Part shown: positions 1-64,000 of the stretch, piece after piece
How positions within the stretch are numbered: position 1 is the stretch's first letter
How the letters are laid out: each line of letters begins with the position of its first letter
Assembly (NCBI RefSeq): GCF_009856865.1
Contig: NZ_WVUD01000003.1
Coordinates: forward strand, 124,001-188,000
Source of the DNA: Solidesulfovibrio aerotolerans
GTDB lineage: Bacteria > Desulfobacterota > Desulfovibrionia > Desulfovibrionales > Desulfovibrionaceae
DNA length: 64,000 nucleotides
Direction: 5' to 3'
Notes under the pieces: generated by a model
What the model was told of the DNA's origin: nothing
What the model saw: only the letters and a program-made list of their open reading frames with translations
Database searches by the model: none
Position numbers and translations under genes: made by a program

Positions 1-1211
1 GCATAGAAATCATTGGCCTTGTGCCCGATGAGCCACATGGCCCGCTTAAAGGCCGCAGCGTCGCCAAAGGTCAGCTTCACCTCGGTTTCCTTTTCCGAAA
101 TAAGCCCTTTTTGGGTCGCTTCCACGGCCCAGGCCAGAGCCACGCCGGCGGAGATGATATCCAGCCCCTGGCGGTCGGCCATGTCATTTATGGCCAGCAC
201 CTCGACCGGATCGACCACGCCGAGCATGGGGCCGGCGGCAAAGTTCGGCTCATGGTCATAGGCCACCTGATGGATGGCAAACCGGTGGGAGGTGGAAAAC
301 ATCTCGCGCACCATGCCGACGTGGATGCAGCCCACCGGACAACCGGCGCAGGCCGCGTTGTGCATGAGAAGCTTGTCGGCAAAGGCCTCGCCGGAGATCT
401 TGTCGGCGTCAGGATCGGAGGTGGCGGCCAGATTGCGCCAAGGCAGGGATTTGAGTTCGTTTAAGGGCAGCACGTTGGCCGGCGTGCCCAGGTTGTGGTA
501 TTTTTCCATCATCCCCGAGGAGGTGACCTTTTCGTGGATGTCCTTAAACAGTTTGGCATAGCCCTTGTCTTCGGGCAGCGGCAAATCGCCGTCGCCCATC
601 AAAACGATGGCTTTGACGTTTTTGGCCCCCATGACGGCCCCGGCTCCGAGTCGGCCGAAATGGCGGTAGGTATCGACGTTGATACAGGCGTAGCTTGAAC
701 CGTTTTCACCGGCCGGGCCGATGCGCATGATGCTGCGATGCCCGGACGCGCCGGCAGCGATTTTACGCAGCAGCTTGCCGGTGGTAAAAACATCGGCCCC
801 GGCCAGATAGTGGACGTCGATCAGTTCGATGCGCCGCGAACCCACCACCAACGTGGACAAAGACGCCGCTTTGCCGGTGACGACCAGGGCATCGTAGCCG
901 GCAAAGCGCAAGGCCAGGGCCGAGCGGCCGCCGGCATGGGACTCGGCGTAGTTGGCATTGTAGGGGGATTTGAAACCGCACACGGTCTTGCTCATGAGCG
1001 GAAAATAGCCGGTGGCCGGTCCGATGGCGAAAATGAGCGGCTGGCCGGGATCAAAGGGGGCTGCCCCGGGCAGGCCGTATTTTTCATAGAGCAGCGCCGC
1101 CAAGCCCGAGCCGCCGATAAATTGCCGCCGGCCGGGAAGCATGACCAGCTCGCCGCGTTTGCGGCTGAGATCATAGACCAAAACGCGAAAAAGATCGTTA
1201 TCGCTCGACAT
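1..1211 (-). CDS. Aldehyde:ferredoxin oxidoreductase (AOR family), C-terminus beyond window
   Basis: A tungsten- or molybdenum-pterin enzyme that oxidises aldehydes to carboxylic acids and passes electrons to ferredoxin. About 403 residues from the N-terminus are present; the family is usually about 600, so the C-terminal part lies outside the window. The N-terminus shows the pterin-binding AOR domain (RQFIGGSGLAALLYEKYG, then CGFKSPYNANYAESHAGG). A CxxCxxxC cluster motif (AACAGCPVGC) lies near residue 302. The ATG overlaps the end of the upstream ferredoxin gene by 14 bp and has GGAGAG just before it, which suggests translational coupling. The family is clear; the exact substrate is not. Confidence 0.93.
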   Translation of the reverse strand, partial: MSSDNDLFRVLVYDLSRKRGELVMLPGRRQFIGGSGLAALLYEKYGLPGAAPFDPGQPLIFAIGPATGYFPLMSKTVCGFKSPYNANYAESHAGGRSALALRFAGYDALVVTGKAASLSTLVVGSRRIELIDVHYLAGADVFTTGKLLRKIAAGASGHRSIMRIGPAGENGSSYACINVDTYRHFGRLGAGAVMGAKNVKAIVLMGDGDLPLPEDKGYAKLFKDIHEKVTSSGMMEKYHNLGTPANVLPLNELKSLPWRNLAATSDPDADKISGEAFADKLLMHNAACAGCPVGCIHVGMVREMFSTSHRFAIHQVAYDHEPNFAAGPMLGVVDPVEVLAINDMADRQGLDIISAGVALAWAVEATQKGLISEKETEVKLTFGDAAAFKRAMWLIGHKANDFY

Positions 1212-1647
1212 GGCAACTCTCCAGGCAGGGGGCAGCATCGGGCTTGTCGGCCTCGACCAGCTCCAGGCAATCGTGGGGGCAATAGGCGACACACTGGCCG
1301 CAGTGGATGCACACGCTGGGATTATTGGCGGCGTCCAGGGCGATGGCCTCCACCGGACAGGCGGCAGCGCACTTCCCGCATTGGATACACAGCGTTTTTT
1401 TGAGCAGCACGCCACCGCCGGCTTTGCGCTGGACCATGGCCCCGGTGGGGCAGGCCGCAGCGCAGGGGGCGGGATCGCACGCCAGGCACAGGATTGCCTG
1501 AAAGCCGCTGGAGACGCCGCCAGTGGAGCGGATACGGATGCCGGCCGTGTTCCAGGACATGGACTTGTAAACCAGCCGGGCGCAGGCCAGGGAGCACGAA
1601 TGGCAACCGATGCAGCGCTCCATGCGCAGGGCGCGATGGATCTTCAT
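1198..1647 (-). CDS. Ferredoxin-like 4Fe-4S protein, electron partner of the AOR
   Basis: A 149-residue iron-sulfur protein with four Cys clusters: CIGCHSCSLAC, CLACDPAPCAAACP, CIQCGKCAAACP and CIHCGQCVAYCP. This is the pattern of a four-cluster polyferredoxin of the DmsB/HycB type. It is probably cytoplasmic, since no signal peptide is visible. I chose the ATG at 1647 because GGAG sits 7 nt upstream; a TTG two codons earlier has no usable spacing. It overlaps the AOR start by 14 bp, so the two are very likely one transcription unit in which this protein takes electrons from the AOR. Confident in cluster content; the partner role is inferred from context. Confidence 0.92.
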   Translation of the reverse strand: MKIHRALRMERCIGCHSCSLACARLVYKSMSWNTAGIRIRSTGGVSSGFQAILCLACDPAPCAAACPTGAMVQRKAGGGVLLKKTLCIQCGKCAAACPVEAIALDAANNPSVCIHCGQCVAYCPHDCLELVEADKPDAAPCLESCHVER

Positions 1648-1790
1648 GAACAAACTCCGGGCGGCCAGGCCGCCAAAAAAGACATAATGGTTTCAGGGGT
1701 GTTTCGATTGACACAATGGCAAAAGCGGCGAGCGAGGTCAACACGGGAATATGACGATCAGGGTCACCCCAAAAAATGGCAAAGGTCTTC

Positions 1791-1819
1791 TTGACCGGGC
1801 CGACGATTGCGCTTATTAA
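1791..1819 (+). promoter_or_regulatory. Sigma-70 type promoter of tRNA-Ala
   Basis: TTGACC at 1791-1796 and TATTAA at 1814-1819 are separated by 17 bp, and the tRNA starts 14 bp after the -10 box. The match and spacing are good; activity is inferred. Confidence 0.7.
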
Positions 1820-1832
1820 CCGTCTTCCCGAT

Positions 1833-1908
1833 GGGGGCGTAGCTCAACTGGGAGAGCGCTGCGTTCGCAACGCAGAGGTCGTGGGTTCGAGTCCCATCGC
1901 CTCCACCA
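1833..1908 (+). tRNA. tRNA-Ala (anticodon CGC)
   Basis: A complete 76-nt cloverleaf with an encoded CCA end. The acceptor GGGGGCG pairs with CGCCTCC and includes the G3:U70 pair that is the alanine identity determinant. The D-arm is GCTC/GAGC, and the anticodon stem CTGCG/CGCAG encloses loop TTCGCAA, with anticodon CGC at 1866-1868. The T-arm is GTGGG/CCCAT-type with loop TTCGAGT. It reads alanine GCG codons. A promoter lies directly upstream and a strong terminator begins 11 bp downstream, so it is a single-gene unit. Confidence 0.98.
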
Positions 1909-1918
1909 ACGGATTTCA

Positions 1919-1958
1919 GGGGCTTACCGGCACACGCCGGTAGGCCCCCATTTTTTTT
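1919..1958 (+). terminator. Rho-independent terminator of tRNA-Ala
   Basis: A 13-bp stem (GGGGCTTACCGGC pairing with GCCGGTAGGCCCC, one G-U wobble) with loop ACAC is followed by A and eight T residues at 1951-1958. This is a textbook intrinsic terminator. Confidence 0.93.
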
Positions 1959-2137
1959 GGATACGAGATTTTGGATACATACGAGTACCTTGCCCGGCCG
2001 CAAGCGACAACTCACCAGCTGCAACTACCATTTAAATAACTCACTGTGCGTTCCAGTGCGCACAAGGATCAACCGGCCGGGCTCAAGGCGAAGTGTTGCT
2101 GCTTGGCAATCCATACCAGAAATTACCGAATGCGATT
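1959..2137. other. AT-richer non-coding tail after tRNA-Ala
   Basis: About 180 bp with lower GC than the surroundings, containing near-repeats of TTGGATAC (from 1957 and 1972) and a short hairpin (TGTGCG/CGCACA near 2045-2064). I see no gene. Such tails beside tRNA genes sometimes mark old integration sites, but no integrase or direct att repeat is visible here. Confidence 0.4.
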
Positions 2138-2878
2138 CTAGACCAAGCCGCCGTTGGCCCGGATGACCGCGCCGTTGATCCAGCCGCCTTGCGGGCCGAC
2201 CAGGAATGCCGTCACCCGGGCAATGTCCTCCGGCGTGCCCAGCCGGCCCATGGGCGCGGCCTGGGCGATCTTTTCCACCATCTCCGGAGTCTTGCCGATC
2301 AAAAACAGCTCGGTGCCAACCGGCCCGGGGGCAATGGCCGTAACGGTTATGTCGCGCCCGCGCAGTTCCTTGGCAAAAATGGCAGTCATGGTTTCGATGG
2401 CCGCCTTGGTGGCCGCGTAGACGGCATAGCCCGGCGGGGCCAGCCCCACCACGCTGGAGGAAAAATTGACGATGCGCCCGCCTTGGCGCAGCTTTGTGGC
2501 CGCCAGCCGCAGCATGTTAAAGCTGCCGCGCAGATTGATCGACACCAGCCGGTCAAACAGGGCATCGTCGGTGTCGGCCAGGGGAACCAACCCCTGCTGC
2601 ATCACCCCGGCATTGTTGACCAGCACGTCCACGCCGCCAAACACGGCCTCGGCCGCTGCAAAGAGTTCGGCTGCGTCACCGGAATCGGCCACATCCGCCC
2701 TGATGGCGACTCCATGGCCGCCGGCGGCCACAATGTCTCGGACCACGGCCTGGGCTTTGGCCTCGCCGTTCACGTAATTAACGACCACGGCCAGCCCGTC
2801 GGCCGCCAGCCGCTTGGCGATGGCCGCACCGATTCCCCGGGATGCGCCTGTCACGATAGCAACGCGTTTGTGATCCAT
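2138..2878 (-). CDS. Short-chain dehydrogenase/reductase (SDR family)
   Basis: A 246-residue NAD(P)-dependent oxidoreductase of the classical SDR type. It has the dinucleotide-binding TGASRGIG near residues 11-18, NNAG near 88-91, and the catalytic YxxxK as YAATK after a serine-rich strand. The length is typical. The start at 2878 has GGAG six bases upstream; longer reading-frame extensions upstream have no ribosome site. Its closest style is the 3-oxoacyl-ACP reductase/glucose-dehydrogenase-like group, but the substrate cannot be told from sequence alone. It is transcribed alone, divergent from the kinase-like gene. Confidence 0.9.
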   Translation of the reverse strand: MDHKRVAIVTGASRGIGAAIAKRLAADGLAVVVNYVNGEAKAQAVVRDIVAAGGHGVAIRADVADSGDAAELFAAAEAVFGGVDVLVNNAGVMQQGLVPLADTDDALFDRLVSINLRGSFNMLRLAATKLRQGGRIVNFSSSVVGLAPPGYAVYAATKAAIETMTAIFAKELRGRDITVTAIAPGPVGTELFLIGKTPEMVEKIAQAAPMGRLGTPEDIARVTAFLVGPQGGWINGAVIRANGGLV

Positions 2879-3157
2879 ACTGCTCTCCTGCTTGTATCCG
2901 GCCCGACAGCCAACAGCAGACCGGCCCGGGACGCAGTCGCTCCATGCGACAACGCAAGCCGGCCCCATCTGTCCTGTTGCCTGCATCCTAACACCGGCCG
3001 GGAAGCGGCGACAAGTCCGGGGGTGACAAATGGGAAGGCATGACCGCGCCTGCGGCCGGCAGGAGCTTTTCCAGATACACCGTGCACCCTGGGCATTGCC
3101 GAAACCGGGTAATTGAGGCAAAAGATAGAGGAACCACGTTTTGCCACGGAGGTTTCC
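2879..3157. other. Divergent intergenic region
   Basis: 279 bp between the divergent SDR and kinase-like genes. It must hold both promoters, but I found no convincing -35/-10 pair and no RNA gene. GGAGG at 3148-3152 is the ribosome site of the next gene. Confidence 0.4.
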
Positions 3158-4114
3158 TTGGCCCCATCCGCCCGTACCCTGCTCGCCCAGATGGCCCCGG
3201 ATTTTCCGGCCCGCCACGTCGGGGATCTTTATACCGACACCACCGAATTCATGCGCATCAGCCACGGCGACGTCATTGTGCTGGCGGATCGCCATTTTCT
3301 GGTGCTGCGCGACGAAGCCGAACGCCGCTTCGGCATGGAAGACCCCAAATTCTGGGTCAAACGCTGCCGCTGCCTGGAAACCGGCGGCCGCAACATTTTA
3401 AAGCTCGTTTTTCACGAATCATTCCCCATGACCATCGGCACCATGACGGTCACCTGCACCCGAAGCCCGCGCAAGGAAACCCGCATCCTCGATCTGGTCC
3501 ACGGTGACGACCGGTTCATGCAGGGCGAAACCATCTACGACACAGCGGACAACCCGGTGCGTATCCTGGACATTGTCCCCGGCAAGCGCCTTGATGAGAA
3601 GATCGAGGCCCTGGAGATGCCCCACCGCGACTACTTTCACGACCACTTCCCGGAGGTGCTGGAACGCTTTATCGAAGCCTGCCAGGCCATCCAGTGGCTC
3701 CACGACCGGGGCGAAAAACACGGCGACATCCGGCGCGACCACCTCTACGTGCTGCGCGAGACTGGCCGCTACTGCTGGATCGATTTTGACTACACTTTTG
3801 ATTTCCAGGAAAGCCCGTTTGGCCTCGACCTCTTTGGACTGGGCAACATCATCCAGTTCCTGGTCGGCATGGGCCAACACACCACCCAGGCGTTAACGCC
3901 GTCCCAACGGGTCATCATCGACGCCAACGACTGTTCCATCATGTTCCCCAACCGCGTCGTCAATCTCAAAAAGCTCTTTCCCTACATCCCGGAGTCTCTC
4001 AACAACATTCTCTTGCGGTTTTCCCTGGCCGCAGAAGTCTATTACGACACGACAGCGGAATTGATCGACGATCTGTCACGCGCCCGCGACGCCCTGTCCC
4101 AGCCAACCCTTTGA
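3158..4114 (+). CDS. Protein-kinase-fold protein (Ser/Thr or small-molecule kinase)
   Basis: A 318-residue protein with a kinase-like C-lobe. KHGDIRRDHLYV matches the catalytic loop (HxDxxxxN-like, with H in the usual Asn position) and WIDFDYTF matches the DFG metal-binding loop. The N-lobe is divergent: no glycine-rich loop is clear. A TTG start at 3158 is preferred because GGAGG lies 5 nt upstream; an earlier TTG at 3113 has no ribosome site. It is 13 bp upstream of a universal stress protein gene and surely cotranscribed. It could phosphorylate a protein or a lipid/sugar; the substrate is unknown. Confidence 0.72.
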   Translation: MAPSARTLLAQMAPDFPARHVGDLYTDTTEFMRISHGDVIVLADRHFLVLRDEAERRFGMEDPKFWVKRCRCLETGGRNILKLVFHESFPMTIGTMTVTCTRSPRKETRILDLVHGDDRFMQGETIYDTADNPVRILDIVPGKRLDEKIEALEMPHRDYFHDHFPEVLERFIEACQAIQWLHDRGEKHGDIRRDHLYVLRETGRYCWIDFDYTFDFQESPFGLDLFGLGNIIQFLVGMGQHTTQALTPSQRVIIDANDCSIMFPNRVVNLKKLFPYIPESLNNILLRFSLAAEVYYDTTAELIDDLSRARDALSQPTL

Positions 4115-4127
4115 AGCCGGAGCAGCC

Positions 4128-4616
4128 ATGCACACCGCTAAAATTCTCATCGCCTACGACGGCTCGGACAACGCCCGCCGCGCCGTGTCCTACACCGCCG
4201 CCATGGTCGGTTCCGGCGGCAATCGTCTGGTGGACGTGGCCGCCATCGAACGCCCGGCAGACCGCGACCTGTTTGCCGACGACGCGGCCTGGAAAGCGGA
4301 ATGCGCCCGACGCATCGAGGCCATGCGGACCTCCCTTAACGAGGCCCGGGCCATGCTGGTGGCCGCCGGCGTGCCCGAGGCCGCTGTGACGACGCGCTTT
4401 GTGGAGAGTTGCCGGTCGCCCTTACGCGAGGCCCAGGAATGCAGCATCGGCACGAGCATCGCACTGGAAATTTTGCGACTGGCCGAGGAAGGCGGCTACG
4501 ACACGGTGGTGGTGGGACGGCGGGGCGTGTCCAAACAGGAAGAATTTCTCTTCGGCAGCGTCTCAACCAAAATCATCCACGCCGCCAAGGGGCTGGCCGT
4601 ATGGGTGGTGGCGTAA
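4128..4616 (+). CDS. Universal stress protein UspA family
   Basis: A 162-residue single Usp domain. The start ILIAYDGSDNARRAV is typical, and the nucleotide-binding motif GxxGx9G(S/T) is intact in GRRGVSKQEEFLFGS near residues 127-141, so it probably binds ATP. The ATG follows GGAG by 5 nt. It is cotranscribed with the upstream kinase-like gene, which suggests a joint stress-signalling role (inference). A dispersed 3' hairpin element begins about 28 bp after the stop codon. Confidence 0.93.
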   Translation: MHTAKILIAYDGSDNARRAVSYTAAMVGSGGNRLVDVAAIERPADRDLFADDAAWKAECARRIEAMRTSLNEARAMLVAAGVPEAAVTTRFVESCRSPLREAQECSIGTSIALEILRLAEEGGYDTVVVGRRGVSKQEEFLFGSVSTKIIHAAKGLAVWVVA

Positions 4617-4642
4617 ATTGGGGAGCAGGACGGAAGACGGAA

Positions 4643-4690
4643 GAATGCCTCCGGCGGCCGGGAGGGGGTAGCCCCCTCCCGGACCCTCCC
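4643..4690 (+). repeat. Dispersed 3' hairpin element, copy A
   Basis: Conserved left flank GCCTCCGGCGGCC, a hairpin GGGAGGGGG-TAG-CCCCCTCCC, and right flank GGACCC. It lies in sense orientation after the usp gene. It is one of at least seven related copies in the window, each just after a gene's stop codon. Confidence 0.8.
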
Positions 4691-4694
4691 TGCC

Positions 4695-4745
4695 TGGGGT
4701 GCGCGTTATTCTTCAGGCCTTGCCTGAAGAATAACGCGCACCCCA
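4695..4745. repeat. 51-bp perfect palindrome between usp and pdxA
   Basis: Arms 4695-4718 and 4722-4745 are exact reverse complements (24 bp) around a 3-nt CTT centre. No T-tract follows on either strand, so it is not a standard terminator. It lies midway between hairpin element copies A and B in a convergent intergenic region. It could act as a bidirectional transcription block or RNA processing site. Confidence 0.9.
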
Positions 4746-4815
4746 AACAATGATGCTTCGAGGCAGGAAGCAACGCGGACAGCCGCCCCAAACCCCCTAA
4801 AAGACTTCTCCAATC

Positions 4816-4862
4816 AAGGGGGTCCGGGGGGGATTATCCCCCCCGGCCGCCGGAGGCTCTTC
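4816..4862 (-). repeat. Dispersed 3' hairpin element, copy B
   Basis: Read on the minus strand: GCCTCCGGCGGCC, hairpin GGGGGGGATAATCCCCCCC, then GGACCCCC. It lies 13 bp after the pdxA stop codon, in sense orientation with pdxA. Its arm sequence differs from copy A but remains fully paired. Confidence 0.8.
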
Positions 4863-4874
4863 CTCCCTCACGCC

Positions 4875-5900
4875 TCAAGCCGTCAAGCGGCAGGCCAACA
4901 CCAGGGCGGCGGCCAGGCTGCTGGTGGCGGCCTTACCCGTGCCTACCAGTTCAAAGCCCGTGCCGTGGCCGACTGAGGTGCGCACAAAGGGCAGCCCCAG
5001 GGTCACGTTGACGGTGTCCTTAAAATGCAACAGCTTGAGCGGCGGCAGGCCCTGGTCGTGGTACATGGCCAGGATGGCGGAAAATTCGCCCTGGGCGGCC
5101 CGGTAAAAAAGCGTATCCGCCGGCAGCGGCCCAACAGCCGACACGCCCGCAGCCACAGCTGCCGCAACGGCCGGGCGCACCACGTCTTCGTCTTCGCGCC
5201 CGAGCAGGCCCCCCTCCCCGGCATGGGGATTAAGCCCGCACACGGCAATGGGTTTGTCCGACACGCCCAGGCGGCGCACATGGTCCCAGGTAAGCGTCAG
5301 GCAGCGGGCCACCCGGTCGTAGGTGACAAGCGAGGGCACCTTGGCCAGGGGCGGATGGGTGGTGACGAGGCTGACCCGCAGCACCGGGCCGCACAGGTGC
5401 ATGCACACGCCTTTTCGCCCCACTCCCGAGCGCTCGGCCAGAAATTCGGTGTGCCCTGGAAAGAGGAATCCGGCGTCATTGAGCGCCGCCTTGGACAGCG
5501 GTCCGGTGACCAGTCCCCAATTCGGATGGGCGGCCAGCAGGGTCATGACATATTCCAGCGTCTCCCCGGCGGCCAGTCCACCGGCGGGAGTTTGCCTGCC
5601 AGGGGTGACGGGCAGCCCGGCCAGTCGCGGCGGCTCCAGCAAATAGACGCCGGGCGCGGCATCGGCCAAGGTCTCGCCGGTCTCCAGCCGGGTCCAGAAC
5701 GGGGCCAGCCCCAGATGCTCGCCGTGCCAGAGCAGGGCCGACTCCGGGCCGACCAGGGCAATGGGGCGGTCGCAGGGCGCGGACTGTGGATCGCCCAGGA
5801 GCCGGCAAGCCAGTTCCGGGCCAAGGCCGTTGGCGTCGCCGAGGGTGAGCAGGACGGGGACGGGTCTGGCAGAGCCGGCAGCAGTAGCGGATGCGGTCAT
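4875..5900 (-). CDS. pdxA: 4-hydroxythreonine-4-phosphate dehydrogenase PdxA
   Basis: A 341-residue NAD-dependent enzyme of pyridoxal-5'-phosphate synthesis by the DXP-dependent route. It oxidises 4-phosphohydroxythreonine so it can condense with DXP through PdxJ. Family marks: LTLGDANGLGPE at the N-terminus, metal-binding histidine in PGHTEFLAE, and MYHDQGLPPLK near the C-terminus. Most homologues have GDPAGIGPE where this has GDANGLGPE. The ATG at 5900 follows GGAG by 4 nt. The gene follows glgB on the same strand but a hairpin element separates them. Confidence 0.92.
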   Translation of the reverse strand: MTASATAAGSARPVPVLLTLGDANGLGPELACRLLGDPQSAPCDRPIALVGPESALLWHGEHLGLAPFWTRLETGETLADAAPGVYLLEPPRLAGLPVTPGRQTPAGGLAAGETLEYVMTLLAAHPNWGLVTGPLSKAALNDAGFLFPGHTEFLAERSGVGRKGVCMHLCGPVLRVSLVTTHPPLAKVPSLVTYDRVARCLTLTWDHVRRLGVSDKPIAVCGLNPHAGEGGLLGREDEDVVRPAVAAAVAAGVSAVGPLPADTLFYRAAQGEFSAILAMYHDQGLPPLKLLHFKDTVNVTLGLPFVRTSVGHGTGFELVGTGKAATSSLAAALVLACRLTA

Positions 5901-5984
5901 AACACTCCATCTGTCTACGGTTGGATTTCGTCTCTCCAGGTGGGCCACCGCCTCGCCCCGGCGCAACACTCAGAAATAATTGAC

Positions 5985-6070
5985 TACACCCGCCCCCGCC
6001 AAGGGGGTCCGGGGGGGATTATCCCCCCCGGTGGAGGAGGGTCTGGGAGGAGGCAACGCCTCCTCCCAGC
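5985..6070 (-). repeat. Dispersed 3' hairpin element, copy C, with extra hairpin
   Basis: In minus-strand order after the glgB stop: a 12-bp perfect hairpin (arms 6058-6069 and 6043-6054, loop 3 nt), ACCC, then GGGGGGGATAATCCCCCCC and GGACCCCC. It is in sense orientation with glgB. It lacks the GCCTCCGGCGGCC flank, which the first hairpin seems to replace. Confidence 0.72.
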
Positions 6071-6078
6071 TCTTTCTT

Positions 6079-8004
6079 TTACTCTGGCGTAAAGGCCACG
6101 GCGGCCAGGGGGGGGAGTGTCAGGGACAGGTAGTGCGGCCAGTTACCGTAGGCAGCGGACTGGGCCATGACGCCGCCGCCGTTGCCGGCGTTGGTTCCGC
6201 CGAACAGGGCGGAATCGGTGTTGACGATTTCGCGCCAGTAGCCGGGAATGCGGCAGCCGACGGCGTAGCTTTCGCGAACGATGGGGGTGAAATTAAAGGC
6301 CCACAGGACCGGCGCGCCGGTTGGGGACTTGCGCAAAAAGGTAATGACCGAGGCGGCGTAATCCGACAGGTCCACCCATTCAAAGCCGGTCCAATCGTTG
6401 TCTTTGGCGTGCATGGAGGGATGGTCCTTGTGCACGCGATTAAGCGCCCGAACCAATTCGGACACCCCCCGGTGGCTGGGGAAGTCCATGAGTACCCAGT
6501 CAAGCGGTTCCCGGGAGTTCCATTCCTTCCACTGGCCGAATTCACAGCCCATAAAGAGGAGCTTCTTGCCGGGGTGCGCCCACATGTAGGCCAGAAACAG
6601 GCGCAGGTTGGCCATCTGCTGCCATTGATCCCCGGGCATCTTGCTGATCAGCGCCCCTTTGCCGTGGGTGACCTCGTCGTGGGACAGGGGCAGGATGAAA
6701 TTTTCGTGGAAAGCGTAGAGCATGGAAAAGGTGAGCTGGTTTTGGTGAAAGCCCCGGTAGATGGGATCTTTGCTGAAATAGTCCAGGGTATCGTTCATCC
6801 AGCCCATGTTCCATTTGAAGGTGAACCCAAGCCCCCCGGTGTAGACGGGTCGTGAGACGCCGGCCCAGGAGGTGGATTCTTCGGCGATCATGCACGCGCC
6901 GGGGAAATGGTCGTGGACGACGGTGTTGAGTTCACGCATGAGCTCAATGGCGGCGATGTTTTCCTTGCCGCCGTACTGGTTGGGAATCCACTGGCCCTCC
7001 TCCCGGGAATAATCCAGGTAGATCATGCTGGCCACAGCGTCAATGCGAAGCCCGTCTATGTGAAATTCCTTAAACCAGTACAGAGCGTTGGCCAGCAGGA
7101 AGTTTTTCACCTCGTGGCGGTCGTAGTTAAAGACATAGGTGCCCCAATCGGGGTGTTCGCCCTGGCGCGGGTCTTCGTGCTCGAACAGTCCGGTGCCGTC
7201 GAAACGGCCCAGCCCCCAGGTATCCTTGGGGAAGTGGGCCGGAACCCAGTCGAGGATGACGCCGATGCCGTTTTGGTGGCACACATCGATCAGATAGCGC
7301 AGCTCTTCGGGCGTGCCAAAGCGCGAGGTGGGGGCGAAATAGTGGCCGGTCTGGTAGCCCCAGGACTCGTCCAGGGGATGCTCGGCCAGGGGCATGAATT
7401 CGATGTGGGTGAAACCCAGGTCGCGCACATAGGGGACCAACGTTTCGGCCAGATCGCGGTAGGAATAAAACGAACCGTATTCTGCGCTTTTCCAGCGCCA
7501 GGAGCCGGGATGCACTTCGTAGAAGGAGACGGCTTCATTGAGTGGCAGGCCTTTCTCCCGCCGCTCGGCCATCCAGGCTGCGTCGTTCCAGGCGTAGCTG
7601 TCCAGGTCCCAGGCCCGGGCGGCGATGCCGGGGCGCATTTCCGTACACAGGGCAAAGGGATCGGCTTTTTCAACGATCCCGCCGTGTTTTTGTTCCACGG
7701 CGAATTTGTACAGCCAGCCCTTTTCAAAACCCGGGATAAACCCGGCCCAGATGCCCGAGGCGGCCACGGGATGGAGGCTTTGGCGGCCCGGAGTCCAGTC
7801 GTTTTGGTCGGTTACCACCGATACGCTGCGGGCGTTGGGAGCCCAGACGGCGAACCGGTAGCCCGAACCTTCGGGTCCGTCGTGGGGATGCGCCCCGAGC
7901 ACCCGGTACAGATCCCAGTGTTTTCCCTGGCCAAAAAGAAAGATATCGAGTTCGCCGAGAGCAACGGGCAGACAGGGCAGCTTGTTTTTACCGGCTTGGC
8001 GCAT
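6079..8004 (-). CDS. glgB: 1,4-alpha-glucan branching enzyme GlgB
   Basis: A 641-residue glycogen branching enzyme that makes alpha-1,6 branches. An N-terminal CBM48 domain (YRVLGAHPH...FAVWAPNARSVSVV) precedes a GH13 catalytic barrel. Catalytic motifs are DWVPAHFP, GLRIDAVASM (nucleophile Asp), AEESTSW (acid/base Glu) and LSHDEVTHGKGAL. The ATG at 8004 has AAAGGAG 6 nt upstream. It lies 105 bp after glgA on the same strand, so the two form a glycogen synthesis pair. No ADP-glucose pyrophosphorylase gene is in the window. Confidence 0.96.
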   Translation of the reverse strand: MRQAGKNKLPCLPVALGELDIFLFGQGKHWDLYRVLGAHPHDGPEGSGYRFAVWAPNARSVSVVTDQNDWTPGRQSLHPVAASGIWAGFIPGFEKGWLYKFAVEQKHGGIVEKADPFALCTEMRPGIAARAWDLDSYAWNDAAWMAERREKGLPLNEAVSFYEVHPGSWRWKSAEYGSFYSYRDLAETLVPYVRDLGFTHIEFMPLAEHPLDESWGYQTGHYFAPTSRFGTPEELRYLIDVCHQNGIGVILDWVPAHFPKDTWGLGRFDGTGLFEHEDPRQGEHPDWGTYVFNYDRHEVKNFLLANALYWFKEFHIDGLRIDAVASMIYLDYSREEGQWIPNQYGGKENIAAIELMRELNTVVHDHFPGACMIAEESTSWAGVSRPVYTGGLGFTFKWNMGWMNDTLDYFSKDPIYRGFHQNQLTFSMLYAFHENFILPLSHDEVTHGKGALISKMPGDQWQQMANLRLFLAYMWAHPGKKLLFMGCEFGQWKEWNSREPLDWVLMDFPSHRGVSELVRALNRVHKDHPSMHAKDNDWTGFEWVDLSDYAASVITFLRKSPTGAPVLWAFNFTPIVRESYAVGCRIPGYWREIVNTDSALFGGTNAGNGGGVMAQSAAYGNWPHYLSLTLPPLAAVAFTPE

Positions 8005-8109
8005 CAAGGACTCCTTTGGCCGCGCGGGCGGCACTGCCGTCATGCCAAGCGACATCGACGGATCAGGGTCGATCCGTCGTCACTTCGGCGGCGAAACAAG
8101 CGGCGGGCT

Positions 8110-9567
8110 TTAAATATCCGCCCCAAGTTCCCGATACAGATTGATGTAGTTTTTGGCGGCCTTTTCCCAGGAATAATCCGCCCGCATGGCCCGCACCACC
8201 ATGGCCCGCCACGCCTCGGGCTGGTTCCACATTTCCAGGGCGTCCAGCACGGCCCGGTAAAACAGTTCCGGGTCGGTGTCGGAAAAGGTGAATCCCGTGG
8301 CCTGGGGATCGGGCCAGGGCACGATGGTGTCGCGAAGCCCGCCCACGGCCGTAGCCACGGGCGGGGTGCCAAAGCGCAGGGCATACATCTGGGTCAGGCC
8401 GCAAGGCTCGTAGCGCGAGGGCATGAGAAAGATGTCGGAGCCAGCCTGGATGCGGTGGGCCAAATCCTCGGTGTAGCCGATGCGAACAGCCAACTGGCCG
8501 GGATAATTCTCCATCATTTCGAGCAAAACGGCTTCGTAATCGAGGCTGCCTTCGCCAAGGACCACCACGGCGGCGTCCTTTTCCATGATGCGGCCCATGA
8601 TGTCGATGAGCAGATCAATGCCTTTCTGGTCGCGGATGCGGCCGATAAAGCCCAGGATGGGACGCTTTAAAAACCGGCGGTCCAGCCCCAGTTCGGCCAC
8701 GAGGTTGCGTTTGCAGATGTCCTTGCCGGACAGGTCATCGGGGCTGTAGGTGCTGGGCAGGTGTCGGTCGTTGATCGGGTCCCAGACGGTATAGTCTGCG
8801 CCGTTTAAGATACCGCGCAGTTGCGAGGACCGCTGGGACAGAATGCCTTCCAGGCCGCAGCCGAATTGCGGATAGAGGATTTCCAGGGCGTAGGTGGGGC
8901 TGACGGTGGTGATGATGTCGGAATAGGCGATGCCGGCCTTGAGCAGATTGAAATCGCCCCAGAATTCCGCGCCATGAATGCCCCAGGCTTCCTTGGGCAA
9001 GCCCGAATCAAAAAAGAGCCGCGAGGCGAACCGCCCCTGAAAGGCCAGGTTGTGGATGGTCATGACGGTCTTGGTGTTGCGCCAAAACGGAGCGGCCGGG
9101 CGCAAAAAGTGCAGATAGGCCGGGACCAGCGAGGCCTGCCAGTCATGGGCGTGGACAATGGCCGGCGCGCCGTCGAGGCGGCTGGCCCAGGCCATGGTGG
9201 CCCGGCAGAAAAAGATAAAACGTTCACAGTTGTCAAAATAATCGCCGTCATGGGTATTGTAATAGAAACGACGGTCGAAATATTCACCGCGCTGGACGAA
9301 ATAGACCGGCACGTCGTCGCAGGTCGCGGTGTAGATGTCGGCGGTGATGGGAGCCCAGGGATACCCGACGCGGCATTTGGAATAGATCAGCCGCAATTGA
9401 TGGTCGCCGTGATTGAGGCGGCCGTAATACGGGGCGATCAGGGCGACGTTGACGCCCTGGCGCTTGAGTTCCTTGGGCAGTGCCCCCATGACGTCTCCAA
9501 GACCGCCGGTCTTGGAGAAGGGATACATTTCCGAAGCGACAAAGAGGACCTTGTGATGAAACTTCAT
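8110..9567 (-). CDS. glgA: Glycogen synthase GlgA
   Basis: A 485-residue GT5 glycosyltransferase that adds glucose from ADP-glucose to the growing alpha-1,4-glucan. The N-terminal KTGGLGDV substrate loop lies near residues 19-26, and the C-terminal GT-B domain contains [19 protein letters not shown] and GGLRDTI. Length is normal. The start at 9567 (MKFHHKVLF) has AGGAG 4 nt upstream; in-frame extensions upstream lack a ribosome site. It is first gene of the glgA-glgB unit. Confidence 0.95.
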
Positions 9568-9733
9568 CGCTCTCCTCGGCATGGCCGGTTGCGTTCCCTG
9601 ACGGCAAGGCGGGGCATCCCTGTCCGCTCGTCCGTCTTTGATGGCAGGCTGTCCGCTGACAATGCCGATGCGGCGACTCCGGGAGCACATCCCGCCCGAC
9701 ATGGCGACAGCCTATAACAAACTTGCGCCGCCG

Positions 9734-10201
9734 TCACCGCGCATGCGGATTGATCTGTTTTAAATAATTCTCGTAATCATTGAGGATACGGGCATGATCA
9801 AAGCATATCGGACTGGGCCACTGGCCGAGGGGAAAAACGCCCACGCCCTTGGCGTCATCGCCGGCGGCCAATTCGTCCGGGTCCACGGCCTGGGCAATGT
9901 AGACAACGCTTAAGGTGTGGTGGCGGGGATCGCGGGCCGGGTCGGAATAGACGCCGAGCAGCCCCGTCAGTTCCACGGTAAGCCCGGTTTCCTCTTTGGC
10001 CTCGCGAATGGCCGCAAGCTCCGCCGGCTCGCCGTAATCGACGAAACCGCCGGGCAAAGCCCAGCCATGGGGTTCGTTTTGGCGTTCGACCAGCACCACG
10101 CCGCGCCCGGGAATGTGGATCAACGCATCCACCGTAGGCACGGGATTGCGGTAATGGACAATGGGATGGCCGCACTGGGGACACGGTTTGACGAGGGACA
10201 T
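9734..10201 (-). CDS. Nudix hydrolase
   Basis: A 155-residue Nudix protein. The Nudix box is complete ([11 protein letters not shown], then REAKEETGL) near residues 51-73. An N-terminal CPQCGHP suggests a small metal-binding lead, as in ADP-ribose or NADH pyrophosphatase-like members. It probably hydrolyses a nucleoside diphosphate linked to another group; substrate unknown. The ATG at 10201 follows GGAG at 9 nt. It is divergent from the GT9 gene. Confidence 0.9.
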
Positions 10202-10330
10202 GGGCACAGTCTCCGTGAAAGATGCGGGACACTTTCCCCGGGAGAGGCGGCAAAATGCCCGTCCTTTCCGGGAAAGAAGTCTCAAGCGTTTATAAAGAAA
10301 CGTCTTTTTCCATTACCGAGAGTACGCGAA

Positions 10331-11251
10331 ATGCAAACCCCTGACAAGATCGTTTTGGAACATGCCGGTGCGCTTGGGGATTTTTTCTTGGCCTGGCCGG
10401 TTTTCCTGTCTGTGCTGCGCCACTTCCCCGGCATCCCGGCCCATTTCGCCGTGCGCCCGTCCCTGGCCGGCTACCTTTCCCCCCTGGCCACGCCCTGCCC
10501 GCCCGAGATCCGCCGGGGCCTGGACGCCCGATTTCAGGGGAACGGCTGGCCCGATGTCCTGCAAAACGTTTTGGTGGTTCGCCCGGGACTGGCCGCCCGT
10601 CCGCCAGGAGTGCAGGCACCGCAGTTTCTGTTTCTGCACGGGGTCGTGCCCGGCTCGGCGGCTTCGCCCCGCGACCTCTATAAGGATGCCCTGGCCCGGT
10701 GCGGCATTGCCTTTGCCGCTGATTACCGCGAAACATTTCAGGCGCTGTTCGGCCGTCCTGGGCCGCACGGCGACACCGTGCTGCTTTTCCCGGGTGCCGG
10801 CCATGCCGACAAGGGCTGGCCCCTGGCCCGCTTTGAAGCCCTGGCCAGCCTCCTAACCCGCAACGGCCTGCGGCCCGTCTTTGTGCTGGGGCCGGCGGAA
10901 CTGGAACGCGGCGTGGCCCCTTTGGCCGGCGAGACACTTGCCCCGGCCAGTGTGGAAGCGCTCTCGGCGGCCCTAAGAGCTGCGCGCTGCGTCATCGGCC
11001 CGGACTGCGGCCCGTTGCATCTGGCCGGGCTGCACGGCGTTGCCGGCGTGGCGCTTTTCGGTCCCACCGCACCGCGCCAGTGGGGACCGCAGGGATTGGC
11101 CATCGTCACGGCCGACCTGCCCTGCTCGCCGTGCGTCGGGGTGACGTCCGGGGAATTTGCCGCTGCCTGCCCCCGCCCGCTGCCGTGCCTGGCCGGCATT
11201 GCGGTCGACACGGTCTGGGAGCAGGCGCAGGAGGTATTGGCGTTAGGGTGA
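10331..11251 (+). CDS. Glycosyltransferase family 9 (heptosyltransferase-like)
   Basis: A 306-residue GT-B enzyme of the ADP-heptose:LPS heptosyltransferase family. N-terminal LEHAGALGDFFLAWPV is the typical start. The C-terminal donor-binding region holds PGAGHADKGWPL and CGPLHLAGLHGVAGVALFGPT. It probably acts at the inner membrane in LPS core or another surface glycan. No other LPS core genes adjoin it. The ribosome site before the ATG is weak. Confidence 0.85.
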   Translation: MQTPDKIVLEHAGALGDFFLAWPVFLSVLRHFPGIPAHFAVRPSLAGYLSPLATPCPPEIRRGLDARFQGNGWPDVLQNVLVVRPGLAARPPGVQAPQFLFLHGVVPGSAASPRDLYKDALARCGIAFAADYRETFQALFGRPGPHGDTVLLFPGAGHADKGWPLARFEALASLLTRNGLRPVFVLGPAELERGVAPLAGETLAPASVEALSAALRAARCVIGPDCGPLHLAGLHGVAGVALFGPTAPRQWGPQGLAIVTADLPCSPCVGVTSGEFAAACPRPLPCLAGIAVDTVWEQAQEVLALG

Positions 11252-11469
11252 CGAGATGATCCCATACCCACGAAAGCGGAAAAAGGCGAACATCGGTCAA
11301 ATCAAAAACAAACGCCGCCACCTCGCTGGTTTCCACACCGACGCCAGGGGGAGAAGGCGAACAGGCTTGCGGCCACATTCCGAAATCCGTATCAACTTCC
11401 GCAAGCTGGTCAGAGACAGCCTCGCCGTAACCGGCTCTTTCATCTCGGAACCCATCGCGAGGACACCGT
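11252..11469. other. Intergenic region before the DUF2157 gene
   Basis: 218 bp. GAGG 7 nt before the ATG at 11470 is a ribosome site. No terminator for the GT9 gene, RNA gene or further reading frame could be recognised. Confidence 0.35.
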
Positions 11470-12510
11470 ATGCAGGTCAGCAAACGCGAAGCGAAATTTC
11501 TGCGCCGGGCCATTGTCGAATGGCAACACACGCAACGCCTTGACCCTGAAACCGCACAGCGTCTTACCGATGACATTGCCGTCATCCCGTTCGACTGGAA
11601 AGCCCTTGGCAAGTATTCCTTTCTGCTCTCGATCATCTGCATCATCATCGCGCTTGTTGCAGTTATCAGCGACGATTATCTGCGAGAGCTCCTGCACGTC
11701 CTTTTCAATGCGCCACCGCTGGCCAAATGCGCCGGCATGGCGGCCACGGCCGGGGCCATTTTTACGTTTGGCCTGCGTCGGCGGGGCAAATATCCTGACA
11801 AGAGCTTCAGCAACGAAGCGATATTCTTTCTTGGCGTTTTAGCCGTGGCCGGGGCCGTGTACCAACTCGGTCTGGCTCTGGGCAAGGACAGCGGCCATTT
11901 TTCCCTGCTCATCCTGCTGTCGTGCTTGATCTATGGCGTGCTGGGCTATTTTTTCCGCTCTGGGCTCATCTGGCTTTTTGCCCTGCTTTCGCTGGGGGGC
12001 TGGCTTGGGGCCGAGACCGGCTATGCTTCGGGCTGGGGGGCCTACTACCTGGGCATGAACTACCCGCTGCGCTTTACCCTTTTTGGCGGCCTGCTCACGG
12101 CGGCGGGACTCGCCCTGCAAAGCCAGGAAAAGCTGCGGCCGTTCCAGCACACCACCCTGGTCATGGGCCTGCTTTATCTGTTCATTGCCCTGTGGATACT
12201 CTCCATATTCGGCAACCATGGCGATGAGGAGACTTGGGCGCGGGTCAAGCAGATCGAACTGTTTCACTGGTCGCTGCTATTCGCCCTTGCTGCCGGCTGG
12301 GCCATCTATTACGGCCTGCGCCACGACAACACCACGGTCAAGGGATTCGGCCTCACCTTTCTCTTTCTCAACTGCTACACGCGATTTTTCGAATTCTTTT
12401 GGGATTCCACCAACAAGGTTATTTTCTTCGTATTGCTCTCGGTCAGTTTCTGGGGACTGGGCCATGTGGCGGAGAAGTTGTGGCGACTTGGGGAGAAAAG
12501 GCAGGCGTAG
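11470..12510 (+). CDS. DUF2157 domain membrane protein
   Basis: A 346-residue integral membrane protein. The N-terminal 45 residues are soluble (a short helical DUF2157-type segment with DWKALGKYSF), followed by about nine hydrophobic segments (for example FLLSIICIIIALVAV). The C-terminus is basic. The function of DUF2157 proteins is unknown. Its stop codon is 6 bp from that of the convergent TsaC-like gene, leaving no room for separate terminators. Confidence 0.8.
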   Translation: MQVSKREAKFLRRAIVEWQHTQRLDPETAQRLTDDIAVIPFDWKALGKYSFLLSIICIIIALVAVISDDYLRELLHVLFNAPPLAKCAGMAATAGAIFTFGLRRRGKYPDKSFSNEAIFFLGVLAVAGAVYQLGLALGKDSGHFSLLILLSCLIYGVLGYFFRSGLIWLFALLSLGGWLGAETGYASGWGAYYLGMNYPLRFTLFGGLLTAAGLALQSQEKLRPFQHTTLVMGLLYLFIALWILSIFGNHGDEETWARVKQIELFHWSLLFALAAGWAIYYGLRHDNTTVKGFGLTFLFLNCYTRFFEFFWDSTNKVIFFVLLSVSFWGLGHVAEKLWRLGEKRQA

Positions 12511-12516
12511 GATCTC

Positions 12517-13155
12517 TTAGCCGCTTACGAGCTGATACCCGGCCGCTTCAAGCATTGCCGCCGCCGTCGCCCCCTGGCGAAAAATCCGCAGCCGCCGCCC
12601 GCCGAGCAACCCCGCAACTGTCGAGGCCGGGCCGCCGGCCGGGGGCATTCCTGCCGTTACGAGTCCGTCGGCCGCAGCCACCACCGCCGGATCAAGCTCG
12701 CCCGGCACGGCCGCCGGCGCGCCGCCGCTGACATTGGCGCTGGTGGCAACCAGCGCCCCGCCGGCCAAGCGGCACAGCGCAGCCGCAGTCTCGTGCGGCG
12801 TAAAGCGCACCGAGGCCCGGCCCAGCGCGTCCTTGACCAGCCCCGGCAGACTGGCCCGGCACGGCACCACCAGCGACAGCGGTCCGGGCCAGAACCGGTC
12901 GGTCAGCGTGGTAAAATCCTCGCCCAACGGCCCGGCCAGAAAACCGTCGGGCAATACGGCGGCGAGCTGGGCCATGTCACCCACCAGCAGCGGCAAGGGC
13001 TTGGCGGCCGGGCGGGCCTTGATGGCCGCAATGCGGGCCAGGGCCGCCGCATCGGTTGCCAGCGCGCCCAAGGCGAAATAGGTTTCCGTCGGATAGACGA
13101 TACAACCGCCGCCGCATACTATCTGTGCTGCTGCGGCAAGTGTGCTCGACTGCAT
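12517..13155 (-). CDS. L-threonylcarbamoyladenylate synthase (TsaC/Sua5/YrdC family)
   Basis: A 212-residue YrdC-domain protein that probably makes threonylcarbamoyl-AMP from Thr, bicarbonate and ATP for the t6A modification of ANN-decoding tRNAs. Motifs are IVYPTETYFALG, KARPAAKPLPLLV, and SVRFTPHETAAALC followed by VATSANVSG. The length fits the short TsaC type rather than Sua5. The SD before the ATG is weak. Some desulfovibrios encode more than one YrdC protein, so it may be a paralogue. Confidence 0.87.
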   Translation of the reverse strand: MQSSTLAAAAQIVCGGGCIVYPTETYFALGALATDAAALARIAAIKARPAAKPLPLLVGDMAQLAAVLPDGFLAGPLGEDFTTLTDRFWPGPLSLVVPCRASLPGLVKDALGRASVRFTPHETAAALCRLAGGALVATSANVSGGAPAAVPGELDPAVVAAADGLVTAGMPPAGGPASTVAGLLGGRRLRIFRQGATAAAMLEAAGYQLVSG

Positions 13156-13267
13156 GGGGACTGCCGCCTTTTGGCCCGTTTAGGCCTGGGATCGGGATTG
13201 GACTTCCGGCATGGGTCCGGGTAGTTGCGGGAGACAACCTAGCACCAACGCGCCAAAGGGAAAAGCC

Positions 13268-14944
13268 ATGCCCATCGATCCGCGCCGCATCGCCGTGGCA
13301 CCACTGCCGCTGCCGGGGCCGCAATTTCTGGCCGGCATCTTAAACGCCCTGCCCATCTGGGCGCTGACTTCCCAGCAAAAGGAACTGCGCCTGTCCCTGG
13401 CCGGTCTGCTCCTGGCCCAGGGGGCAGGCCAGCCCGATTGCGCCGCTGCCGCCAAGGGCCTGCTGGCCTATGCCGGCCAAATCGATCCCTTTGACGCGCC
13501 AAGTCTGGCCCTGCTCGCCCAGACCCAGGCCCAGACCCCTTTTCTGCCACCCCGGGCCGCCGCCATGGCCAGCCTGCTGGCCGGAATGCCGCAACCGGCC
13601 GACGACGTCTCCTACGAGGCCATCGCGGCCAGCGGCGATGCCGATCTTTTTATTCGCTATCTGGAAGTGTCCTGCCGCGACCGCGTCGCCGGTCTGGCCC
13701 GGCTGGCCCCGGCCTTTGCCGGCCTGTGCCGCCTGCCCGACCCCCAACTGGCCGAGCGGCTGCTTGCCGAGTTTGCGCCCGTGCTCCCGCCATCGCTTTT
13801 CGCCCGGCTGGCCGCCGAATTTGCCGTGTTGCGCCTGTCCCCGGAAATCGCCCTGGACCGCCTCGCCACCCTTGACGCCGATGTCTGGGGCCTTTTCGTC
13901 GCCCTCGCCACCTCCCACTGCCTGGACCGCCTGGGCGACCGGGAAGGAGCGCTCAGCGCCTGTCTGACGGCCCGGCGCGTTTTGCCCTATCATGTCAATC
14001 TGACGCTTCGCGCCTTCGAACTGGCCAAGCCCGTTACCGTGCCGCCCCCGGCCAAGGCCGGCGAAGTTGCCGTGTGCCTGTATTCGCTTAATAAGGCCGA
14101 GCTGTTTTACGACTGCCTGACCCACCTGGCCGCGACCGATCTCGGCGAGGCAATGGTGGCGGTCCTGGACAACGGTTCCACCGATGCAACGCCAGACATG
14201 CTGGCCGGGATGGCCGCCCGGTTCCCGGCCGGGCGGTTCGTCAGCGTGCGCCTGCCCGTCAATATCGGCGCGCCAGGAGCCCGCAACTGGCTCCTGGCCC
14301 TGCCCGAAGTGGCGGCTTGCACCCATGTCGCCTTCCTGGACGACGACGCCTTCCCGCAACGCGACTGGCTTTCCCGCCTGCTGGCCACGGCCCGGGACAA
14401 TCCCATGGCCGGGGCGGTTGGCTGCGCCATTAACGATCTGGACGCGCCGCGCGACCACCAGTCCGCCGATTTCAACCTTTTCCCGCCAAACATGGGCCAG
14501 CCGACCATGGCCGAGGCCAAGGAGCGGCTGTTTGTCTGTGAAGCCTGCCGGGGTGCTGCGGATTTGAGCCTGTTCGCCTATACCCGCCCCTGCCTGTCCG
14601 TGTCCGGCTGCTGCCATCTGCTTTCGCGCCAAGCCCTGACAAAGGCCGGTCCGTTTGACATCCGATTTAATCCCACCCAGTTCGACGATCTCGAACGCGA
14701 CATCCGCTCGTTTCTGGCCGGCCATCCCTGCGTGTACGACGGCACCGTGCGCGTGGGGCACAAGCAAGGCTCCAGTCTGGCCAAGGCCCAGACGCAAGCG
14801 CAAGTGAGCCAGGTGCTGGGCAATAAGATCAAGCTGGAATACGCCGTGTCCGACGCCGACGCCGACCGCCTGTGGCGCGAGAATCTGGCCCTTCTTGGGC
14901 GCGATCTGCTGGAAAAAGCCCAGGTGGTGGAAGGACTCGCTTAA
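13268..14944 (+). CDS. Glycosyltransferase family 2 with long helical N-terminal region
   Basis: 558 residues. Residues 1 to about 255 are alanine/leucine-rich and helical with no recognised family. From about 265 a GT2 (GT-A) domain begins (VAVCLYSLNKAELFYDCL), with VLDNGSTDAT and a DDD metal-binding site in FLDDDAFPQRDW. The acceptor region includes GPFDIRFNPTQFDDLERD. It probably transfers sugars to a surface glycan or protein. AAAGGG lies 7 nt before the ATG. Its TAA stop lies within the same TTAA as the stop of the convergent permease gene. Confidence 0.82.
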   Translation: MPIDPRRIAVAPLPLPGPQFLAGILNALPIWALTSQQKELRLSLAGLLLAQGAGQPDCAAAAKGLLAYAGQIDPFDAPSLALLAQTQAQTPFLPPRAAAMASLLAGMPQPADDVSYEAIAASGDADLFIRYLEVSCRDRVAGLARLAPAFAGLCRLPDPQLAERLLAEFAPVLPPSLFARLAAEFAVLRLSPEIALDRLATLDADVWGLFVALATSHCLDRLGDREGALSACLTARRVLPYHVNLTLRAFELAKPVTVPPPAKAGEVAVCLYSLNKAELFYDCLTHLAATDLGEAMVAVLDNGSTDATPDMLAGMAARFPAGRFVSVRLPVNIGAPGARNWLLALPEVAACTHVAFLDDDAFPQRDWLSRLLATARDNPMAGAVGCAINDLDAPRDHQSADFNLFPPNMGQPTMAEAKERLFVCEACRGAADLSLFAYTRPCLSVSGCCHLLSRQALTKAGPFDIRFNPTQFDDLERDIRSFLAGHPCVYDGTVRVGHKQGSSLAKAQTQAQVSQVLGNKIKLEYAVSDADADRLWRENLALLGRDLLEKAQVVEGLA

Positions 14945-16083
14945 TCCAGCGTCTGGCGGTAGCGCTTGATCCCAAGTCCCAAAGAGGCGAACAGGAAAAG
15001 GCCAATGGGCCACATGTGCGGCGCGATATCCACAAAGGTGTTGCCTTTGAGCACGATTCCCCGCACCACCCGCAGATAGTGCGTGAGCGGCAGCACCGAG
15101 CCGATCCACTGCGCCCATTCCGGCATGCCCTGAAAGGGAAACATGAACCCCGAAAGCAGGATCGACGGCAGAAAGAAGAAAAACGACATCTGCACGGCCT
15201 GCAACTGGTTCTGGGCAATGGTTGAAAAGGTGATCCCAACGCCTAAATTGGCGGCAATAAACGGGAAAGACACCAGAAAAAGCAGCGGCAGGCTGCCGAT
15301 GACCGGCACTTTAAAAAGTGTCATGGCCGCAATGATAATAAGCCCCATCTGGATATACCCCACCACAATATAGGGCAGCATCTTGCCCAGCAGCACTTCA
15401 ACCGGTCGCACCGGCGTAATGAGCAGATTCTCCATGGTGCCGCGCTCGCGCTCGCGGGTGATGGCCAACGAGGTGATGATGACCAGGGTCATGGTCAGGA
15501 CCACGCCCATGAGTCCGGGCACGATGTTATACTGGGTGACAGCTTCGGGATTGTAGCGGGCGTGCAGGCGCAGCTCCACCGGCCCGTTGGCCGGGCGCAG
15601 GGCTATTAACGGGCCGGTGAGGTCGCGGGTAAAGGCATCGGTTGCGGCCTGGCGGATGGCGGACACGGCATTGGAGGTGGCGGACGGATCGGTGGCATCG
15701 GCTTCGAGCAGCACCACCGGCCGGTCGCCCCGGGCCAGATCGCGGCCGAAGTTGACGGGAAAGGTCACCACGAACTGGATGCGCCCCAGCCGCAGCAGTT
15801 CGTCGGCCTCGGCTTCCGTGCCGATCGCCTGGGTGAATTTAAAATAGCTGCTGTTTTGCATCGCCATGGCCATATCGCGGGAAAAGACCGACCGGTCGTT
15901 GTCGAGGATGGCCGTGGGCAGATTTTTGGGGTCGGAATTGATGGCGTAGCCAAAAAGGATGAGTTGGAGCAGCGGAATGCCCACCATCATGCCAAAGGTC
16001 ACCCGGTCGCGGCGCATCTGGGTGAATTCCTTGGATACCATGGCCGCGAAGCGAATCAGGGAAAACGTGACGATGCGGGCCAT
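14941..16083 (-). CDS. ABC-2 type transporter permease
   Basis: A 380-residue permease of the YhhJ/YbhR type. It has an N-terminal membrane anchor (GMMVGIPLLQLILFGYAI), a large periplasmic domain (residues about 55-180), then five C-terminal membrane segments with the ABC-2 signature (ITRERERGTMENLLITPVRP). With the ATPase and HlyD protein it should export drugs or other hydrophobic compounds. The ATG shares one base with the ATPase stop (TGATG), giving translational coupling. Confidence 0.92.
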   Translation of the reverse strand: MARIVTFSLIRFAAMVSKEFTQMRRDRVTFGMMVGIPLLQLILFGYAINSDPKNLPTAILDNDRSVFSRDMAMAMQNSSYFKFTQAIGTEAEADELLRLGRIQFVVTFPVNFGRDLARGDRPVVLLEADATDPSATSNAVSAIRQAATDAFTRDLTGPLIALRPANGPVELRLHARYNPEAVTQYNIVPGLMGVVLTMTLVIITSLAITRERERGTMENLLITPVRPVEVLLGKMLPYIVVGYIQMGLIIIAAMTLFKVPVIGSLPLLFLVSFPFIAANLGVGITFSTIAQNQLQAVQMSFFFFLPSILLSGFMFPFQGMPEWAQWIGSVLPLTHYLRVVRGIVLKGNTFVDIAPHMWPIGLFLFASLGLGIKRYRQTLD

Positions 16084-17000
16084 CAGGTCACCGCCTTACG
16101 CATGAGGCTGATAAAGACCTCTTCGAGGTTGGAGGGAATCTGGCGCAGGGTCAGCGGCGGGGCAGCATACGGGGCCAGACTGTGGGCCAGGACATCAGCC
16201 TCGCGGCCGCTGACGTGCAGGGTGATGCCAAAGGCCACCACCTGCTCAACACCCGGCAGGCCGCGCAACCGGTCGATCAGGCCGTACAGTTGCGGGCCGG
16301 CAATTTCGTAAGTGACCAGCCCTTCGGCCGCAACGACCTGGGCCACCGTGCCGGTGGCCAACAAATGCCCGTAGGCAATGTAGGCCAGACGATGGCAGCG
16401 CTCGGCTTCATCCATATAATGAGTGGAAATAAGGGCTGTTATGCCCTCACCGGCCAGTTTGTGGACCTCGTCCCAGAAATCGCGCCGGGCCATGGGATCG
16501 ACCCCGGCAGTGGGTTCGTCCAGAAGCAGGAGCTGCGGTTCGTGGATCATGCAGGCGGACAGGGCCAGCCGCTGCTTCCAGCCGCCGGACAGGGTGCCGG
16601 CCAACTGGTCGCGAAACCGGCCAAGGTTCATGCGCCCGATGGTGCGGTCAATGGCCGCGCTGCGATTGGCCACACCGTACATGCGACTGATGAAATCGAG
16701 ATTTTCCCGCACGGTCATATCGTCATAGAGGGAAAATTTCTGGGACATATAGCCGACATGGGGCTTTATCAGCTCGGCCTGGGTGCGCACGTCAAAACCA
16801 AGGCAGGTGCCCTGCCCGTCGTCGGGCCGCAACAGCCCGCACAACATGCGGATAAACGTGGTCTTGCCCGAGCCGTTGGGGCCTAAAAAGCCGTAGATCT
16901 CCCCCCTGCCCACCTGCATGTCGAGGTGGTCCACCACGGTTTTATGGCCAAAGACCTTGGTCAGGCCGGTCACGTCAATGACCGGGGGCGACGGATTCAC
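16083..17000 (-). CDS. ABC transporter ATP-binding protein (efflux)
   Basis: A 305-residue ATPase with Walker A GPNGSGKTT, Q-loop YMSQKFSLY, signature LSGGWKQRLAL, Walker B LLLLDEPTAGVDP and H-loop ISTHYMDEAERC, like the YbhF/CcmA group. The GTG start at 17000 overlaps the hlyD-like stop codon as GTGA, which decides the start over longer upstream reading. It is the motor of the adjacent ABC-2 export system. Confidence 0.93.
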   Translation of the reverse strand: MNPSPPVIDVTGLTKVFGHKTVVDHLDMQVGRGEIYGFLGPNGSGKTTFIRMLCGLLRPDDGQGTCLGFDVRTQAELIKPHVGYMSQKFSLYDDMTVRENLDFISRMYGVANRSAAIDRTIGRMNLGRFRDQLAGTLSGGWKQRLALSACMIHEPQLLLLDEPTAGVDPMARRDFWDEVHKLAGEGITALISTHYMDEAERCHRLAYIAYGHLLATGTVAQVVAAEGLVTYEIAGPQLYGLIDRLRGLPGVEQVVAFGITLHVSGREADVLAHSLAPYAAPPLTLRQIPSNLEEVFISLMRKAVT

Positions 17001-17977
17001 TGGGGGCCTGCGCCGACCGCAGGGTCCAGGGACACATCGATGGGCTGGCCGGGATGCAGGCGCACGGCGTCGGCCGGGGTAAAATCCGCCTCGACCATGA
17101 TGACGAGTTTTTCCCGAAACCCCTGGCTGTAGATCACCGGCGGCGTGTATTCGACCTGGGGGGCGATATAGCGGATGGTCGCGGCCACCGGTTCGGCCCC
17201 GCCGTCCCAGGCCACCCGCACCGGGCTGCCCACAGCCAGCCGGCCGGCCACGGCTTCGGGCAGGAAAAAGCGGGCCTTGATGTTGGCGTCGGGGAGCAGC
17301 ACCACCACCGGACTGCCCGCCGCCACCCATTCGCCCTGGTAGTGCAGGGTATCAAAGACCACCCCGGCCACCCCGGCCGACTGGCGCATCTGGTCGAGAT
17401 TCCAGCGGGCCTGCCCAACAGTTGCCCGGGCAGCGTCCACGGCATCGGCCGCCGCCGTGATCTGATCGATGCGGCTGGGCAGCCGGCCCGTGGCCAGTTT
17501 GGCTTCCAATTCCTTGACTTGATGCTTGTCCCGGACGTTGGTCGTGCGCACGGTGTCGAGCTCTTCCTTGGCGATGGTGGCCGAGGCGTAGAGCTTGACG
17601 CGGCGCTCGTATTCCAGGCGCGACAGTTCGTGGGACGCCTCGGCCCGGCGCAGATCGGCCAGAATCTGGTCGATTTCTTCGGGCCGCAGTCCTTTTTTCT
17701 TGTCGTCCAGGGTGGCCTCGGCCTGGCGCAGATCGGCCTCGGCCAGGGCCAGCCCCTGGGCCTCGTAGGCGTGTTCCAGCGCGTAGAGCGGCTGCCCGAC
17801 GGCCACCCGCTCTCCCCGGGAAACCAGCAAGGCGTCCAACCGTCCGGCCAGTTTGCCGGCCACGTAGACAAAGTCCCCTTCCACATAGCCCTGGTAGGTC
17901 GTGGGGCCGGGCTGGTCGCAGCCGGCCAGGCCCACGGCCAGGGCCAAAGCCGCAGCCAACAGTGTCAATCGATGCAT
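16997..17977 (-). CDS. HlyD-family periplasmic adaptor, lipoprotein
   Basis: A 326-residue membrane-fusion protein. The signal peptide ends in a lipobox (AVGLAGC), so it is probably a lipoprotein anchored to the inner membrane and projecting into the periplasm. A split biotinyl-lipoyl domain (GYVEGDFVYVAGKLAGRL...) flanks a long helical hairpin (residues about 75-190), followed by a beta-barrel. It resembles YhiI/YbhG adaptors paired with YbhFSR exporters. It overlaps tetR upstream by 13 bp and the ATPase gene by 4 bp. Confidence 0.92.
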   Translation of the reverse strand: MHRLTLLAAALALAVGLAGCDQPGPTTYQGYVEGDFVYVAGKLAGRLDALLVSRGERVAVGQPLYALEHAYEAQGLALAEADLRQAEATLDDKKKGLRPEEIDQILADLRRAEASHELSRLEYERRVKLYASATIAKEELDTVRTTNVRDKHQVKELEAKLATGRLPSRIDQITAAADAVDAARATVGQARWNLDQMRQSAGVAGVVFDTLHYQGEWVAAGSPVVVLLPDANIKARFFLPEAVAGRLAVGSPVRVAWDGGAEPVAATIRYIAPQVEYTPPVIYSQGFREKLVIMVEADFTPADAVRLHPGQPIDVSLDPAVGAGPQ

Positions 17978-18624
17978 GGGCCACCTCCGCCAAGCAGGCC
18001 GGGACCATCGGTCCTGGCCAGACCGCGCCCCATGACCTGGGCCAGAAACGCCGCCATATCGGCAACAGGCCTCTCCATATCCAGTCCCATATCCCGGCCC
18101 GCAGCGGCAAAGCGCAGCCGCAGGGGTTCGGACAGGCAGTAGACGATCATCGACCCCACCAGGGTCAGATGCACAAACACGGGCTCGGCTGCAACCAGCA
18201 GGCCGGCCGCCTGCCCCCGGGCCAAAATGCCCCGGGTGACGGCGAAAATGCGCCGAAATTCTGCCAACGCGGCTTGCGGCATGTTGACCGCGCCCGAGGC
18301 CATTTCCAGGGCCATGATCCGGGGCAGCACCGGCAGGCGCGTAAACAGGTCGGCCAGAGCGGCGGTCAGGGCGCCCAGGGCGGCACCGGGCGCAGTCTCG
18401 GGGGCTGCAGCCTGCTCGAGTGTTCCCGCCACCTGGGCAAAGAGATGCAGCAGCACGGCCTCGTAGAGTTTTTCCTTATTGCCGACGTGGTAATACAGCC
18501 CCGCCTTATTGACGCCGGCCCGTTTGGCAATGGCGTCAACCTTGGTTCCGGCAAAACCTTCCCGGCTAAACTCCTGCGCCGCGGCGTCGAGGATACGCGT
18601 TTTTACATCTGGGGCATCGACCAT
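17965..18624 (-). CDS. TetR-family repressor of the export operon
   Basis: A 219-residue regulator with an N-terminal TetR helix-turn-helix (ILDAAAQEFSREGFAGTKVDAIAKRAGVNKAGLYYH is split as usual between residues 10 and 45) and a C-terminal ligand domain. It is the first gene of a four-gene overlapping unit with hlyD, ATPase and permease, so it most likely autoregulates the exporter. A 25-bp imperfect palindrome lies 15 bp upstream of its start. Confidence 0.92.
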   Translation of the reverse strand: MVDAPDVKTRILDAAAQEFSREGFAGTKVDAIAKRAGVNKAGLYYHVGNKEKLYEAVLLHLFAQVAGTLEQAAAPETAPGAALGALTAALADLFTRLPVLPRIMALEMASGAVNMPQAALAEFRRIFAVTRGILARGQAAGLLVAAEPVFVHLTLVGSMIVYCLSEPLRLRFAAAGRDMGLDMERPVADMAAFLAQVMGRGLARTDGPGLLGGGGPCID

Positions 18625-18639
18625 TGGACTCTCCGGTTA

Positions 18640-18664
18640 AACCATTCGTTTCAAACAAACGGTT
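18640..18664. promoter_or_regulatory. Probable TetR operator
   Basis: AACCATTCGTTT (18640-18651) and AAACAAACGGTT (18653-18664) form an inverted repeat matching at 10 of 12 positions around a single C. Its size and place just upstream of tetR fit an autoregulatory operator. It is an inference without binding data. Confidence 0.6.
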
Positions 18665-18784
18665 AAAACGTCTTGTCGCCGGCGTCAAGCTCGAACCGGC
18701 GCTGTCCACTTCCCATTTTGGTTAAACAAGTGTAATCAAAAGTCCGGCCGGCCCGAGAGCGTTTAATCGCCGCGCCTGGAAACG

Positions 18785-19594
18785 ATGACACAAACCGCCC
18801 TTTCTCTGCTTTTCGCACCGTTTACGGCTGTCGGCCGCGCCGCTCTAACCTTTGTGGCCGAGCTTGGCGGCTTCTCTATTTTTCTGGTCCAGGGATTATG
18901 GCGCATCGTGGTCCCGGCTCCGTCGTGGACCAAGATCGTACAGCAGGTCTATTTCATCGGGGTCAAATCCATTTTCGTCATCGCGCTCATCGGCCTGTTC
19001 ACCGGCATGGTGCTTGGGTTGCAGGGGTATTACACCCTGGTCAAATTCGGCAGCGAGGGCCTTTTGGGCGCAGCGGTGGCCCTATCGATCATCCGCGAGC
19101 TTGGCCCGGTGCTGACCGCCATCATGATTACCGGCCGGGCCGGTTCGTCCATGGCCGCCGAAATCGGCATCATGCGCATTTCCGAGCAGATCGACGCCCT
19201 GTCCACCATGGACATCAATCCCATTCGTTTTTTAGTGGCCCCCCGGCTGGCGGCGGCGCTTATCTGTTTTCCGCTGCTGACCGCTCTTTTTGATGTTGTG
19301 GGCATCATGGGCGGCTATATTTCCGGTTGTGTGCTGCTCGGCATCAACCCCGGCGTCTATTTTGACCGCATCGACGCAACGGTGGAATTGGCCGACGTCA
19401 CAGGCGGTTTTGTCAAGGCCCTGGTCTTTGCATTGCTTGTAGCGGCAATTTGCTGCTATGAAGGCTACTTCACCCATACCCGGCGGGAGGGCTTCGGGGC
19501 CAAGGGCGTGAGTCTGGCCACCACCTCGGCGGTGGTCCTTTCCTGTGTGGTTATTTTGGTCGCGGACTATGTCCTGACCTCGTTTTTGCTGTAA
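18785..19594 (+). CDS. mlaE: MlaE-family phospholipid transport permease
   Basis: A 269-residue inner-membrane permease of the Mla system that moves phospholipids between membranes. It has the MlaE core: LTAIMITGRAGSSMAAEIG, MRISEQIDAL, then LVAPRLAAALICFPLLT, with five or so membrane helices. A longer N-terminal helix (FSIFLVQGLWRIV) is normal. It is followed by mlaD, mlaC and mlaA on the same strand. No mlaF ATPase or mlaB gene is present in this cluster. Confidence 0.93.
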   Translation: MTQTALSLLFAPFTAVGRAALTFVAELGGFSIFLVQGLWRIVVPAPSWTKIVQQVYFIGVKSIFVIALIGLFTGMVLGLQGYYTLVKFGSEGLLGAAVALSIIRELGPVLTAIMITGRAGSSMAAEIGIMRISEQIDALSTMDINPIRFLVAPRLAAALICFPLLTALFDVVGIMGGYISGCVLLGINPGVYFDRIDATVELADVTGGFVKALVFALLVAAICCYEGYFTHTRREGFGAKGVSLATTSAVVLSCVVILVADYVLTSFLL

Positions 19595-19652
19595 CGCAGA
19601 AGTCGGCGGGCGTGTTGCAAGTTGCGCGGGTTCGCCGTAAAAGGCCGGTGGC

Positions 19653-20102
19653 ATGAAAAAATACGCGATGGAAACGTCGGTCGGCATCTTTGTCCTGGCT
19701 GGACTTTTGTGTGTGGCCTATCTGACCGTCAAGCTCGGCAAGCTCGAAGTCATCGGCGGCGATGGATATCAGGTCACGGCGCGGTTTAAAGACGTGACAG
19801 GGCTTAAAAGCGGTGCCTACGTGGAGATGGCGGGCGTGCGGATCGGGCGGGTATCGGGCATAAAGCTTGATCAGAAAGATCACGCCGCCCTGGTGGCCCT
19901 GACCCTGGACAAGGATGTGCGGCTGACCGACGACGCCATTGCCTCGATCAAGACGAGCGGGCTTATCGGCGACAAGTTCGTCAAGATTTCCCCGGGCGGT
20001 TCCGATGATCCTTTGCGTCCCGGCGGCCTGATCGTTGAGACCGAGTCGTCGGTTGATTTGGGCGATCTTATCGGCAAATATGTTTTTGGCGGGGTGAAAT
20101 AG
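19653..20102 (+). CDS. mlaD: MlaD-like MCE-domain protein
   Basis: A 149-residue protein with one N-terminal membrane helix (TSVGIFVLAGLLCVAYLTV) and one MCE domain (YQVTARFKDVTGLKSGAYV, VEMAGVRIGRV, TSGLIGDKFV). It binds the MlaE permease and forms a hexameric lipid channel in the periplasm in known systems. The length matches E. coli MlaD-type minimal members. Confidence 0.93.
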   Translation: MKKYAMETSVGIFVLAGLLCVAYLTVKLGKLEVIGGDGYQVTARFKDVTGLKSGAYVEMAGVRIGRVSGIKLDQKDHAALVALTLDKDVRLTDDAIASIKTSGLIGDKFVKISPGGSDDPLRPGGLIVETESSVDLGDLIGKYVFGGVK

Positions 20103-20149
20103 CCGGCCTCCCGCCCTCCCCTGACTTTTACCAGTGGTGGAAATTGCGT

Positions 20150-20740
20150 ATGCAACGCTTCATGTCTTGTCTGGTGCTGTTCCTGATCCTCATGAGCGCC
20201 ACGGTCTCCCGCGCCTCGGCCGGCCCGGCCACGGACACGCTGAGCCAGTCGGTTGACCGTATTATCGGGCTGCTGTCCGACCCGGCGTACAAAAACCAGG
20301 AATCCCGGCCCGGTCTGCGGGTCAAGCTCATTGCCTCCATTGCCGAAATTTTCGACATGAAAGAACTGTCCCGCCGGGCGCTTGGCGCGGAGTGGAACAA
20401 GTTTTCCCCAGAGCAGCAGGACCGGTTCGTCAAAGCTTTCGGAACGCTGCTGGAAAACACCTACCTTGACAAAATCGAAAGCTACACCGATGAAAAGGTG
20501 CAGTATCTTAAAGAACAGGATCTTGGTGACGGCAAGGCCGAAGTAGCTACCAAGGTCGTGGGCAGGGGCAAGGAGATTCCCATCTCCTACCGGCTGGTGG
20601 ATCGCAGTGGCTGGAAAGTGTACGATGTCATCATTGAGGGCGTGAGCCTCGTACAGAACTACCGCAGCCAGTTCGGCCAGATCCTCATGAATGAAAGCCC
20701 TGATGCCCTGATTGCAAAAATTTCGACCAAACGTTCCTGA
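20150..20740 (+). CDS. mlaC: MlaC-like periplasmic phospholipid-binding protein
   Basis: A 196-residue secreted protein with a signal peptide (residues 1 to about 24, MSCLVLFLILMSATVSRASA) and an MlaC/Ttg2D domain (IAEIFDMKELSRRALG, FSPEQQDRFVKAFGTLL, YDVIIEGVSLVQNYRSQF). It shuttles phospholipid between MlaA and the MlaFEDB complex. I chose ATG 20150 with GGTGG 9 nt upstream; a TTG two codons earlier is possible. Confidence 0.93.
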   Translation: MQRFMSCLVLFLILMSATVSRASAGPATDTLSQSVDRIIGLLSDPAYKNQESRPGLRVKLIASIAEIFDMKELSRRALGAEWNKFSPEQQDRFVKAFGTLLENTYLDKIESYTDEKVQYLKEQDLGDGKAEVATKVVGRGKEIPISYRLVDRSGWKVYDVIIEGVSLVQNYRSQFGQILMNESPDALIAKISTKRS

Positions 20741-20883
20741 ACCCCGGTGGGTGTCTTTGCAACCATATCGGTACGCGGCAGTGAATAGTTTTTGACACAG
20801 GCCCCGCACAAGGGCAAAAGACATGTACAATGACGCTTCGGTAGAGCTGTTTTTTTTAAACGCAAGAACCGCGTGGAGATGCC

Positions 20884-21714
20884 ATGATAGCCGCCTTGCC
20901 CCGTAAATGTATCCTGATCCTGCTTGTGCTGTCGGTCCTGGCTTCGACTGGTTGCCATCACCGTAACCAGACCGGCAAGGATATCGGCAAGGTGGCGCAG
21001 CCGACTGCAACAGCGGCCCAAGCCCCGGCTGTCACGCCGGCTGCTGCCGAGGCCCCGGTTCCGGCCGAGGCGAGCTACGGCCCGGTCGCTGATCCGCTCT
21101 ACCACTGGAACAAGTTCTGGTTTGGCTTCAACCATCTCTTCTACAGCGGTCTGATGCGCCCTATCGCCGTCAGCTACGCCTTTGTGGTGCCCAAACCCGT
21201 GCGTTCTGGCCTGACCAACGCCTATCAGAACTTCATCTTTCCCATACGCTTCTTAAACGCCCTGCTCCAAATGGACTTTAAGAAGGCCTCCAAGGAATTC
21301 GGCCGGTTCATGCTCAACAGCACGCTGGGTATCGGCGGTCTCGTGGATGTGGCCAAAGCCGATCCCAACCTGGCTCCGGGCAACGAAGATTTCGGCCAGA
21401 CCCTGGGCTTTTACGGCATAGGCGACGGCATCTACATCGTCTGGCCGTTCCTTGGCCCCTCCACCCTTCGCGACACTGTCGGCATGGCCGGCGACGCCGT
21501 CGCCAATCCCCTGACCTGGATATTTGGCCCCTGGTCCATCGGCGGCGAGGACAACCCCTGGTACTGGTCCTACATCATCAAGGGAGGCGACGTTTTTAAC
21601 AATCTGCCGAACAGGCTGGAAGCTTACGACAGTGTCGTCAAACCGGCGGTCGATCCCTACACCGCCGTCAAGGACGCCTATATCCAGTACCGGCGAAACG
21701 CCATCTCCCAGTAA
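20884..21714 (+). CDS. mlaA: MlaA/VacJ outer-membrane lipoprotein
   Basis: A 276-residue lipoprotein (signal with lipobox SVLASTGC). An Ala/Pro-rich linker (about residues 35-65) precedes a VacJ domain: DPLYHWNKFWFGFNHLFY, NFIFPIRFLNALLQ, GRFMLNSTLGIGGL, DFGQTLGFYGIGDG. In known systems it removes mislocalised phospholipids from the outer leaflet. GGAG lies 5 nt before the ATG. It lies 143 bp after mlaC and ends the unit at a strong terminator. Confidence 0.94.
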   Translation: MIAALPRKCILILLVLSVLASTGCHHRNQTGKDIGKVAQPTATAAQAPAVTPAAAEAPVPAEASYGPVADPLYHWNKFWFGFNHLFYSGLMRPIAVSYAFVVPKPVRSGLTNAYQNFIFPIRFLNALLQMDFKKASKEFGRFMLNSTLGIGGLVDVAKADPNLAPGNEDFGQTLGFYGIGDGIYIVWPFLGPSTLRDTVGMAGDAVANPLTWIFGPWSIGGEDNPWYWSYIIKGGDVFNNLPNRLEAYDSVVKPAVDPYTAVKDAYIQYRRNAISQ

Positions 21715-21728
21715 CCCGCGCCATCCCG

Positions 21729-21760
21729 ACGCCGCCGTGCCCAGGCACGGCGGCGTTTTT
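21729..21760 (+). terminator. Intrinsic terminator after mlaA
   Basis: A perfect 13-bp stem (ACGCCGCCGTGCC with GGCACGGCGGCGT) with a 2-nt CA centre and a T-rich end at 21756-21760. It ends the mla unit just before the AraC gene. Confidence 0.92.
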
Positions 21761-21769
21761 CGTGGTTTT

Positions 21770-22624
21770 ATGGATACACCCTCGCCGCAATCCCCGACCG
21801 AGGCGGTCACAGCCGTCCGCCTGCCCCTCTGCGGCGGCATCCTGGCCCTGACCGCCAGCTACCGCACCCAGCGTTTCTCCCGCCACATCCACGAAGAATA
21901 CGCCTTGGGCCGCATCGAATCCGGGGCCTTGGCTTTTCGCTATCGGGGAAACACGGTGGTGGCCGCACCGGGAAGCCTCAGTCTGGTCCAGCCCGGAGTG
22001 GCCCACGACGGCGGACCGGCCGTGCCCGAAGGCTGGCGCTATCGCATGCTCTACCTGCCGCTGCCGGCTTTGGCCCTGGTGCTGCCGCCGGGCGCGCCGC
22101 CGCCCCATTTCCGTCCGGGGGTCATTGAAGACGCCGTTCTTGCGGACAGACTGGGCCATGTCCATCGTTTGCTCCTGGAGCCGGGCGTCTCCACCCTGGC
22201 CAAGGAGACGCGGCTCCTCGCCTTGCTGGCCGCCTGGATTGCCCGCCACGGCGACGACCACCCGGCGGCCCCGCGCAGTCGCTGCGAACCCCGGGCGGTG
22301 CGTTTGGCCCTGGAGATGCTGGCCGCGCACTTTGCCGCCGATATTTGCTTAAGCGATCTGGCCGCCGCCACCGGGTTGTCGCCGTGGCATCTGGCCCGGG
22401 CCGTTACCCGCCACACCGGCCTGCCGCCCCACGGCCATCTGCTGGAATTTCGCTGCCGGGCCGCCCGGGACCAGCTTGCCGGCAACGCCCGGCTGGCCGA
22501 TATCGCGGCCAATGTAGGGTTTGCCGACCAGAGCCATCTCACCCGGGCGTTTAAGGCCCGCTTTGGCCTGCCGCCTGGTGCCTGGCGCAAGATCGTTCAA
22601 GAAAGCCGCGTCCGGGTCCGCTAG
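21770..22624 (+). CDS. AraC-family transcriptional regulator
   Basis: A 284-residue regulator with an N-terminal cupin-like sensor (SRHIHEEYALGRIESG, PGVAHDGGP) and a C-terminal double helix-turn-helix (DICLSDLAAATGLSPWHLARAVTRH and IAANVGFADQSHLTRAFKARFG, each read in part). The start at 21770 lies 10 bp after the mlaA terminator and has only a weak ribosome site. It is 30 bp upstream of an EamA transporter gene, which it may control. Confidence 0.9.
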   Translation: MDTPSPQSPTEAVTAVRLPLCGGILALTASYRTQRFSRHIHEEYALGRIESGALAFRYRGNTVVAAPGSLSLVQPGVAHDGGPAVPEGWRYRMLYLPLPALALVLPPGAPPPHFRPGVIEDAVLADRLGHVHRLLLEPGVSTLAKETRLLALLAAWIARHGDDHPAAPRSRCEPRAVRLALEMLAAHFAADICLSDLAAATGLSPWHLARAVTRHTGLPPHGHLLEFRCRAARDQLAGNARLADIAANVGFADQSHLTRAFKARFGLPPGAWRKIVQESRVRVR

Positions 22625-22654
22625 ACTCCGTCATCATCTTTGACGGAGGTCTCT

Positions 22655-23584
22655 ATGTCGTCCCGCTTCAAAGCGGTTGCAGCCTTGGTGGCCGCCATGG
22701 TCCTGGTCGGGTCATCCGTGGCCGTGGGCCGCAGCATGACCGCTGTCCTACCGCTCTATTTCGCTTCCCTGGCCCGCTTTGCCCTGGCCAGCCTGATTCT
22801 TGTCCCCCTGGTCGTCATACTGGAAGGCCGCTTCCCCAGGGTGTCGCGCCGCACGTTGGCGGCACTGTTCGCCCAGGCCGTGTGTGGTTCATTTTTGTTT
22901 ACCGCCTGCCTGCTTTACGGTCTGGCCCTGACCGGCGCGGCCCAGGCCGGGGTGGTGGCCGCAGCCACGCCGGCCATGGTCACTCTCCTTGGACGGCTTC
23001 TCTTCCGGGAACGCCTGCCCCGGGCCGCTGTGGCCGGTATCGCCTGCACCACGGCCGGCCTTGCCGTTATCGGCGGTGGCGGCGAAGCTGGTATCGGGCC
23101 GTCGCCGATTTTGGGCAATCTGCTGGTATTATGCGCCGTCGGCTTTGAAGCGATCTTTTTGCTCTTGCGCCGCACGGTCCGGGAACCACTCTCCCCCTTG
23201 GCTGCGGCCATGTGGGTATCCCTGCTCGGCTGCGTCCTCTTTCTCGGGCCTGGAATGTGGCAAGGGACGGGGATGCAGCTTTCCCAGCTGACCGCCCGCT
23301 CCATCGGTGAGGTTGTCTACTACGGCCTTGGCGTGACTGCCGCCGCCTATATGCTCTGGTTTTACGGTGTGATGCGGGTGGATGCGGCCACGGCTGGCGT
23401 GACCACGGGCGTTATGCCTGTGGCTGCACTGGGCTGCGCGGCGCTGTGGTGCGGGGAGACGGTGGGCTGGCGGGAGTTGGCTGGCTGCGTCGGGGTGCTG
23501 GCCGGCATTGTGTGTCTGTCGGTGCGGCCCGCAGCAAAACCGGCGCGGCTTGGGCACATCCCCAAGGCCGCGCCGGCGAAGTGA
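22655..23584 (+). CDS. EamA/DMT-family transporter
   Basis: A 309-residue inner-membrane protein with about ten hydrophobic segments in two EamA repeats (VLVGSSVAVGRSMTAVLPL and LLVLCAVGFEAIFLLLRRTV mark the halves). Likely exports an amino acid or metabolite. The ATG at 22655 has GGAGG 5 nt upstream. The stop codon abuts the stop codon of the convergent SPOR lipoprotein gene with no gap. The pairing with an AraC regulator is common for such exporters. Confidence 0.9.
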   Translation: MSSRFKAVAALVAAMVLVGSSVAVGRSMTAVLPLYFASLARFALASLILVPLVVILEGRFPRVSRRTLAALFAQAVCGSFLFTACLLYGLALTGAAQAGVVAAATPAMVTLLGRLLFRERLPRAAVAGIACTTAGLAVIGGGGEAGIGPSPILGNLLVLCAVGFEAIFLLLRRTVREPLSPLAAAMWVSLLGCVLFLGPGMWQGTGMQLSQLTARSIGEVVYYGLGVTAAAYMLWFYGVMRVDAATAGVTTGVMPVAALGCAALWCGETVGWRELAGCVGVLAGIVCLSVRPAAKPARLGHIPKAAPAK

Positions 23585-24526
23585 TCAGGACCCCGACGCC
23601 TTGGGCGGCGGCGGCACATAGCCGTCAGGCAGCGGCGGAGCCGGCTCCACTTTGGGCGGCGCGTACTTGACCGAAGGCTTGGGCGAAGAGGCGTTAGGAG
23701 CAGGTGTGGCCGCCGCCGGACTCACCTTGGCGGTCGCCTTGCCAGAAGTTTTGGGCGGGGCAGCGTTGTCCACAGGCTGTTCGGCCACCAGCCGGGGCTC
23801 GGTCACCCCGGCGGCAAACAGCTCGCCTTCCAGTTCCGCCCGGTTGCCGTCCTTGACGGCAAAAACCTTGAAAAACGTCTTATTGTTGAGCTTGCCCTGG
23901 TCCATACGCGTGGAAAATCCCCGCGCTTCCAGGGTGGTCATGAGTTCGCCGGCCTTTTCGCTGTGGGCAAACGAACCGACCATGAAGGTGAACGCGGCCC
24001 GATCCGATGGGGCACCAGCAGCCGGGGCCTCGTCAGCCCGCGCAGGCGCTGCCGGGGCGGCTGGCAGGGCTTGTTGGCCCGCCCCCGATGGTGCGGCCGG
24101 CGGGGCGGTCTGGGCACCCGGCCCCTGGGCCTGCCCGGACTGTCCAGGTTGCCCGGGCTGCTCGGCAGTCCCCGGCGAAAAGGGTTTGGGCGCAAAGCGG
24201 GGATCGGTCACGGCCGGGGCAGGCTCCACCAGCGGCGGTGCAATGGTCCGGGCGGCCCCGGCCGGACCCGTAGCCGCAGACGGCGGCACGACCTGATCCG
24301 GCGCAGCCACCGGAGCAGGCGCGGAATACGGTGCCGGCGGTGTCGGTCTGGCCTGGGCCGGCGGCGGCGGGGGTGGCGGTGGCGGCGCCTGTCGGGACCA
24401 GCCGGAGTCGCTTGGCTGGTCGGGGGCCGGATGCCCCAATATTTCCTTTTCAAAATCCTTGTTCGCAGCACACCCGGCCAGGCAGCAAGCCAGCAGGGCT
24501 GACGCGGTGATCAGACGCCGATTCAA
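23585..24526 (-). CDS. SPOR-domain lipoprotein
   Basis: A 313-residue lipoprotein (lipobox ACCLAGC). After the signal comes a disordered linker with a run of ten prolines near residue 50 and many Ala/Pro/Gln repeats. A SPOR domain at about 172-245 (AFTFMVGSFAHSEKAGEL...FFKVFAV) binds denuded peptidoglycan at division sites in known cases. The C-terminal tail is again Pro/Ala/Lys-rich. It is followed on the complementary strand end-to-end by the EamA gene. Confidence 0.88.
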   Translation of the reverse strand: MNRRLITASALLACCLAGCAANKDFEKEILGHPAPDQPSDSGWSRQAPPPPPPPPPAQARPTPPAPYSAPAPVAAPDQVVPPSAATGPAGAARTIAPPLVEPAPAVTDPRFAPKPFSPGTAEQPGQPGQSGQAQGPGAQTAPPAAPSGAGQQALPAAPAAPARADEAPAAGAPSDRAAFTFMVGSFAHSEKAGELMTTLEARGFSTRMDQGKLNNKTFFKVFAVKDGNRAELEGELFAAGVTEPRLVAEQPVDNAAPPKTSGKATAKVSPAAATPAPNASSPKPSVKYAPPKVEPAPPLPDGYVPPPPKASGS

Positions 24527-24565
24527 AAGCGCCTCCTCCCTGTCGTGATTGGCGCAGACACCGGT

Positions 24566-24961
24566 CTAGACGATGCCTACGAGCCGGCTCAAGGTATCCT
24601 TGGCGGCGTGAAAATGGACCATGGCCGCAGCGAGTTCGCCCAAGGCCTTGTCCCGGGCAGCCTGTTCCACGACAGCGGCGGCCCGGGACAGGGCCTGCGC
24701 GCCAATAGAGGCGGCGGAACTTTTGATGGTGTGGGCCTGCAGGACAACGCGATCCAGGTCGCCGGCTTCGTAGGCCTCGTCAAGCAGGGTCCGCCGCTTG
24801 GCCACCTCATGCCAGATGCAGTCGAAAATCCGCCGGAAACCGTCCGGATCAATACCCATGTGGTGACGTGCGCCTTCTGGATCGAAAGTCGCCGGCTCCC
24901 TGGCCCCGGTTTCCCGGGATTCCTCCCCAGCCGGCTCCCCGCCTGGATACAACCCTTTCAT
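24566..24961 (-). CDS. HPt-domain phosphotransfer protein
   Basis: A 131-residue protein with a histidine phosphotransfer domain. The phospho-accepting His is His77 in AHTIKSSAASIGA, the classic HPt motif. The N-terminal 35 residues are polar. It would pass phosphate between a hybrid kinase and a response regulator; neither partner is adjacent. GGAGG lies 4 nt before the ATG. Confidence 0.88.
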   Translation of the reverse strand: MKGLYPGGEPAGEESRETGAREPATFDPEGARHHMGIDPDGFRRIFDCIWHEVAKRRTLLDEAYEAGDLDRVVLQAHTIKSSAASIGAQALSRAAAVVEQAARDKALGELAAAMVHFHAAKDTLSRLVGIV

Positions 24962-25028
24962 GGAGCCTCCATGGCAAACGCTCGGCCTGCCGCCGATCTG
25001 CCGCGACCACTCCTGACTGCTGCCGGAT

Positions 25029-26144
25029 TCAGTTCAAAAAGACCACTTCCGTGCCGACGTCAATCATTTTGGCCAAGTCCTTGCCTTCATCGTTGCGCAT
25101 GCGGATGCAGCCGCTGGTGACGGGCCGGCCTATGGAGCCGGGGTTGTTGTTGCCATGGATGCGGAAACCATAGCCATGGGACAAAATAATCTTAAACGTA
25201 CCCATGGGATTGTCCTTGACCCCCGGCCCCACGTATTCCGGCAGCGGCTTGCCTTTTTTCAACGCCCGCTCCTTCATCGCCGGAGTCGGTCGCCAGGACG
25301 GCTCGAAATTGATGCCGGTCACCGTGCCCCAGCCTTGCGGGGCTTCCATATCCCGGCCCGGCACGGCCACCACGTATAGCCGCACGAGATTGCGGGAGCC
25401 ATCGGGCAGATTCTCATAGAGGTAGAGCTTGCGCTGGGACAGGTGGACTTCTATGGCATAGCGGATCTTGTGGGCGTTGGCCTCGGCTGCGTCCTGCCCT
25501 GCCCCGGCGGCGGAAGGTTGCGCCGCCACAAGGGTGGCCAAAAACCGGTCCAGCCCGCCGCCGTCGGCAACCGGGACATAGGCCGGCATGGCCGGGGGCG
25601 GCGTCAGTTTGCCCACCGTTTCCCGGTTCGCGCCGGCCGGGGCGGCCGGTGCCGGGGCCGCCTTGCCGGCCGCTGCCGGCGTTTTGCCCGATTGGGTCTG
25701 TCCCGACTGGGTCTTGTCCGGCAACGTCTTGGCCGGTGGGGTCTGGCCGGTCGCGGCAACCGTTTTTCCATCCCCAGCCGTCTTGCCGGTCTCGGCCGTG
25801 CCCATGTCCGACCCGGGCCCGGCCCCGGGCCGGGCCACGCTGCGATCCATGCGTGCGGCATAGGCCGGCATGGGCGCGATATCGTCAAAGCCGGTCAGAA
25901 ATCCGCCGTGGACATAGCCTGCCTGGCCATCGGCCAGGGTCACGGCCACATACTCGCCTTTTCGCGCCGTTACGGTCACAGTCTCCCCAACCCGCAACGC
26001 CCGGATCATGGGCGATGTCCCGTCCGGTCCCTGGCGCAAGGCCAGCCCCTGCAGACGCACCGCTTCCAGTTGCCCGGCCAAAGCTTGCCAGGGCACAGCC
26101 CCAAACAGTCCCAGCAGCATCGCGCCCAAAACCCATCCCCGCAT
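25029..26144 (-). CDS. L,D-transpeptidase (YkuD) with SH3b domain
   Basis: A 371-residue secreted enzyme. A signal peptide (about residues 1-23) is followed by an SH3b-like domain (LALRQGPDGTSPMIRALR...GYVHGGFL, about 28-85), a repetitive Ala/Pro/Thr/Gln/Lys linker (about 95-195), and a YkuD domain near residues 225-371. Catalytic residues are in HGNNNPGSIGRPVTSGCIRM. It should make 3-3 crosslinks in peptidoglycan or attach proteins to it. Start 26144 is chosen; a GTG or ATG one to three codons upstream is possible. Confidence 0.9.
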   Translation of the reverse strand: MRGWVLGAMLLGLFGAVPWQALAGQLEAVRLQGLALRQGPDGTSPMIRALRVGETVTVTARKGEYVAVTLADGQAGYVHGGFLTGFDDIAPMPAYAARMDRSVARPGAGPGSDMGTAETGKTAGDGKTVAATGQTPPAKTLPDKTQSGQTQSGKTPAAAGKAAPAPAAPAGANRETVGKLTPPPAMPAYVPVADGGGLDRFLATLVAAQPSAAGAGQDAAEANAHKIRYAIEVHLSQRKLYLYENLPDGSRNLVRLYVVAVPGRDMEAPQGWGTVTGINFEPSWRPTPAMKERALKKGKPLPEYVGPGVKDNPMGTFKIILSHGYGFRIHGNNNPGSIGRPVTSGCIRMRNDEGKDLAKMIDVGTEVVFLN

Positions 26145-26254
26145 CACTCCCATCCCTCCAACATTCCCTGTCCGACCCTTTCTGTCTGGGCCTTGCCATA
26201 AAACTGTCATCCCCGACAAGACAAACGACCGCCCGCTTCGGGCCAACCCGGCCC

Positions 26255-27166
26255 TCAGGCCGTTTTATACCGCACCAGGGGCCGACGGCGACTGGTTGGC
26301 CGCAAAAAGGTCACATCCGGCCAGCCCAGGGCCACCACGGCATGGACCGCTTCCCCGGAAGGCACCCCGGCCGCCTCTTTGACCCGCCGATCATGGCGCA
26401 TGGCCTCGACGGCGTAGCCGATCAGGCAGGTGCCCAGGCCCAGGCAATGGGCCGTCAGCAGCATGTTGCCGGTGGCCAGCAAGGCATCCTCGGCCGGACA
26501 GCTCCCGCCGGGCCGCGACCCGACGATCACCACGGCCGTGGCCCCGTGAAACAGCCGATCCGTGCGGTCGCGTTCCCAATCCACCAGGGCGGCGGCCACC
26601 GAGGCAAAATGCTCCCGGTAGTAATTTTCCAATTCCGGCCGGCCAATAAAGGTATAAGCCCGCCGCAAAAGCGTATTGGCGGCCAGTTTGTTGAGGCGCG
26701 CAAAAAAACCGGCCACGGCCTGGCCAAGCCCCAGGACCGCAGCCCGGGAAGTCAGGGCCGTAAAGGTCCAGGCCTGGGAATTGGTGCCGGAAGGAGCCGT
26801 CACGGCCGCGCGCAGCAGATCTTCGAGCATGGCACCGGACACGGGCTTTTCCGTGAAACACCGGCAGGAGCGCCGCGAACGCAGCAGATCGACCAAGGGG
26901 CCGGCCGGGAATTCCCCGGGAGCAAGGACCGCGCCACGGGATTCGATAACGTCATAGTGCTCGGCCCAGCCGTCGCCGGCCGGCGCAGTGGCAGCCCCGG
27001 TCGGACACACCGACCCGCAATGGCCGCAGCCGATGCAACCCGATTCCTGCACCTGGATGCGCCCGTCGATCAGGGTCAAAACCCCGGAAGGGCAGGCTGT
27101 CGCGCACAGTCCGCAACCACTGCACGTCTGCGGATCAATCTGCGGCAACTGTTCCCCCATGCTCAT
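26255..27166 (-). CDS. Nitroreductase fused to a two-cluster ferredoxin
   Basis: 303 residues. Residues about 15-60 hold two 4Fe-4S motifs (CSGCGLCATACP and CIGCGHCGSVCP). From about 90 there is an FMN-binding nitroreductase domain (RRSCRCFTEKPV, APSGTNSQAWTF, GLGTCLIGYA, GWP near the C-terminus). This ferredoxin-nitroreductase arrangement is common in anaerobes; the physiological substrate is unknown. GGGAG lies 7 nt before the ATG. Confidence 0.92.
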   Translation of the reverse strand: MSMGEQLPQIDPQTCSGCGLCATACPSGVLTLIDGRIQVQESGCIGCGHCGSVCPTGAATAPAGDGWAEHYDVIESRGAVLAPGEFPAGPLVDLLRSRRSCRCFTEKPVSGAMLEDLLRAAVTAPSGTNSQAWTFTALTSRAAVLGLGQAVAGFFARLNKLAANTLLRRAYTFIGRPELENYYREHFASVAAALVDWERDRTDRLFHGATAVVIVGSRPGGSCPAEDALLATGNMLLTAHCLGLGTCLIGYAVEAMRHDRRVKEAAGVPSGEAVHAVVALGWPDVTFLRPTSRRRPLVRYKTA

Positions 27167-27193
27167 GCTGCGACTCCCTCTGGGCCAAAACTG

Positions 27194-27994
27194 TTACTTG
27201 CGTCGCCCGGGCGTCATTGGCGTCCCGAGCGCAGCATCAAACCCGCCGGGCCGGGCCAGACGTCTGGCCGCCACAAACCAGCGTTCGTAATCTGTTCCGG
27301 GCAAACGATCCACACCCACGCCGCCGCGCCGGGGGCTGGAATGGAGCATGCGGCCGCTGCCGAGATAAATGCCGACGTGGCTGATGCCCACGTCCCGGTT
27401 GGTGGCGAAAAAAAGCAGATCCCCGGGAGCCAGCTCCGTGGCGGCCACCGGCGTGCCAAGCCCGGCCTGCAACCGGCTCTGGCGCGGCAGATCGCAGCCG
27501 AAGCGGGCGTAGACGGCCTTAGTCAGCCCGGAACAGTCGATGCCGGTGGCAGTGTCGCCGCCGAGCCGATAGGGCGCGCCGAGATACGGCTGGGCCGCGC
27601 CCATGATCCGCTCGCCGGCTTCGGAGAGCGGCCCCAGATCCACGGACAGCACCCTGGCCAGAGGCGGCCCACCCAGGGCGTTTTGCTCCCGAAGCGCCCG
27701 CATGAGCGCCTCGTGTTCGAGCTTGCCTTCAAGCAGCGGCTTGTAGTGCTCGTTGACCTTGGTCGTGCTGGTATGGAGCATGCCCAGGCTGTCCTCATAG
27801 CCGTAGACGGTGCGGGCCAACCCCTGCCCGGGCAGCAGAAAGACCAGCGTCGCGGCCAGCAAACCGCCCTTGACGATCCGATCCAGCCAGCCCAGCCCGG
27901 TGCCGCGCGCACAGGAGCCGCGCTGCAGTGAGGCAGGCCCTTCTCCAGACCGTGGCGGCAACCGCCAGATGACAGGCGCACAGAAGGCGAGCAT
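27194..27994 (-). CDS. NlpC/P60 cell-wall hydrolase
   Basis: A 266-residue protein. Residues 1-45 hold a basic segment and a membrane or signal helix (GGLLAATLVFLLPGQGLA). A DUF4124-like stretch (TVYGYEDSLGMLHTST) precedes an NlpC/P60 domain with catalytic Cys in TGIDCSGL and His in VGISHVGIYLG. It should cleave peptide stems in peptidoglycan. Its ATG shares one base with the stop of the upstream histidine kinase (TGATG), a strong sign of translational coupling. Confidence 0.87.
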   Translation of the reverse strand: MLAFCAPVIWRLPPRSGEGPASLQRGSCARGTGLGWLDRIVKGGLLAATLVFLLPGQGLARTVYGYEDSLGMLHTSTTKVNEHYKPLLEGKLEHEALMRALREQNALGGPPLARVLSVDLGPLSEAGERIMGAAQPYLGAPYRLGGDTATGIDCSGLTKAVYARFGCDLPRQSRLQAGLGTPVAATELAPGDLLFFATNRDVGISHVGIYLGSGRMLHSSPRRGGVGVDRLPGTDYERWFVAARRLARPGGFDAALGTPMTPGRRK

Positions 27995-29346
27995 CAGGCC
28001 CCGCCGTAGACGATGCGCTGGCCGTCGTCGATGCGCGTGGTTTTGACGCATTCGCGCCGAAACGCGCACAGTTCCTGGCCGCAGCGGTCATGCACGCCCC
28101 AGGCAAAGCAGGGGGAAAAACCTTCGTGTTTTTGAATGGTGCGCACAGCATCAATGGCGGTCAGGCCCGAAACGTCCAGGCCCAGTTCCCGGGCCTTGGT
28201 TTTAAGTTCCCGCACATCGAGTCCCATGGTGCCGTAAAAGGCTTCGCGCCCAAGGCCATCCTCCGGGGTGTCAAAAAGACGTATCGCCACCACGGTGCCG
28301 CCGCCTTCGCCCTGGCGCAGATCAATCTCGCCGTTGTGTTCGAGAACCGCCTTGCGGGCCAGTGTCAGGCCGATGCCGGCCCCCCGGGCCTTGGTGGTGA
28401 AAAAGGGATCAAAGACAAAGGCGCGCAACTCGCCGCGTACCCCCGGCCCATCGTCGGCCACGGTCAACCGGCAGGCATCGTCGCGCCGGGTCAGGCTGAT
28501 GGCGATGGCAACGGCCTCGCGACCGGAAAATTCCACGGCATTCAGTAAAATTTCGTCCAAAGCCTGACAAAGCAAAGCCTCGTCAGCCACGATCTCCACC
28601 GACTCAAGGTCCAGCGTAAACTCCACCCGTTTGTGCAGACCGGTTGCTGCTTCGCCCGCCCGGGAAGCGGCTTCCTCAAGGAGTCGGGTCAGCTCCACGG
28701 TATCAAACCGGGGCTGGGCCAGGGACGCCAGCCGCACCACAGCACCCACGAGATCTTCGAGACGCCGGGCTTCCTGAAAGATGATGTCGGGATGTTCCGT
28801 CGAGAGATGCCGCTCCTTGTGCTCGCGCAGCAGCTTCAGGGCAAAGCCGCCGATGGCCGCCGCCGGATTGCGCACCTGATGGGCCACGGACAGGGCCAGA
28901 TTATTCAGGCTTTCGATCATGTCGTGCTGAAGACGGTTTTTTTCACGCAGGGCGGCCGTTTCCCGCTCCCGGCTGCGGTACAGGGCCGTCTCGTCGTCAA
29001 AGAGCAGCGTGACGCCAACCGGCTTGCCGTCAATTTGCGGACAGGAGGCAGTCATGGAAAAACGGCGCAACTCGCCGTCGGGACGCAGATAGTCGGCCAG
29101 ACAATGGCGAAACGCCTGGCGTTTCTCCACGGCCTCGACCAGATTGCGATTGAATTGTTCGTTGATCGGTTCGCTGCGTACCAGCGTGCGCCAGTCACGG
29201 CCTTCCAGGGTGTCGTTTGCCAGGCCGAGCAGGTGCGCGGCTGACGGGCTGGAGACAATGATCGTACCGCGCGGGCCTATGACGAGCAACCCAACCGGAA
29301 TGGTCTTGATGACGTTTTGGACGAGTATCTGTCTGACGCTTGGCAT
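27994..29346 (-). CDS. PAS-domain sensor histidine kinase with SAP-like/Cys4 tail
   Basis: A 450-residue protein. PAS domain at about 8-125, HisKA with phospho-His156 in SVAHQVRNP, HATPase with DDGPGVRG and FFTTKARGAGIGLTLA (about 250-365). No membrane helix is visible, so it is probably cytoplasmic. From 374 a tail begins: a SAP-like helical part (LDVRELKTKARELGLDVSGL) and four cysteines at 413, 422, 427 and 433, which could bind metal. The start at 29346 is chosen over an earlier TTG at 29406 without ribosome site. No response regulator is adjacent. Confidence 0.87.
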   Translation of the reverse strand: MPSVRQILVQNVIKTIPVGLLVIGPRGTIIVSSPSAAHLLGLANDTLEGRDWRTLVRSEPINEQFNRNLVEAVEKRQAFRHCLADYLRPDGELRRFSMTASCPQIDGKPVGVTLLFDDETALYRSRERETAALREKNRLQHDMIESLNNLALSVAHQVRNPAAAIGGFALKLLREHKERHLSTEHPDIIFQEARRLEDLVGAVVRLASLAQPRFDTVELTRLLEEAASRAGEAATGLHKRVEFTLDLESVEIVADEALLCQALDEILLNAVEFSGREAVAIAISLTRRDDACRLTVADDGPGVRGELRAFVFDPFFTTKARGAGIGLTLARKAVLEHNGEIDLRQGEGGGTVVAIRLFDTPEDGLGREAFYGTMGLDVRELKTKARELGLDVSGLTAIDAVRTIQKHEGFSPCFAWGVHDRCGQELCAFRRECVKTTRIDDGQRIVYGGA

Positions 29347-29432
29347 GCCTCTATCCCGGCCTGCGCGGATATCGTCCCTGGTAGGCCTGCTGCGGCCCGA
29401 AGACAAGCCCCGGGCCGCAGCATAGTGAACGG

Positions 29433-30212
29433 TTACTGGCTCTTGGCCGGTTGGCCGACCTTGGCCGCGACACCGACAAATTCTTCAAGCACTTCAACAG
29501 GCACGGCACCGCGCACCGGAGCGCCGTTTATCAGGAACACCGGCGTGCCTTCAAAGCCGAAATCCCGGGCTTCCTTGGTATCTGCTGCGATCCTTTCGGC
29601 CAGATCCTTGCGCTTGATGTCCTCGGCCAGCCGTTTGGCGTCAACGCCGAGTTCCTTGGCGATGGCGTCCAGGACTTCGTCGCCCTTGTCCGTCACATCT
29701 TTTTGCCGGGCAAAAACACCATCCATAAAGGCCCAGGCCTTCTGGGGATCTTGCAGATTGATGGCTTCAAAATACAGGGCCGCCCGGACACTGTTTTTCC
29801 CGGTGGCAAAATGCTTGAACACCAGCCGGATGTCCTGGGGGTGCTTCTGGGTCAGAGCCTTGACCGTGCCGGCGGCCTGGCCGCAGAAATGGCACAGAAA
29901 ATCCGAATATTCAACGATGGTCACCGGCGCGTTCTGCGGTCCAAGCGTTGCCCGCCCCGCTTCCAAGGCTGGGGTCAGCGGCTTGGCCAGGGACTGGGCA
30001 AACCGGGCCCGCTCCAGTTCCTTCTGGCGCGTCCGGGCAGTATTTTCAATCACTTCGAGCACGGCCGGACCTTGTTGGCGGATGGCCTCCACCACGATTT
30101 CGGGATGCTCGCGCAGCACCTTGCGCACGCGTTCCACGTCGTCGTCAGCCCTGGCCGGCTGCGCCAGCGCGCTCAGCACGGCCACCGCCACAAGCAGTCT
30201 CCATTTGCCCAT
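29433..30212 (-). CDS. DsbA-family periplasmic thiol-disulfide protein
   Basis: A 259-residue secreted protein with signal peptide (about 1-22). An N-terminal helical region (residues about 25-85) precedes a DsbA/DSBA-like thioredoxin domain with active site FLCHFC near residues 105-110 and the cis-Pro motif GFEGTPVFLING. It resembles disulfide interchange or isomerase proteins of the DsbG/Com1 type. AGGA lies 3 nt before the ATG. Confidence 0.9.
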   Translation of the reverse strand: MGKWRLLVAVAVLSALAQPARADDDVERVRKVLREHPEIVVEAIRQQGPAVLEVIENTARTRQKELERARFAQSLAKPLTPALEAGRATLGPQNAPVTIVEYSDFLCHFCGQAAGTVKALTQKHPQDIRLVFKHFATGKNSVRAALYFEAINLQDPQKAWAFMDGVFARQKDVTDKGDEVLDAIAKELGVDAKRLAEDIKRKDLAERIAADTKEARDFGFEGTPVFLINGAPVRGAVPVEVLEEFVGVAAKVGQPAKSQ

Positions 30213-30362
30213 ACTTCCTCCGATACCCGCCGCAAGTTCGACGTTTTATCCCCGGTTCATAGCCCCTTTCGTTGCGCCTGTCATCCGTCTCCCGCCCTCG
30301 CCTCCCGGCACCCTGGGCAACCCATTATCGACGCGCGCTACCCGGCCTGCTAATAAGGGGCC

Positions 30363-30452
30363 ATGGAATATCTGCTGCTCGGCCTCGCCCTCATTGTCGG
30401 TGTGCTGGCCTTTTGCCTGTCAGGCAAGGAACCTGCCTCGGGCGGCACCTGA
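30363..30452 (+). CDS. Possible 29-residue membrane protein
   Basis: A short reading frame MEYLLLGLALIVGVLAFC... with one hydrophobic helix and a short polar tail. AAGGGG lies a few bases upstream, with tight spacing. It sits about 100 bp before the rhodanese gene on the same strand. Such tiny membrane proteins exist, but the evidence here is only the composition and the ribosome site, so this is tentative. Confidence 0.3.
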   Translation: MEYLLLGLALIVGVLAFCLSGKEPASGGT

Positions 30453-30550
30453 CTGCCTGCAGCCTGCCGCCGGGGGCGGCCTGCCGCTTCGCAACCAAAG
30501 CCCACCGTTCCCGAGAAGAGAGGGCACGGCGCACCAGACAGGGATTGAAC

Positions 30551-31174
30551 ATGCCCATTGCTTCCCATAAGCCCGGCCCCGCCAGCAATGCCACAACGCC
30601 CGGCGGCGCATTGCACATACCCAACGCTTCCCGTGCGCCCGGACCCAAGCCGGCCGGGCTGCCCGCTGCACTCCTGGCCCTGGCGCTGGGGGTGGTTCTG
30701 GCCCTGGCCGCCTGCCAGCGGCCGCCCGCTGACGATGCCGGCCGCCAGCAGCAGGCCTATGCCCTGTACGACGGCTACCGGCAACAACTGCCGCAAGTAG
30801 CAGACATCGCCCCGGCCAAGGCCCTGGCCTTGCAGCAGGCGGGCGAAGCCGTCTTTGTCGATGCCCGCACCGACGCCGAACGGGCCGTGTCCACCCTGCC
30901 CGCCGCCGTGACCGAGGCGGCCTTTCTGGCCGATCCCGCCCGATTTGCCGGCAAGACAGTCATTGTCTACTGCACCATCGGCTACCGCAGTGGGCTTGTG
31001 GCCCGGACCCTGGCCCAGCAAGGCATCCCGGCGTTGAACCTGGCTGCCGGAATACTCGGCTGGCTCCATGCCGGCGGTCCCCTTGTGGACGGCACGGGAC
31101 AGCCGACCAAACGGGTGCACGTCTACGGCCGGACCTGGAATCTCGCCCCCCTGGCCTACACCGCCGTCTGGTGA
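30551..31174 (+). CDS. Rhodanese-domain lipoprotein
   Basis: 207 residues. The N-terminus (about 45 residues) is polar, then a hydrophobic stretch ends in a possible lipobox (LALAAC at about 51-55), so it may be exported and lipidated with an unusually long signal. The rhodanese domain is at about 75-200 with active-site loop VYCTIGYRSGLVA, a catalytic Cys. It would transfer sulfane sulfur; the substrate is unknown. AGGG lies 7 nt before the ATG. A dispersed hairpin element follows its stop. Confidence 0.78.
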   Translation: MPIASHKPGPASNATTPGGALHIPNASRAPGPKPAGLPAALLALALGVVLALAACQRPPADDAGRQQQAYALYDGYRQQLPQVADIAPAKALALQQAGEAVFVDARTDAERAVSTLPAAVTEAAFLADPARFAGKTVIVYCTIGYRSGLVARTLAQQGIPALNLAAGILGWLHAGGPLVDGTGQPTKRVHVYGRTWNLAPLAYTAVW

Positions 31175-31191
31175 AATTTACATAAAAAAAT

Positions 31192-31292
31192 GATGCCTCC
31201 GGTGGCCGGGGGAAGAAGACAGAAGAGTGCCTCCGGCGGCCAAAGGGCTGAGCCCTTTGGAATCCCACCTGAAGGCAAGGGGTTAAGGGGGC
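31192..31292 (+). repeat. Dispersed 3' hairpin element, copy D
   Basis: A partial copy of the left flank (GCCTCCGGTGGCC, 31195-31207) is followed by a full element: GCCTCCGGCGGCC, hairpin AAAGGGCTGAGCCCTTT, GGAATCCC. It is in sense orientation after the rhodanese gene. The core from 31229 is nearly identical over about 60 bp to copy F on the opposite strand. Confidence 0.82.
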
Positions 31293-31381
31293 ACACCTCG
31301 CCCTCCCTGAAAGGGAGAAGTATTTCAAGGGGTTTTGGGCATGGCTGAGAGTTCTCAGCCGTGGACTGGGGCAGCTCGAAA

Positions 31382-33424
31382 TTACCGGTAGTAACGCCTG
31401 AAATAGCGCCAGCCGGTGGGGTCGGTCAGGCCAAAACGGCGGGCGGCCAGATACTGCGCACACAACCAGACCACGCCGGCCGCCTTGCCGCCAAAGCCTG
31501 CTCCGGCCCAGCGCCGCCCGGACACCGTCACGCCGCCGCCAAGGCACAACGTCTCGCCGACAGCGCGCAGGCGCAACGACAGCTCGACATCCTCCATCAA
31601 CGCCATATTCGGAAAGCCGCCGGCTGCGGCAATCGCCTCACGGCGAAAAAACTGGCCCTGATCGCCAAAGCCGATGCCCGTGGTCCGGGCGCGCAGGGCA
31701 TTAAGCATCGTTATAAACGCCAAGCCGGCCCCGGGCGCGTCAAAGTGCATGCCGACCACGCCGCCCCCGGCCCAGGGGCAGGCATTGAGCGCCCGGACTA
31801 GGCGGGCCGGGGCTGCGGCAGCCAACACCGCGTCGGCATGGAGCACCAGCACAACGTCGCCCAGGCCAGCGGCCAGCCCGGCCGCAATCTGTCCGCCGCG
31901 CCCGCCGCTGGCCGTAACCACCGTCGCGCCATGCCTACGGGCCAGGGCCGCCGTGTCGTCGGTGGAGCCGCCGTCGGCCACCACCACTTCGGTCAGGCCG
32001 ATTCCCTGCAAGGAAGCAAGGCAGCGTTCGATGTTGGCCGCTTCGTTGCGCGCCGCAACGACCACCGACACCGTACGCACCAGCGCAAAGGCTCGCAGCG
32101 GGGCAAGAAAGGCCGGCCGGCGCAGGGAGGCGGCCAGCAGAAGCAGGAAGGGCAGCCAGACCACGGCCATGGCCCAGCCCTCGCCGCCAAGGCCGGCGGC
32201 CCGTAGCCAGGTCGGCGTGGTGACGATTGCCTGGGCAGCCAGCAACCACAAGATCGGCCAGCCCGGCCGCAGGGTCCAAAACGGAATAACCACCAGGAAA
32301 TACCAGGGATAGACCGTGGGCAGACAGGCCAGGACCACAACAATGGCCAACAACGCCCCCCGGGCCTGATCCTGGATGGCCAGCCAACCCGCTGCCAGGG
32401 CCAGTCCGCCCGCTACCAGGGCCACGGCCGGAGCCTTGGCGGCCAGGACGGGCTGCAAGGCGGCCACGAGCGGTCCGCCATGGGAGAGCTGGCCGGCAAA
32501 AGCAATTAATGAGGCAAAGAGGCCGAACCCGGCGTCCATGTAGGGCAGAAAACACACCAGAGGCACGAGTGCCCAGGCAGCCTTGCCGACGTTTTTGCCT
32601 GAGAAAAAGAAAGGAATGAGCAGCAAGGCCGGATATTTCACCAGCCCGGCGGCCCCGAGCCAGAAAAATCCCCATCCCTGGCGGCGGTTGTCTTCAAAGG
32701 CGGCCAGAGCCAAGGTTACGGCCAAGGCGACCAGGGCGTCGAGATGCCCTTCTCCGGCTCCCATGGCCAGGGTCAGGGGATTGAGCAGAAAAAGGGCCAG
32801 CCAGACGGCGGGCAGGCCGCGCCTTGCCAGCAGCCGGGCCAGGACCAACCCGGTGAGCATATCGGCCAGGGCAAAAGTGATCCTGAAGGCGATTGGCCGG
32901 GGGCTTATGGCGGCCACGGCGCGGCAGAACAGCTCGGCCAGGGGCGGATAGGCGGCGGTCAGTTCCGGGTGGTTGACCCGGGCCAGCGCGTCCCTGGCCG
33001 GAGCGGAGAGCAAGGGCGGCAGGCGCGCATCGCGCGGGGCGAGGCTATACGGATTGCCCCCGGCTCGCTGCATGTCCCCTTCCACGAGGTAACGGTTCGC
33101 ATCTGAATCGGCCGGCCAGGCCCACAAAAACAGCAGGCGCACCAAAACGGCCAGGACCAAAAGGCCGACCGTGGTCCGATGCCGGGGAAAGGCCGCAGGA
33201 AAGCCGCGCACCGCCAGGAGCAACCCGGCAAAGCCCGCCAGGAAACAAACGGCGTACCCGACCCGCCCCACTTCGTAGCGGCCGCACAGCGCCAGCCCGG
33301 CCAGGGCCAGGACGAGGGGGACAAACCGCCATACTGCCCACATCGCTGCCGCGTCGTTGCCCCGAACTTGGCCCACAGCGCCCGGCCGGGAAATGTTCGT
33401 CTCTGGGACCACCCTCCCGGTCAC
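31382..33424 (-). CDS. Fused multi-membrane GT-C glycosyltransferase and GT2 domain
   Basis: 680 residues. Residues about 25-430 hold ten or so membrane helices of a GT87/mannosyltransferase-like GT-C fold (DSDANRYLVEGDMQRAGGNPY). From about 450 a GT2 domain of the TIGR04283 type follows (VSVVVAARNEAANIERCLAS, VVADGGSTDDT, GGRGGQIAAG, VLVLHADA). The GTG at 33424 overlaps the DUF547 stop as GTGA with GGAG 5 nt upstream; an internal ATG at 33343 is an alternative. It probably assembles a lipid-linked or surface glycan at the inner membrane. Confidence 0.82.
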   Translation of the reverse strand: MTGRVVPETNISRPGAVGQVRGNDAAAMWAVWRFVPLVLALAGLALCGRYEVGRVGYAVCFLAGFAGLLLAVRGFPAAFPRHRTTVGLLVLAVLVRLLFLWAWPADSDANRYLVEGDMQRAGGNPYSLAPRDARLPPLLSAPARDALARVNHPELTAAYPPLAELFCRAVAAISPRPIAFRITFALADMLTGLVLARLLARRGLPAVWLALFLLNPLTLAMGAGEGHLDALVALAVTLALAAFEDNRRQGWGFFWLGAAGLVKYPALLLIPFFFSGKNVGKAAWALVPLVCFLPYMDAGFGLFASLIAFAGQLSHGGPLVAALQPVLAAKAPAVALVAGGLALAAGWLAIQDQARGALLAIVVVLACLPTVYPWYFLVVIPFWTLRPGWPILWLLAAQAIVTTPTWLRAAGLGGEGWAMAVVWLPFLLLLAASLRRPAFLAPLRAFALVRTVSVVVAARNEAANIERCLASLQGIGLTEVVVADGGSTDDTAALARRHGATVVTASGGRGGQIAAGLAAGLGDVVLVLHADAVLAAAAPARLVRALNACPWAGGGVVGMHFDAPGAGLAFITMLNALRARTTGIGFGDQGQFFRREAIAAAGGFPNMALMEDVELSLRLRAVGETLCLGGGVTVSGRRWAGAGFGGKAAGVVWLCAQYLAARRFGLTDPTGWRYFRRYYR

Positions 33425-34212
33425 GGCTGCTCCGGCGCGGCAGCGGGGGCTGACGGCCGCGCTCCCCGGGGCCGGTCGTTGAGCGCCCAATCATAGTCCG
33501 TGTACACCAGACGGTGGTCGGCCAAGGCGTCCAAGGCCGTAGCCAACCGGGGGCCGGCAAAGCGCCGAATGAAGGCCCACGCACCGGTTTCGCCGCCAAA
33601 ATCCTCGCCGTACCAGTCAAAAAGCTTGCTGACATGCAGCCGGCCATCGGCCACGAAGGTCTGGGCCGGGTCATTGATAAACGCTGCGGTCTGTGCGTCG
33701 AGTTGGGCGTTAAGGGTCTGGCCCTGGTAGGGCACCCCGGCCAGGGGCGGACAGCTCACGGAGGCGCAGTTCAGCGCAAAATGCAGGCGCGCGTCACCGT
33801 AGTGCCGGCGCAGGATACCGTGCTCGATGGCGTCGAGACTGACCGTTTTGCCAGCCAGCCGGACGAATTCCCGCTTCCAGGGGGATCGCAGGATGTTCCC
33901 GGCCTCCTTGATGGACCGGATTCCCGGCCAGTGGTCCAAAATCAGCTTGATGGTCCAGGCATTATAGGCGTTTATGTAAAAGGCAATCCGCTCTGGTTGC
34001 GGCAAGGTCGCAGGATCAACAGCGGCCATGGCCTCCAGGACGGTATTCAAAAGTGCTTCCTGCTCTTTGAGTCCCGCATAATCCACCCCGCCGTCGCGGA
34101 CATGGGCGGCCAGCACAGCAGCATACCCGGCCGAATACGCCCCTTCGCCCCAAGCCTCGGCCCAACCCGTCGCCAGCAGGAAAAAGATCATCAAACAGAT
34201 TCCAGGCCGCAT
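33421..34212 (-). CDS. DUF547 secreted protein
   Basis: A 263-residue protein with an N-terminal signal peptide (CLMIFFLLATGWAEAWG) and a DUF547 domain (YINAYNAWTIKLILDHWPG, ALNCASVSCPPL, KLFDWYGEDFGG). The function of the domain is unknown; it has a papain-like-looking conserved Cys and His in the family. It is translationally coupled (GTGA) to the fused glycosyltransferase downstream, which suggests a common envelope role. Confidence 0.87.
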   Translation of the reverse strand: MRPGICLMIFFLLATGWAEAWGEGAYSAGYAAVLAAHVRDGGVDYAGLKEQEALLNTVLEAMAAVDPATLPQPERIAFYINAYNAWTIKLILDHWPGIRSIKEAGNILRSPWKREFVRLAGKTVSLDAIEHGILRRHYGDARLHFALNCASVSCPPLAGVPYQGQTLNAQLDAQTAAFINDPAQTFVADGRLHVSKLFDWYGEDFGGETGAWAFIRRFAGPRLATALDALADHRLVYTDYDWALNDRPRGARPSAPAAAPEQP

Positions 34213-34313
34213 CTTTCCACCTCCGCCACAGTTCGCGTGGGAAAAGGGCTGTCAGCGCACACGCCTTGTCGCGCTGGGCCGGCTCCTTTCGGGCAAAAGC
34301 GTAAGACGCCGCC

Positions 34314-34346
34314 CTGCTCCAGTTCCCGGCAAAAACCTCGCCCAGA
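34314..34346 (-). repeat. Decayed copy of the 3' end of the next gene
   Basis: About 33 bp closely match 34384-34417, the last codons of the gene that ends at 34384. The match is strong but has several substitutions and a 1-nt gap. It lies 38 bp downstream of that gene's stop, so it looks like a degenerate partial tandem duplication. Confidence 0.6.
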
Positions 34347-34383
34347 CTCAAAATTGCCGATGCGTGCTTTATAATACAGCCAG

Positions 34384-34785
34384 CTACTCCAGCTCCCGGC
34401 AAAGAGCCTCGCCCAGACCGCCCGGCCGCATGGGCCGCCACCCCTGGGCCGGGGCCAGGGTTCGGTCCAGCAGCTTGCCGCCAACGCCAATCCAGGCAGC
34501 CTGTTGGCGGGAGATGCGCTTTTGCCCGCAGTCAAGGCTCACCCGTTCCACGGCATAGGCCACGCCCACGGCAAAGCCCTGTTCGGCGGCGATATCGCGC
34601 CCTTCATCTGGGGCAAACACCCGCTTGATCCGCACCTTGACCCGCTCGCCATCAGTTCGCACTGAATGGCGGTCATAATACAAAGCCACGGACTGATCGT
34701 CATGGGCGGCTAAAAACCGCCAATCCGTGGCCAGGGCCGGGCAGGCCGTTCCCGCAACAACGAGCAGGGTCAAAAGCAAACGCAT
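34384..34785 (-). CDS. Surface-adhesin protein E-like secreted protein
   Basis: A 133-residue protein with a signal peptide (LLLTLLVVAGTACPALA). The mature part (WRFLAAHDDQSVALYYDRHSV, VKVRIKRVF) resembles the small Adhesin_E/surface-adhesin E family, often hypothetical in Proteobacteria. Exact function unknown. GGAGG lies 4 nt before the ATG. It is upstream of DUF547 on the same strand but separated by 171 bp. Confidence 0.7.
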   Translation of the reverse strand: MRLLLTLLVVAGTACPALATDWRFLAAHDDQSVALYYDRHSVRTDGERVKVRIKRVFAPDEGRDIAAEQGFAVGVAYAVERVSLDCGQKRISRQQAAWIGVGGKLLDRTLAPAQGWRPMRPGGLGEALCRELE

Positions 34786-34875
34786 GGAGCCTCCAAACGG
34801 TGCGGCGATGTGACATCGTTCCCCTTCTACCACCGGCCCGGCCGGCTCTCAAGGCGACAATGACGACCATCCCCT

Positions 34876-34904
34876 TTGACGCAGCGGCAAAAGGGCCTTA
34901 TGCA
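34876..34904 (+). promoter_or_regulatory. Sigma-70 promoter of rnpB
   Basis: TTGACG at 34876-34881 and TATGCA at 34899-34904 with a 17-bp spacer; the RNA begins 8 nt downstream. The fit to the known 5' end of RNase P RNA supports it. Confidence 0.75.
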
Positions 34905-34911
34905 TCTGTCC

Positions 34912-35286
34912 GGGGAGTCGGACAGGCTATCGTCGCGGGCCGTAAGGCCCGGGGAGGAAAGTCCGGGCTTCACAGGGCAGGACGCTGGATAACGTCCAGC
35001 GGGAGCGATCCCGGGAGAGCGCAACAGAAAACAAACCGCCTGCGCCCCTAAGCGCAGGTAAGGGTGAAACGGTGGGGTAAGAGCCCACCAGTTGCCGTGG
35101 TGACACGGCAAGCTCGGCATGCCCCGTTCGAAGCAAGACCAAATAGGAGGGCGTTAAGGCTGGCCCGGCCGTGCCCTCGGGTAGGTTGCTTGAGGCCGTA
35201 GGCAACTGCGGTCCTAGAGGAATGATGGCCGCCCCGGAACTTCCGGGGAACAAAACCCGGCTTATCGGCCGACTCCCCTTTTTTTT
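34912..35286 (+). ncRNA. rnpB: RNase P RNA (bacterial class A)
   Basis: The catalytic RNA that trims 5' leaders of tRNA precursors. Diagnostic sequences are GAGGAAAGTCCGGGCTTC (P4/CR-I region), ACAGAAA, AGGGTGAAACGGTGGGGTAA, GGTAAGAGCCCACC, and the 3' conserved region GAATGATGG...ACAAAACCCGGCTTA. The 5' GGGGAGTCGG pairs with 3' CCGACTCCCC to form P1, followed directly by eight T residues (35279-35286), so P1 also serves as terminator. The mature RNA ends near 35278. ispDF starts 31 bp later. Confidence 0.97.
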
Positions 35287-35308
35287 CCTTCAAACCAAAG
35301 GATGCCCT

Positions 35309-36517
35309 GTGTCCCTGTGGACCGTGCTGCTCGCTGCCGGCTGCGGAACCCGTTTGGCCGAGGCGGCGGGCGGCGTAAAAAAACAGTTTCTTTCCTGTGC
35401 CGGCCGGCCGCTCTACTGGCAATCTCTGGCCGCTTTTGCCAAATCCCCGGCCGTGACCGGGGTGGTGGTTGTCTTCCCGCCAGATGATCTGGACGCGGCC
35501 GCCCTGGAACTGGGGGGCCTTCTTGAACGCTGCCACCCGGGCATCCCGGTACTCACCACAGCCGGGGGGGCGCGTCGGCAGGACTCCGTGCAAAACGGTC
35601 TGGCCGCCCTACCCCGGGAAGCGGCCCTGGTGCTGGTCCACGACGCGGCCCGGCCCTTTGTCGATGCCGGACTCATCGGCCGGGTGGCCGACGCCCTGGC
35701 CGCCGGACACAAAGCCGTGATTCCGGTGCTGCCTGTCACCGACACCATCAAGGAAGTGGCCGGGGACACCGTCGTCGCCACCCTGCCCCGGGACGCCCTG
35801 GCCGCCGTGCAGACCCCCCAGGGCTTTGACAAGGCCCTGCTGCTGGCCGCTTTTGCCCATGCCGGCCCGGATTTCACCGTCACCGACGACGCAAGCCTCG
35901 TTGAACACCTGGGCCAGCCCGTTTTCACCGTAGCCGGAACCCCGGAAAACATGAAGATCACCCATCCCCAAGACTTGGCCCGGCTTGCACCCGCCGCCAG
36001 CCAGCCCCTGCCCGTCACCGGCTACGGCTACGACGTGCACCGCTACGCCGATCCGAACCGGGCTCCCGGCAAACAACCGGCCCGGCCCATGAAGCTCGGC
36101 GGGTTTCCCATTCTCGGCGCGCCGGACGTGCTGGCCCATTCCGACGGTGACGTGCTGCTGCATGCCCTGACCGACGCGGTGTTGGGCTGTGTGGCCGGCG
36201 GTGACATCGGGCGCCTTTTCCCGGACAGCAATCCCGATTTCGACAACATGGCCTCGGGCGTGTTTTTAAGCGAAGCCCTGCTCCTGGCCAAAGCCAGGGG
36301 GCTGACCATCACCCACGTCGATCTGACTATCATTGCCCAGATCCCGAAAATCAGCCCCCACGCCGAGGCCATCCGGGTCAATGTGGCGGCATTGCTCGCG
36401 CTGGATAAATCGCACGTCAACCTCAAGGCCACCACCGAAGAGGGGCTGGGCTTTACCGGCGAAAAAAAAGGCATCAAAGCCGTCGCCCTGGTCACCGGCT
36501 GGCGGTTGGAGCAATAG
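35309..36517 (+). CDS. ispDF: Bifunctional IspD/IspF (isoprenoid synthesis)
   Basis: A 402-residue fusion for the MEP pathway. The N-terminal IspD part (about 1-225; AAGCGTRL, VHDAARPFVD, VQTPQGFD) makes CDP-methylerythritol. The C-terminal IspF part (about 235-402; GYGYDVHRY, LAHSDGDVLLHALTDA, FTGEKKGI) forms the cyclic diphosphate. The GTG at 35309 has AAAGGA 6 nt upstream; the frame remains open far upstream but runs through rnpB and is not coding. The stop is followed by hairpin element E. Confidence 0.95.
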   Translation: MSLWTVLLAAGCGTRLAEAAGGVKKQFLSCAGRPLYWQSLAAFAKSPAVTGVVVVFPPDDLDAAALELGGLLERCHPGIPVLTTAGGARRQDSVQNGLAALPREAALVLVHDAARPFVDAGLIGRVADALAAGHKAVIPVLPVTDTIKEVAGDTVVATLPRDALAAVQTPQGFDKALLLAAFAHAGPDFTVTDDASLVEHLGQPVFTVAGTPENMKITHPQDLARLAPAASQPLPVTGYGYDVHRYADPNRAPGKQPARPMKLGGFPILGAPDVLAHSDGDVLLHALTDAVLGCVAGGDIGRLFPDSNPDFDNMASGVFLSEALLLAKARGLTITHVDLTIIAQIPKISPHAEAIRVNVAALLALDKSHVNLKATTEEGLGFTGEKKGIKAVALVTGWRLEQ

Positions 36518-36518
36518 A

Positions 36519-36575
36519 AGAATGCAGGGGCGCTGCCCCTGCACCCCGCCGGGGGGATAATCCCCCCGGACCCCT
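36519..36575 (+). repeat. Dispersed 3' hairpin element, copy E
   Basis: GAAGAATG, a perfect hairpin CAGGGGC-GCT-GCCCCTG variant, CCCC, then GGGGGGATAATCCCCCC and GGACCCC. It starts a few bases after the ispDF stop and is in sense orientation. Confidence 0.78.
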
Positions 36576-36581
36576 TGGCTG

Positions 36582-36629
36582 GTGGGCTTTTTTCACCCCT
36601 GGCGAAAGCCAGGGGTGAAAAAAGCCCAC
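36582..36629. repeat. 22-bp perfect hairpin with GAAA loop
   Basis: Arms 36582-36603 and 36608-36629 are exact reverse complements around a GAAA loop. No T-tract follows on the plus strand. It lies between hairpin E and the cysS gene. Confidence 0.88.
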
Positions 36630-36698
36630 GGTCAGGTGAATACAGCCGTGGCTCTCTTACCCCAACCCCCTTAAAAAATTTTTGGGGAAAGAGGGGGT

Positions 36699-36746
36699 CC
36701 AGGGGGAGAAAACCCCTTTTTTCAACCAGGGGTTTTCTCCCCCTGG
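36699..36746. repeat. 19-bp perfect hairpin before cysS
   Basis: Arms 36699-36717 and 36728-36746 are exact reverse complements with a 10-nt loop. It is 56 bp upstream of the cysS start and could be a terminator-like or leader structure; no T-antiterminator features are evident. Confidence 0.85.
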
Positions 36747-36801
36747 TTGACTTTACAACTCCCCTTTGCAAAGGGTGAGGACTTTTTGACGGGAGGCGAG
36801 G

Positions 36802-38259
36802 ATGCAGCTTTATAACACCATGACCCGGGCCAAGGAGCCGTTTGTTCCCCGCGTGCCGGGCAAGGTGGCCCTGTACGTCTGCGGGATCACCGCCTACGAC
36901 CTGTGCCATATCGGCCACGCCCGGTCTTCGGTGGTCTTTGACGTGCTCGTGCGCTATCTGCGCCACATCGGCAACGAGGTAAAATTCGTACGCAATTTTA
37001 CCGATGTGGACGACAAGATCATCAAAAAAGCCAATGCCGAGGGTGCGACCTCCACGGAGATCGCCGAGCGCTACATCGCGGCCTTTTACGAAGACATGGA
37101 CAAACTCGGCATCCTGCGTCCCGACGCCGAGCCCAAGGCCACGGAATATATCGGCGAAATGGCAGCGCTGGCCCAGCGCCTCATCGACGGCGGCCATGCC
37201 TACCGCACCCCGTCGGGCGATGTCTATTTCCGAGTGCGCTCCTTTGACGGCTACGGCAAGCTGTCCGGCCGCGACGTGGAAGACATGCGTTCGGGCGCCC
37301 GGGTGGCTCCGGGCGAGGAAAAGGAAGATCCGCTGGATTTTGCCTTGTGGAAGGCTTCCAAGCCCGGCGAGCCGGTCTGGGAGAGCCCCTTTGGCCCGGG
37401 TCGGCCCGGCTGGCATCTGGAATGTTCGGCCATGAGCGAAAAGCTCCTTGGCATGCCCATCGACATCCACGGCGGCGGCCAGGATCTGATCTTCCCCCAC
37501 CACGAAAACGAAATCGCCCAGAGCGAGGCGGCCATCGGCGGGGAATTCTGCCGCTATTGGGTGCACAACGGGTTCGTGCGCATCAACACCGAAAAAATGT
37601 CCAAGTCGCTGGGCAATTTCGTCACCATCCGCGACATCTACGCCCGCTATCTCCCGGAAGTGCTGCGCTTTTTCCTTTTATCCTCGCAGTACCGCAGCCC
37701 GCTGGATTATTCCGACCAGGGCCTGGACGAGGCAGAGAAAGGCATCAAGCGCATTTATGCGGCCAAGGTGCAGATGGAGCAGGCGCTCACCCGCGCCAAA
37801 TGGAGCGAGAGCAAGCTGCCGGCCGATGTGTCCGAAGAACTGGCCCGGCATGTGGAAGGCTTTACTGCCGCCATGGACGACGACCTCAACACCGCCCAGG
37901 CCATGGGCCATGTCTTTGGCCTGGTGCGTCTGGCCGGCCGCCTCATGGATGACAAGACCATGGCCAAAAGCCGGGAGACGGCGGACATCCTGCGCCGCAT
38001 CCTGGACGCTTTGGCCGAGTGGTCCACGATCCTGGGGGTTTTGGGCAGCGACAGCCAGACGTTTCTGGCCGCATTAAAGGCTTGCCGTTTGACGCGCCTG
38101 GGCATCGACGCCGCCCGGGTGGATAGATTGGTGGCCGAGCGCCAGGAAGCCCGCAAGGCCAAGGATTTTGCTCGTTCCGATGTCATCCGCGACGAACTGG
38201 CCGGGCTTGGCGTGACGGTCATGGACACCCCCACCGGCCCCCAGTGGGATATTGCCTAG
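36802..38259 (+). CDS. cysS: Cysteinyl-tRNA synthetase
   Basis: A 485-residue class I synthetase that charges tRNA-Cys. The HIGH motif is HIGHARS near residues 37-43, preceded by the zinc-binding Cys of YVCGITAYD; KMSKS is intact (EKMSKSLGNF near 267-271). Zinc-binding CSAM and HHENEIAQ are present. GGAGG lies 5 nt before the ATG. The region upstream carries three large hairpins. The next gene (MBL fold) begins just after the stop. Confidence 0.97.
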   Translation: MQLYNTMTRAKEPFVPRVPGKVALYVCGITAYDLCHIGHARSSVVFDVLVRYLRHIGNEVKFVRNFTDVDDKIIKKANAEGATSTEIAERYIAAFYEDMDKLGILRPDAEPKATEYIGEMAALAQRLIDGGHAYRTPSGDVYFRVRSFDGYGKLSGRDVEDMRSGARVAPGEEKEDPLDFALWKASKPGEPVWESPFGPGRPGWHLECSAMSEKLLGMPIDIHGGGQDLIFPHHENEIAQSEAAIGGEFCRYWVHNGFVRINTEKMSKSLGNFVTIRDIYARYLPEVLRFFLLSSQYRSPLDYSDQGLDEAEKGIKRIYAAKVQMEQALTRAKWSESKLPADVSEELARHVEGFTAAMDDDLNTAQAMGHVFGLVRLAGRLMDDKTMAKSRETADILRRILDALAEWSTILGVLGSDSQTFLAALKACRLTRLGIDAARVDRLVAERQEARKAKDFARSDVIRDELAGLGVTVMDTPTGPQWDIA

Positions 38260-38269
38260 CCAGCCCGCC

Positions 38270-39004
38270 ATGCCGGCGCGCCTTCTATACATCCACCACG
38301 ACTGCTTTATCCTGGAAGCGGGCGCAAAGACCTTGCTCTTTGACTACCCCGCTTCCAGGTATCTGCCCCAGGCGGCGGCCCAGGTCGCTGCGGCGCATCT
38401 TGCCGGCACCGATCTGACGGTTTTCGTCTCCCACAGCCACGACGACCATTTCGATCCCAACCTTGCAGCGGCAACGAGTCGGGCTGCCTCGCGCCGTTTC
38501 GTCGTATCCGACGACGTGGCCGACCTTTATGGGACGGTCCTGCCGGCAGACACGGTGGTCCTGGAGCCGGACATGGTCCGGGAGGTCGGCGGCATGACGG
38601 TGGAAGGGCTTGAGAGCAACGATATGGGGCTGGCCTATCGCATCGACGTGGCGGGTCTGACCGTCTACTTCGGCGGGGATCTGGCCTTGTGGGACTGGCC
38701 GGGCAACTCGCCGGCGGCCAACCGGGCAGTGGGCATGTCCTGGCGGCGGGCGTTAACCCGGCTGGCCGAGCGCCCGGTGGACGTGGCCCTGACCAACATG
38801 GACCCCAGGCTGGCGGAAAGTCTGTCCGGCGCGCCGGAACTGCTCCAACGGGTCCAGCCGCGCTACTTCGCGCCCATGCACCTGGGCGGGCACGTCGCAT
38901 ACATCGAGCAATACGCCGAGCGTCTCACCCGTGACGGCAGTGTTCTCTTTCGCTATGCCCGGCCCGGCGATGTTTTGGACATCGAGGACGCGCCTGCCGC
39001 CTGA
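38270..39004 (+). CDS. Metallo-beta-lactamase-fold hydrolase
   Basis: A 244-residue MBL-fold protein with metal motif SHSHDDHF (HxHxDH) near residues 54-60 and a conserved PMHLGGH near the C-terminus. It resembles the UlaG/YycJ-like small hydrolases; substrate unknown. An earlier TTG at 38252 overlaps cysS by 8 bp and is possible, but I prefer the ATG; neither has a strong ribosome site. It probably follows cysS in one operon. Confidence 0.8.
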   Translation: MPARLLYIHHDCFILEAGAKTLLFDYPASRYLPQAAAQVAAAHLAGTDLTVFVSHSHDDHFDPNLAAATSRAASRRFVVSDDVADLYGTVLPADTVVLEPDMVREVGGMTVEGLESNDMGLAYRIDVAGLTVYFGGDLALWDWPGNSPAANRAVGMSWRRALTRLAERPVDVALTNMDPRLAESLSGAPELLQRVQPRYFAPMHLGGHVAYIEQYAERLTRDGSVLFRYARPGDVLDIEDAPAA

Positions 39005-39084
39005 CCGGCGTTACTTTAGAAAACAGAAATCCCGCCCTGCCGCTTGCGCCACGCTTCCGCCACCTGGCGGACTTGGGGCAGGCA

Positions 39085-39243
39085 TCACCGCCCTTGGGGA
39101 TTTTTTTGGGCGCAGTGGCAGCCCCCAAGGGACTTCTCGGCTGCGATCCGTTCCAGGATGGTCGAGCGGCCGGCGTTTCGGTTCAGATCAGCCTCGATGT
39201 CGGCCACGGTGTAGCCAAAGCAGAAGCACACCTGTTCGCGCAT
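39085..39243 (-). CDS. Small CxC...CxC protein (BFD/CopZ-like [2Fe-2S] type)
   Basis: A 52-residue reading frame with CFCFGYT at residues 6-12 and GGCHCAQKNP near the C-terminus, joined by an acidic helix (DIEADLNRNAGRSTILERI). Two CxC pairs about 33 residues apart are typical of small iron-sulfur-binding modules related to bacterioferritin-associated ferredoxin or CopZ N-domains. ATG 39243 has AGGGAAT 9 nt upstream; a GTG at 39291 would extend it by 16 residues. It stands alone between the MBL gene and radA. Confidence 0.68.
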   Translation of the reverse strand: MREQVCFCFGYTVADIEADLNRNAGRSTILERIAAEKSLGGCHCAQKNPQGR

Positions 39244-39410
39244 ATCCCTATTCCCTGCCAGTGTCGCAAACCCATTAAAAATCTTCTCCACTTGCAGGGG
39301 TTCGGGGAGGGCATGCCGTCGGCCCTACGGTGGTTCCCGTCAAGCTTGTCCTGTGGCATTGCCTACCCGAGGCAAATGCATTTTCGTCCCACCAACCATA
39401 ACAGCAACGC

Positions 39411-39486
39411 CGTTCCCCTTTAACCCCCTGCCTTTCAGGTGGGATTCCAAAGGGCTCAGCCCTTTGGCCGCCGGAGGCATCTTCGG
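39411..39486 (-). repeat. Dispersed 3' hairpin element, copy F
   Basis: On the minus strand: GCCTCCGGCGGCC, hairpin AAAGGGCTGAGCCCTTT, GGAATCCCACCTG. It follows the radA stop codon in sense orientation and is nearly identical to copy D. Confidence 0.85.
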
Positions 39487-39502
39487 TTTTTGCACAGCGC
39501 GC

Positions 39503-40837
39503 TTAGGAAAAAAGCAGCCGGGCCAGATCACCGAGGTTGTCGGCCTTGGGCCGGCCTTTGCCGGCGTCGGGGCTGATGATGGGACCGTAGCCCAGGCGTT
39601 CGGCTTGTTTGAGGCGCGTATCCTGGGCAGCGGCCGGGCGGATGCGCCCGGAGAGGTCCACTTCGCCCCAAAAGACGGCCCCGGCCGGCAGGGGCCGGTC
39701 GTAAAACGAGGACAGGACCGCAGCGGCAATGCCGAGATCAAGGCCCGGGTCGGCGATTTTCAGGCCGCCGCCGAGTTTGGCGTAGATATCGGTCTGGCCG
39801 AGGTTAAGCCGCAGGCGCTTTTCGAGCACGGCCAGCAGCAGATGCAGCCGGCCGACGTCGAGGCCAAGGGCGGCCCGGCGCGGCATGGCCAGAAAGGACT
39901 TGGCGGCCAAGGCCTGGACTTCCACGGCAAAGGGCCGCCGCCCTTCCATGGCCATGACCACGGCCGAACCGGACACGGCCGGATCGCGGTCGCCCAGGAA
40001 AAAGGTGGAGGGATCGGGCACTTCGCACAGGCCGGCCTCGCGCATTTCCATGACCAGCAGTTCGTCGGTGGGGCCGAAGCGGTTTTTAAGCACCCGCAGG
40101 ATACGAAAGAGATGTCGGCGCTCGCCTTCGAGGTAAAGCACCGTATCGACCATGTGCTCCAGCAGTTTGGGGCCGGCGATCTGGCCGTCCTTGGTGACAT
40201 GGCCGACCAGCACCAGACAGGCGTCACCGCGTTTAGCCGCTTCCACGCAGGCGGCGGCCACGGCCCGGACCTGGGACACAGACCCGGCCGCACCTTCGAC
40301 CCCGGCCGCGTGCATGGTCTGGACGGAATCGAGGATGACCAAATCCGGCGCGGGGTTGGCACCGAGAATATCCACCGTGGCCCCGGCGTCGGTGGTGGAA
40401 GCGGCCAGCAAGCCTTCGTGGAGCACGCCCAGGCGTTCGCCCCGGGATTTGAGCTGGGGCAGGGATTCCTCGCCGGAAACGTAGACCACCCGCCGTCCGG
40501 CTGCGGCGGCCAGACCGGCCAGTTGCAGGAGCAAGGTGGATTTGCCGATGCCCGGTTCGCCGCCAAGGAGCACGGCCCCGCCCGGGGTGAGCCCGCCGCC
40601 GAGCACCCGGTCCAGGCCTTCGATGCCGGTGGGGAAGGGTTTGAAATCCGCGCCCGGGTGTTCCCCAAGGACAATGGGCAGCCCGGACGGCAGGCCGTCG
40701 GGGCTGGCGACGCGGGATGAACCGAGCTTTTCCGTCAGGGTGTTCCAGGCCCCGCATCGGGGACACTGGCCGCGCCAGGTGGGGGCCGTGCCCCCGCAGT
40801 CGGAGCAGACGAAAAGCCGCTTTGCCTTGACCGCCAT
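39503..40837 (-). CDS. radA: DNA repair protein RadA (Sms)
   Basis: A 444-residue RecA-like helicase that processes recombination intermediates. An N-terminal zinc finger (CSDCGGTAPTWRGQCPRCG) precedes the ATPase with Walker A GGEPGIGKSTL and Walker B LVILDSVQ. RadA motif LKNRFG is intact. The C-terminal Lon-like domain (PGLDLGIAAAVLSSF) is complete. The ATG at 40837 is separated by one base from the stop of the upstream zinc-ribbon gene, so the two are coupled. Confidence 0.95.
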   Translation of the reverse strand: MAVKAKRLFVCSDCGGTAPTWRGQCPRCGAWNTLTEKLGSSRVASPDGLPSGLPIVLGEHPGADFKPFPTGIEGLDRVLGGGLTPGGAVLLGGEPGIGKSTLLLQLAGLAAAAGRRVVYVSGEESLPQLKSRGERLGVLHEGLLAASTTDAGATVDILGANPAPDLVILDSVQTMHAAGVEGAAGSVSQVRAVAAACVEAAKRGDACLVLVGHVTKDGQIAGPKLLEHMVDTVLYLEGERRHLFRILRVLKNRFGPTDELLVMEMREAGLCEVPDPSTFFLGDRDPAVSGSAVVMAMEGRRPFAVEVQALAAKSFLAMPRRAALGLDVGRLHLLLAVLEKRLRLNLGQTDIYAKLGGGLKIADPGLDLGIAAAVLSSFYDRPLPAGAVFWGEVDLSGRIRPAAAQDTRLKQAERLGYGPIISPDAGKGRPKADNLGDLARLLFS

Positions 40838-40838
40838 C

Positions 40839-41873
40839 CTACTGCCGGGGCGGATCTTTGACGTCGATGACCTTGACCCCGAATTCTTTGACGGCCTCAG
40901 GCGGATCAAAAAAGACCATCATAAACGGCACTTCGCCGGCCGGGGCGATATTGGTGTTGTTGGTGAGCACGCCGACCTGGGAAGCCAGGGCGTTTTTGAG
41001 TTCATCGCGGGTCATGACCTGGAGCTGAAAAAGCGACACCGTGTTGCCGGCCAGTTCTTCCTTGGCCGCCAGCGTCCCGCCCTTCTCGTCAAACAGGCTG
41101 GCCTCAAGCTTGATCATTTCCTTGGGGGCCTTGAAATTATTGACGGCCTTGCCCTCGATGACAAAGAGTTGGCCGGCCTTTTCATTGGACACGTAATACT
41201 GCCGCACGTTTTGCAGCATGATGTCCTTGACCTTGGCCGCCTCCTCGGGCTTTTGGGCACCGGGCGCAGCCGGTGTTGCGGGAGCGGCGGCCTTGTCGGC
41301 GGGCTTGGCAGCCTCGCCGGCCGGCGTCGCGGTTTCGGCCGGTGCCGTCTGGGCGGCGTCCTTGGCGGCCTTCCTGCCGGGCCACAAATCCAGGAAATGG
41401 ACGGCGGCCAGGGTCACAACCACGAGGAAAACCAGCACGCCGCCAATGATCAGCAAGCGTTTGCGTCGTTCTTTTGACGGCCGGCCGCCCGACAGCGACA
41501 GATCCGCCACATCGTCGAGGCTGAACCCCGGCTTGACCGGAGCGCCCGGAAAATCGTCTTCAACGTCCGGTTCCGGGTCGCGTTTTTTCTTGGAGGTTGC
41601 GGTCCCGTCGTAGGATTCGGAATGGAAGAGTCCGGCCGGCACGCCGTCGTCGGGCATAATCGCTCCGCCGCCGGCCGCCCCGGCTCTGGAGGGCGTCGGT
41701 GCCAGATCGTCGGGAAAATCGAAATCCGCCAATCCATCGGCCTCAGGCGGTGCCGGCGGTTCGACGTGAAAGACGTTGCGACATTTGCCACAACGCAGTT
41801 TGGCCCCGGCCGGGCCAACCTTGCCGTCGGGCAGTTTGAACTTGGCCTGGCAATTCGGGCATTGTACAATCAT
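40839..41873 (-). CDS. MJ0042-type zinc-ribbon membrane protein (DUF3426-like)
   Basis: 344 residues. The N-terminal zinc ribbon (CPNCQAKFKLPDG, RCGKCRNVF) binds one zinc. A charged disordered stretch (about 45-125) precedes a membrane helix (LLIIGGVLVFLVVVTLAAVHF), an Ala/Pro/Lys-rich linker and a C-terminal periplasmic domain (about 215-344, VRQYYVSNEKAGQLFVIEGKAVNN). The function of this group is unknown. It is coupled to radA by a near-zero gap; downstream of hpt. Confidence 0.85.
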   Translation of the reverse strand: MIVQCPNCQAKFKLPDGKVGPAGAKLRCGKCRNVFHVEPPAPPEADGLADFDFPDDLAPTPSRAGAAGGGAIMPDDGVPAGLFHSESYDGTATSKKKRDPEPDVEDDFPGAPVKPGFSLDDVADLSLSGGRPSKERRKRLLIIGGVLVFLVVVTLAAVHFLDLWPGRKAAKDAAQTAPAETATPAGEAAKPADKAAAPATPAAPGAQKPEEAAKVKDIMLQNVRQYYVSNEKAGQLFVIEGKAVNNFKAPKEMIKLEASLFDEKGGTLAAKEELAGNTVSLFQLQVMTRDELKNALASQVGVLTNNTNIAPAGEVPFMMVFFDPPEAVKEFGVKVIDVKDPPRQ

Positions 41874-41933
41874 GGTGTTTTTTCCACGCCGGTTGCGGTT
41901 TTTGGCCAACTAATGCAAATTCAAGGCCATTTC

Positions 41934-42452
41934 CTACCGGATCAGCTCGTACACGCCACGCAGCCGCCGCAGCCGTTCCCCGATGTCCATGCCGTAGCCC
42001 ACCAGGAACACGGGAGGGGCGGAAAATCCGACAAAATCCACCGTCACCGCGACCTCGCGGCGATACGGCTTGTCCAAAAACGAGCAGACCGTCAGGCTGG
42101 CTGGATTTCGCTTCTCAAGCATATTGAGGAGATAGGCCAATGAGCGGCCCGTGTCCACAATGTCTTCGACCAGCAGGACGTGACGGCCGGCGATATCTGT
42201 CTCCAGGTCCATGAGAAACCGCAGTTCGCCGGGAGCCACGCCGGCGCCGTAGCTGGCCACCCGCACGAAATCCAGCTCCGGACAAAAATCAAGCGCCCGC
42301 AGCAGATCGCTCATAAACGGCAACGCGCCCTTAAGGACGCCCACCATGACCACGTCCCGGCCGGCAAAGTGCGCCGACACTTCCTGTCCCAATTCGGCCA
42401 CCCGGGCGGCAATGGCCGCCTCGCCAAATACTTCACGCAATGATTCGGACAT
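41934..42452 (-). CDS. hpt: Hypoxanthine phosphoribosyltransferase
   Basis: A 172-residue purine salvage enzyme that converts hypoxanthine or guanine plus PRPP into IMP or GMP. PRPP-binding loop LLVEDIVDTGRSL is intact and the N-terminal VMVGVLKGALPFMSDLLRAL is typical. Several ATGs begin the frame; I take the one with AGGG at 4 nt (42452). Downstream genes are the zinc-ribbon protein and radA. Confidence 0.93.
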   Translation of the reverse strand: MSESLREVFGEAAIAARVAELGQEVSAHFAGRDVVMVGVLKGALPFMSDLLRALDFCPELDFVRVASYGAGVAPGELRFLMDLETDIAGRHVLLVEDIVDTGRSLAYLLNMLEKRNPASLTVCSFLDKPYRREVAVTVDFVGFSAPPVFLVGYGMDIGERLRRLRGVYELIR

Positions 42453-42494
42453 CATTCCCTGCATTTTTGCACTGTTAGAGACGAAAAAAGGCCC

Positions 42495-42962
42495 TTACAT
42501 TTCCATGATGAGCGCGTTTTCATCGCACTCCGGAAACTTGGGACAATGGATGCAGTCGGCCCAGACCTTTTGCGGCAGCTGTTCCTTCTCCACGCCCACA
42601 AAGCCCAGGCGCTCGAAGAAATGCGGCCGGTAGGTCAGGGTGAACACCCGAAAAATGCCAAGGGTCACGGCGTCGGACAGGCAGGCTTCCACGAGTTTGC
42701 CGCCCCACCCCTGTTTTTGGATGCTCTCGTCCACGGCCAGGGAACGGATTTCGGCAATGTCGTCCCAGCAGATGGACAAGGCGCAGCAGCCGCGAATACC
42801 GGGCTCGTCATGTTCGGCCAGGACAAAAAAGTCCCGTAAATGGCTGTAGAGCTGATTAAACGAGCGCGGCAGCAGAAATTCCTTGCGGGCGCAATGCATG
42901 AGCATGGCGTGGATCGGCTTGACGTCCTGAATCCTGGCCTTGCGGATGAAATAATCGCTCAT
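42495..42962 (-). CDS. Short ArgA-type N-acetyltransferase (GNAT)
   Basis: A 155-residue GNAT protein. Acetyl-CoA-binding region IRSLAVDESIQKQGWGGKLVEACLSDA and the cysteine-rich C-terminus (KVWADCIHCPKFPECDENAL) match the stand-alone short ArgA N-acetylglutamate synthase group known in some anaerobes and Gram-positives. If so it starts arginine synthesis. It overlaps the upstream thioredoxin gene by 4 bp (ATGA). Confidence 0.85.
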   Translation of the reverse strand: MSDYFIRKARIQDVKPIHAMLMHCARKEFLLPRSFNQLYSHLRDFFVLAEHDEPGIRGCCALSICWDDIAEIRSLAVDESIQKQGWGGKLVEACLSDAVTLGIFRVFTLTYRPHFFERLGFVGVEKEQLPQKVWADCIHCPKFPECDENALIMEM

Positions 42963-43432
42963 TTGGCTTCGCCGCCGAGCAGTTTGTCGAGCACCTGGCG
43001 CAGCATCTCGCCGGGCATAAAGCCGGCGTGGTTGAGCGCCTGCTGGCCGGTTGGGTCATAGATGATGGTCTTGGGGATCATCTTGACGCCAAAGGTGTTG
43101 ATGACATCGGGATCGGCCAGATAGACCGGAAAATTAAAGGGTGTCTGTTTGACGAAGCGGGCATACTGCCCGGGGTCTTGATCCAGGGAGATGCCGATAA
43201 AGACCACCTTGTCGGCGGGATAATGCTTTCTGGCTTCAATAAATTCCGGAATCTCCATGAGGCACGGTTTGCACCAGGAGGCAAAAAAATCAATGACCAC
43301 GACCTTGCCCTGGGCAGCGACCACGGTATCGAGCACGCCCTGGCCGGTGATGCTGCCGGTATCCTGGGCACTGGCCACAGATAACGGCGCACAGACAAGC
43401 AGCAAGGCCATAAGAAGGGAACGAATAGGCAA
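42959..43432 (-). CDS. TlpA/ResA-like periplasmic thioredoxin
   Basis: A 157-residue secreted thioredoxin-fold protein. A signal peptide (about 1-22) precedes the active site FFASWCKPCLMEIP near residue 53; the conserved Pro is in KMIPKTIIYDP. It should reduce periplasmic disulfides, for example in cytochrome c assembly. The TTG at 43432 is chosen because GGAGG is 6 nt upstream. It overlaps the acetyltransferase gene by 4 bp. Confidence 0.9.
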   Translation of the reverse strand: MPIRSLLMALLLVCAPLSVASAQDTGSITGQGVLDTVVAAQGKVVVIDFFASWCKPCLMEIPEFIEARKHYPADKVVFIGISLDQDPGQYARFVKQTPFNFPVYLADPDVINTFGVKMIPKTIIYDPTGQQALNHAGFMPGEMLRQVLDKLLGGEAK

Positions 43433-43516
43433 CGGCGTCCTCCAGGGGAACGATTCGGCGGCGCGGCCGCCAGGAACATTTACTCCAAACGCGCCGCGCC
43501 GCGCCAGTTGTTTTTT

Positions 43517-45931
43517 CTACGCGCCAGCGGCCAGGGCTTTGGCCTGGCGCACGGCGTCCACGGCATCGGTGGCATAGGCGTCGGCCCCGATGGATTTGGC
43601 AAAGGCTTCGGTGACCACGGCCCCGCCCACCATGATCCGGGCGGTGAGCCCCTGCTCGCGAACCAGGCGCACGGTGTCTTCCATACGCACCATGGTGGTG
43701 GTCATGAGGGCCGAAAGGCCGATGACCGACGCGCCATGCTCGCTGGCCGCCGCCACAATACGCTCGGCCGGCACGTCCTTGCCGAGGTCAATGACCTCGA
43801 AGCCGTGGTTTTTAAGCATCAGGCACACGATGTTCTTGCCGATGTCATGGATGTCGCCTTCGACGGTGGCCATGACGATGCGGGCCTTGGCCGCCCCGGC
43901 GGTGGCGGTCAACAGCGGCTCCAGACGGGCAAAGCCGGCCCGCATGGCTTCGGCGGCGGCCAAAAGCTGGGGCAGGAAAAATTCCTTGCGCTCGTAGCGC
44001 TCGCCCACGCTCATAATACCCGGTATCAGTTCGTCGCTCAAAATGGTTGCAGCGTCCTGGCCATCGGCCAGCGCCTTTTCGACCAGCTCCAGCACTTCTT
44101 CGGTGCGCCCGCGCACCACGGCCCGGCGCAAGCGGCTCTCGCCGTCGTCGCCGGCCACCGCAGCAGCGGCAACAACGCCACCCCCACCGCCCTGGTTCGG
44201 TTTCCAGCCGGCATAGCGGCTGATAAACCGGCCGGCTTGCGGATCGCGGCCCAGGAGCACTTCGCCGGCAGTCAACGTTTCCATGAGCCGGGCAACGTTG
44301 GGGTTGGCGATGGCTGCAGCCAGCCCTGCCCCCAGACACATGGCGAAAAAGGCGCTGTTGACCAGCTCCCGGGCCGGCAGGCCAAAGGAGATGTTGGACA
44401 GGCCAAGGACCGTGGGCAGCCCCCACGTGTCGCGGCAATAGCGGATGGTGTCCAGGCAGGCCACGGCCGCCTCGGGCTTGGAGGAAACGGTCAGGGCCAG
44501 GGCATCGACCAGGATCAGCCGGCGCGGGATGCGAAGCGAATCGGCCTGGATGAGCAATTCTTCGATGATGGCCAGCCGCTCGGCCGCCGTGACCGGCAGC
44601 TTGCGGCCTTTGAGCGGCAGCAGAATAAACGGCGCGCCGTGATCCCGGCACACCGGCCCCAGCCGCTCCATGCGCCCGGGTTCGCCGCTGATGGAATTGA
44701 TAAGCGGCGTGCCCGGATAGGCCCACAAGCCGGCGGTCAGGGCGTCGGCGTTGTTGGAATCCAGACACAGCGGCAGTTGCTGGCGTTTGACCAGCTCCAG
44801 GGCCAGCCCCGGCAGCACAGCCACCTCATCGACCATGGGCGCGCCCACGTTGACATCGAGGATGTGCGCCCCGGCGGCCGTCTGCTCCTCGGCAAAGGCC
44901 AGGGCTTTTGAAAATTCTCCGGCCACCAGTTCGGCGGCCAGTTCGGGCTTGCCGGTGGGGTTGATGCGCTCGCCAATAAGGGCGCAGGGGCTTTTCCCGC
45001 CGACACAGACGGTGGTGGAACGGGCGGTGACCGCCAGGACCGGCCGGTCGGGCGTGTCGGCGCGTTTGTAGGAACGCCCGGCCAAAGCCCCGGCCAGGGC
45101 CGCAATATGGGCCGGGGTGGTGCCGCAGCAGCCGGACAGGGCCTTGGCCCCGAGATCGGCGAACCGGGCGGTCTTTTCGGCAAACTCCGCCGGTCCCATG
45201 GGGAAAACGGTTACGCCGTTTTCCAGACGCGGCATGCCGGCGTTGGGTTTGACGAAAAAGGGCGTGGCCAGACGGCGGGCAAAGACCTCGCCGACGAGCC
45301 GCATGTCGTCGGGGCCTTGGCCGCAGTTGACGCCGATCAGATCGACGCCGAGATTTTCCATGGCGTCGGCAAAGACCTCGGGGCTGGAACCGGTCAGGCT
45401 GGCCGCGCCCTCAAACGTCATGCACATGGCCACAGGCAGGGAGCAGACCTGCCGGCAGGCCAGGATGACGGCTTTGGCCTCGGCCAGATCGAAATGGGTC
45501 TCGCCAATGATCAGATCGCAGCCCCCTTCGGCCAGACCGCGAATCTGCTCGGCAAAGGCGGCCACCAGATCGCTGAGGCTGGCCTTGCCCAGCGGTGCGA
45601 CAAAATGGCCGGTGGGACCGACGGAGCCGGCCACAAACACGCCCGGACCGGCGGCCTGCCGGGCCAGCCGGGCCATTTCACGATTGAGCGCCACAACATC
45701 CGTGCCGGGGGGCAGCTTGAAATGGGTGCCGCCAAAGGTATTGGCGGTGATGACCCGGGAGCCGGCCTGGACATATTCGCGATGGGTGGCCATGATGGCA
45801 TCGGGATGGGCCAGACCGAACAGTTCCGGGGATTCCCCCGCTGCCAGTCCCCGGCCCTGGAGCAGTGTTCCCATGGCCCCGTCGAAAATGAGCAGCCCGT
45901 CGTCGCCCAGCGCTTTTCTGAAATCGCCCAC
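43517..45931 (-). CDS. metH: Methionine synthase MetH without reactivation domain
   Basis: An 804-residue cobalamin-dependent methionine synthase. Homocysteine-binding domain about 1-290 (zinc cysteines in GVNCGQGP and SGCCGTTP), pterin/methyl-tetrahydrofolate-binding domain about 310-580 (GERINPTGKPEL, DVNVGAPMVDE), and B12-binding domain about 600-804 with GDIHDIGKNI. The usual C-terminal AdoMet/flavodoxin reactivation domain is missing, as in many anaerobes, so another protein must reactivate it. The GTG at 45931 has GGAGG 4 nt upstream. Confidence 0.96.
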   Translation of the reverse strand: MGDFRKALGDDGLLIFDGAMGTLLQGRGLAAGESPELFGLAHPDAIMATHREYVQAGSRVITANTFGGTHFKLPPGTDVVALNREMARLARQAAGPGVFVAGSVGPTGHFVAPLGKASLSDLVAAFAEQIRGLAEGGCDLIIGETHFDLAEAKAVILACRQVCSLPVAMCMTFEGAASLTGSSPEVFADAMENLGVDLIGVNCGQGPDDMRLVGEVFARRLATPFFVKPNAGMPRLENGVTVFPMGPAEFAEKTARFADLGAKALSGCCGTTPAHIAALAGALAGRSYKRADTPDRPVLAVTARSTTVCVGGKSPCALIGERINPTGKPELAAELVAGEFSKALAFAEEQTAAGAHILDVNVGAPMVDEVAVLPGLALELVKRQQLPLCLDSNNADALTAGLWAYPGTPLINSISGEPGRMERLGPVCRDHGAPFILLPLKGRKLPVTAAERLAIIEELLIQADSLRIPRRLILVDALALTVSSKPEAAVACLDTIRYCRDTWGLPTVLGLSNISFGLPARELVNSAFFAMCLGAGLAAAIANPNVARLMETLTAGEVLLGRDPQAGRFISRYAGWKPNQGGGGGVVAAAAVAGDDGESRLRRAVVRGRTEEVLELVEKALADGQDAATILSDELIPGIMSVGERYERKEFFLPQLLAAAEAMRAGFARLEPLLTATAGAAKARIVMATVEGDIHDIGKNIVCLMLKNHGFEVIDLGKDVPAERIVAAASEHGASVIGLSALMTTTMVRMEDTVRLVREQGLTARIMVGGAVVTEAFAKSIGADAYATDAVDAVRQAKALAAGA

Positions 45932-45998
45932 GAAGCCTCCTTGTGCGTGTCTGCGGCGTACCGTCGCAACCGAAACGCGGACCGTCTACTGAAAAACA

Positions 45999-46027
45999 TT
46001 GAAAAGGACAAACCAAAAGTTTACAGT
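45999..46027 (+). promoter_or_regulatory. Sigma-70 type promoter upstream of the sigma factor gene
   Basis: TTGAAA at 45999-46004 and TACAGT at 46022-46027 are separated by 17 bp, about 98 bp before the start codon. Two hairpins lie in the leader (46036-46058 and 46091-46104). Confidence 0.6.
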
Positions 46028-46125
46028 GAAGGGTAGGCATGGGAGACAGCCCCTATGCTGTCACAGGCCCTTAGCCCGGCAAACCCAAGCGGTGCGACCG
46101 CACCCGCAAACACGGTCATTATCTG

Positions 46126-47154
46126 ATGGAACTTCAAGACGATCAAGACATTTCCCCGGAAGATACGGACCAGGCCCCTGTCGAACCCGACGCGTTCGAG
46201 GAGGCTGACGACCCCGATTCGCCAACCCTTGACATCGATCCCGATGATGATTTCCAGTTGTCAGTTCCCCGGGCCAGATCGGAAGGAGCCCTTTCCACCC
46301 GCGATCCGCTGCAGCTCTATCTGCGTGAAATCGGAAAGTTTCCCATGCTCAAGCCCGAGGAAGAGCAGGAACTGGCCCGACGGGTTCGCGACGCCAATGA
46401 TCAAAAGGCTGCGTTCCGGCTCATTTCCTCCCATCTGCGGCTGGTGGTCAAAATCGCCATGGATTTCCAGCGCCGCTGGATGCAAAATGTGCTGGATCTC
46501 ATCCAGGAAGGCAACGTCGGCCTCATGCGGGCCGTCACCAAGTTCGACCCGGACAAGGGCATCAAGTTTTCCTATTACGCCGCCTATTGGATCAAGGCTT
46601 ACATCCTTAAATACATCATGGACAACTGGCGCATGGTCAAGATCGGGACCACCCAAGCCCAGCGCAAGTTGTTTTACAACCTCAACAAAGAACGCCAGCG
46701 CTTGCAGAGCCTGGGCTTTGACCCCAGCGCCTCCCAGCTCTCCCAGGCCTTAAACGTCACCGAATCCGACATCGTGGAGATGGATCAGCGGCTAAGCGGC
46801 AACGACCTGTCCCTGGACGTGTCGCTGGGCGACGACACCACCACCACCCGGCTGGATTTTCTCCCGGCGTTGACCCCCGGCATCGAGGAAATCCTGGCTG
46901 GCGATGAGATTTCGCAGCAGCTCGACAAACATATCCAGGCGATCCGACCCAAGCTCAACGAAAAAGAGATCGACCTGCTCGACAATCGAATCCTCTCCGA
47001 CTCCCCGGTGACCCTGCGGGAGATCGGAGCCAAATACGGCATCACCCGGGAACGGGTGCGCCAGATTGAATCCCGGCTCCTGGAGAAGCTCAAGGACCAT
47101 TTGTCCAAGCGCATCGAGGATTTTTCCTCGGATTGGATCCACAAGGATGAATAG
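46126..47154 (+). CDS. rpoH: RpoH-type sigma factor (sigma-32 family)
   Basis: A 342-residue sigma-70-family factor. Residues 1-55 are acidic and unusual for RpoH. Region 1.2 to 2.4 follow (DPLQLYLREIGKFPMLKPEEE, FQRRWMQNVLDLIQEGNVGL, KFSYYAAYWIKAYILKYI), the RpoH box QRKLFYNL is near residue 185, and region 4 ends in TLREIGAKYGITRERVRQIES. It should direct heat-shock transcription. No clear ribosome site precedes the ATG; a promoter and structured leader lie upstream. Confidence 0.9.
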   Translation: MELQDDQDISPEDTDQAPVEPDAFEEADDPDSPTLDIDPDDDFQLSVPRARSEGALSTRDPLQLYLREIGKFPMLKPEEEQELARRVRDANDQKAAFRLISSHLRLVVKIAMDFQRRWMQNVLDLIQEGNVGLMRAVTKFDPDKGIKFSYYAAYWIKAYILKYIMDNWRMVKIGTTQAQRKLFYNLNKERQRLQSLGFDPSASQLSQALNVTESDIVEMDQRLSGNDLSLDVSLGDDTTTTRLDFLPALTPGIEEILAGDEISQQLDKHIQAIRPKLNEKEIDLLDNRILSDSPVTLREIGAKYGITRERVRQIESRLLEKLKDHLSKRIEDFSSDWIHKDE

Positions 47155-47231
47155 CGGCGTGCGCGCCGGACGTTTCCCCTCCGGCCCCGGGCCGGCTGAC
47201 AACGCCCCTGCCGCCGCAACGGATGCCGGTT

Positions 47232-48935
47232 ATGTCTGAAGTACGCAATCGCCTCGCTGCGGCACGCCTGCCTTTGTTGGTGGTGCTGGCGCTTTTACCG
47301 TGTCTGTTGTCCAATTCCTGCGCCTCCAGCCGTCTGGCCCGCACGGCCCATGCCGCCCGGGGGCTGACCTCGTCGGCGGAGGTCAGCTACCAATTTCTGA
47401 TCTACCAGGATCTTTTGCGCCAGGGTCGCAAGGACGAAGCGGCCAAAATCCTGGCCGCACTCGACGCCGCCCACCCCTCGCCCGATCTGGCCATCGAGCT
47501 GGCCAATTTGTACTGGGGCCAAAATGATCGGGAAAAAGCCACGGCAACCCTGGAAAAAGCCCGGACCGACTTCCCGGGCAACCGACAAGTCATTTTCTAT
47601 CTGGCCAACGCCTACCAGATGCGCCGCCTCAACAACGAGGCGATAGCAGTCCTGGAAACGTTTCTGTCGACCCATCCGGCCGATGCCGACACTGTCCAGG
47701 AACTGGCTTCGCTTTGCATCGACGCCGGCCGCAACAAAGAGGCGGCCGGGCTGCTGGGGCGCATCCCGGAAACCGAACGCGACGCCACCGTGTATTATCT
47801 CATGGGCAAAGCCGCTGCCGGAGCCGGACAACCCAAGGACGCCGTCCGCTATTTGCGCAACGCCGTCGCCCAAGACGCCGGGCTTATGGTTGCCTGGGCG
47901 GATCTGGCCGGTTTGCTCGAAGCCGAAAACGACTTCAAGGGTGCCCAGGAGGCCTACCAGGAGATGCTTCGCCTGGGCGAGGAATCCCCGGAAGTCCGGG
48001 CCAAGCTCGTGCGTCTGGCCATCCGCCAGAAAAATCCGGCCAAGGCCCTGTCGCTGCTCAAAGACGGCCAGACTGGCAAATCCCAATATCTCGACGCCAT
48101 GTCGGCCCTGGTCGACGGCGGCTATATCAAACAGGCCAAACAGGTGTTCGGCCTGCTCGAAGCAGCCGATCCGGCCAGTCCCGATCTGCCCTTTTACAAG
48201 GCCGTGCTGGCCTATGACGGCGACAAAAATCCCAAGGCGGCCATGAGCATCCTGGCCCAGGTGTCGCCGGAAAATCCCAACTATGATAAAAGCCTGACCC
48301 TTCGCGTCCAGATTGCCTCGGAAATCGGCGATCTGCCGGCGGCCCGGTCGCTGGTGCGCGAAGCCCGGGAACGCTTCCCGGACCGCCGCGAATTTGCCGG
48401 CCTGGAAGCGGCCCTCAAGGACAAGGCCGGCGATACCGCCGGTGCGGCCAAGACCCTGGAAGAGGCGCTTATCACCTGGCCCGATGACCTCGATCTGCTC
48501 TACCGCTACGGCGTGGCCCTGGAAAAACTCAAGCGCCGCGACGAGGCCAAGGCGGTCATGGAGCGCATCGTGGACAAGGACGCCGGCCATGCCGATGCCC
48601 TCAACTACCTCGGCTATTCCCTGGCCGAAGACGGCCGCGATCTGGAACGCGCCCTGGGCATGATCGAAAAGGCCCTGGAAAAAGAGCCGGACAACCCCTT
48701 CTTCCTCGATTCCAAAGCCTGGGCGCTGTATAAGCTCAAGCGCCTGGACGATGCCCTGGCCGCCATAGAAAAGGCCATTGACCACAAGGTCAAAGACGCC
48801 ATTATCTGGGAGCACTACGGCGACATCGCCGCTGCCGCCGGCCGCAAGGCCGAGGCCCAGAAAGCCTATCGCAGCGCCCTGGAACTGGGCTCCGAAACCC
48901 CGGCCGCTGTCAAAAAGAAGCTGGAGGCCCTGTAA
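47232..48935 (+). CDS. TPR-repeat lipoprotein or secreted protein
   Basis: A 567-residue protein. A hydrophobic signal (PLLVVLALLPCLLSNSC) with an imperfect lipobox precedes about fifteen tetratricopeptide-like repeats, best seen in ALNYLGYSLAEDGRDLERAL and FLDSKAWALYKLKRLDDAL. Such proteins serve as scaffolds in outer-membrane or exopolysaccharide assembly. It is between rpoH and the LolB-like gene with which it overlaps by one base (TAATG), so it is the first of a coupled pair. The ATG at 47223 is an alternative start. Confidence 0.83.
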   Translation: MSEVRNRLAAARLPLLVVLALLPCLLSNSCASSRLARTAHAARGLTSSAEVSYQFLIYQDLLRQGRKDEAAKILAALDAAHPSPDLAIELANLYWGQNDREKATATLEKARTDFPGNRQVIFYLANAYQMRRLNNEAIAVLETFLSTHPADADTVQELASLCIDAGRNKEAAGLLGRIPETERDATVYYLMGKAAAGAGQPKDAVRYLRNAVAQDAGLMVAWADLAGLLEAENDFKGAQEAYQEMLRLGEESPEVRAKLVRLAIRQKNPAKALSLLKDGQTGKSQYLDAMSALVDGGYIKQAKQVFGLLEAADPASPDLPFYKAVLAYDGDKNPKAAMSILAQVSPENPNYDKSLTLRVQIASEIGDLPAARSLVREARERFPDRREFAGLEAALKDKAGDTAGAAKTLEEALITWPDDLDLLYRYGVALEKLKRRDEAKAVMERIVDKDAGHADALNYLGYSLAEDGRDLERALGMIEKALEKEPDNPFFLDSKAWALYKLKRLDDALAAIEKAIDHKVKDAIIWEHYGDIAAAAGRKAEAQKAYRSALELGSETPAAVKKKLEAL

Positions 48936-49762
48936 TGCCGCGCTGTGCCGCGCTCCTGCCGCGCCTTTTCGTGCTGGCCGCCCTGGCCGTCTGGGTCTCG
49001 GGCTGCGCCACCATCAAACCAACCGCTCCGACTGCCGATGGGGTCCAGGCCGTTTACCAGACCTTTTTGGCCAATCAGGCCAAAAACGAACCGGCCCAGG
49101 CCTTTTCCCTGGCCGGCTCCTTAAGCTTTGCGCGGGGCAGCAAAAGTGGGCGGCTCAACTACCGCTTTTTCGGCAACTACGCCACCCCCGTGCGGCTGGA
49201 TCTGACCACGACCATGGGCGGGGCGTACGCCCATCTGCGCGAAACCGGCGGCGAATTTACGGCCTTTGTCCCGGCCCGCGACACGCTTTTCACCCACGCC
49301 GACACCCGGGCCGGAGCCTCACGCCTGGGCATGCCCCTGCCCTTTACCCTGCGGGAACTGGCGGCCATTGTTTCCGGACGCCTGGGCGAGCTGGCCCCGG
49401 CCCGTTTCGCCACATCAAAAAAAGTCGCCGACGGGTACGAATACAGCTTTTCCAGCGACCCGCGCCTGTCCAGCCTCACCCTTGACTTCCAGGGCAAACC
49501 GCGACATCTGACCGGCCGGGGCGTGGAACCCTGGCGCGTCGATTTCGAAGACAACGAAGTGTTGCCGGGCATGGCCGCACCCGTGGCCCGCCGGCTCGTG
49601 CTGACCACGCCGGGTGGTGCTACGCTGACCCTTCGCGTCAAGACCCTGCAGCCCCGCCCGGCCCCCTACCCGGCCGTTGACCTGGAATTGCCTGTCCCGC
49701 CAAGCGTCGTCGTCCGTCCCCTGGACGCCGCCGGGGACCAGGGCCTTTTGCCGGACCTCTAA
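48935..49762 (+). CDS. LolB-like outer-membrane lipoprotein
   Basis: A 275-residue lipoprotein (lipobox AVWVSGC, then ATIKP). The mature part resembles LolB/DUF4292-type beta-sheet shells (FSLAGSLSFARGSKSGRLNYRF-type start, LTTPGGATLTLRV). LolB inserts lipoproteins into the outer membrane. Sequence similarity is modest, so the role is a prediction. Its ATG overlaps the TPR gene stop by one base. Confidence 0.72.
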   Translation: MPRCAALLPRLFVLAALAVWVSGCATIKPTAPTADGVQAVYQTFLANQAKNEPAQAFSLAGSLSFARGSKSGRLNYRFFGNYATPVRLDLTTTMGGAYAHLRETGGEFTAFVPARDTLFTHADTRAGASRLGMPLPFTLRELAAIVSGRLGELAPARFATSKKVADGYEYSFSSDPRLSSLTLDFQGKPRHLTGRGVEPWRVDFEDNEVLPGMAAPVARRLVLTTPGGATLTLRVKTLQPRPAPYPAVDLELPVPPSVVVRPLDAAGDQGLLPDL

Positions 49763-49797
49763 ACCGCCCCACGGCAACCAGACTGCGAGTTGCGACT

Positions 49798-50253
49798 ATG
49801 TCCAAAACTGTTTTCATCGGCTCCGACCACGCCGGCCTGGAACTCAAAGCCAGCCTTGTCGCCCATCTGCGCGCCGCCGGCCACAACGTCACCGACCTTG
49901 GCCCCACCGAAGCCAAAAGTGTTGATTATCCCGATTTCGCCAAAGCCGTGTGCGCCAGCCTGCTGGGCACCCCCGGCAGCGCCGGCATCCTGGTGTGCGG
50001 CACGGGCATCGGCATGTCCATGGCCGCCAACCGCATACCCGGCATCCGGGCCGCCCTGTGCCTGAATGAATACCTGGCCCGCATGACGCGCCTGCACAAC
50101 GACGCCAATGTCCTGTGCCTGGGCGAGCGGGTTATCGGCCAGGGTCTGGCCGCGTCCATCGCCGATGTCTTTTTGGACACGGCCTTCGAAGGCGGCCGGC
50201 ATCAACGCCGCGTGGACATGATCGAAACCTGCTGCCCGTCTTGCGACGCCTAA
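49798..50253 (+). CDS. rpiB: Ribose-5-phosphate isomerase B
   Basis: A 151-residue RpiB/LacAB isomerase that interconverts ribose-5-phosphate and ribulose-5-phosphate. Motifs: IGSDHAGLELK, catalytic Cys in CGTGIGMSMAANR, and RLHNDANVLCLGER. Its stop lies 32 bp before the transketolase start, so both should be cotranscribed. Confidence 0.95.
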   Translation: MSKTVFIGSDHAGLELKASLVAHLRAAGHNVTDLGPTEAKSVDYPDFAKAVCASLLGTPGSAGILVCGTGIGMSMAANRIPGIRAALCLNEYLARMTRLHNDANVLCLGERVIGQGLAASIADVFLDTAFEGGRHQRRVDMIETCCPSCDA

Positions 50254-50285
50254 AACCCTCAACTGCTCTTTCCGAGGATCCCTCC

Positions 50286-52280
50286 ATGACCACCACCGCC
50301 GCCATCGACGCCAAGGCCGTCAACGTCATCAAAGGCCTCATCATGGACGCCACCCGCAAGGCCAAGTCCGGCCACCCCGGCGGAGCCATGTCCTCGGCCG
50401 ACATGGCGTATGTGCTTTTCAAGGACTATCTGCGCTTCGATCCCGCCGATCCCCGGTGGTTTGGCCGCGACCGTTTCGTCCTGTCCGCCGGCCACGAGTC
50501 CATGCTGCTCTATACCCTGCTCCATCTGCGTGGCCTTCTCACCATGGAAGACCTGCAACATTTCCGCCAGTTTGGCAGCAAGACCCCAGGCCACCCGGAA
50601 AATTACGAAACCCCCGGCGTCGAATGCACCACCGGTCCCCTGGGCCAGGGCTTTTCCATGGCCGTCGGCATGGCCGTGTCCGAAGTCATGCTGCGGCAGC
50701 GTCTGGGCGAGGACATCGCCGGCCAATACACCTATGTCCTTTCCTCCGATGGCGACGTCCAGACCCCGGTGTTCCAGGGTTCGGCCGCCCTGGCCGGCGT
50801 GTGGGGCCTGGGCCGGCTTATCGTCATGCTCGACAGGAACCAGATCCAGCTCTCCGGCCCCGTGGCCATCTGCGACCACACCAATTACAAGACGCTTTTT
50901 GAGTCCATGGGCTGGCACGTCGTTGAAATCGACGGGCATGACCATGCCGCCATTCACGCCGCCCTGGATGCAGCCCGGGCCGAAACCAGCCGGCCGTCCA
51001 TGATCATCGGCCTCACCACCATCGCCAAAGGGGCCAGCACCATGGAAGGCGATAGCGCCTCCCACGGCGCGCCGTTTTCCGATACCGAGATCACGGCCAC
51101 CAAAAAGTACCTGGGGCTGCCTGAAGACAAGCCTTTCTACCTGCCGGACGAAGTGGGTCAGCATTTCCGCGCCCGCTATCCGGAACTGAGCGCTGCGCGC
51201 AAGGCCTGGGACAAGGCCCTGGAAGCCCGCCTGGCCAGCGACGCCGCCTTTGAGGATTTGTGGCGGCAGTCCAAACGCGCGCCCGGCAACCGCACCTTTG
51301 CCTGGCCGGCCTTCGATCCGGCCAAAGCCGTGGCCACCCGGTCGGCCTGGGGAGCGGCGCTTAATGCCCTGACCGACCAGTTCCCGCTGCTGGTCGGCGG
51401 TTCGGCCGACCTTGATCCCTCCAACCAGACCGAAAAATTCCGCGCGGTGACCGGCGTTTTCAGCCCGGAAAAACCCCTTGGCCGCACGCTGTGCTTTGGC
51501 GTGCGCGAGTTCCCCATGGGTGCCATTGTCAACGGCATTGTGCTCCATGGCGGACTCATGGCCTTTGGGGCCACCTTCCTTATCTTTTCGGACTACGAAA
51601 GAAACGCCCTGCGCATGGCCGCGCTCCAGCGCATCCCGGCCCTGCACGTGTTCACCCACGATTCCTTCTATGTCGGCGAGGACGGCCCCACCCACGAGCC
51701 CATTGAGCAGACCAGTTCCCTGCGCCTTATTCCCAATATGCTGGTCATGCGTCCGGCCGACGCCAACGAGACTTGTTCCTGTCTGGAAGTGGCGCTGACC
51801 CGGACCAACCGGCCCACCTGCCTGCTGCTCACCCGGCAAAACCTCCCCATCCTGGACCATGCCGTCTATCCGGGGCTGGTCGAGGGCGTCAAACGCGGCG
51901 GCTACGTGCTGGCCGATGTTGCCGATGGCAAGCCCGATATGATCCTTTTGGCCTCCGGTTCGGAAGTCTCCCTGGCCATGGCCGCGGCCAAGCTGTTGCC
52001 GCAGTTGGCCATCCGCATTGTCAGCATCCCCTGCATGGAGCTTTTTAACGAGCAGCCCGACGAGTACAAAGAGGCTGTCCTGCCGCCGGAAGTCTCCTTC
52101 CGCTTTGCCACGGAAGCCGGCCGGCCGGAATTATGGTGCCAGTACACCGGCTCCATGGACCGGATTCACGGCATCTCCCATTTCGGTGCCTCGGCCCCGG
52201 CCGAGAAGCTGGCCGAAGCCTACGGCTTTACGCCCCCGGCCCTGGCCGCGGCCATCCAAAAGGCCTGGGACAAAAAATAA
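50286..52280 (+). CDS. tkt: Transketolase
   Basis: A 664-residue thiamine-diphosphate enzyme of the non-oxidative pentose phosphate pathway. Features: [14 protein letters not shown] near residues 28-41, ThDP-binding [10 protein letters not shown], pyrimidine domain with [18 protein letters not shown] and [15 protein letters not shown], and C-terminal domain. Length fits the family. GAGG lies 8 nt before the ATG. It follows rpiB and is followed after a hairpin by glpX. Confidence 0.96.
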
Positions 52281-52320
52281 CCATCCAGACGGGGACTTGC
52301 CCGCCTGACCGTTACAAACT

Positions 52321-52353
52321 CGGCCCCGAAAGCTTCGGCTTTCGGGGCCGTTT
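52321..52353 (+). terminator. Strong hairpin after tkt
   Basis: A perfect 13-bp stem (52321-52333 and 52338-52350) with a TTCG tetraloop, then TTT. The T-run is short, so it may be a weak terminator or mRNA stabiliser between tkt and glpX. Confidence 0.7.
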
Positions 52354-52434
52354 GGAATCCAGGCCCACTGTCTGCGCCCAAAAGCGCTCTGCCAGGGCCG
52401 GCTTCCCCATACCTCTTTTAAAAAGGAGCCTGCC

Positions 52435-53418
52435 ATGGAAGCGCCGGACAGAAATCTTGGTTTGGATCTCGTACGCGTCACGGAAGCGGCGGCGCTTAGT
52501 TCCTCGCGCTGGCTGGGCCGGGGCGACAAAAACGCCGGCGACCAGGCCGCCGTGGACGCCATGCGCCTGTCGTTTAACACCCTGCCCATCGACGGCGTCA
52601 TCATCATCGGCGAAGGCGAAAAAGACGAAGCCCCCATGCTCTATAACGGCGAGCGGGTGGGCAGCGGCCAGGGCCATGCCGTGGACGTGGCCGTTGATCC
52701 GGTCGAGGGCACCAATCTGCTGGCCTACGGCCGCCCCAACGCCATCTCGGTGGTCGGCATCGCCCCGCGCGGCTCCATGTTCAACCCCGGCCCCAGCTAC
52801 TACATGCAAAAGCTGGTGGTGCCGTCCCAAGCCAAGAACGTGGCCGACCTGGACGCGCCGGTCGGCGACAATCTCAGAAACATTGCCAAGGCCCTGGGCA
52901 AGGACGTGGACGATCTGGTGGTCTTTGTCCTGGACAAGCCCCGCCACAAGGTGCTCATCCAGGAAATCCGGGCGATTGGCGCCCGTATCCAACTGCACAC
53001 CGACGGTGACGTGGCCGGGTCGCTCATGGCCGTTGACCCCGAAAACGTGGTGGACGTTATGTTTGGCACCGGCGGCACCCCGGAAGGCGTGCTGACCGCC
53101 TGCGCCATCCGCGCCCTGGGCGGGCGGCTCTTGGCCCGGCTTGATCCTCAATCCGAAGCCGAGCAGGCGGCGCTTACCGAAGCCGGCATCGACTGCTCCC
53201 AGATTTTTACCGAAGAAACGCTGGTGCGTAGCGACGACACCTATTTCGCCGCCACCGGCATCTCCGGCGGCACCTTCCTCGACGGGGTCGAATTCACCGG
53301 CACCCACGCCATTACCCGCTCCCTGGTCATGCGCGGCAAGACCGGCACCATGCGCCGCATCGAAACGCGCATTCGGTTGGATAAACTCATGGAAATAAGT
53401 GCCGTTAAATACGATTAG
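52435..53418 (+). CDS. glpX: Class II fructose-1,6-bisphosphatase GlpX
   Basis: A 327-residue gluconeogenic phosphatase. Metal- and substrate-binding motifs are GEGEKDEAPML, VDPVEGTNLLAYG and FGTGGTPEGVLTA. Together with rpiB and tkt it forms a sugar-phosphate gene group. AAGGAG is just upstream of the ATG. A degenerate dispersed hairpin element follows its stop. Confidence 0.95.
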   Translation: MEAPDRNLGLDLVRVTEAAALSSSRWLGRGDKNAGDQAAVDAMRLSFNTLPIDGVIIIGEGEKDEAPMLYNGERVGSGQGHAVDVAVDPVEGTNLLAYGRPNAISVVGIAPRGSMFNPGPSYYMQKLVVPSQAKNVADLDAPVGDNLRNIAKALGKDVDDLVVFVLDKPRHKVLIQEIRAIGARIQLHTDGDVAGSLMAVDPENVVDVMFGTGGTPEGVLTACAIRALGGRLLARLDPQSEAEQAALTEAGIDCSQIFTEETLVRSDDTYFAATGISGGTFLDGVEFTGTHAITRSLVMRGKTGTMRRIETRIRLDKLMEISAVKYD

Positions 53419-53432
53419 CGAAAGAGCGGGAG

Positions 53433-53485
53433 AGACGGAGAGCGCCTGCGCCGGCCAGGGGATGATCCCCCCGGACCCCTGCGCC
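53433..53485 (+). repeat. Dispersed 3' hairpin element, copy G (degenerate)
   Basis: GCGCCTGCGCCGGCC, a partly paired AGGGGATGATCCCCCC and GGACCCC follow the glpX stop in sense orientation. The stem is imperfect compared to the other copies. Confidence 0.6.
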
Positions 53486-53522
53486 GGGAAAATCTGATCG
53501 CTCCTGCGGAGGCTTTCATTCC

Positions 53523-55385
53523 ATGATTTTCGATTGCATCGTTGTCGGGGCCGGCCATGCCGGGTGCGAGGCGGCCATGGCCGCGGCCCGGCTGGGGTTG
53601 GCCACGCTGCTGCTCACCCAAAACGTGGACCGCATCGGCCATCTGTCCTGCAATCCGGCCATCGGCGGCCTGGCCAAGGGGCATATGGTCCGCGAGATCG
53701 ACGCCCTGGGCGGCCGCATGGGTTTGTGGGCCGATGCGGCCGGCATCCAGTTTCGAACGCTCAATACCAGCAAAGGGCCGGCTGTTCGGGCAACACGGGC
53801 CCAGATCGACCGCGACGCCTACATGCGGGTGGTCAAACGCGATATCTTTGCCCAGGACAATCTGGCCGTGCGCCAGGACAGCGTGGAGGAAATTCTGGCC
53901 GAGGGCGGCCGCGTATGCGGGGTTCGGGCCGCCTCGGGCGAGGTCTTTCCCGGCCGCAGCGTCATAATCACCACCGGCACGTTCCTTGGCGGGCTGATCC
54001 ACATCGGGCTGACCCAACTGCGCGGCGGCCGGCTCGGCGATCCGCCCTCGGACGGGTTGTCCGCCAGCTTGGTCCATCACGGGCTAACACTTGGGCGTCT
54101 CAAGACCGGCACCACGCCGCGCCTGCTGGCCAAAAGCATCGATTGGAGCCAAACCGTGGCCCAGCCCGGGGACACCCCGCCTCCGGGGTTCAGCTTCCAC
54201 GGCCCCGGCCCGGTCCTGCCCCAAGTTCCCTGCTATCTGACCTACACCAACGAAGCCACCCACGCCGCCATACGGGCCGGGTTTGAGCGCTCGCCCCTTT
54301 TCACCGGCGTTATCCAGGGCACCGGGGCGCGCTATTGCCCGTCGGTGGAAGACAAGGTGGCCCGGTTCCCCGAACGCGACCGCCACCACGTCTTTCTGGA
54401 ACCCGAAGGCCTGGACAACCCGGAAATCTATCCCAACGGCATCTCCACCAGCCTGCCCATCGAAACGCAAAAGGCGCTCATCGCCACGATCCCGGGGTTG
54501 GAAAACGCGCGCATCGTGCGGCCGGGCTATGCCATCGAATACGACTATGCCGACCCGGTGCAGTTGACCCCCACGTTGGAGACCAAGGTGCTGCCCGGCC
54601 TCTATCTGGCCGGCCAGATCAACGGCACCTCAGGCTATGAAGAGGCGGCGGCCCAGGGCCTGTGGGCGGCGCTCAATGCTTTTTGCGCCCTGACCAGCCG
54701 CCCGCCGTTTCTGCTGGGCCGCGATCAGGCCTACATGGCCGTCCTGGTGGACGATCTGGTCACCAAGGGCACCAGCGAACCCTATCGCATGTTTACCTCC
54801 CGGGCCGAACACCGGCTGCTGTTGCGCGAAGGCAACGCCGACGCCCGCCTGACCGCCATCGGCCGGGAACTGGGGCTGGTTGGGCAGCAGCAATGGGATG
54901 TCGCCTGCCGCAAGGAAACCGCCATCGCCGCGGCCATGGCCGGTCTGGCCGAACGCCGGGTGCGACCCGGGGAGTGCGACGATGCGGATTGGACCACCCT
55001 TGGCGGCCGGCCGGCGGATCGCAGTCTGCGCCTGGACGAACTGCTGCGCCGCCCGGATGTCACCCTGGCCGATCTGGTCCGCTTCTGGCCGCCCTTGGCC
55101 GAATTGCATCCCGAGGCCGCTGTCGAGACCGAGACGCGCATCAAATACGAAGGCTATCTCAAGCGCCAGGAAGAGCTGGCCGGGCGCTCGGGCCGCCATG
55201 AGGCCGTCGCCCTGCCGGCGGACCTGGATTATGCCGCCGTCTCCGGGCTGTCCCGGGAAGTGGTGGAAAAGCTTGCCCGGGTGGCTCCGCGCACCCTGGG
55301 GCAGGCCGGGCGCATTTCCGGTGTGACTCCGGCTGCGGTGGCCTGCCTGGAAATACATCTGAAAAAGCACGCCAAGAGCGCCTAG
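53523..55385 (+). CDS. mnmG: tRNA uridine 5-carboxymethylaminomethyl modification enzyme MnmG
   Basis: A 620-residue FAD-dependent protein that with MnmE makes cmnm5U34 in tRNAs reading split codon boxes. N-terminal [12 protein letters not shown] binds [15 protein letters not shown] and [16 protein letters not shown] are typical GidA motifs. Length is complete. No mnmE is in the window. Confidence 0.96.
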
Positions 55386-55408
55386 GCCCCCTTGTGCCGG
55401 CCACGACG

Positions 55409-56509
55409 ATGGCATATGACGGATTCATGGCGTATTTCAGGGGTTTCGGCGATCTCCCGGCTTTTTTAAGCCTTTTCGACCCCGGTTGGTGGGACAGGAT
55501 GCTTGACGCCACCAACACCGGCCATGCCTCCCCGGAAGCGCTCATTCTCATGGCCGCCATTTTCGCCACGTTTTTTCTCCTCATCGCCCTGGGCCTTATG
55601 ATCAAGGGACGCAACCAGTCTCCCGGCATCGTGCCCAGCACCTGGATCACCGGCCCGGGCGAGGTCCGCGCCCTGGTGGAAACGGCCCTGACCCAGCGCA
55701 GCAAGGTCCGGGTGAGCTTTGTCCGCGACGATGCCGGGGCGCGCTCCACCGACGCCACCATCCTGTCCGCCACGCCGGGGCGGGGCATCGAGTTGGAAAT
55801 GACCTCGCTGGTGCGCGCCAATCCGACCTGGGTTGGCAAGCTGGTAGCCTGCGACTTCCGTCTGCGCCTGGACCCGAAAAAGGATTTGCACAGCTTTTAC
55901 AATTTTGTGGCCCCGATTCTGACCGTCAACAAGGCCGGCGATACGTTCATCCGCATGCTCTTGGACTGGCCGTCCCGCCTTGAGCTGGAGCAAAAGCGCG
56001 GTTTTTTGCGGGTGGAGCCGCCACGCGAGTGCATCCTGGAACTGGACATGTGGCACGAGACCACCATCAAGAGCATCCGGGGACGCTTTGGCGATCCGGC
56101 CACCTGGGGCAAACCGCTGCTGCGCCTTGACCCCAAGCTCGACACCCCGGACGTGGAGGTGCGAAACATTTCCGGCGGCGGCCTGCGCCTGGAACTCCAG
56201 CATGACGCCTATCGCCGCCAGCACCGGCTGTTTGAACCCGCCTCCCGGTTCATCATCCGCCTGCTCCTGGCCGAGCCGGAAGCGGGGCAGCCCATGGAGT
56301 TTCATCTGGCCCTGCGGTTGCAAAACATCTACGGCGACCCACAGGCCATGGGGCTTGTGGTCATGGGGTTTCGCATCATGAGCTTTGGCGTGCCGGGCGA
56401 CATGCCCGGTGAGCCGCTGTCCTGGAAGCCGGCGGCGACGGGAGTGCCGGCCCTGGACGACTGGGCCTTTCGCCGGCATCTGGCCATCTACCGCCAGCGC
56501 GGGGAATAG
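55409..56509 (+). CDS. Membrane-anchored PilZ-domain protein
   Basis: 366 residues. One N-terminal hydrophobic segment (ALILMAAIFATFFLLIALGLMI near residues 43-64) leads to a cytoplasmic region with a YcgR-like N-domain. A PilZ domain follows: the RxxxR motif is RGFLR and the (D/N)xSxxG motif is NISGGG, both needed for c-di-GMP binding. It should act as a c-di-GMP effector of motility or surface functions. Several starts are possible (55394, 55409, 55427); none has a strong ribosome site. Confidence 0.8.
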   Translation: MAYDGFMAYFRGFGDLPAFLSLFDPGWWDRMLDATNTGHASPEALILMAAIFATFFLLIALGLMIKGRNQSPGIVPSTWITGPGEVRALVETALTQRSKVRVSFVRDDAGARSTDATILSATPGRGIELEMTSLVRANPTWVGKLVACDFRLRLDPKKDLHSFYNFVAPILTVNKAGDTFIRMLLDWPSRLELEQKRGFLRVEPPRECILELDMWHETTIKSIRGRFGDPATWGKPLLRLDPKLDTPDVEVRNISGGGLRLELQHDAYRRQHRLFEPASRFIIRLLLAEPEAGQPMEFHLALRLQNIYGDPQAMGLVVMGFRIMSFGVPGDMPGEPLSWKPAATGVPALDDWAFRRHLAIYRQRGE

Positions 56510-56659
56510 GCGGCGCAACCGCCCTAACAGAGGCATGGACTCCCCTGGGAATTTTGGGTATTTAACAAACGTTTTTTTCCAGCATTGTCATTATATCGAC
56601 GCACAATGCGGACTATAGCGTGCCGCGCCTGACGGCACGACCCGCCAAGGAGGACCAGG

Positions 56660-57478
56660 TTGGACGACGATTCCGATGGTCGGTTTTGGAATGCCCTGAC
56701 CAAGTTTTTCCGCCAAAAAAGCATTTCCATGGAAGAATTGATCCTTGAAGCCAAGGCGGAAGGCTCCATCATTCAGGAAGACGCTTCCATGCTGCTCAAC
56801 ATCCTGCGGCTGGAAGGCAAGCAGGTGTCCGACATCATGGTGCCCCGCCCGGACATTGTCTGCGCCGAGGTCGACGACGGCCTGGAAGCCGTGTGCGCGC
56901 TGATTAAGACCCATGGCCATTCGCGCATCCCGGTCTATGAAGGCAACCGGGACAATATCCTGGGCGTGCTCTACGCCAAGGACATCTTAAGCCACATCCT
57001 GCCGGCCGCAAGCGAAACGCCGGACCCCCGGGACATCATGCGCGAGGCGCTTTTCATCCCGGAGACCCTGGATCTCAAGAAGATGCTCCTGGAATTTCGC
57101 AATCAAAAAAAGCACATGGCCATCGCCCTTGACGAATACGGCGGCACTTCCGGGCTGCTTACCCTGGAAGACGTGCTGGAAGAAATCGTCGGCGAGATCG
57201 AAGACGAACACGATCCGAGCAAGCCCGAGGAAATCAAGGAGCTGCGCCAGGACGTCTATCTCGTCTCCGGCCGCTACATGCTCGAAGATCTCGACGTCTC
57301 CCTGGGCCTGTCGCTTGAGTCGGAGCAGGTGGAGACCATCGGCGGCTTTTTAACCGAACTGGCCGGCCGGGTGCCCCGCCCTGGCGACGCGTTTACCCTG
57401 GAAGGCCGCCGGTTCACCATCCGCGAGGCCGACCGCCGCCAGATCCGCTGGATCGTTATCGAACCGGCCGGCGATTGA
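56660..57478 (+). CDS. CorC/HlyC-type CBS-domain protein
   Basis: A 272-residue soluble protein with two CBS domains (DIMVPRPDIVCAEVDDGL and FIPETLDLKKMLLEF) and a C-terminal CorC_HlyC domain (GGFLTELAGRVPRPGDAF, FTIREADRRQIRWI). It lacks the DUF21 membrane domain, like E. coli CorC/YbeX, which sits beside lnt there as here. The TTG at 56660 is supported by GGAGG 6 nt upstream. It is involved in Mg/Co handling or ribosome-related processes in known cases. Confidence 0.9.
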   Translation: MDDDSDGRFWNALTKFFRQKSISMEELILEAKAEGSIIQEDASMLLNILRLEGKQVSDIMVPRPDIVCAEVDDGLEAVCALIKTHGHSRIPVYEGNRDNILGVLYAKDILSHILPAASETPDPRDIMREALFIPETLDLKKMLLEFRNQKKHMAIALDEYGGTSGLLTLEDVLEEIVGEIEDEHDPSKPEEIKELRQDVYLVSGRYMLEDLDVSLGLSLESEQVETIGGFLTELAGRVPRPGDAFTLEGRRFTIREADRRQIRWIVIEPAGD

Positions 57479-57782
57479 CCGGCCACGCCGACGCGGTCCG
57501 ACCGGGGCGCATCCTGTACGCGGGCGGCAAGGGGGCCGCGCCACCGAACGGGTCCGGCCGGGGCGGGGAGACACCCGGCCTCCAGCCCCCCCGGCTCCCT
57601 GACGGTTTGAGCGGTTTGCCGCCTTGCCCCACGGTCGGTCCCGTCCCCGGGGTCCATTTGCGTTGCCCCGCTGCCCCCGAAGCGCGGACGAACAGGGACC
57701 GTTTGGCCGCTTCCCCGGGGATCGCCTGCCTGTCCGGGCCGCCCCGCCGCCACAACCCCAAAAGGTTAAAAAAAGAAGTACC
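57479..57782. other. GC-rich 304-bp gap between corC and lnt
   Basis: Very GC-rich with many short inverted C/G runs. I see no gene, terminator or RNA. The two flanking genes lie on the same strand. Confidence 0.4.
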
Positions 57783-59309
57783 GTGACCATAGCTGCCCTA
57801 CTGGCCATTGCCGGAGCCTGGCTCGGTTTGGCCAATCCCCTCTCCCGTCTGCCTGTGCTGGTGCTGCTGCTGCCGGCCGGTCTGGCCTACGTCGCCGCCC
57901 GGGCTCCCTCGACCCGGGCCGCCATCAAGGCCGGCTATTGGATCGGTGCCCTGTCTGCCGCGGCCAGCCTGTACTGGGCCTGCCTGCCCATCCACGATTT
58001 CGGCGGCGTGCCCTGGCTGCTCGCCCTGCCCGTGCCCGTGCTCATGGGGCTTGTCCTTGGCCTGTACACGGCCGCCCTGACCGTGGCCCTGCGGTTTGGG
58101 ATTAAGCGCCTGCCGGCGTTGCTGTGTCTGCCCTACTGCGCCTGCGCCTGGACGGTCATGGAACTGCTGCGCGGCGTGTTGTTTACCGGCTTTCCCTGGC
58201 TCACCCTGGCGGCCGCCTTTTCGCCGTGGCCGGTGCTGGTTCAGGGCGCAGCCTTTCTCGGTGCCTACGGCCTGTCCGGTTTGCTGGCCGCCCTGGCCGC
58301 CGCCCCGGCCATCTACGGTCCCCTTTCCCGCCCGACCCTGGCCGCCGCCGTCCTGGCCCTGGGCCTCATTTTTCTCGGCAACCGCCGGCTGGCCGAACCG
58401 CTGCCCAAGGACGCAACGGCCCATGTGACCATCATCCAGGGCAACGTGGACCAGAGCCGCAAATGGGATCCCCAGGCCGAAGCGGAAATTGTCGAGAAGT
58501 ATCTGGCCCTGTCCCGCCAGGCCGTGGCCGACGCCCCCACGGATCTGATCGTGTGGCCCGAGACCTCCATGCCTTTTTTCTACCAGGACGGGGATGCGCC
58601 CGCCCAGCGCATCCGGGACTTCACGGCCGGTGCCGGCGTGCCGCTGCTTTTTGGCGCGCCAGCCTACCTGCGCTCGCTCGGCGGCCATGTCCTTTTTAAC
58701 CGGGCCTACCTCCTCGCCCCCTCCGGCCAGACCGCAGCCTACGACAAGGAGCATCTCGTCCCGTTCGGGGAATACGTGCCGCTCGGCAACCTTCTAACGT
58801 TTATCGGCAAGCTCGTTGAAGGCCTGGGCGATTTTCGGCCCGGCCAGGACGGCAAACCCCTGCTGCAAGGCAACCTTGCCCTGGGGACGCTCATTTGTTA
58901 TGAGGCAATCTTTCCGGAACTCGCCCAAAGGCGGGTTGCGGCCGGGGCCAACGTCCTGGTCAACATTTCCAACGACGCCTGGTTCGGCGATTCGGCTGCC
59001 CCGCGCCAGCATCTCGATCTGGCGCTGCTGCGGGCCGTGGAACAGGGGCGAACGCTTATCCGAGGCACCAATACGGGCATTTCCGCCGTGATCGATCCTC
59101 GGGGGCGCATCATGGCCCAGGGTGGCTTGTTTACCGCCCTGGCCCTGCCCTGCCCGGAGACCCCCCTCGTGTCGGAAACGACCTGGTACCACCGGCACTA
59201 TCTTTTCATCACCTGGGGCATCCCCGGCCTTTTCGCGGTGCTCGGCCTGACCGCCCTGCTGCTGCCCGCCCGCCGGGCGCAGATGCGTCCCCGGGATCTA
59301 ACCCTTTAA
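57783..59309 (+). CDS. lnt: Apolipoprotein N-acyltransferase Lnt
   Basis: A 508-residue inner-membrane enzyme that adds the third acyl chain to lipoproteins. About six N-terminal membrane helices, then a nitrilase-like domain with catalytic Glu (VWPETSMPFF), Lys (YDKEHLVPFGEYVP) and Cys (ICYEAIFPE), and a final C-terminal helix. The GTG at 57783 is taken by frame and length, but its ribosome site is weak. The corC-lnt order is the same as in enterobacteria. prfB starts 18 bp later. Confidence 0.93.
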   Translation: MTIAALLAIAGAWLGLANPLSRLPVLVLLLPAGLAYVAARAPSTRAAIKAGYWIGALSAAASLYWACLPIHDFGGVPWLLALPVPVLMGLVLGLYTAALTVALRFGIKRLPALLCLPYCACAWTVMELLRGVLFTGFPWLTLAAAFSPWPVLVQGAAFLGAYGLSGLLAALAAAPAIYGPLSRPTLAAAVLALGLIFLGNRRLAEPLPKDATAHVTIIQGNVDQSRKWDPQAEAEIVEKYLALSRQAVADAPTDLIVWPETSMPFFYQDGDAPAQRIRDFTAGAGVPLLFGAPAYLRSLGGHVLFNRAYLLAPSGQTAAYDKEHLVPFGEYVPLGNLLTFIGKLVEGLGDFRPGQDGKPLLQGNLALGTLICYEAIFPELAQRRVAAGANVLVNISNDAWFGDSAAPRQHLDLALLRAVEQGRTLIRGTNTGISAVIDPRGRIMAQGGLFTALALPCPETPLVSETTWYHRHYLFITWGIPGLFAVLGLTALLLPARRAQMRPRDLTL

Positions 59310-59327
59310 GCAAGCGATCACGTCACC

Positions 59328-60438
59328 ATGTTGCAATATTCGGAGCTGCGCACCCAGAGTACCGAACTCTTGGACAAATTTGAGGAACTCTGGAGGCGTC
59401 TTTGACCTGGCCAAAAGCCGCGAGCGCCTAAGCGTTATCGAATTGGAACTGTCCCAACCCGGTGCCTGGGAAAACCCCGAACGCATGACCCCGATCTTGC
59501 GGGAGAAAAGCGTCCTGACGGCCAAGGTGAGCGATGCCGAGCGGTTGCTGGCCGCCCGGGCCGATCTCGACGAATGGCTCGGCATGGCCAAGGACGACGG
59601 CAGCCCCGAAGTGCTCGACGCCCTGGCCGAACAGATCGAGGCCTTGCGGCTTGAACTGGCCGATGCCGAACTGGCCGCCTTTTTCGGTCCCGAGGACAAC
59701 GCCGACGCCATCATGGAAATCCATCCGGGAGCCGGCGGCACCGAGGCCCAGGATTGGGCTGAAATGCTGTTGCGCATGTACCGCCGCTGGTCCGAACGCA
59801 AGCAGTTTACCGTCACGCTGCTCGATTTCCTGCCCGGCGATGAAGCAGGGGTGAAAAGCGTCACCTTGCAGATTTCCGGTCCCTATGCCTACGGTCTGCT
59901 GGCCTCTGAAAAAGGCATCCACCGCCTGATCCGGATTTCACCGTTTGATTCCTCGGGGCGGCGACATACTTCCTTTGCCTCTGTAGACGTCTACCCCGAT
60001 GCTGGCGTAGATATCGACATAGAGATCAAAGAGGATGATCTGCGCGTGGATGTCTTCCGGGCTTCCGGCCCGGGCGGCCAGCACGTCAACAAGACCTCCT
60101 CGGCCATCCGTATCACCCACCTGCCCACCAACATCGTGGTGCAGTGCCAGAACGAGAAGTCGCAGCACCGCAACCGCGAATCGGCCATGAAGGTGTTAAA
60201 GGCCCGGCTCTACGATCTGGAACTGAAAAAGATCCAGGCCGAAAAGCAGGAAAATTACGATTCCAAAAACGCCATCGGCTTTGGTTCCCAGATAAGGACC
60301 TACACCATGCAGCCTTACAGATTGGTCAAGGATCATCGTACCGGCGTCGATGCCGGCGATGTTGACGCGGTGATGGACGGCGAATTGGACAAGTTCATCC
60401 GTGGCTTTTTGCTCAGCGCCGGCAATGAAACCCGCTAA
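59328..60438 (+). CDS. prfB: Peptide chain release factor 2 (programmed +1 frameshift)
   Basis: RF2 reads UGA and UAA stop codons. Frame 0 runs from ATG 59328 for 25 codons to an in-frame TGA at 59403-59405; translation then shifts +1 at CTT-TGA-C and continues to 60438, giving about 369 residues. GGAGG (59392-59396) just before the shift site is the usual stimulator. The GGQ motif is in SGPGGQHVNK and the recognition tripeptide SPF is in RISPFDSSG. Autoregulatory shifting is known for RF2. Its end overlaps the next gene by 14 bp. Confidence 0.96.
59392..59406 (+). promoter_or_regulatory. prfB programmed frameshift site
   Basis: The SD-like GGAGG is followed by CGT, then slippery CTT TGA C. 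Without the shift only a 25-residue peptide is made. This is the standard RF2 autoregulation signal. Confidence 0.95.
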
Positions 60439-61324
60439 CGACCCCGACGCCCCGGCCGTCGGCAAAGCCAACGGTTGTGTGCCGGATTTTCCGGACGAGG
60501 CTCTTTTGGCCGAGCTTGAGGCCCTGCGCCAGATGCTGGCACCGGTGGAGAAACCGGCCTGCGCCACCGAAGGCGACGGCCTGATCATCATGCGCCTGTG
60601 CTCGGGCCTGACCTTGCCGGAGTGGGAGTGCCTGCGCAACCGGCGGGATCTGCGCGACTGGCTGGCCCTGCCCCTGTCGGCCAATCCCTTCCCTTATCTG
60701 ACCCGCATCCAGCAGACGCTTGAGGAGCTGGTCTTTCTCTCCGAGCACGATCCCCTGACCAAGCTGTACAACCGGGGGGCTTTCGAGCGCATTCTCGGTG
60801 CCGAACTTATCCGGTCGGCCCGTTCCGGCCAATCCCTGGCCCTGGTGCTGCTGGACCTTGACGACTTCAAGCTGGTCAACGACACGTATGGCCATCCCTG
60901 CGGCGACCGGGTGCTGGAAACCATCGGGGCGCTTTTGGCCGCTGAAAAGCGCACCTACGACTACGCGGCGCGCATCGGCGGTGAAGAATTCGCCCTGATC
61001 CTGCCCGGCGTCGGCCTTATGCGGGCCGAAGGGGTTATTGAACGCCTCATCGAGTCGGCCCGGTCGTTGCGCATTGTCTGCGACGGCGTGGATACGCCCC
61101 TGCGCGTGACCATTTCAGCCGGTCTGGCCTGCACCAAGGGCAAATACCCCATCTCCCTGGAAAAGCTCTACGCCCTGGCCGACGGGGCCCTTTACACCGC
61201 CAAGGCCCAAGGCAAGGACCGACTCTTTTCCGCCCCCATCGCCGACCTCACGGCACCACCGGAAAACACCCTGGTGCGGGCCGACGAAAAACGCTTCCTG
61301 TTCACCGGTTCAACCAAAGGATGA
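60425..61324 (+). CDS. Diguanylate cyclase (GGDEF)
   Basis: A 299-residue protein. The N-terminal 120 residues are helical and unrecognised. The GGDEF domain starts near 118 (HDPLTKLYNRGAFERIL), with active site GGEEF in RIGGEEFALI and an intact inhibitory RxxD (RTYD) five residues upstream, so it should make c-di-GMP under product feedback. No membrane helix, hence cytoplasmic. The ATG at 60425 lies within the prfB end (14-bp overlap). flhG-like gene follows directly. Confidence 0.9.
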   Translation: MKPANDPDAPAVGKANGCVPDFPDEALLAELEALRQMLAPVEKPACATEGDGLIIMRLCSGLTLPEWECLRNRRDLRDWLALPLSANPFPYLTRIQQTLEELVFLSEHDPLTKLYNRGAFERILGAELIRSARSGQSLALVLLDLDDFKLVNDTYGHPCGDRVLETIGALLAAEKRTYDYAARIGGEEFALILPGVGLMRAEGVIERLIESARSLRIVCDGVDTPLRVTISAGLACTKGKYPISLEKLYALADGALYTAKAQGKDRLFSAPIADLTAPPENTLVRADEKRFLFTGSTKG

Positions 61325-61325
61325 C

Positions 61326-62162
61326 ATGGCTATGTCCGAAGCCCAAAATCCCAACGCCACCCTGTCCGTGGCTATTTTAAGCGGCAAGGGTGGCGTGGGG
61401 AAAACCAATCTCGCCCTGAATTTAAGCTACGCGCTGTTTAGGGCCGGCCACCGCATCCTGCTCATGGATTTCGACGTGGGCCTGGCCAACGTCGATGTGC
61501 TCCTCGGTCTGTCGCCGGAAAAAAATCTCCAGGATCTCTTTCGGCCCGATGTGACTGCCGAGGAAGTGGTCCTGGCCGTGGAGCCGGGCGGCTTCGATTT
61601 CCTGCCCGCCGCCAGCGGTGTGCCGGAAATGCTGGAAATGGACGACGACATGCGCGAAGTCCTGTTCCATAAGCTCAACAAGGTCTTTGGCAGCTACGAC
61701 TATCTCATGCTCGACCTTGGGGCCGGCATTTCCCAGACCATCCTGTCCGTGGCCGCCATGAGCCAATTGCGCGTGCTGGTCGTCACCCCCGAGCCCACTT
61801 CGCTCACCGACTCCTACGCCGTAATAAAGGTGCTCCACACCCAGTACGGGATTACCGACTTCCATATCATCGTCAATCAGGTGGAAGGACCGGCCGACAC
61901 CCAGGCCACGTTTACCCGCCTGTCCACCGCCTGCAACCATTTCCTGGGCTTTGAGCCGATCCTGCTTGGCGGCGTGCGGTCCGATCCGGCCCTGCCGGCT
62001 GCGGTGCGACGCCAGATACCGCTGTTGCGCCACGCCCCGCGCAGCCCGGCCGCCCAGGACATCGTCAACGGGGCGGTCAAGCTCCACCGGGTCCGCCAAC
62101 AGCGCCAGCAAGCCCTGGTTGATGCGCCAGTGCTTGGAAAAATACCGATAATCCGCAAGTAA
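61326..62162 (+). CDS. FlhG/FleN-like MinD-family ATPase
   Basis: A 278-residue P-loop ATPase of the ParA/MinD family. The deviant Walker A is SGKGGVGKTNLALNLS; LLMDFDVGLANVDVLLGL and DLGAGISQTIL follow. This matches FlhG/FleN, which controls flagellar number and place; a MinD role is less likely. AAAGGA lies 4 nt before the ATG, right at the stop of the cyclase gene, so the two are one unit. Confidence 0.88.
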   Translation: MAMSEAQNPNATLSVAILSGKGGVGKTNLALNLSYALFRAGHRILLMDFDVGLANVDVLLGLSPEKNLQDLFRPDVTAEEVVLAVEPGGFDFLPAASGVPEMLEMDDDMREVLFHKLNKVFGSYDYLMLDLGAGISQTILSVAAMSQLRVLVVTPEPTSLTDSYAVIKVLHTQYGITDFHIIVNQVEGPADTQATFTRLSTACNHFLGFEPILLGGVRSDPALPAAVRRQIPLLRHAPRSPAAQDIVNGAVKLHRVRQQRQQALVDAPVLGKIPIIRK

Positions 62163-62272
62163 GTCTTGACGGGCACCGGTTTTTTTCGGCAATGGTATGA
62201 AATAGATGGACGATTGATCCGACCCGCTTCCAGCGGGATTCGGCCAACCGTCAAAAGCGCGAGGACCACGCG

Positions 62273-62548
62273 ATGAACAAAAGCGAACTCATCAAGACCC
62301 TGGCCGAAACCAAAGGCCTGCACATCGACGAAGCCGCCGACATCGTCAACGCCTTCGTCGATTCCGTCAAACAGGCGCTCATTAACGAAGACCGCGTGGA
62401 AATCCGTGGGTTTGGCAGCTTTAAAATCAAGGGCTACAAAGGCTATACCGGACGCAATCCCAAGTCCGGCGACGTCGTCACCGTGGCACCCAAAAAACTG
62501 CCGTTTTTCCGCCCGGGCAAAGAACTCAAGGAATACCTCAATAAATAA
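62273..62548 (+). CDS. HU-family DNA-binding protein
   Basis: A 91-residue histone-like HU/IHF protein. MNKSELIKTLAE, ALINEDRVEIRGFGSF and GRNPKSGDVVTV are family motifs. It bends DNA and organises the nucleoid. GAGG lies 8 nt before the ATG. The next gene begins only 4 bp after its stop, so translation of the two may be linked. Confidence 0.96.
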   Translation: MNKSELIKTLAETKGLHIDEAADIVNAFVDSVKQALINEDRVEIRGFGSFKIKGYKGYTGRNPKSGDVVTVAPKKLPFFRPGKELKEYLNK

Positions 62549-62552
62549 TCCT

Positions 62553-63422
62553 ATGGCAACTCTGCGCATTCTGTTTTTGGTCCTGGCCCTGGCGGCAGCG
62601 ACCGCAGCAACGGCTTTTGCCGCCGATCCGGCCCTGACCATCCTCTATGCCGGCAATACGTACGGCTATTACGATCCCTGCCCCACCTGCGGGCCGCAAA
62701 AACTGGGCGGTCTGGCCCGCCGGGCCACAGCCATCGCGATGCTGCGGCAAAACGCGCCCACTGCCGGCAAAGTGCTGGCCGTGGCCGGGCCGTGGGAGTT
62801 TCTCCCCGAAGTCTCGGCCGCGCCGCCCGAGCCAGACAAATTGCCGGTCGTGGCCAAGGCCCATGAACGCCTGGCCTACGACGCCATGGCCCTTGCCCCC
62901 CAGGAAGCCAGGCTTTTAGCCGAGCACAAGTCCCTGCCGCCCAAGGGCGCGGTGGTACTCGAAGACGCCCCGGTCACCCGCATCGTCATCGTTGGCGGCG
63001 TTGCCGTGGGGCTTTTGTACTTCCCCATGCCCAAAGACATCAGCGCCGTGGTGCCGGACAAGCTTATGGACGCCACAGCCAGGGCCGCAGCCGAACTGCG
63101 GGCCAAGGCCGCCCTGGTGGTCGGCATCAGCCCCTGGGGAGCACTCGACGAGGAAGCCTTTATCAACACCCGAACCGGGGCCGTGGATGTGCTGCTCGGC
63201 AGCGGCGGCGGATCCGGTTTTGCCTCCCGCACCTCCAAGGACGGCCGCACCTTGTGGACCCGGGCCTATATCAAGGGCAAGACGCTCAACCGCCTGGATT
63301 TGCTCGCGTTGCCCGGAAAGCCCGGCTTTGTCTGGAAAATCGGCGAGAACTTCACTGCCAAGGTCGATCCTTTGGATGAAAACTTTCCCCAGGATCAGGC
63401 CGTGGACGCGCTGCTCAAATAA
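62553..63422 (+). CDS. UshA-like secreted protein, Cys form
   Basis: A 289-residue exported protein with a signal peptide (ILFLVLALAAATAATAFA). The mature start LTILYAGNTYGYYDPCPTCG resembles the UshA/5'-nucleotidase N-terminus (LTILHTNDTHG), but the usual metal ligands D and H are N and Y here, so metal catalysis is doubtful. A CPTC motif lies at residues 43-46. The gene starts 4 bp after HU and lacks a ribosome site. A second, closely related copy follows at 63569. Confidence 0.75.
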   Translation: MATLRILFLVLALAAATAATAFAADPALTILYAGNTYGYYDPCPTCGPQKLGGLARRATAIAMLRQNAPTAGKVLAVAGPWEFLPEVSAAPPEPDKLPVVAKAHERLAYDAMALAPQEARLLAEHKSLPPKGAVVLEDAPVTRIVIVGGVAVGLLYFPMPKDISAVVPDKLMDATARAAAELRAKAALVVGISPWGALDEEAFINTRTGAVDVLLGSGGGSGFASRTSKDGRTLWTRAYIKGKTLNRLDLLALPGKPGFVWKIGENFTAKVDPLDENFPQDQAVDALLK

Positions 63423-63446
63423 CCCGACCTTGTGCGGCCCGCGTCT

Positions 63447-63527
63447 GGTTGCCGCCCCGTCTCCCGGCTGGTGTCCTTGGCAGACAAGGGAACCGACAAG
63501 GAGGCGGGGCGGCAACCGATGGTTTTT
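63447..63527 (+). terminator. Branched hairpin terminator between the two UshA-like genes
   Basis: An 18-bp stem (63447-63464 with 63500-63517, one G-U wobble) encloses an inner 5-bp hairpin (63475-63479 with 63485-63489). A five-T run at 63523-63527 follows. The large enclosed loop is unusual for a simple terminator. Confidence 0.68.
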
Positions 63528-63568
63528 ACCCCCCTGTCAAACCGCCAACGCAACCCGAGGCTCATCCC

Positions 63569-64000
63569 GTGAAGACTCGCTCCCATCGCGCCGCCCTCGC
63601 CCTATTGCCCCTGGTTCTGGCCGTAGTCGTCGCCCTGCCGGCGGCTGCCCAGGAACCGATCCTCACCATCGTCTTATCCGGCAACACCTACGGCAACTAC
63701 GAGCCCTGCCCTTCCTGAGGCGGCAAGCTTGTTGGCGGGTTGGCCCGGCGGGCCGCCTTTATCCAATCGCTTCGCGCCACTGCCCCTGGCAAGGCACGCA
63801 CGCTTGTTCTCGGCGCGCCCTTTGAAATTTTGCCTGACGGGCCGGACCGAAAGCCTGATCCCCATCGCCTGCCGGCCATAAGCCAGGCGCTTTCCCGCAT
63901 CGGCTACGATGCCGGGGCCTTGCTGCCGGATGAGGCCGCCTATCTCAAAAGCGCTGACGCGCCCATCCCGTCCGGCTTTGACGTCCTGGACAACAAGCCC
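63569..64000 (+). CDS. UshA-like secreted selenoprotein (in-frame UGA), C-terminus beyond window
   Basis: An exported paralogue of the gene at 62553. GTG 63569 starts a signal peptide (LALLPLVLAVVVALPAAAQ) and the mature part LTIVLSGNTYGNYEPCPS, where the in-frame TGA 63716-63718 (residue 50) aligns with Cys46 of the paralogue (CPTC). The frame stays open to the window end, and the following GGKLVGGLARRAAFI matches GPQKLGGLARRATAI. This indicates a CPSU motif with selenocysteine, not a nonsense mutation. A GC-rich hairpin follows the UGA. A real stop cannot be excluded without RNA or protein data. Confidence 0.78.
63716..63757 (+). promoter_or_regulatory. Possible bacterial SECIS element
   Basis: Right after the UGA, GGCCC (63742-63746) pairs with GGGCC (63750-63754) around a GGC loop beginning with G, about 24 nt after the UGA; GGCGGC at 63719-63724 could alternatively pair with 63752-63757. 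Size and place fit bSECIS rules; the structure is by eye only. Confidence 0.45.

Follow-up and report, generated by a model that had tools for sequence, protein, structure and literature searches.

A predicted UshA-like selenoprotein with a lost two-metal phosphatase site, and its cysteine-containing tandem paralogue, in Solidesulfovibrio aerotolerans

Introduction

UshA-like selenoproteins are not without precedent, as members of COG0737 are on record (PMC2398784) and the table of a 2026 review lists both NF049981, entered with a CxxU motif, one selenocysteine (Sec) and the source 'GenBank annotated', and NF041198, the UshA-like (seleno)protein, entered as CxU (PMC13188914). An earlier note on the DNA studied here, made from the sequence alone, had supposed that annotation resources list such proteins, and NCBIfam indeed has two such families, NF041198 (family 1) and NF049981 (family 2). 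Among open-licence papers, we found no study dedicated to the NF049981 family.

Here, we describe a gene of this kind in a 64,000-nucleotide stretch of contig NZ_WVUD01000003.1 of the sulfate reducer Solidesulfovibrio aerotolerans (the window), where a copy with an in-frame TGA (the Sec gene) follows a tandem paralogue with Cys in its place. Because the family has already been catalogued as a selenoprotein, the Sec gene is a real member of a recorded family, and not a new kind of selenoprotein.

Results

The UshA-like selenoprotein family 2 gene in its Sec form lies on the forward strand, begins with GTG at 63569 and runs through the window end at 64000 to a TAG at 64448-64450 in window numbering, a stop found in the contig sequence 450 bases beyond the window, for a total of 293 codons with a single in-frame TGA, the predicted Sec codon of a CPSU motif, at 63716-63718. 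The earlier note had placed this TGA amid homology to the intact gene at 62553, opposite a Cys of that paralogue and in a frame that stays open beyond it, and each of these observations held: the two proteins are 47% identical, CPS-UGA aligns with the second Cys of CPTC, and 94 open codons follow to the window end before the frame continues to the TAG. With its one TGA read through, the gene scores 273.6 bits against NF049981 (cut-off 140), and the full-length protein scores 282.3 bits, whereas the part within the window scores 118.2 bits alone; CPSU in the Sec gene and CPTC in the paralogue agree with the CxxU/CxxC motif of that family. Membership in NF041198 was rejected, as neither the Sec gene (39.4 bits) nor the Cys gene (42.1 bits) comes near its cut-off of 275.

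Across 115 family proteins, TGA falls in a single alignment column in all 92 TGA copies, and the remaining 23 all have TGC there, which bears out among homologues the UGA/Cys exchange that had been suspected from the window pair. The 115 proteins were chosen by hand from 186 matching genomes and are therefore a non-random, mutually related set, drawn from L011 (its duplicate L010 being excluded), 30 best-match loci, 40 hand-picked regions and 30 further loci; 19 further loci entered by their TGA/none label only, and five extra relatives were read, with the family protein found in L128 and L129 only. Three of the 92 Sec copies have another residue in place of the first Cys of CxxU but keep the UGA; these read LRAU, IKAU and EAGU (L076, L085 and L120, respectively).

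The family matches 186 of the 348 genomes of the order, 180 of them above cut-off. By hand-assigned labels, 170 have a TGA copy or fragment and 15, from five genera, have Cys only, with one weak match (G142) left out and one genome (G054) counted on the basis of a 25-residue fragment. A phylum sample of 395 genomes gave six above cut-off, including the source genome, all in one taxonomic family, and most of the weaker matches, among those listed, also carry one TGA.

The source assembly (4.6 Mb, 161 contigs) contains the machinery that a bacterial selenoprotein needs, in agreement with the search proposed in the earlier note: selA, selB (365.1 bits), tRNA-Sec (83.3 bits) and selD each score above the family cut-off, and selD itself has an in-frame TGA. 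Only matches above cut-off were counted, because each of the 14 control genomes also gives RF01852 and TIGR00475 matches at E 0.001, which are above cut-off in 5 and 2 of these genomes, respectively. Two formate dehydrogenases (FdhA) with one TGA each are also encoded. The selD gene (L137, G000:C95:202754-203677) lies some 14 kb downstream of the Sec gene, within one contig.

Within the order, selA is found above cut-off in 276 of 348 genomes and is absent from 12 of the 15 Cys-only genomes, as compared with 15 of the 170 TGA genomes (Fisher p 2.6e-9, a value that ignores kinship and assembly gaps, with matches below cut-off in G183, G215 and G049 scored as no selA). Twelve of the 15 TGA genomes without selA are less than 90% complete, and the other three (G329, G081 and G056) exceed 90%; the three Cys-only genomes with selA are G065-G067.

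These data bear on an alternative, that the UGA is a true stop, in which case the gene would be decaying or would yield a short product, and whatever follows would be untranslated or restarted at TTG 63740. Translation table 11 does end the frame at the UGA, and a TTG-started frame does run from 63740. However, the family match is full length through the TGA, the Cys-only genomes mostly lack selA, the same TGA column recurs in 92 proteins, and dN/dS 3' of the TGA was 0.14-0.31 in the six Sec pairs tried. On the conserved column and the low downstream dN/dS, we rejected a pseudogene or true stop, which we consider barely credible. Decoding as Sec is the preferred reading, and the RNA that follows the UGA is consistent with it.

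In the family, nucleotides 23-37 after the UGA can form a hairpin, UGGCCC-GGC-GGGCC(A/G), which is built by Ala-Arg-Arg-Ala codons. The window version, UGGCCC-GGC-GGGCCG with six pairs, lies at 63741-63755 on the forward strand and, judged by codon constraint and pairing counts, is likely the apical part of a SECIS element. In the Sec copies, these four codons are the most constrained of 36 well-conserved columns (z 15.9, 27.1, 19.5 and 7.9), whereas at these positions the constraint is much lower in Cys copies (z 2.4, -0.1, 1.2 and 0.9), in tests run on related sequences with kinship ignored. All six pairs are formed in 84 of 92 Sec copies and, once two Cys copies with other spacing are set aside from the 23, in 6 of the remaining 21; fewer than five are formed in six of the 92 Sec copies. 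The mean number of pairs is 5.8 in Sec copies against 4.6 expected for the same protein at the gene's own codon usage, and 4.7 against 4.3 in Cys copies. Mean fold z in mononucleotide shuffles is -1.37 for the 92 Sec copies versus -0.16 for the 23 Cys copies, the Cys column here being set by a simple motif match that is wrong for L111. The Cys copy of the window still forms all six pairs, perhaps as a relic.

Tests of the pairing itself gave mixed results. Seven named pairs are paired in 88.6% of cells, against 31.8-48.5% in slid versions; both sides have changed at three of the seven, but 35 of 500 shuffles do as well as this, and in 46 of 84 sequences the named pair 25-41 does not form. The RNAalifold consensus on the 84 sequences had two pairs at -0.13 kcal/mol and did not recover the hairpin, and the lowest-energy fold of 48 nt from the window Sec gene is a longer stem, not the hairpin alone. 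A DNA pattern of CxxU plus hairpin occurs in 65 stretches among 84,980 species genomes, all of them in family 2 or in family-1 relatives; all 65 match the profile built here, and comparison with NCBIfam covered L188, L193 and L210. For these three loci, NF041198 gives a higher score than NF049981, but they have both CPTU and the hairpin pattern that follows it in common with family 2, a hint that the two UshA-like selenoprotein families have a single origin. The case for the hairpin as a SECIS element is good but not final. The central claim of the earlier note, that the UGA is read as Sec, is very well supported as a prediction by the machinery, the UGA/Cys alternation and the codon-level constraint after the UGA, while its picture of a secreted protein of redox type stays at the level of inference.

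The Cys form (CPTC) occupies 62553-63422 on the forward strand, exceeds the NF049981 cut-off of 140 with 283.9 bits, and has TGC at the Sec column of the alignment (62688-62690). An inverted repeat at 63447-63517, on the same strand, separates it from the Sec gene, with 33-nt arms that are 79% complementary, a 5-nt spacer and TTTTT shortly downstream; nothing like it was seen by eye in 13 other Solidesulfovibrio intergenic gaps. Thirteen of the 14 Solidesulfovibrio genomes searched have a family match, and 14 Sec/Cys pairs were counted among them, with G324 contributing two. In a quick tree, the 14 Cys copies form the sister group of the genus's 14 Sec copies, and six changes between Sec and Cys are needed, five of them forced by starred branches. 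As the tree was rooted at its midpoint, the direction is taken from the Cys groups being nested among Sec groups, and Sec would then, most simply, have changed to Cys several times in the family. The simplest reading of the window pair is an old duplication at the base of Solidesulfovibrio, of which one copy would have turned to Cys.

An AlphaFold2 model of the Cys paralogue, made with 59 relatives, has a pLDDT of 93.3 and aligns with the 5'-nucleotidase 3ive (Z 25.1, rmsd 2.8, 244 aligned) and with SoxB 2wdc (Z 24.2, rmsd 2.9, 242 aligned), placing the modelled paralogue in the fold of 5'-nucleotidase-type metallophosphatases and SoxB. In sequence, the match to 5'-nucleotidases is distant (best E 4.5e-5). 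The two-metal ligand set, which we take to comprise the motifs DxH, GD, GNH, H and GHxH, is almost entirely lacking: with columns placed by motif, guided by weak HMMER alignments and in one case via L188, none of the seven ligands is kept in 99 of the 115 proteins, one in 11 and two in 5, and all 115 have Gly in the column presumed to match the first GHxH His. We rejected an active metallophosphatase on the basis of this loss. That the protein with its Sec still works as a hydrolase of the 5'-nucleotidase type and depends on metal, Sec playing a secondary part, is suggested by the shared fold and the distant sequence match, but the missing ligands and the invariant Gly make it highly unlikely.

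The column of the Sec/Cys residue, on the other hand, is Sec or Cys in 115 of 115 proteins. Given this invariance and the lost ligands, we think that the protein has probably ceased to be a phosphatase and has Sec as its functional centre. In the alignment, the CxxU loop directly follows the former DxH motif. NDTH is still found in L188 and L193, and DAGD in L128, which comes from outside the order; these three are possibly surviving intermediates that combine Sec with part of the ligands.

A further alternative is that the UGA encodes Sec and the CxxU loop is a binding site for a metal or metalloid instead of serving redox catalysis. Cys/Sec pairs can bind soft metals, as is generally known, and the loop follows a former metal motif; the first Cys is absent from three Sec copies, however, and we regard this alternative as unlikely. 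A redox role for the loop is our preferred reading, although in those same three copies a CxxU mechanism cannot apply.

Upstream of the pair, all on the forward strand, are lnt (apolipoprotein N-acyltransferase, 57624-59309, putative start), prfB (release factor 2, 59328-60438, with the TIGR00020 match in frame 59380-60438), a GGDEF diguanylate cyclase gene (60401-61324), a MinD/ParA-like ATPase gene (61326-62162) and a gene for an HU/IHF-like DNA-binding protein (62273-62548), with 4 nt between its end and the Cys paralogue; in the window, it is thus the Cys copy that adjoins the HU gene. Among the pattern-search loci with enough upstream sequence, the same neighbours recur (prfB 34/38, HU 44/58, MinD 40/51, GGDEF 35/44 and lnt 22/25), and by gene order the Sec gene family is the last member of a conserved, old operon, lnt-prfB-GGDEF-MinD-HU. 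Within prfB, the frame opened by ATG 59328 contains CTTTGAC at 59400-59406, after which the gene continues in the +1 frame. We take CTTTGAC to be a frameshift-type site like that of the known RF2 autoregulation, so that one conserved operon would hold two recoded UGA codons, one in a release factor gene and one in the Sec gene. A function could not be drawn from the neighbours, as lnt, prfB, GGDEF, MinD and HU share no theme.

Discussion

Taken together, we put the probability of the main reading, the predicted insertion of Sec into a protein whose metal site is dead, at roughly nine in ten. SelB and tRNA-Sec would decode the UGA at 63716 as Sec at the hairpin some 23-37 nucleotides downstream, and the product, whose N terminus looks by eye like a signal peptide, would be exported. 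It would fold as the N-terminal domain of a 5'-nucleotidase from which the two-metal phosphatase site is gone, with the conserved CxxU loop after the former DxH as its likely functional site.

What such a protein does in the periplasm is less certain. Our best guess, at about even odds, is a selenol/thiol redox protein for disulfide, peroxide or sulfur-compound chemistry, in which both activity and substrate are inferred. It is tempting to speculate further, with somewhat less than an even chance, that the ancestor was an exported domain resembling a 5'-nucleotidase, from which the two-metal centre was lost and which gained a Sec loop next to it, and so became a selenol redox enzyme on a phosphatase scaffold.

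With this analysis, a catalogued family gains several independent lines of evidence, along with new detail on its fold, the loss of its metal ligands, the recurrent switching between Sec and Cys, the conserved operon and the apparent old duplication in Solidesulfovibrio. Fold and ligand loss mark the old phosphatase site as dead. Function also becomes testable, as Sec and Cys versions adjoin in Solidesulfovibrio and some lineages have Cys only, without selA.

The closest described systems differ in how much of this they share. NF041198 (family 1) has a related N-terminal stretch around Sec, but its model spans 519 positions, of which the best matching stretch of the window proteins covers about 60 residues. 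UshA/CD73-type 5'-nucleotidases and the N-terminal domain of SoxB share the fold, with Z 22-25 across some 245 residues; in contrast to them, the metal-ligand columns are lost here, a length of 289 residues leaves no room for the C-terminal domain, and the CxxU/CxxC loop is present. The nearest likeness is with NF049981 (family 2), for which both window genes exceed the cut-off and whose CxxU motif they share; no feature was found that sets the Sec gene apart from this family, in which the tandem Sec/Cys pair is seen in Solidesulfovibrio.
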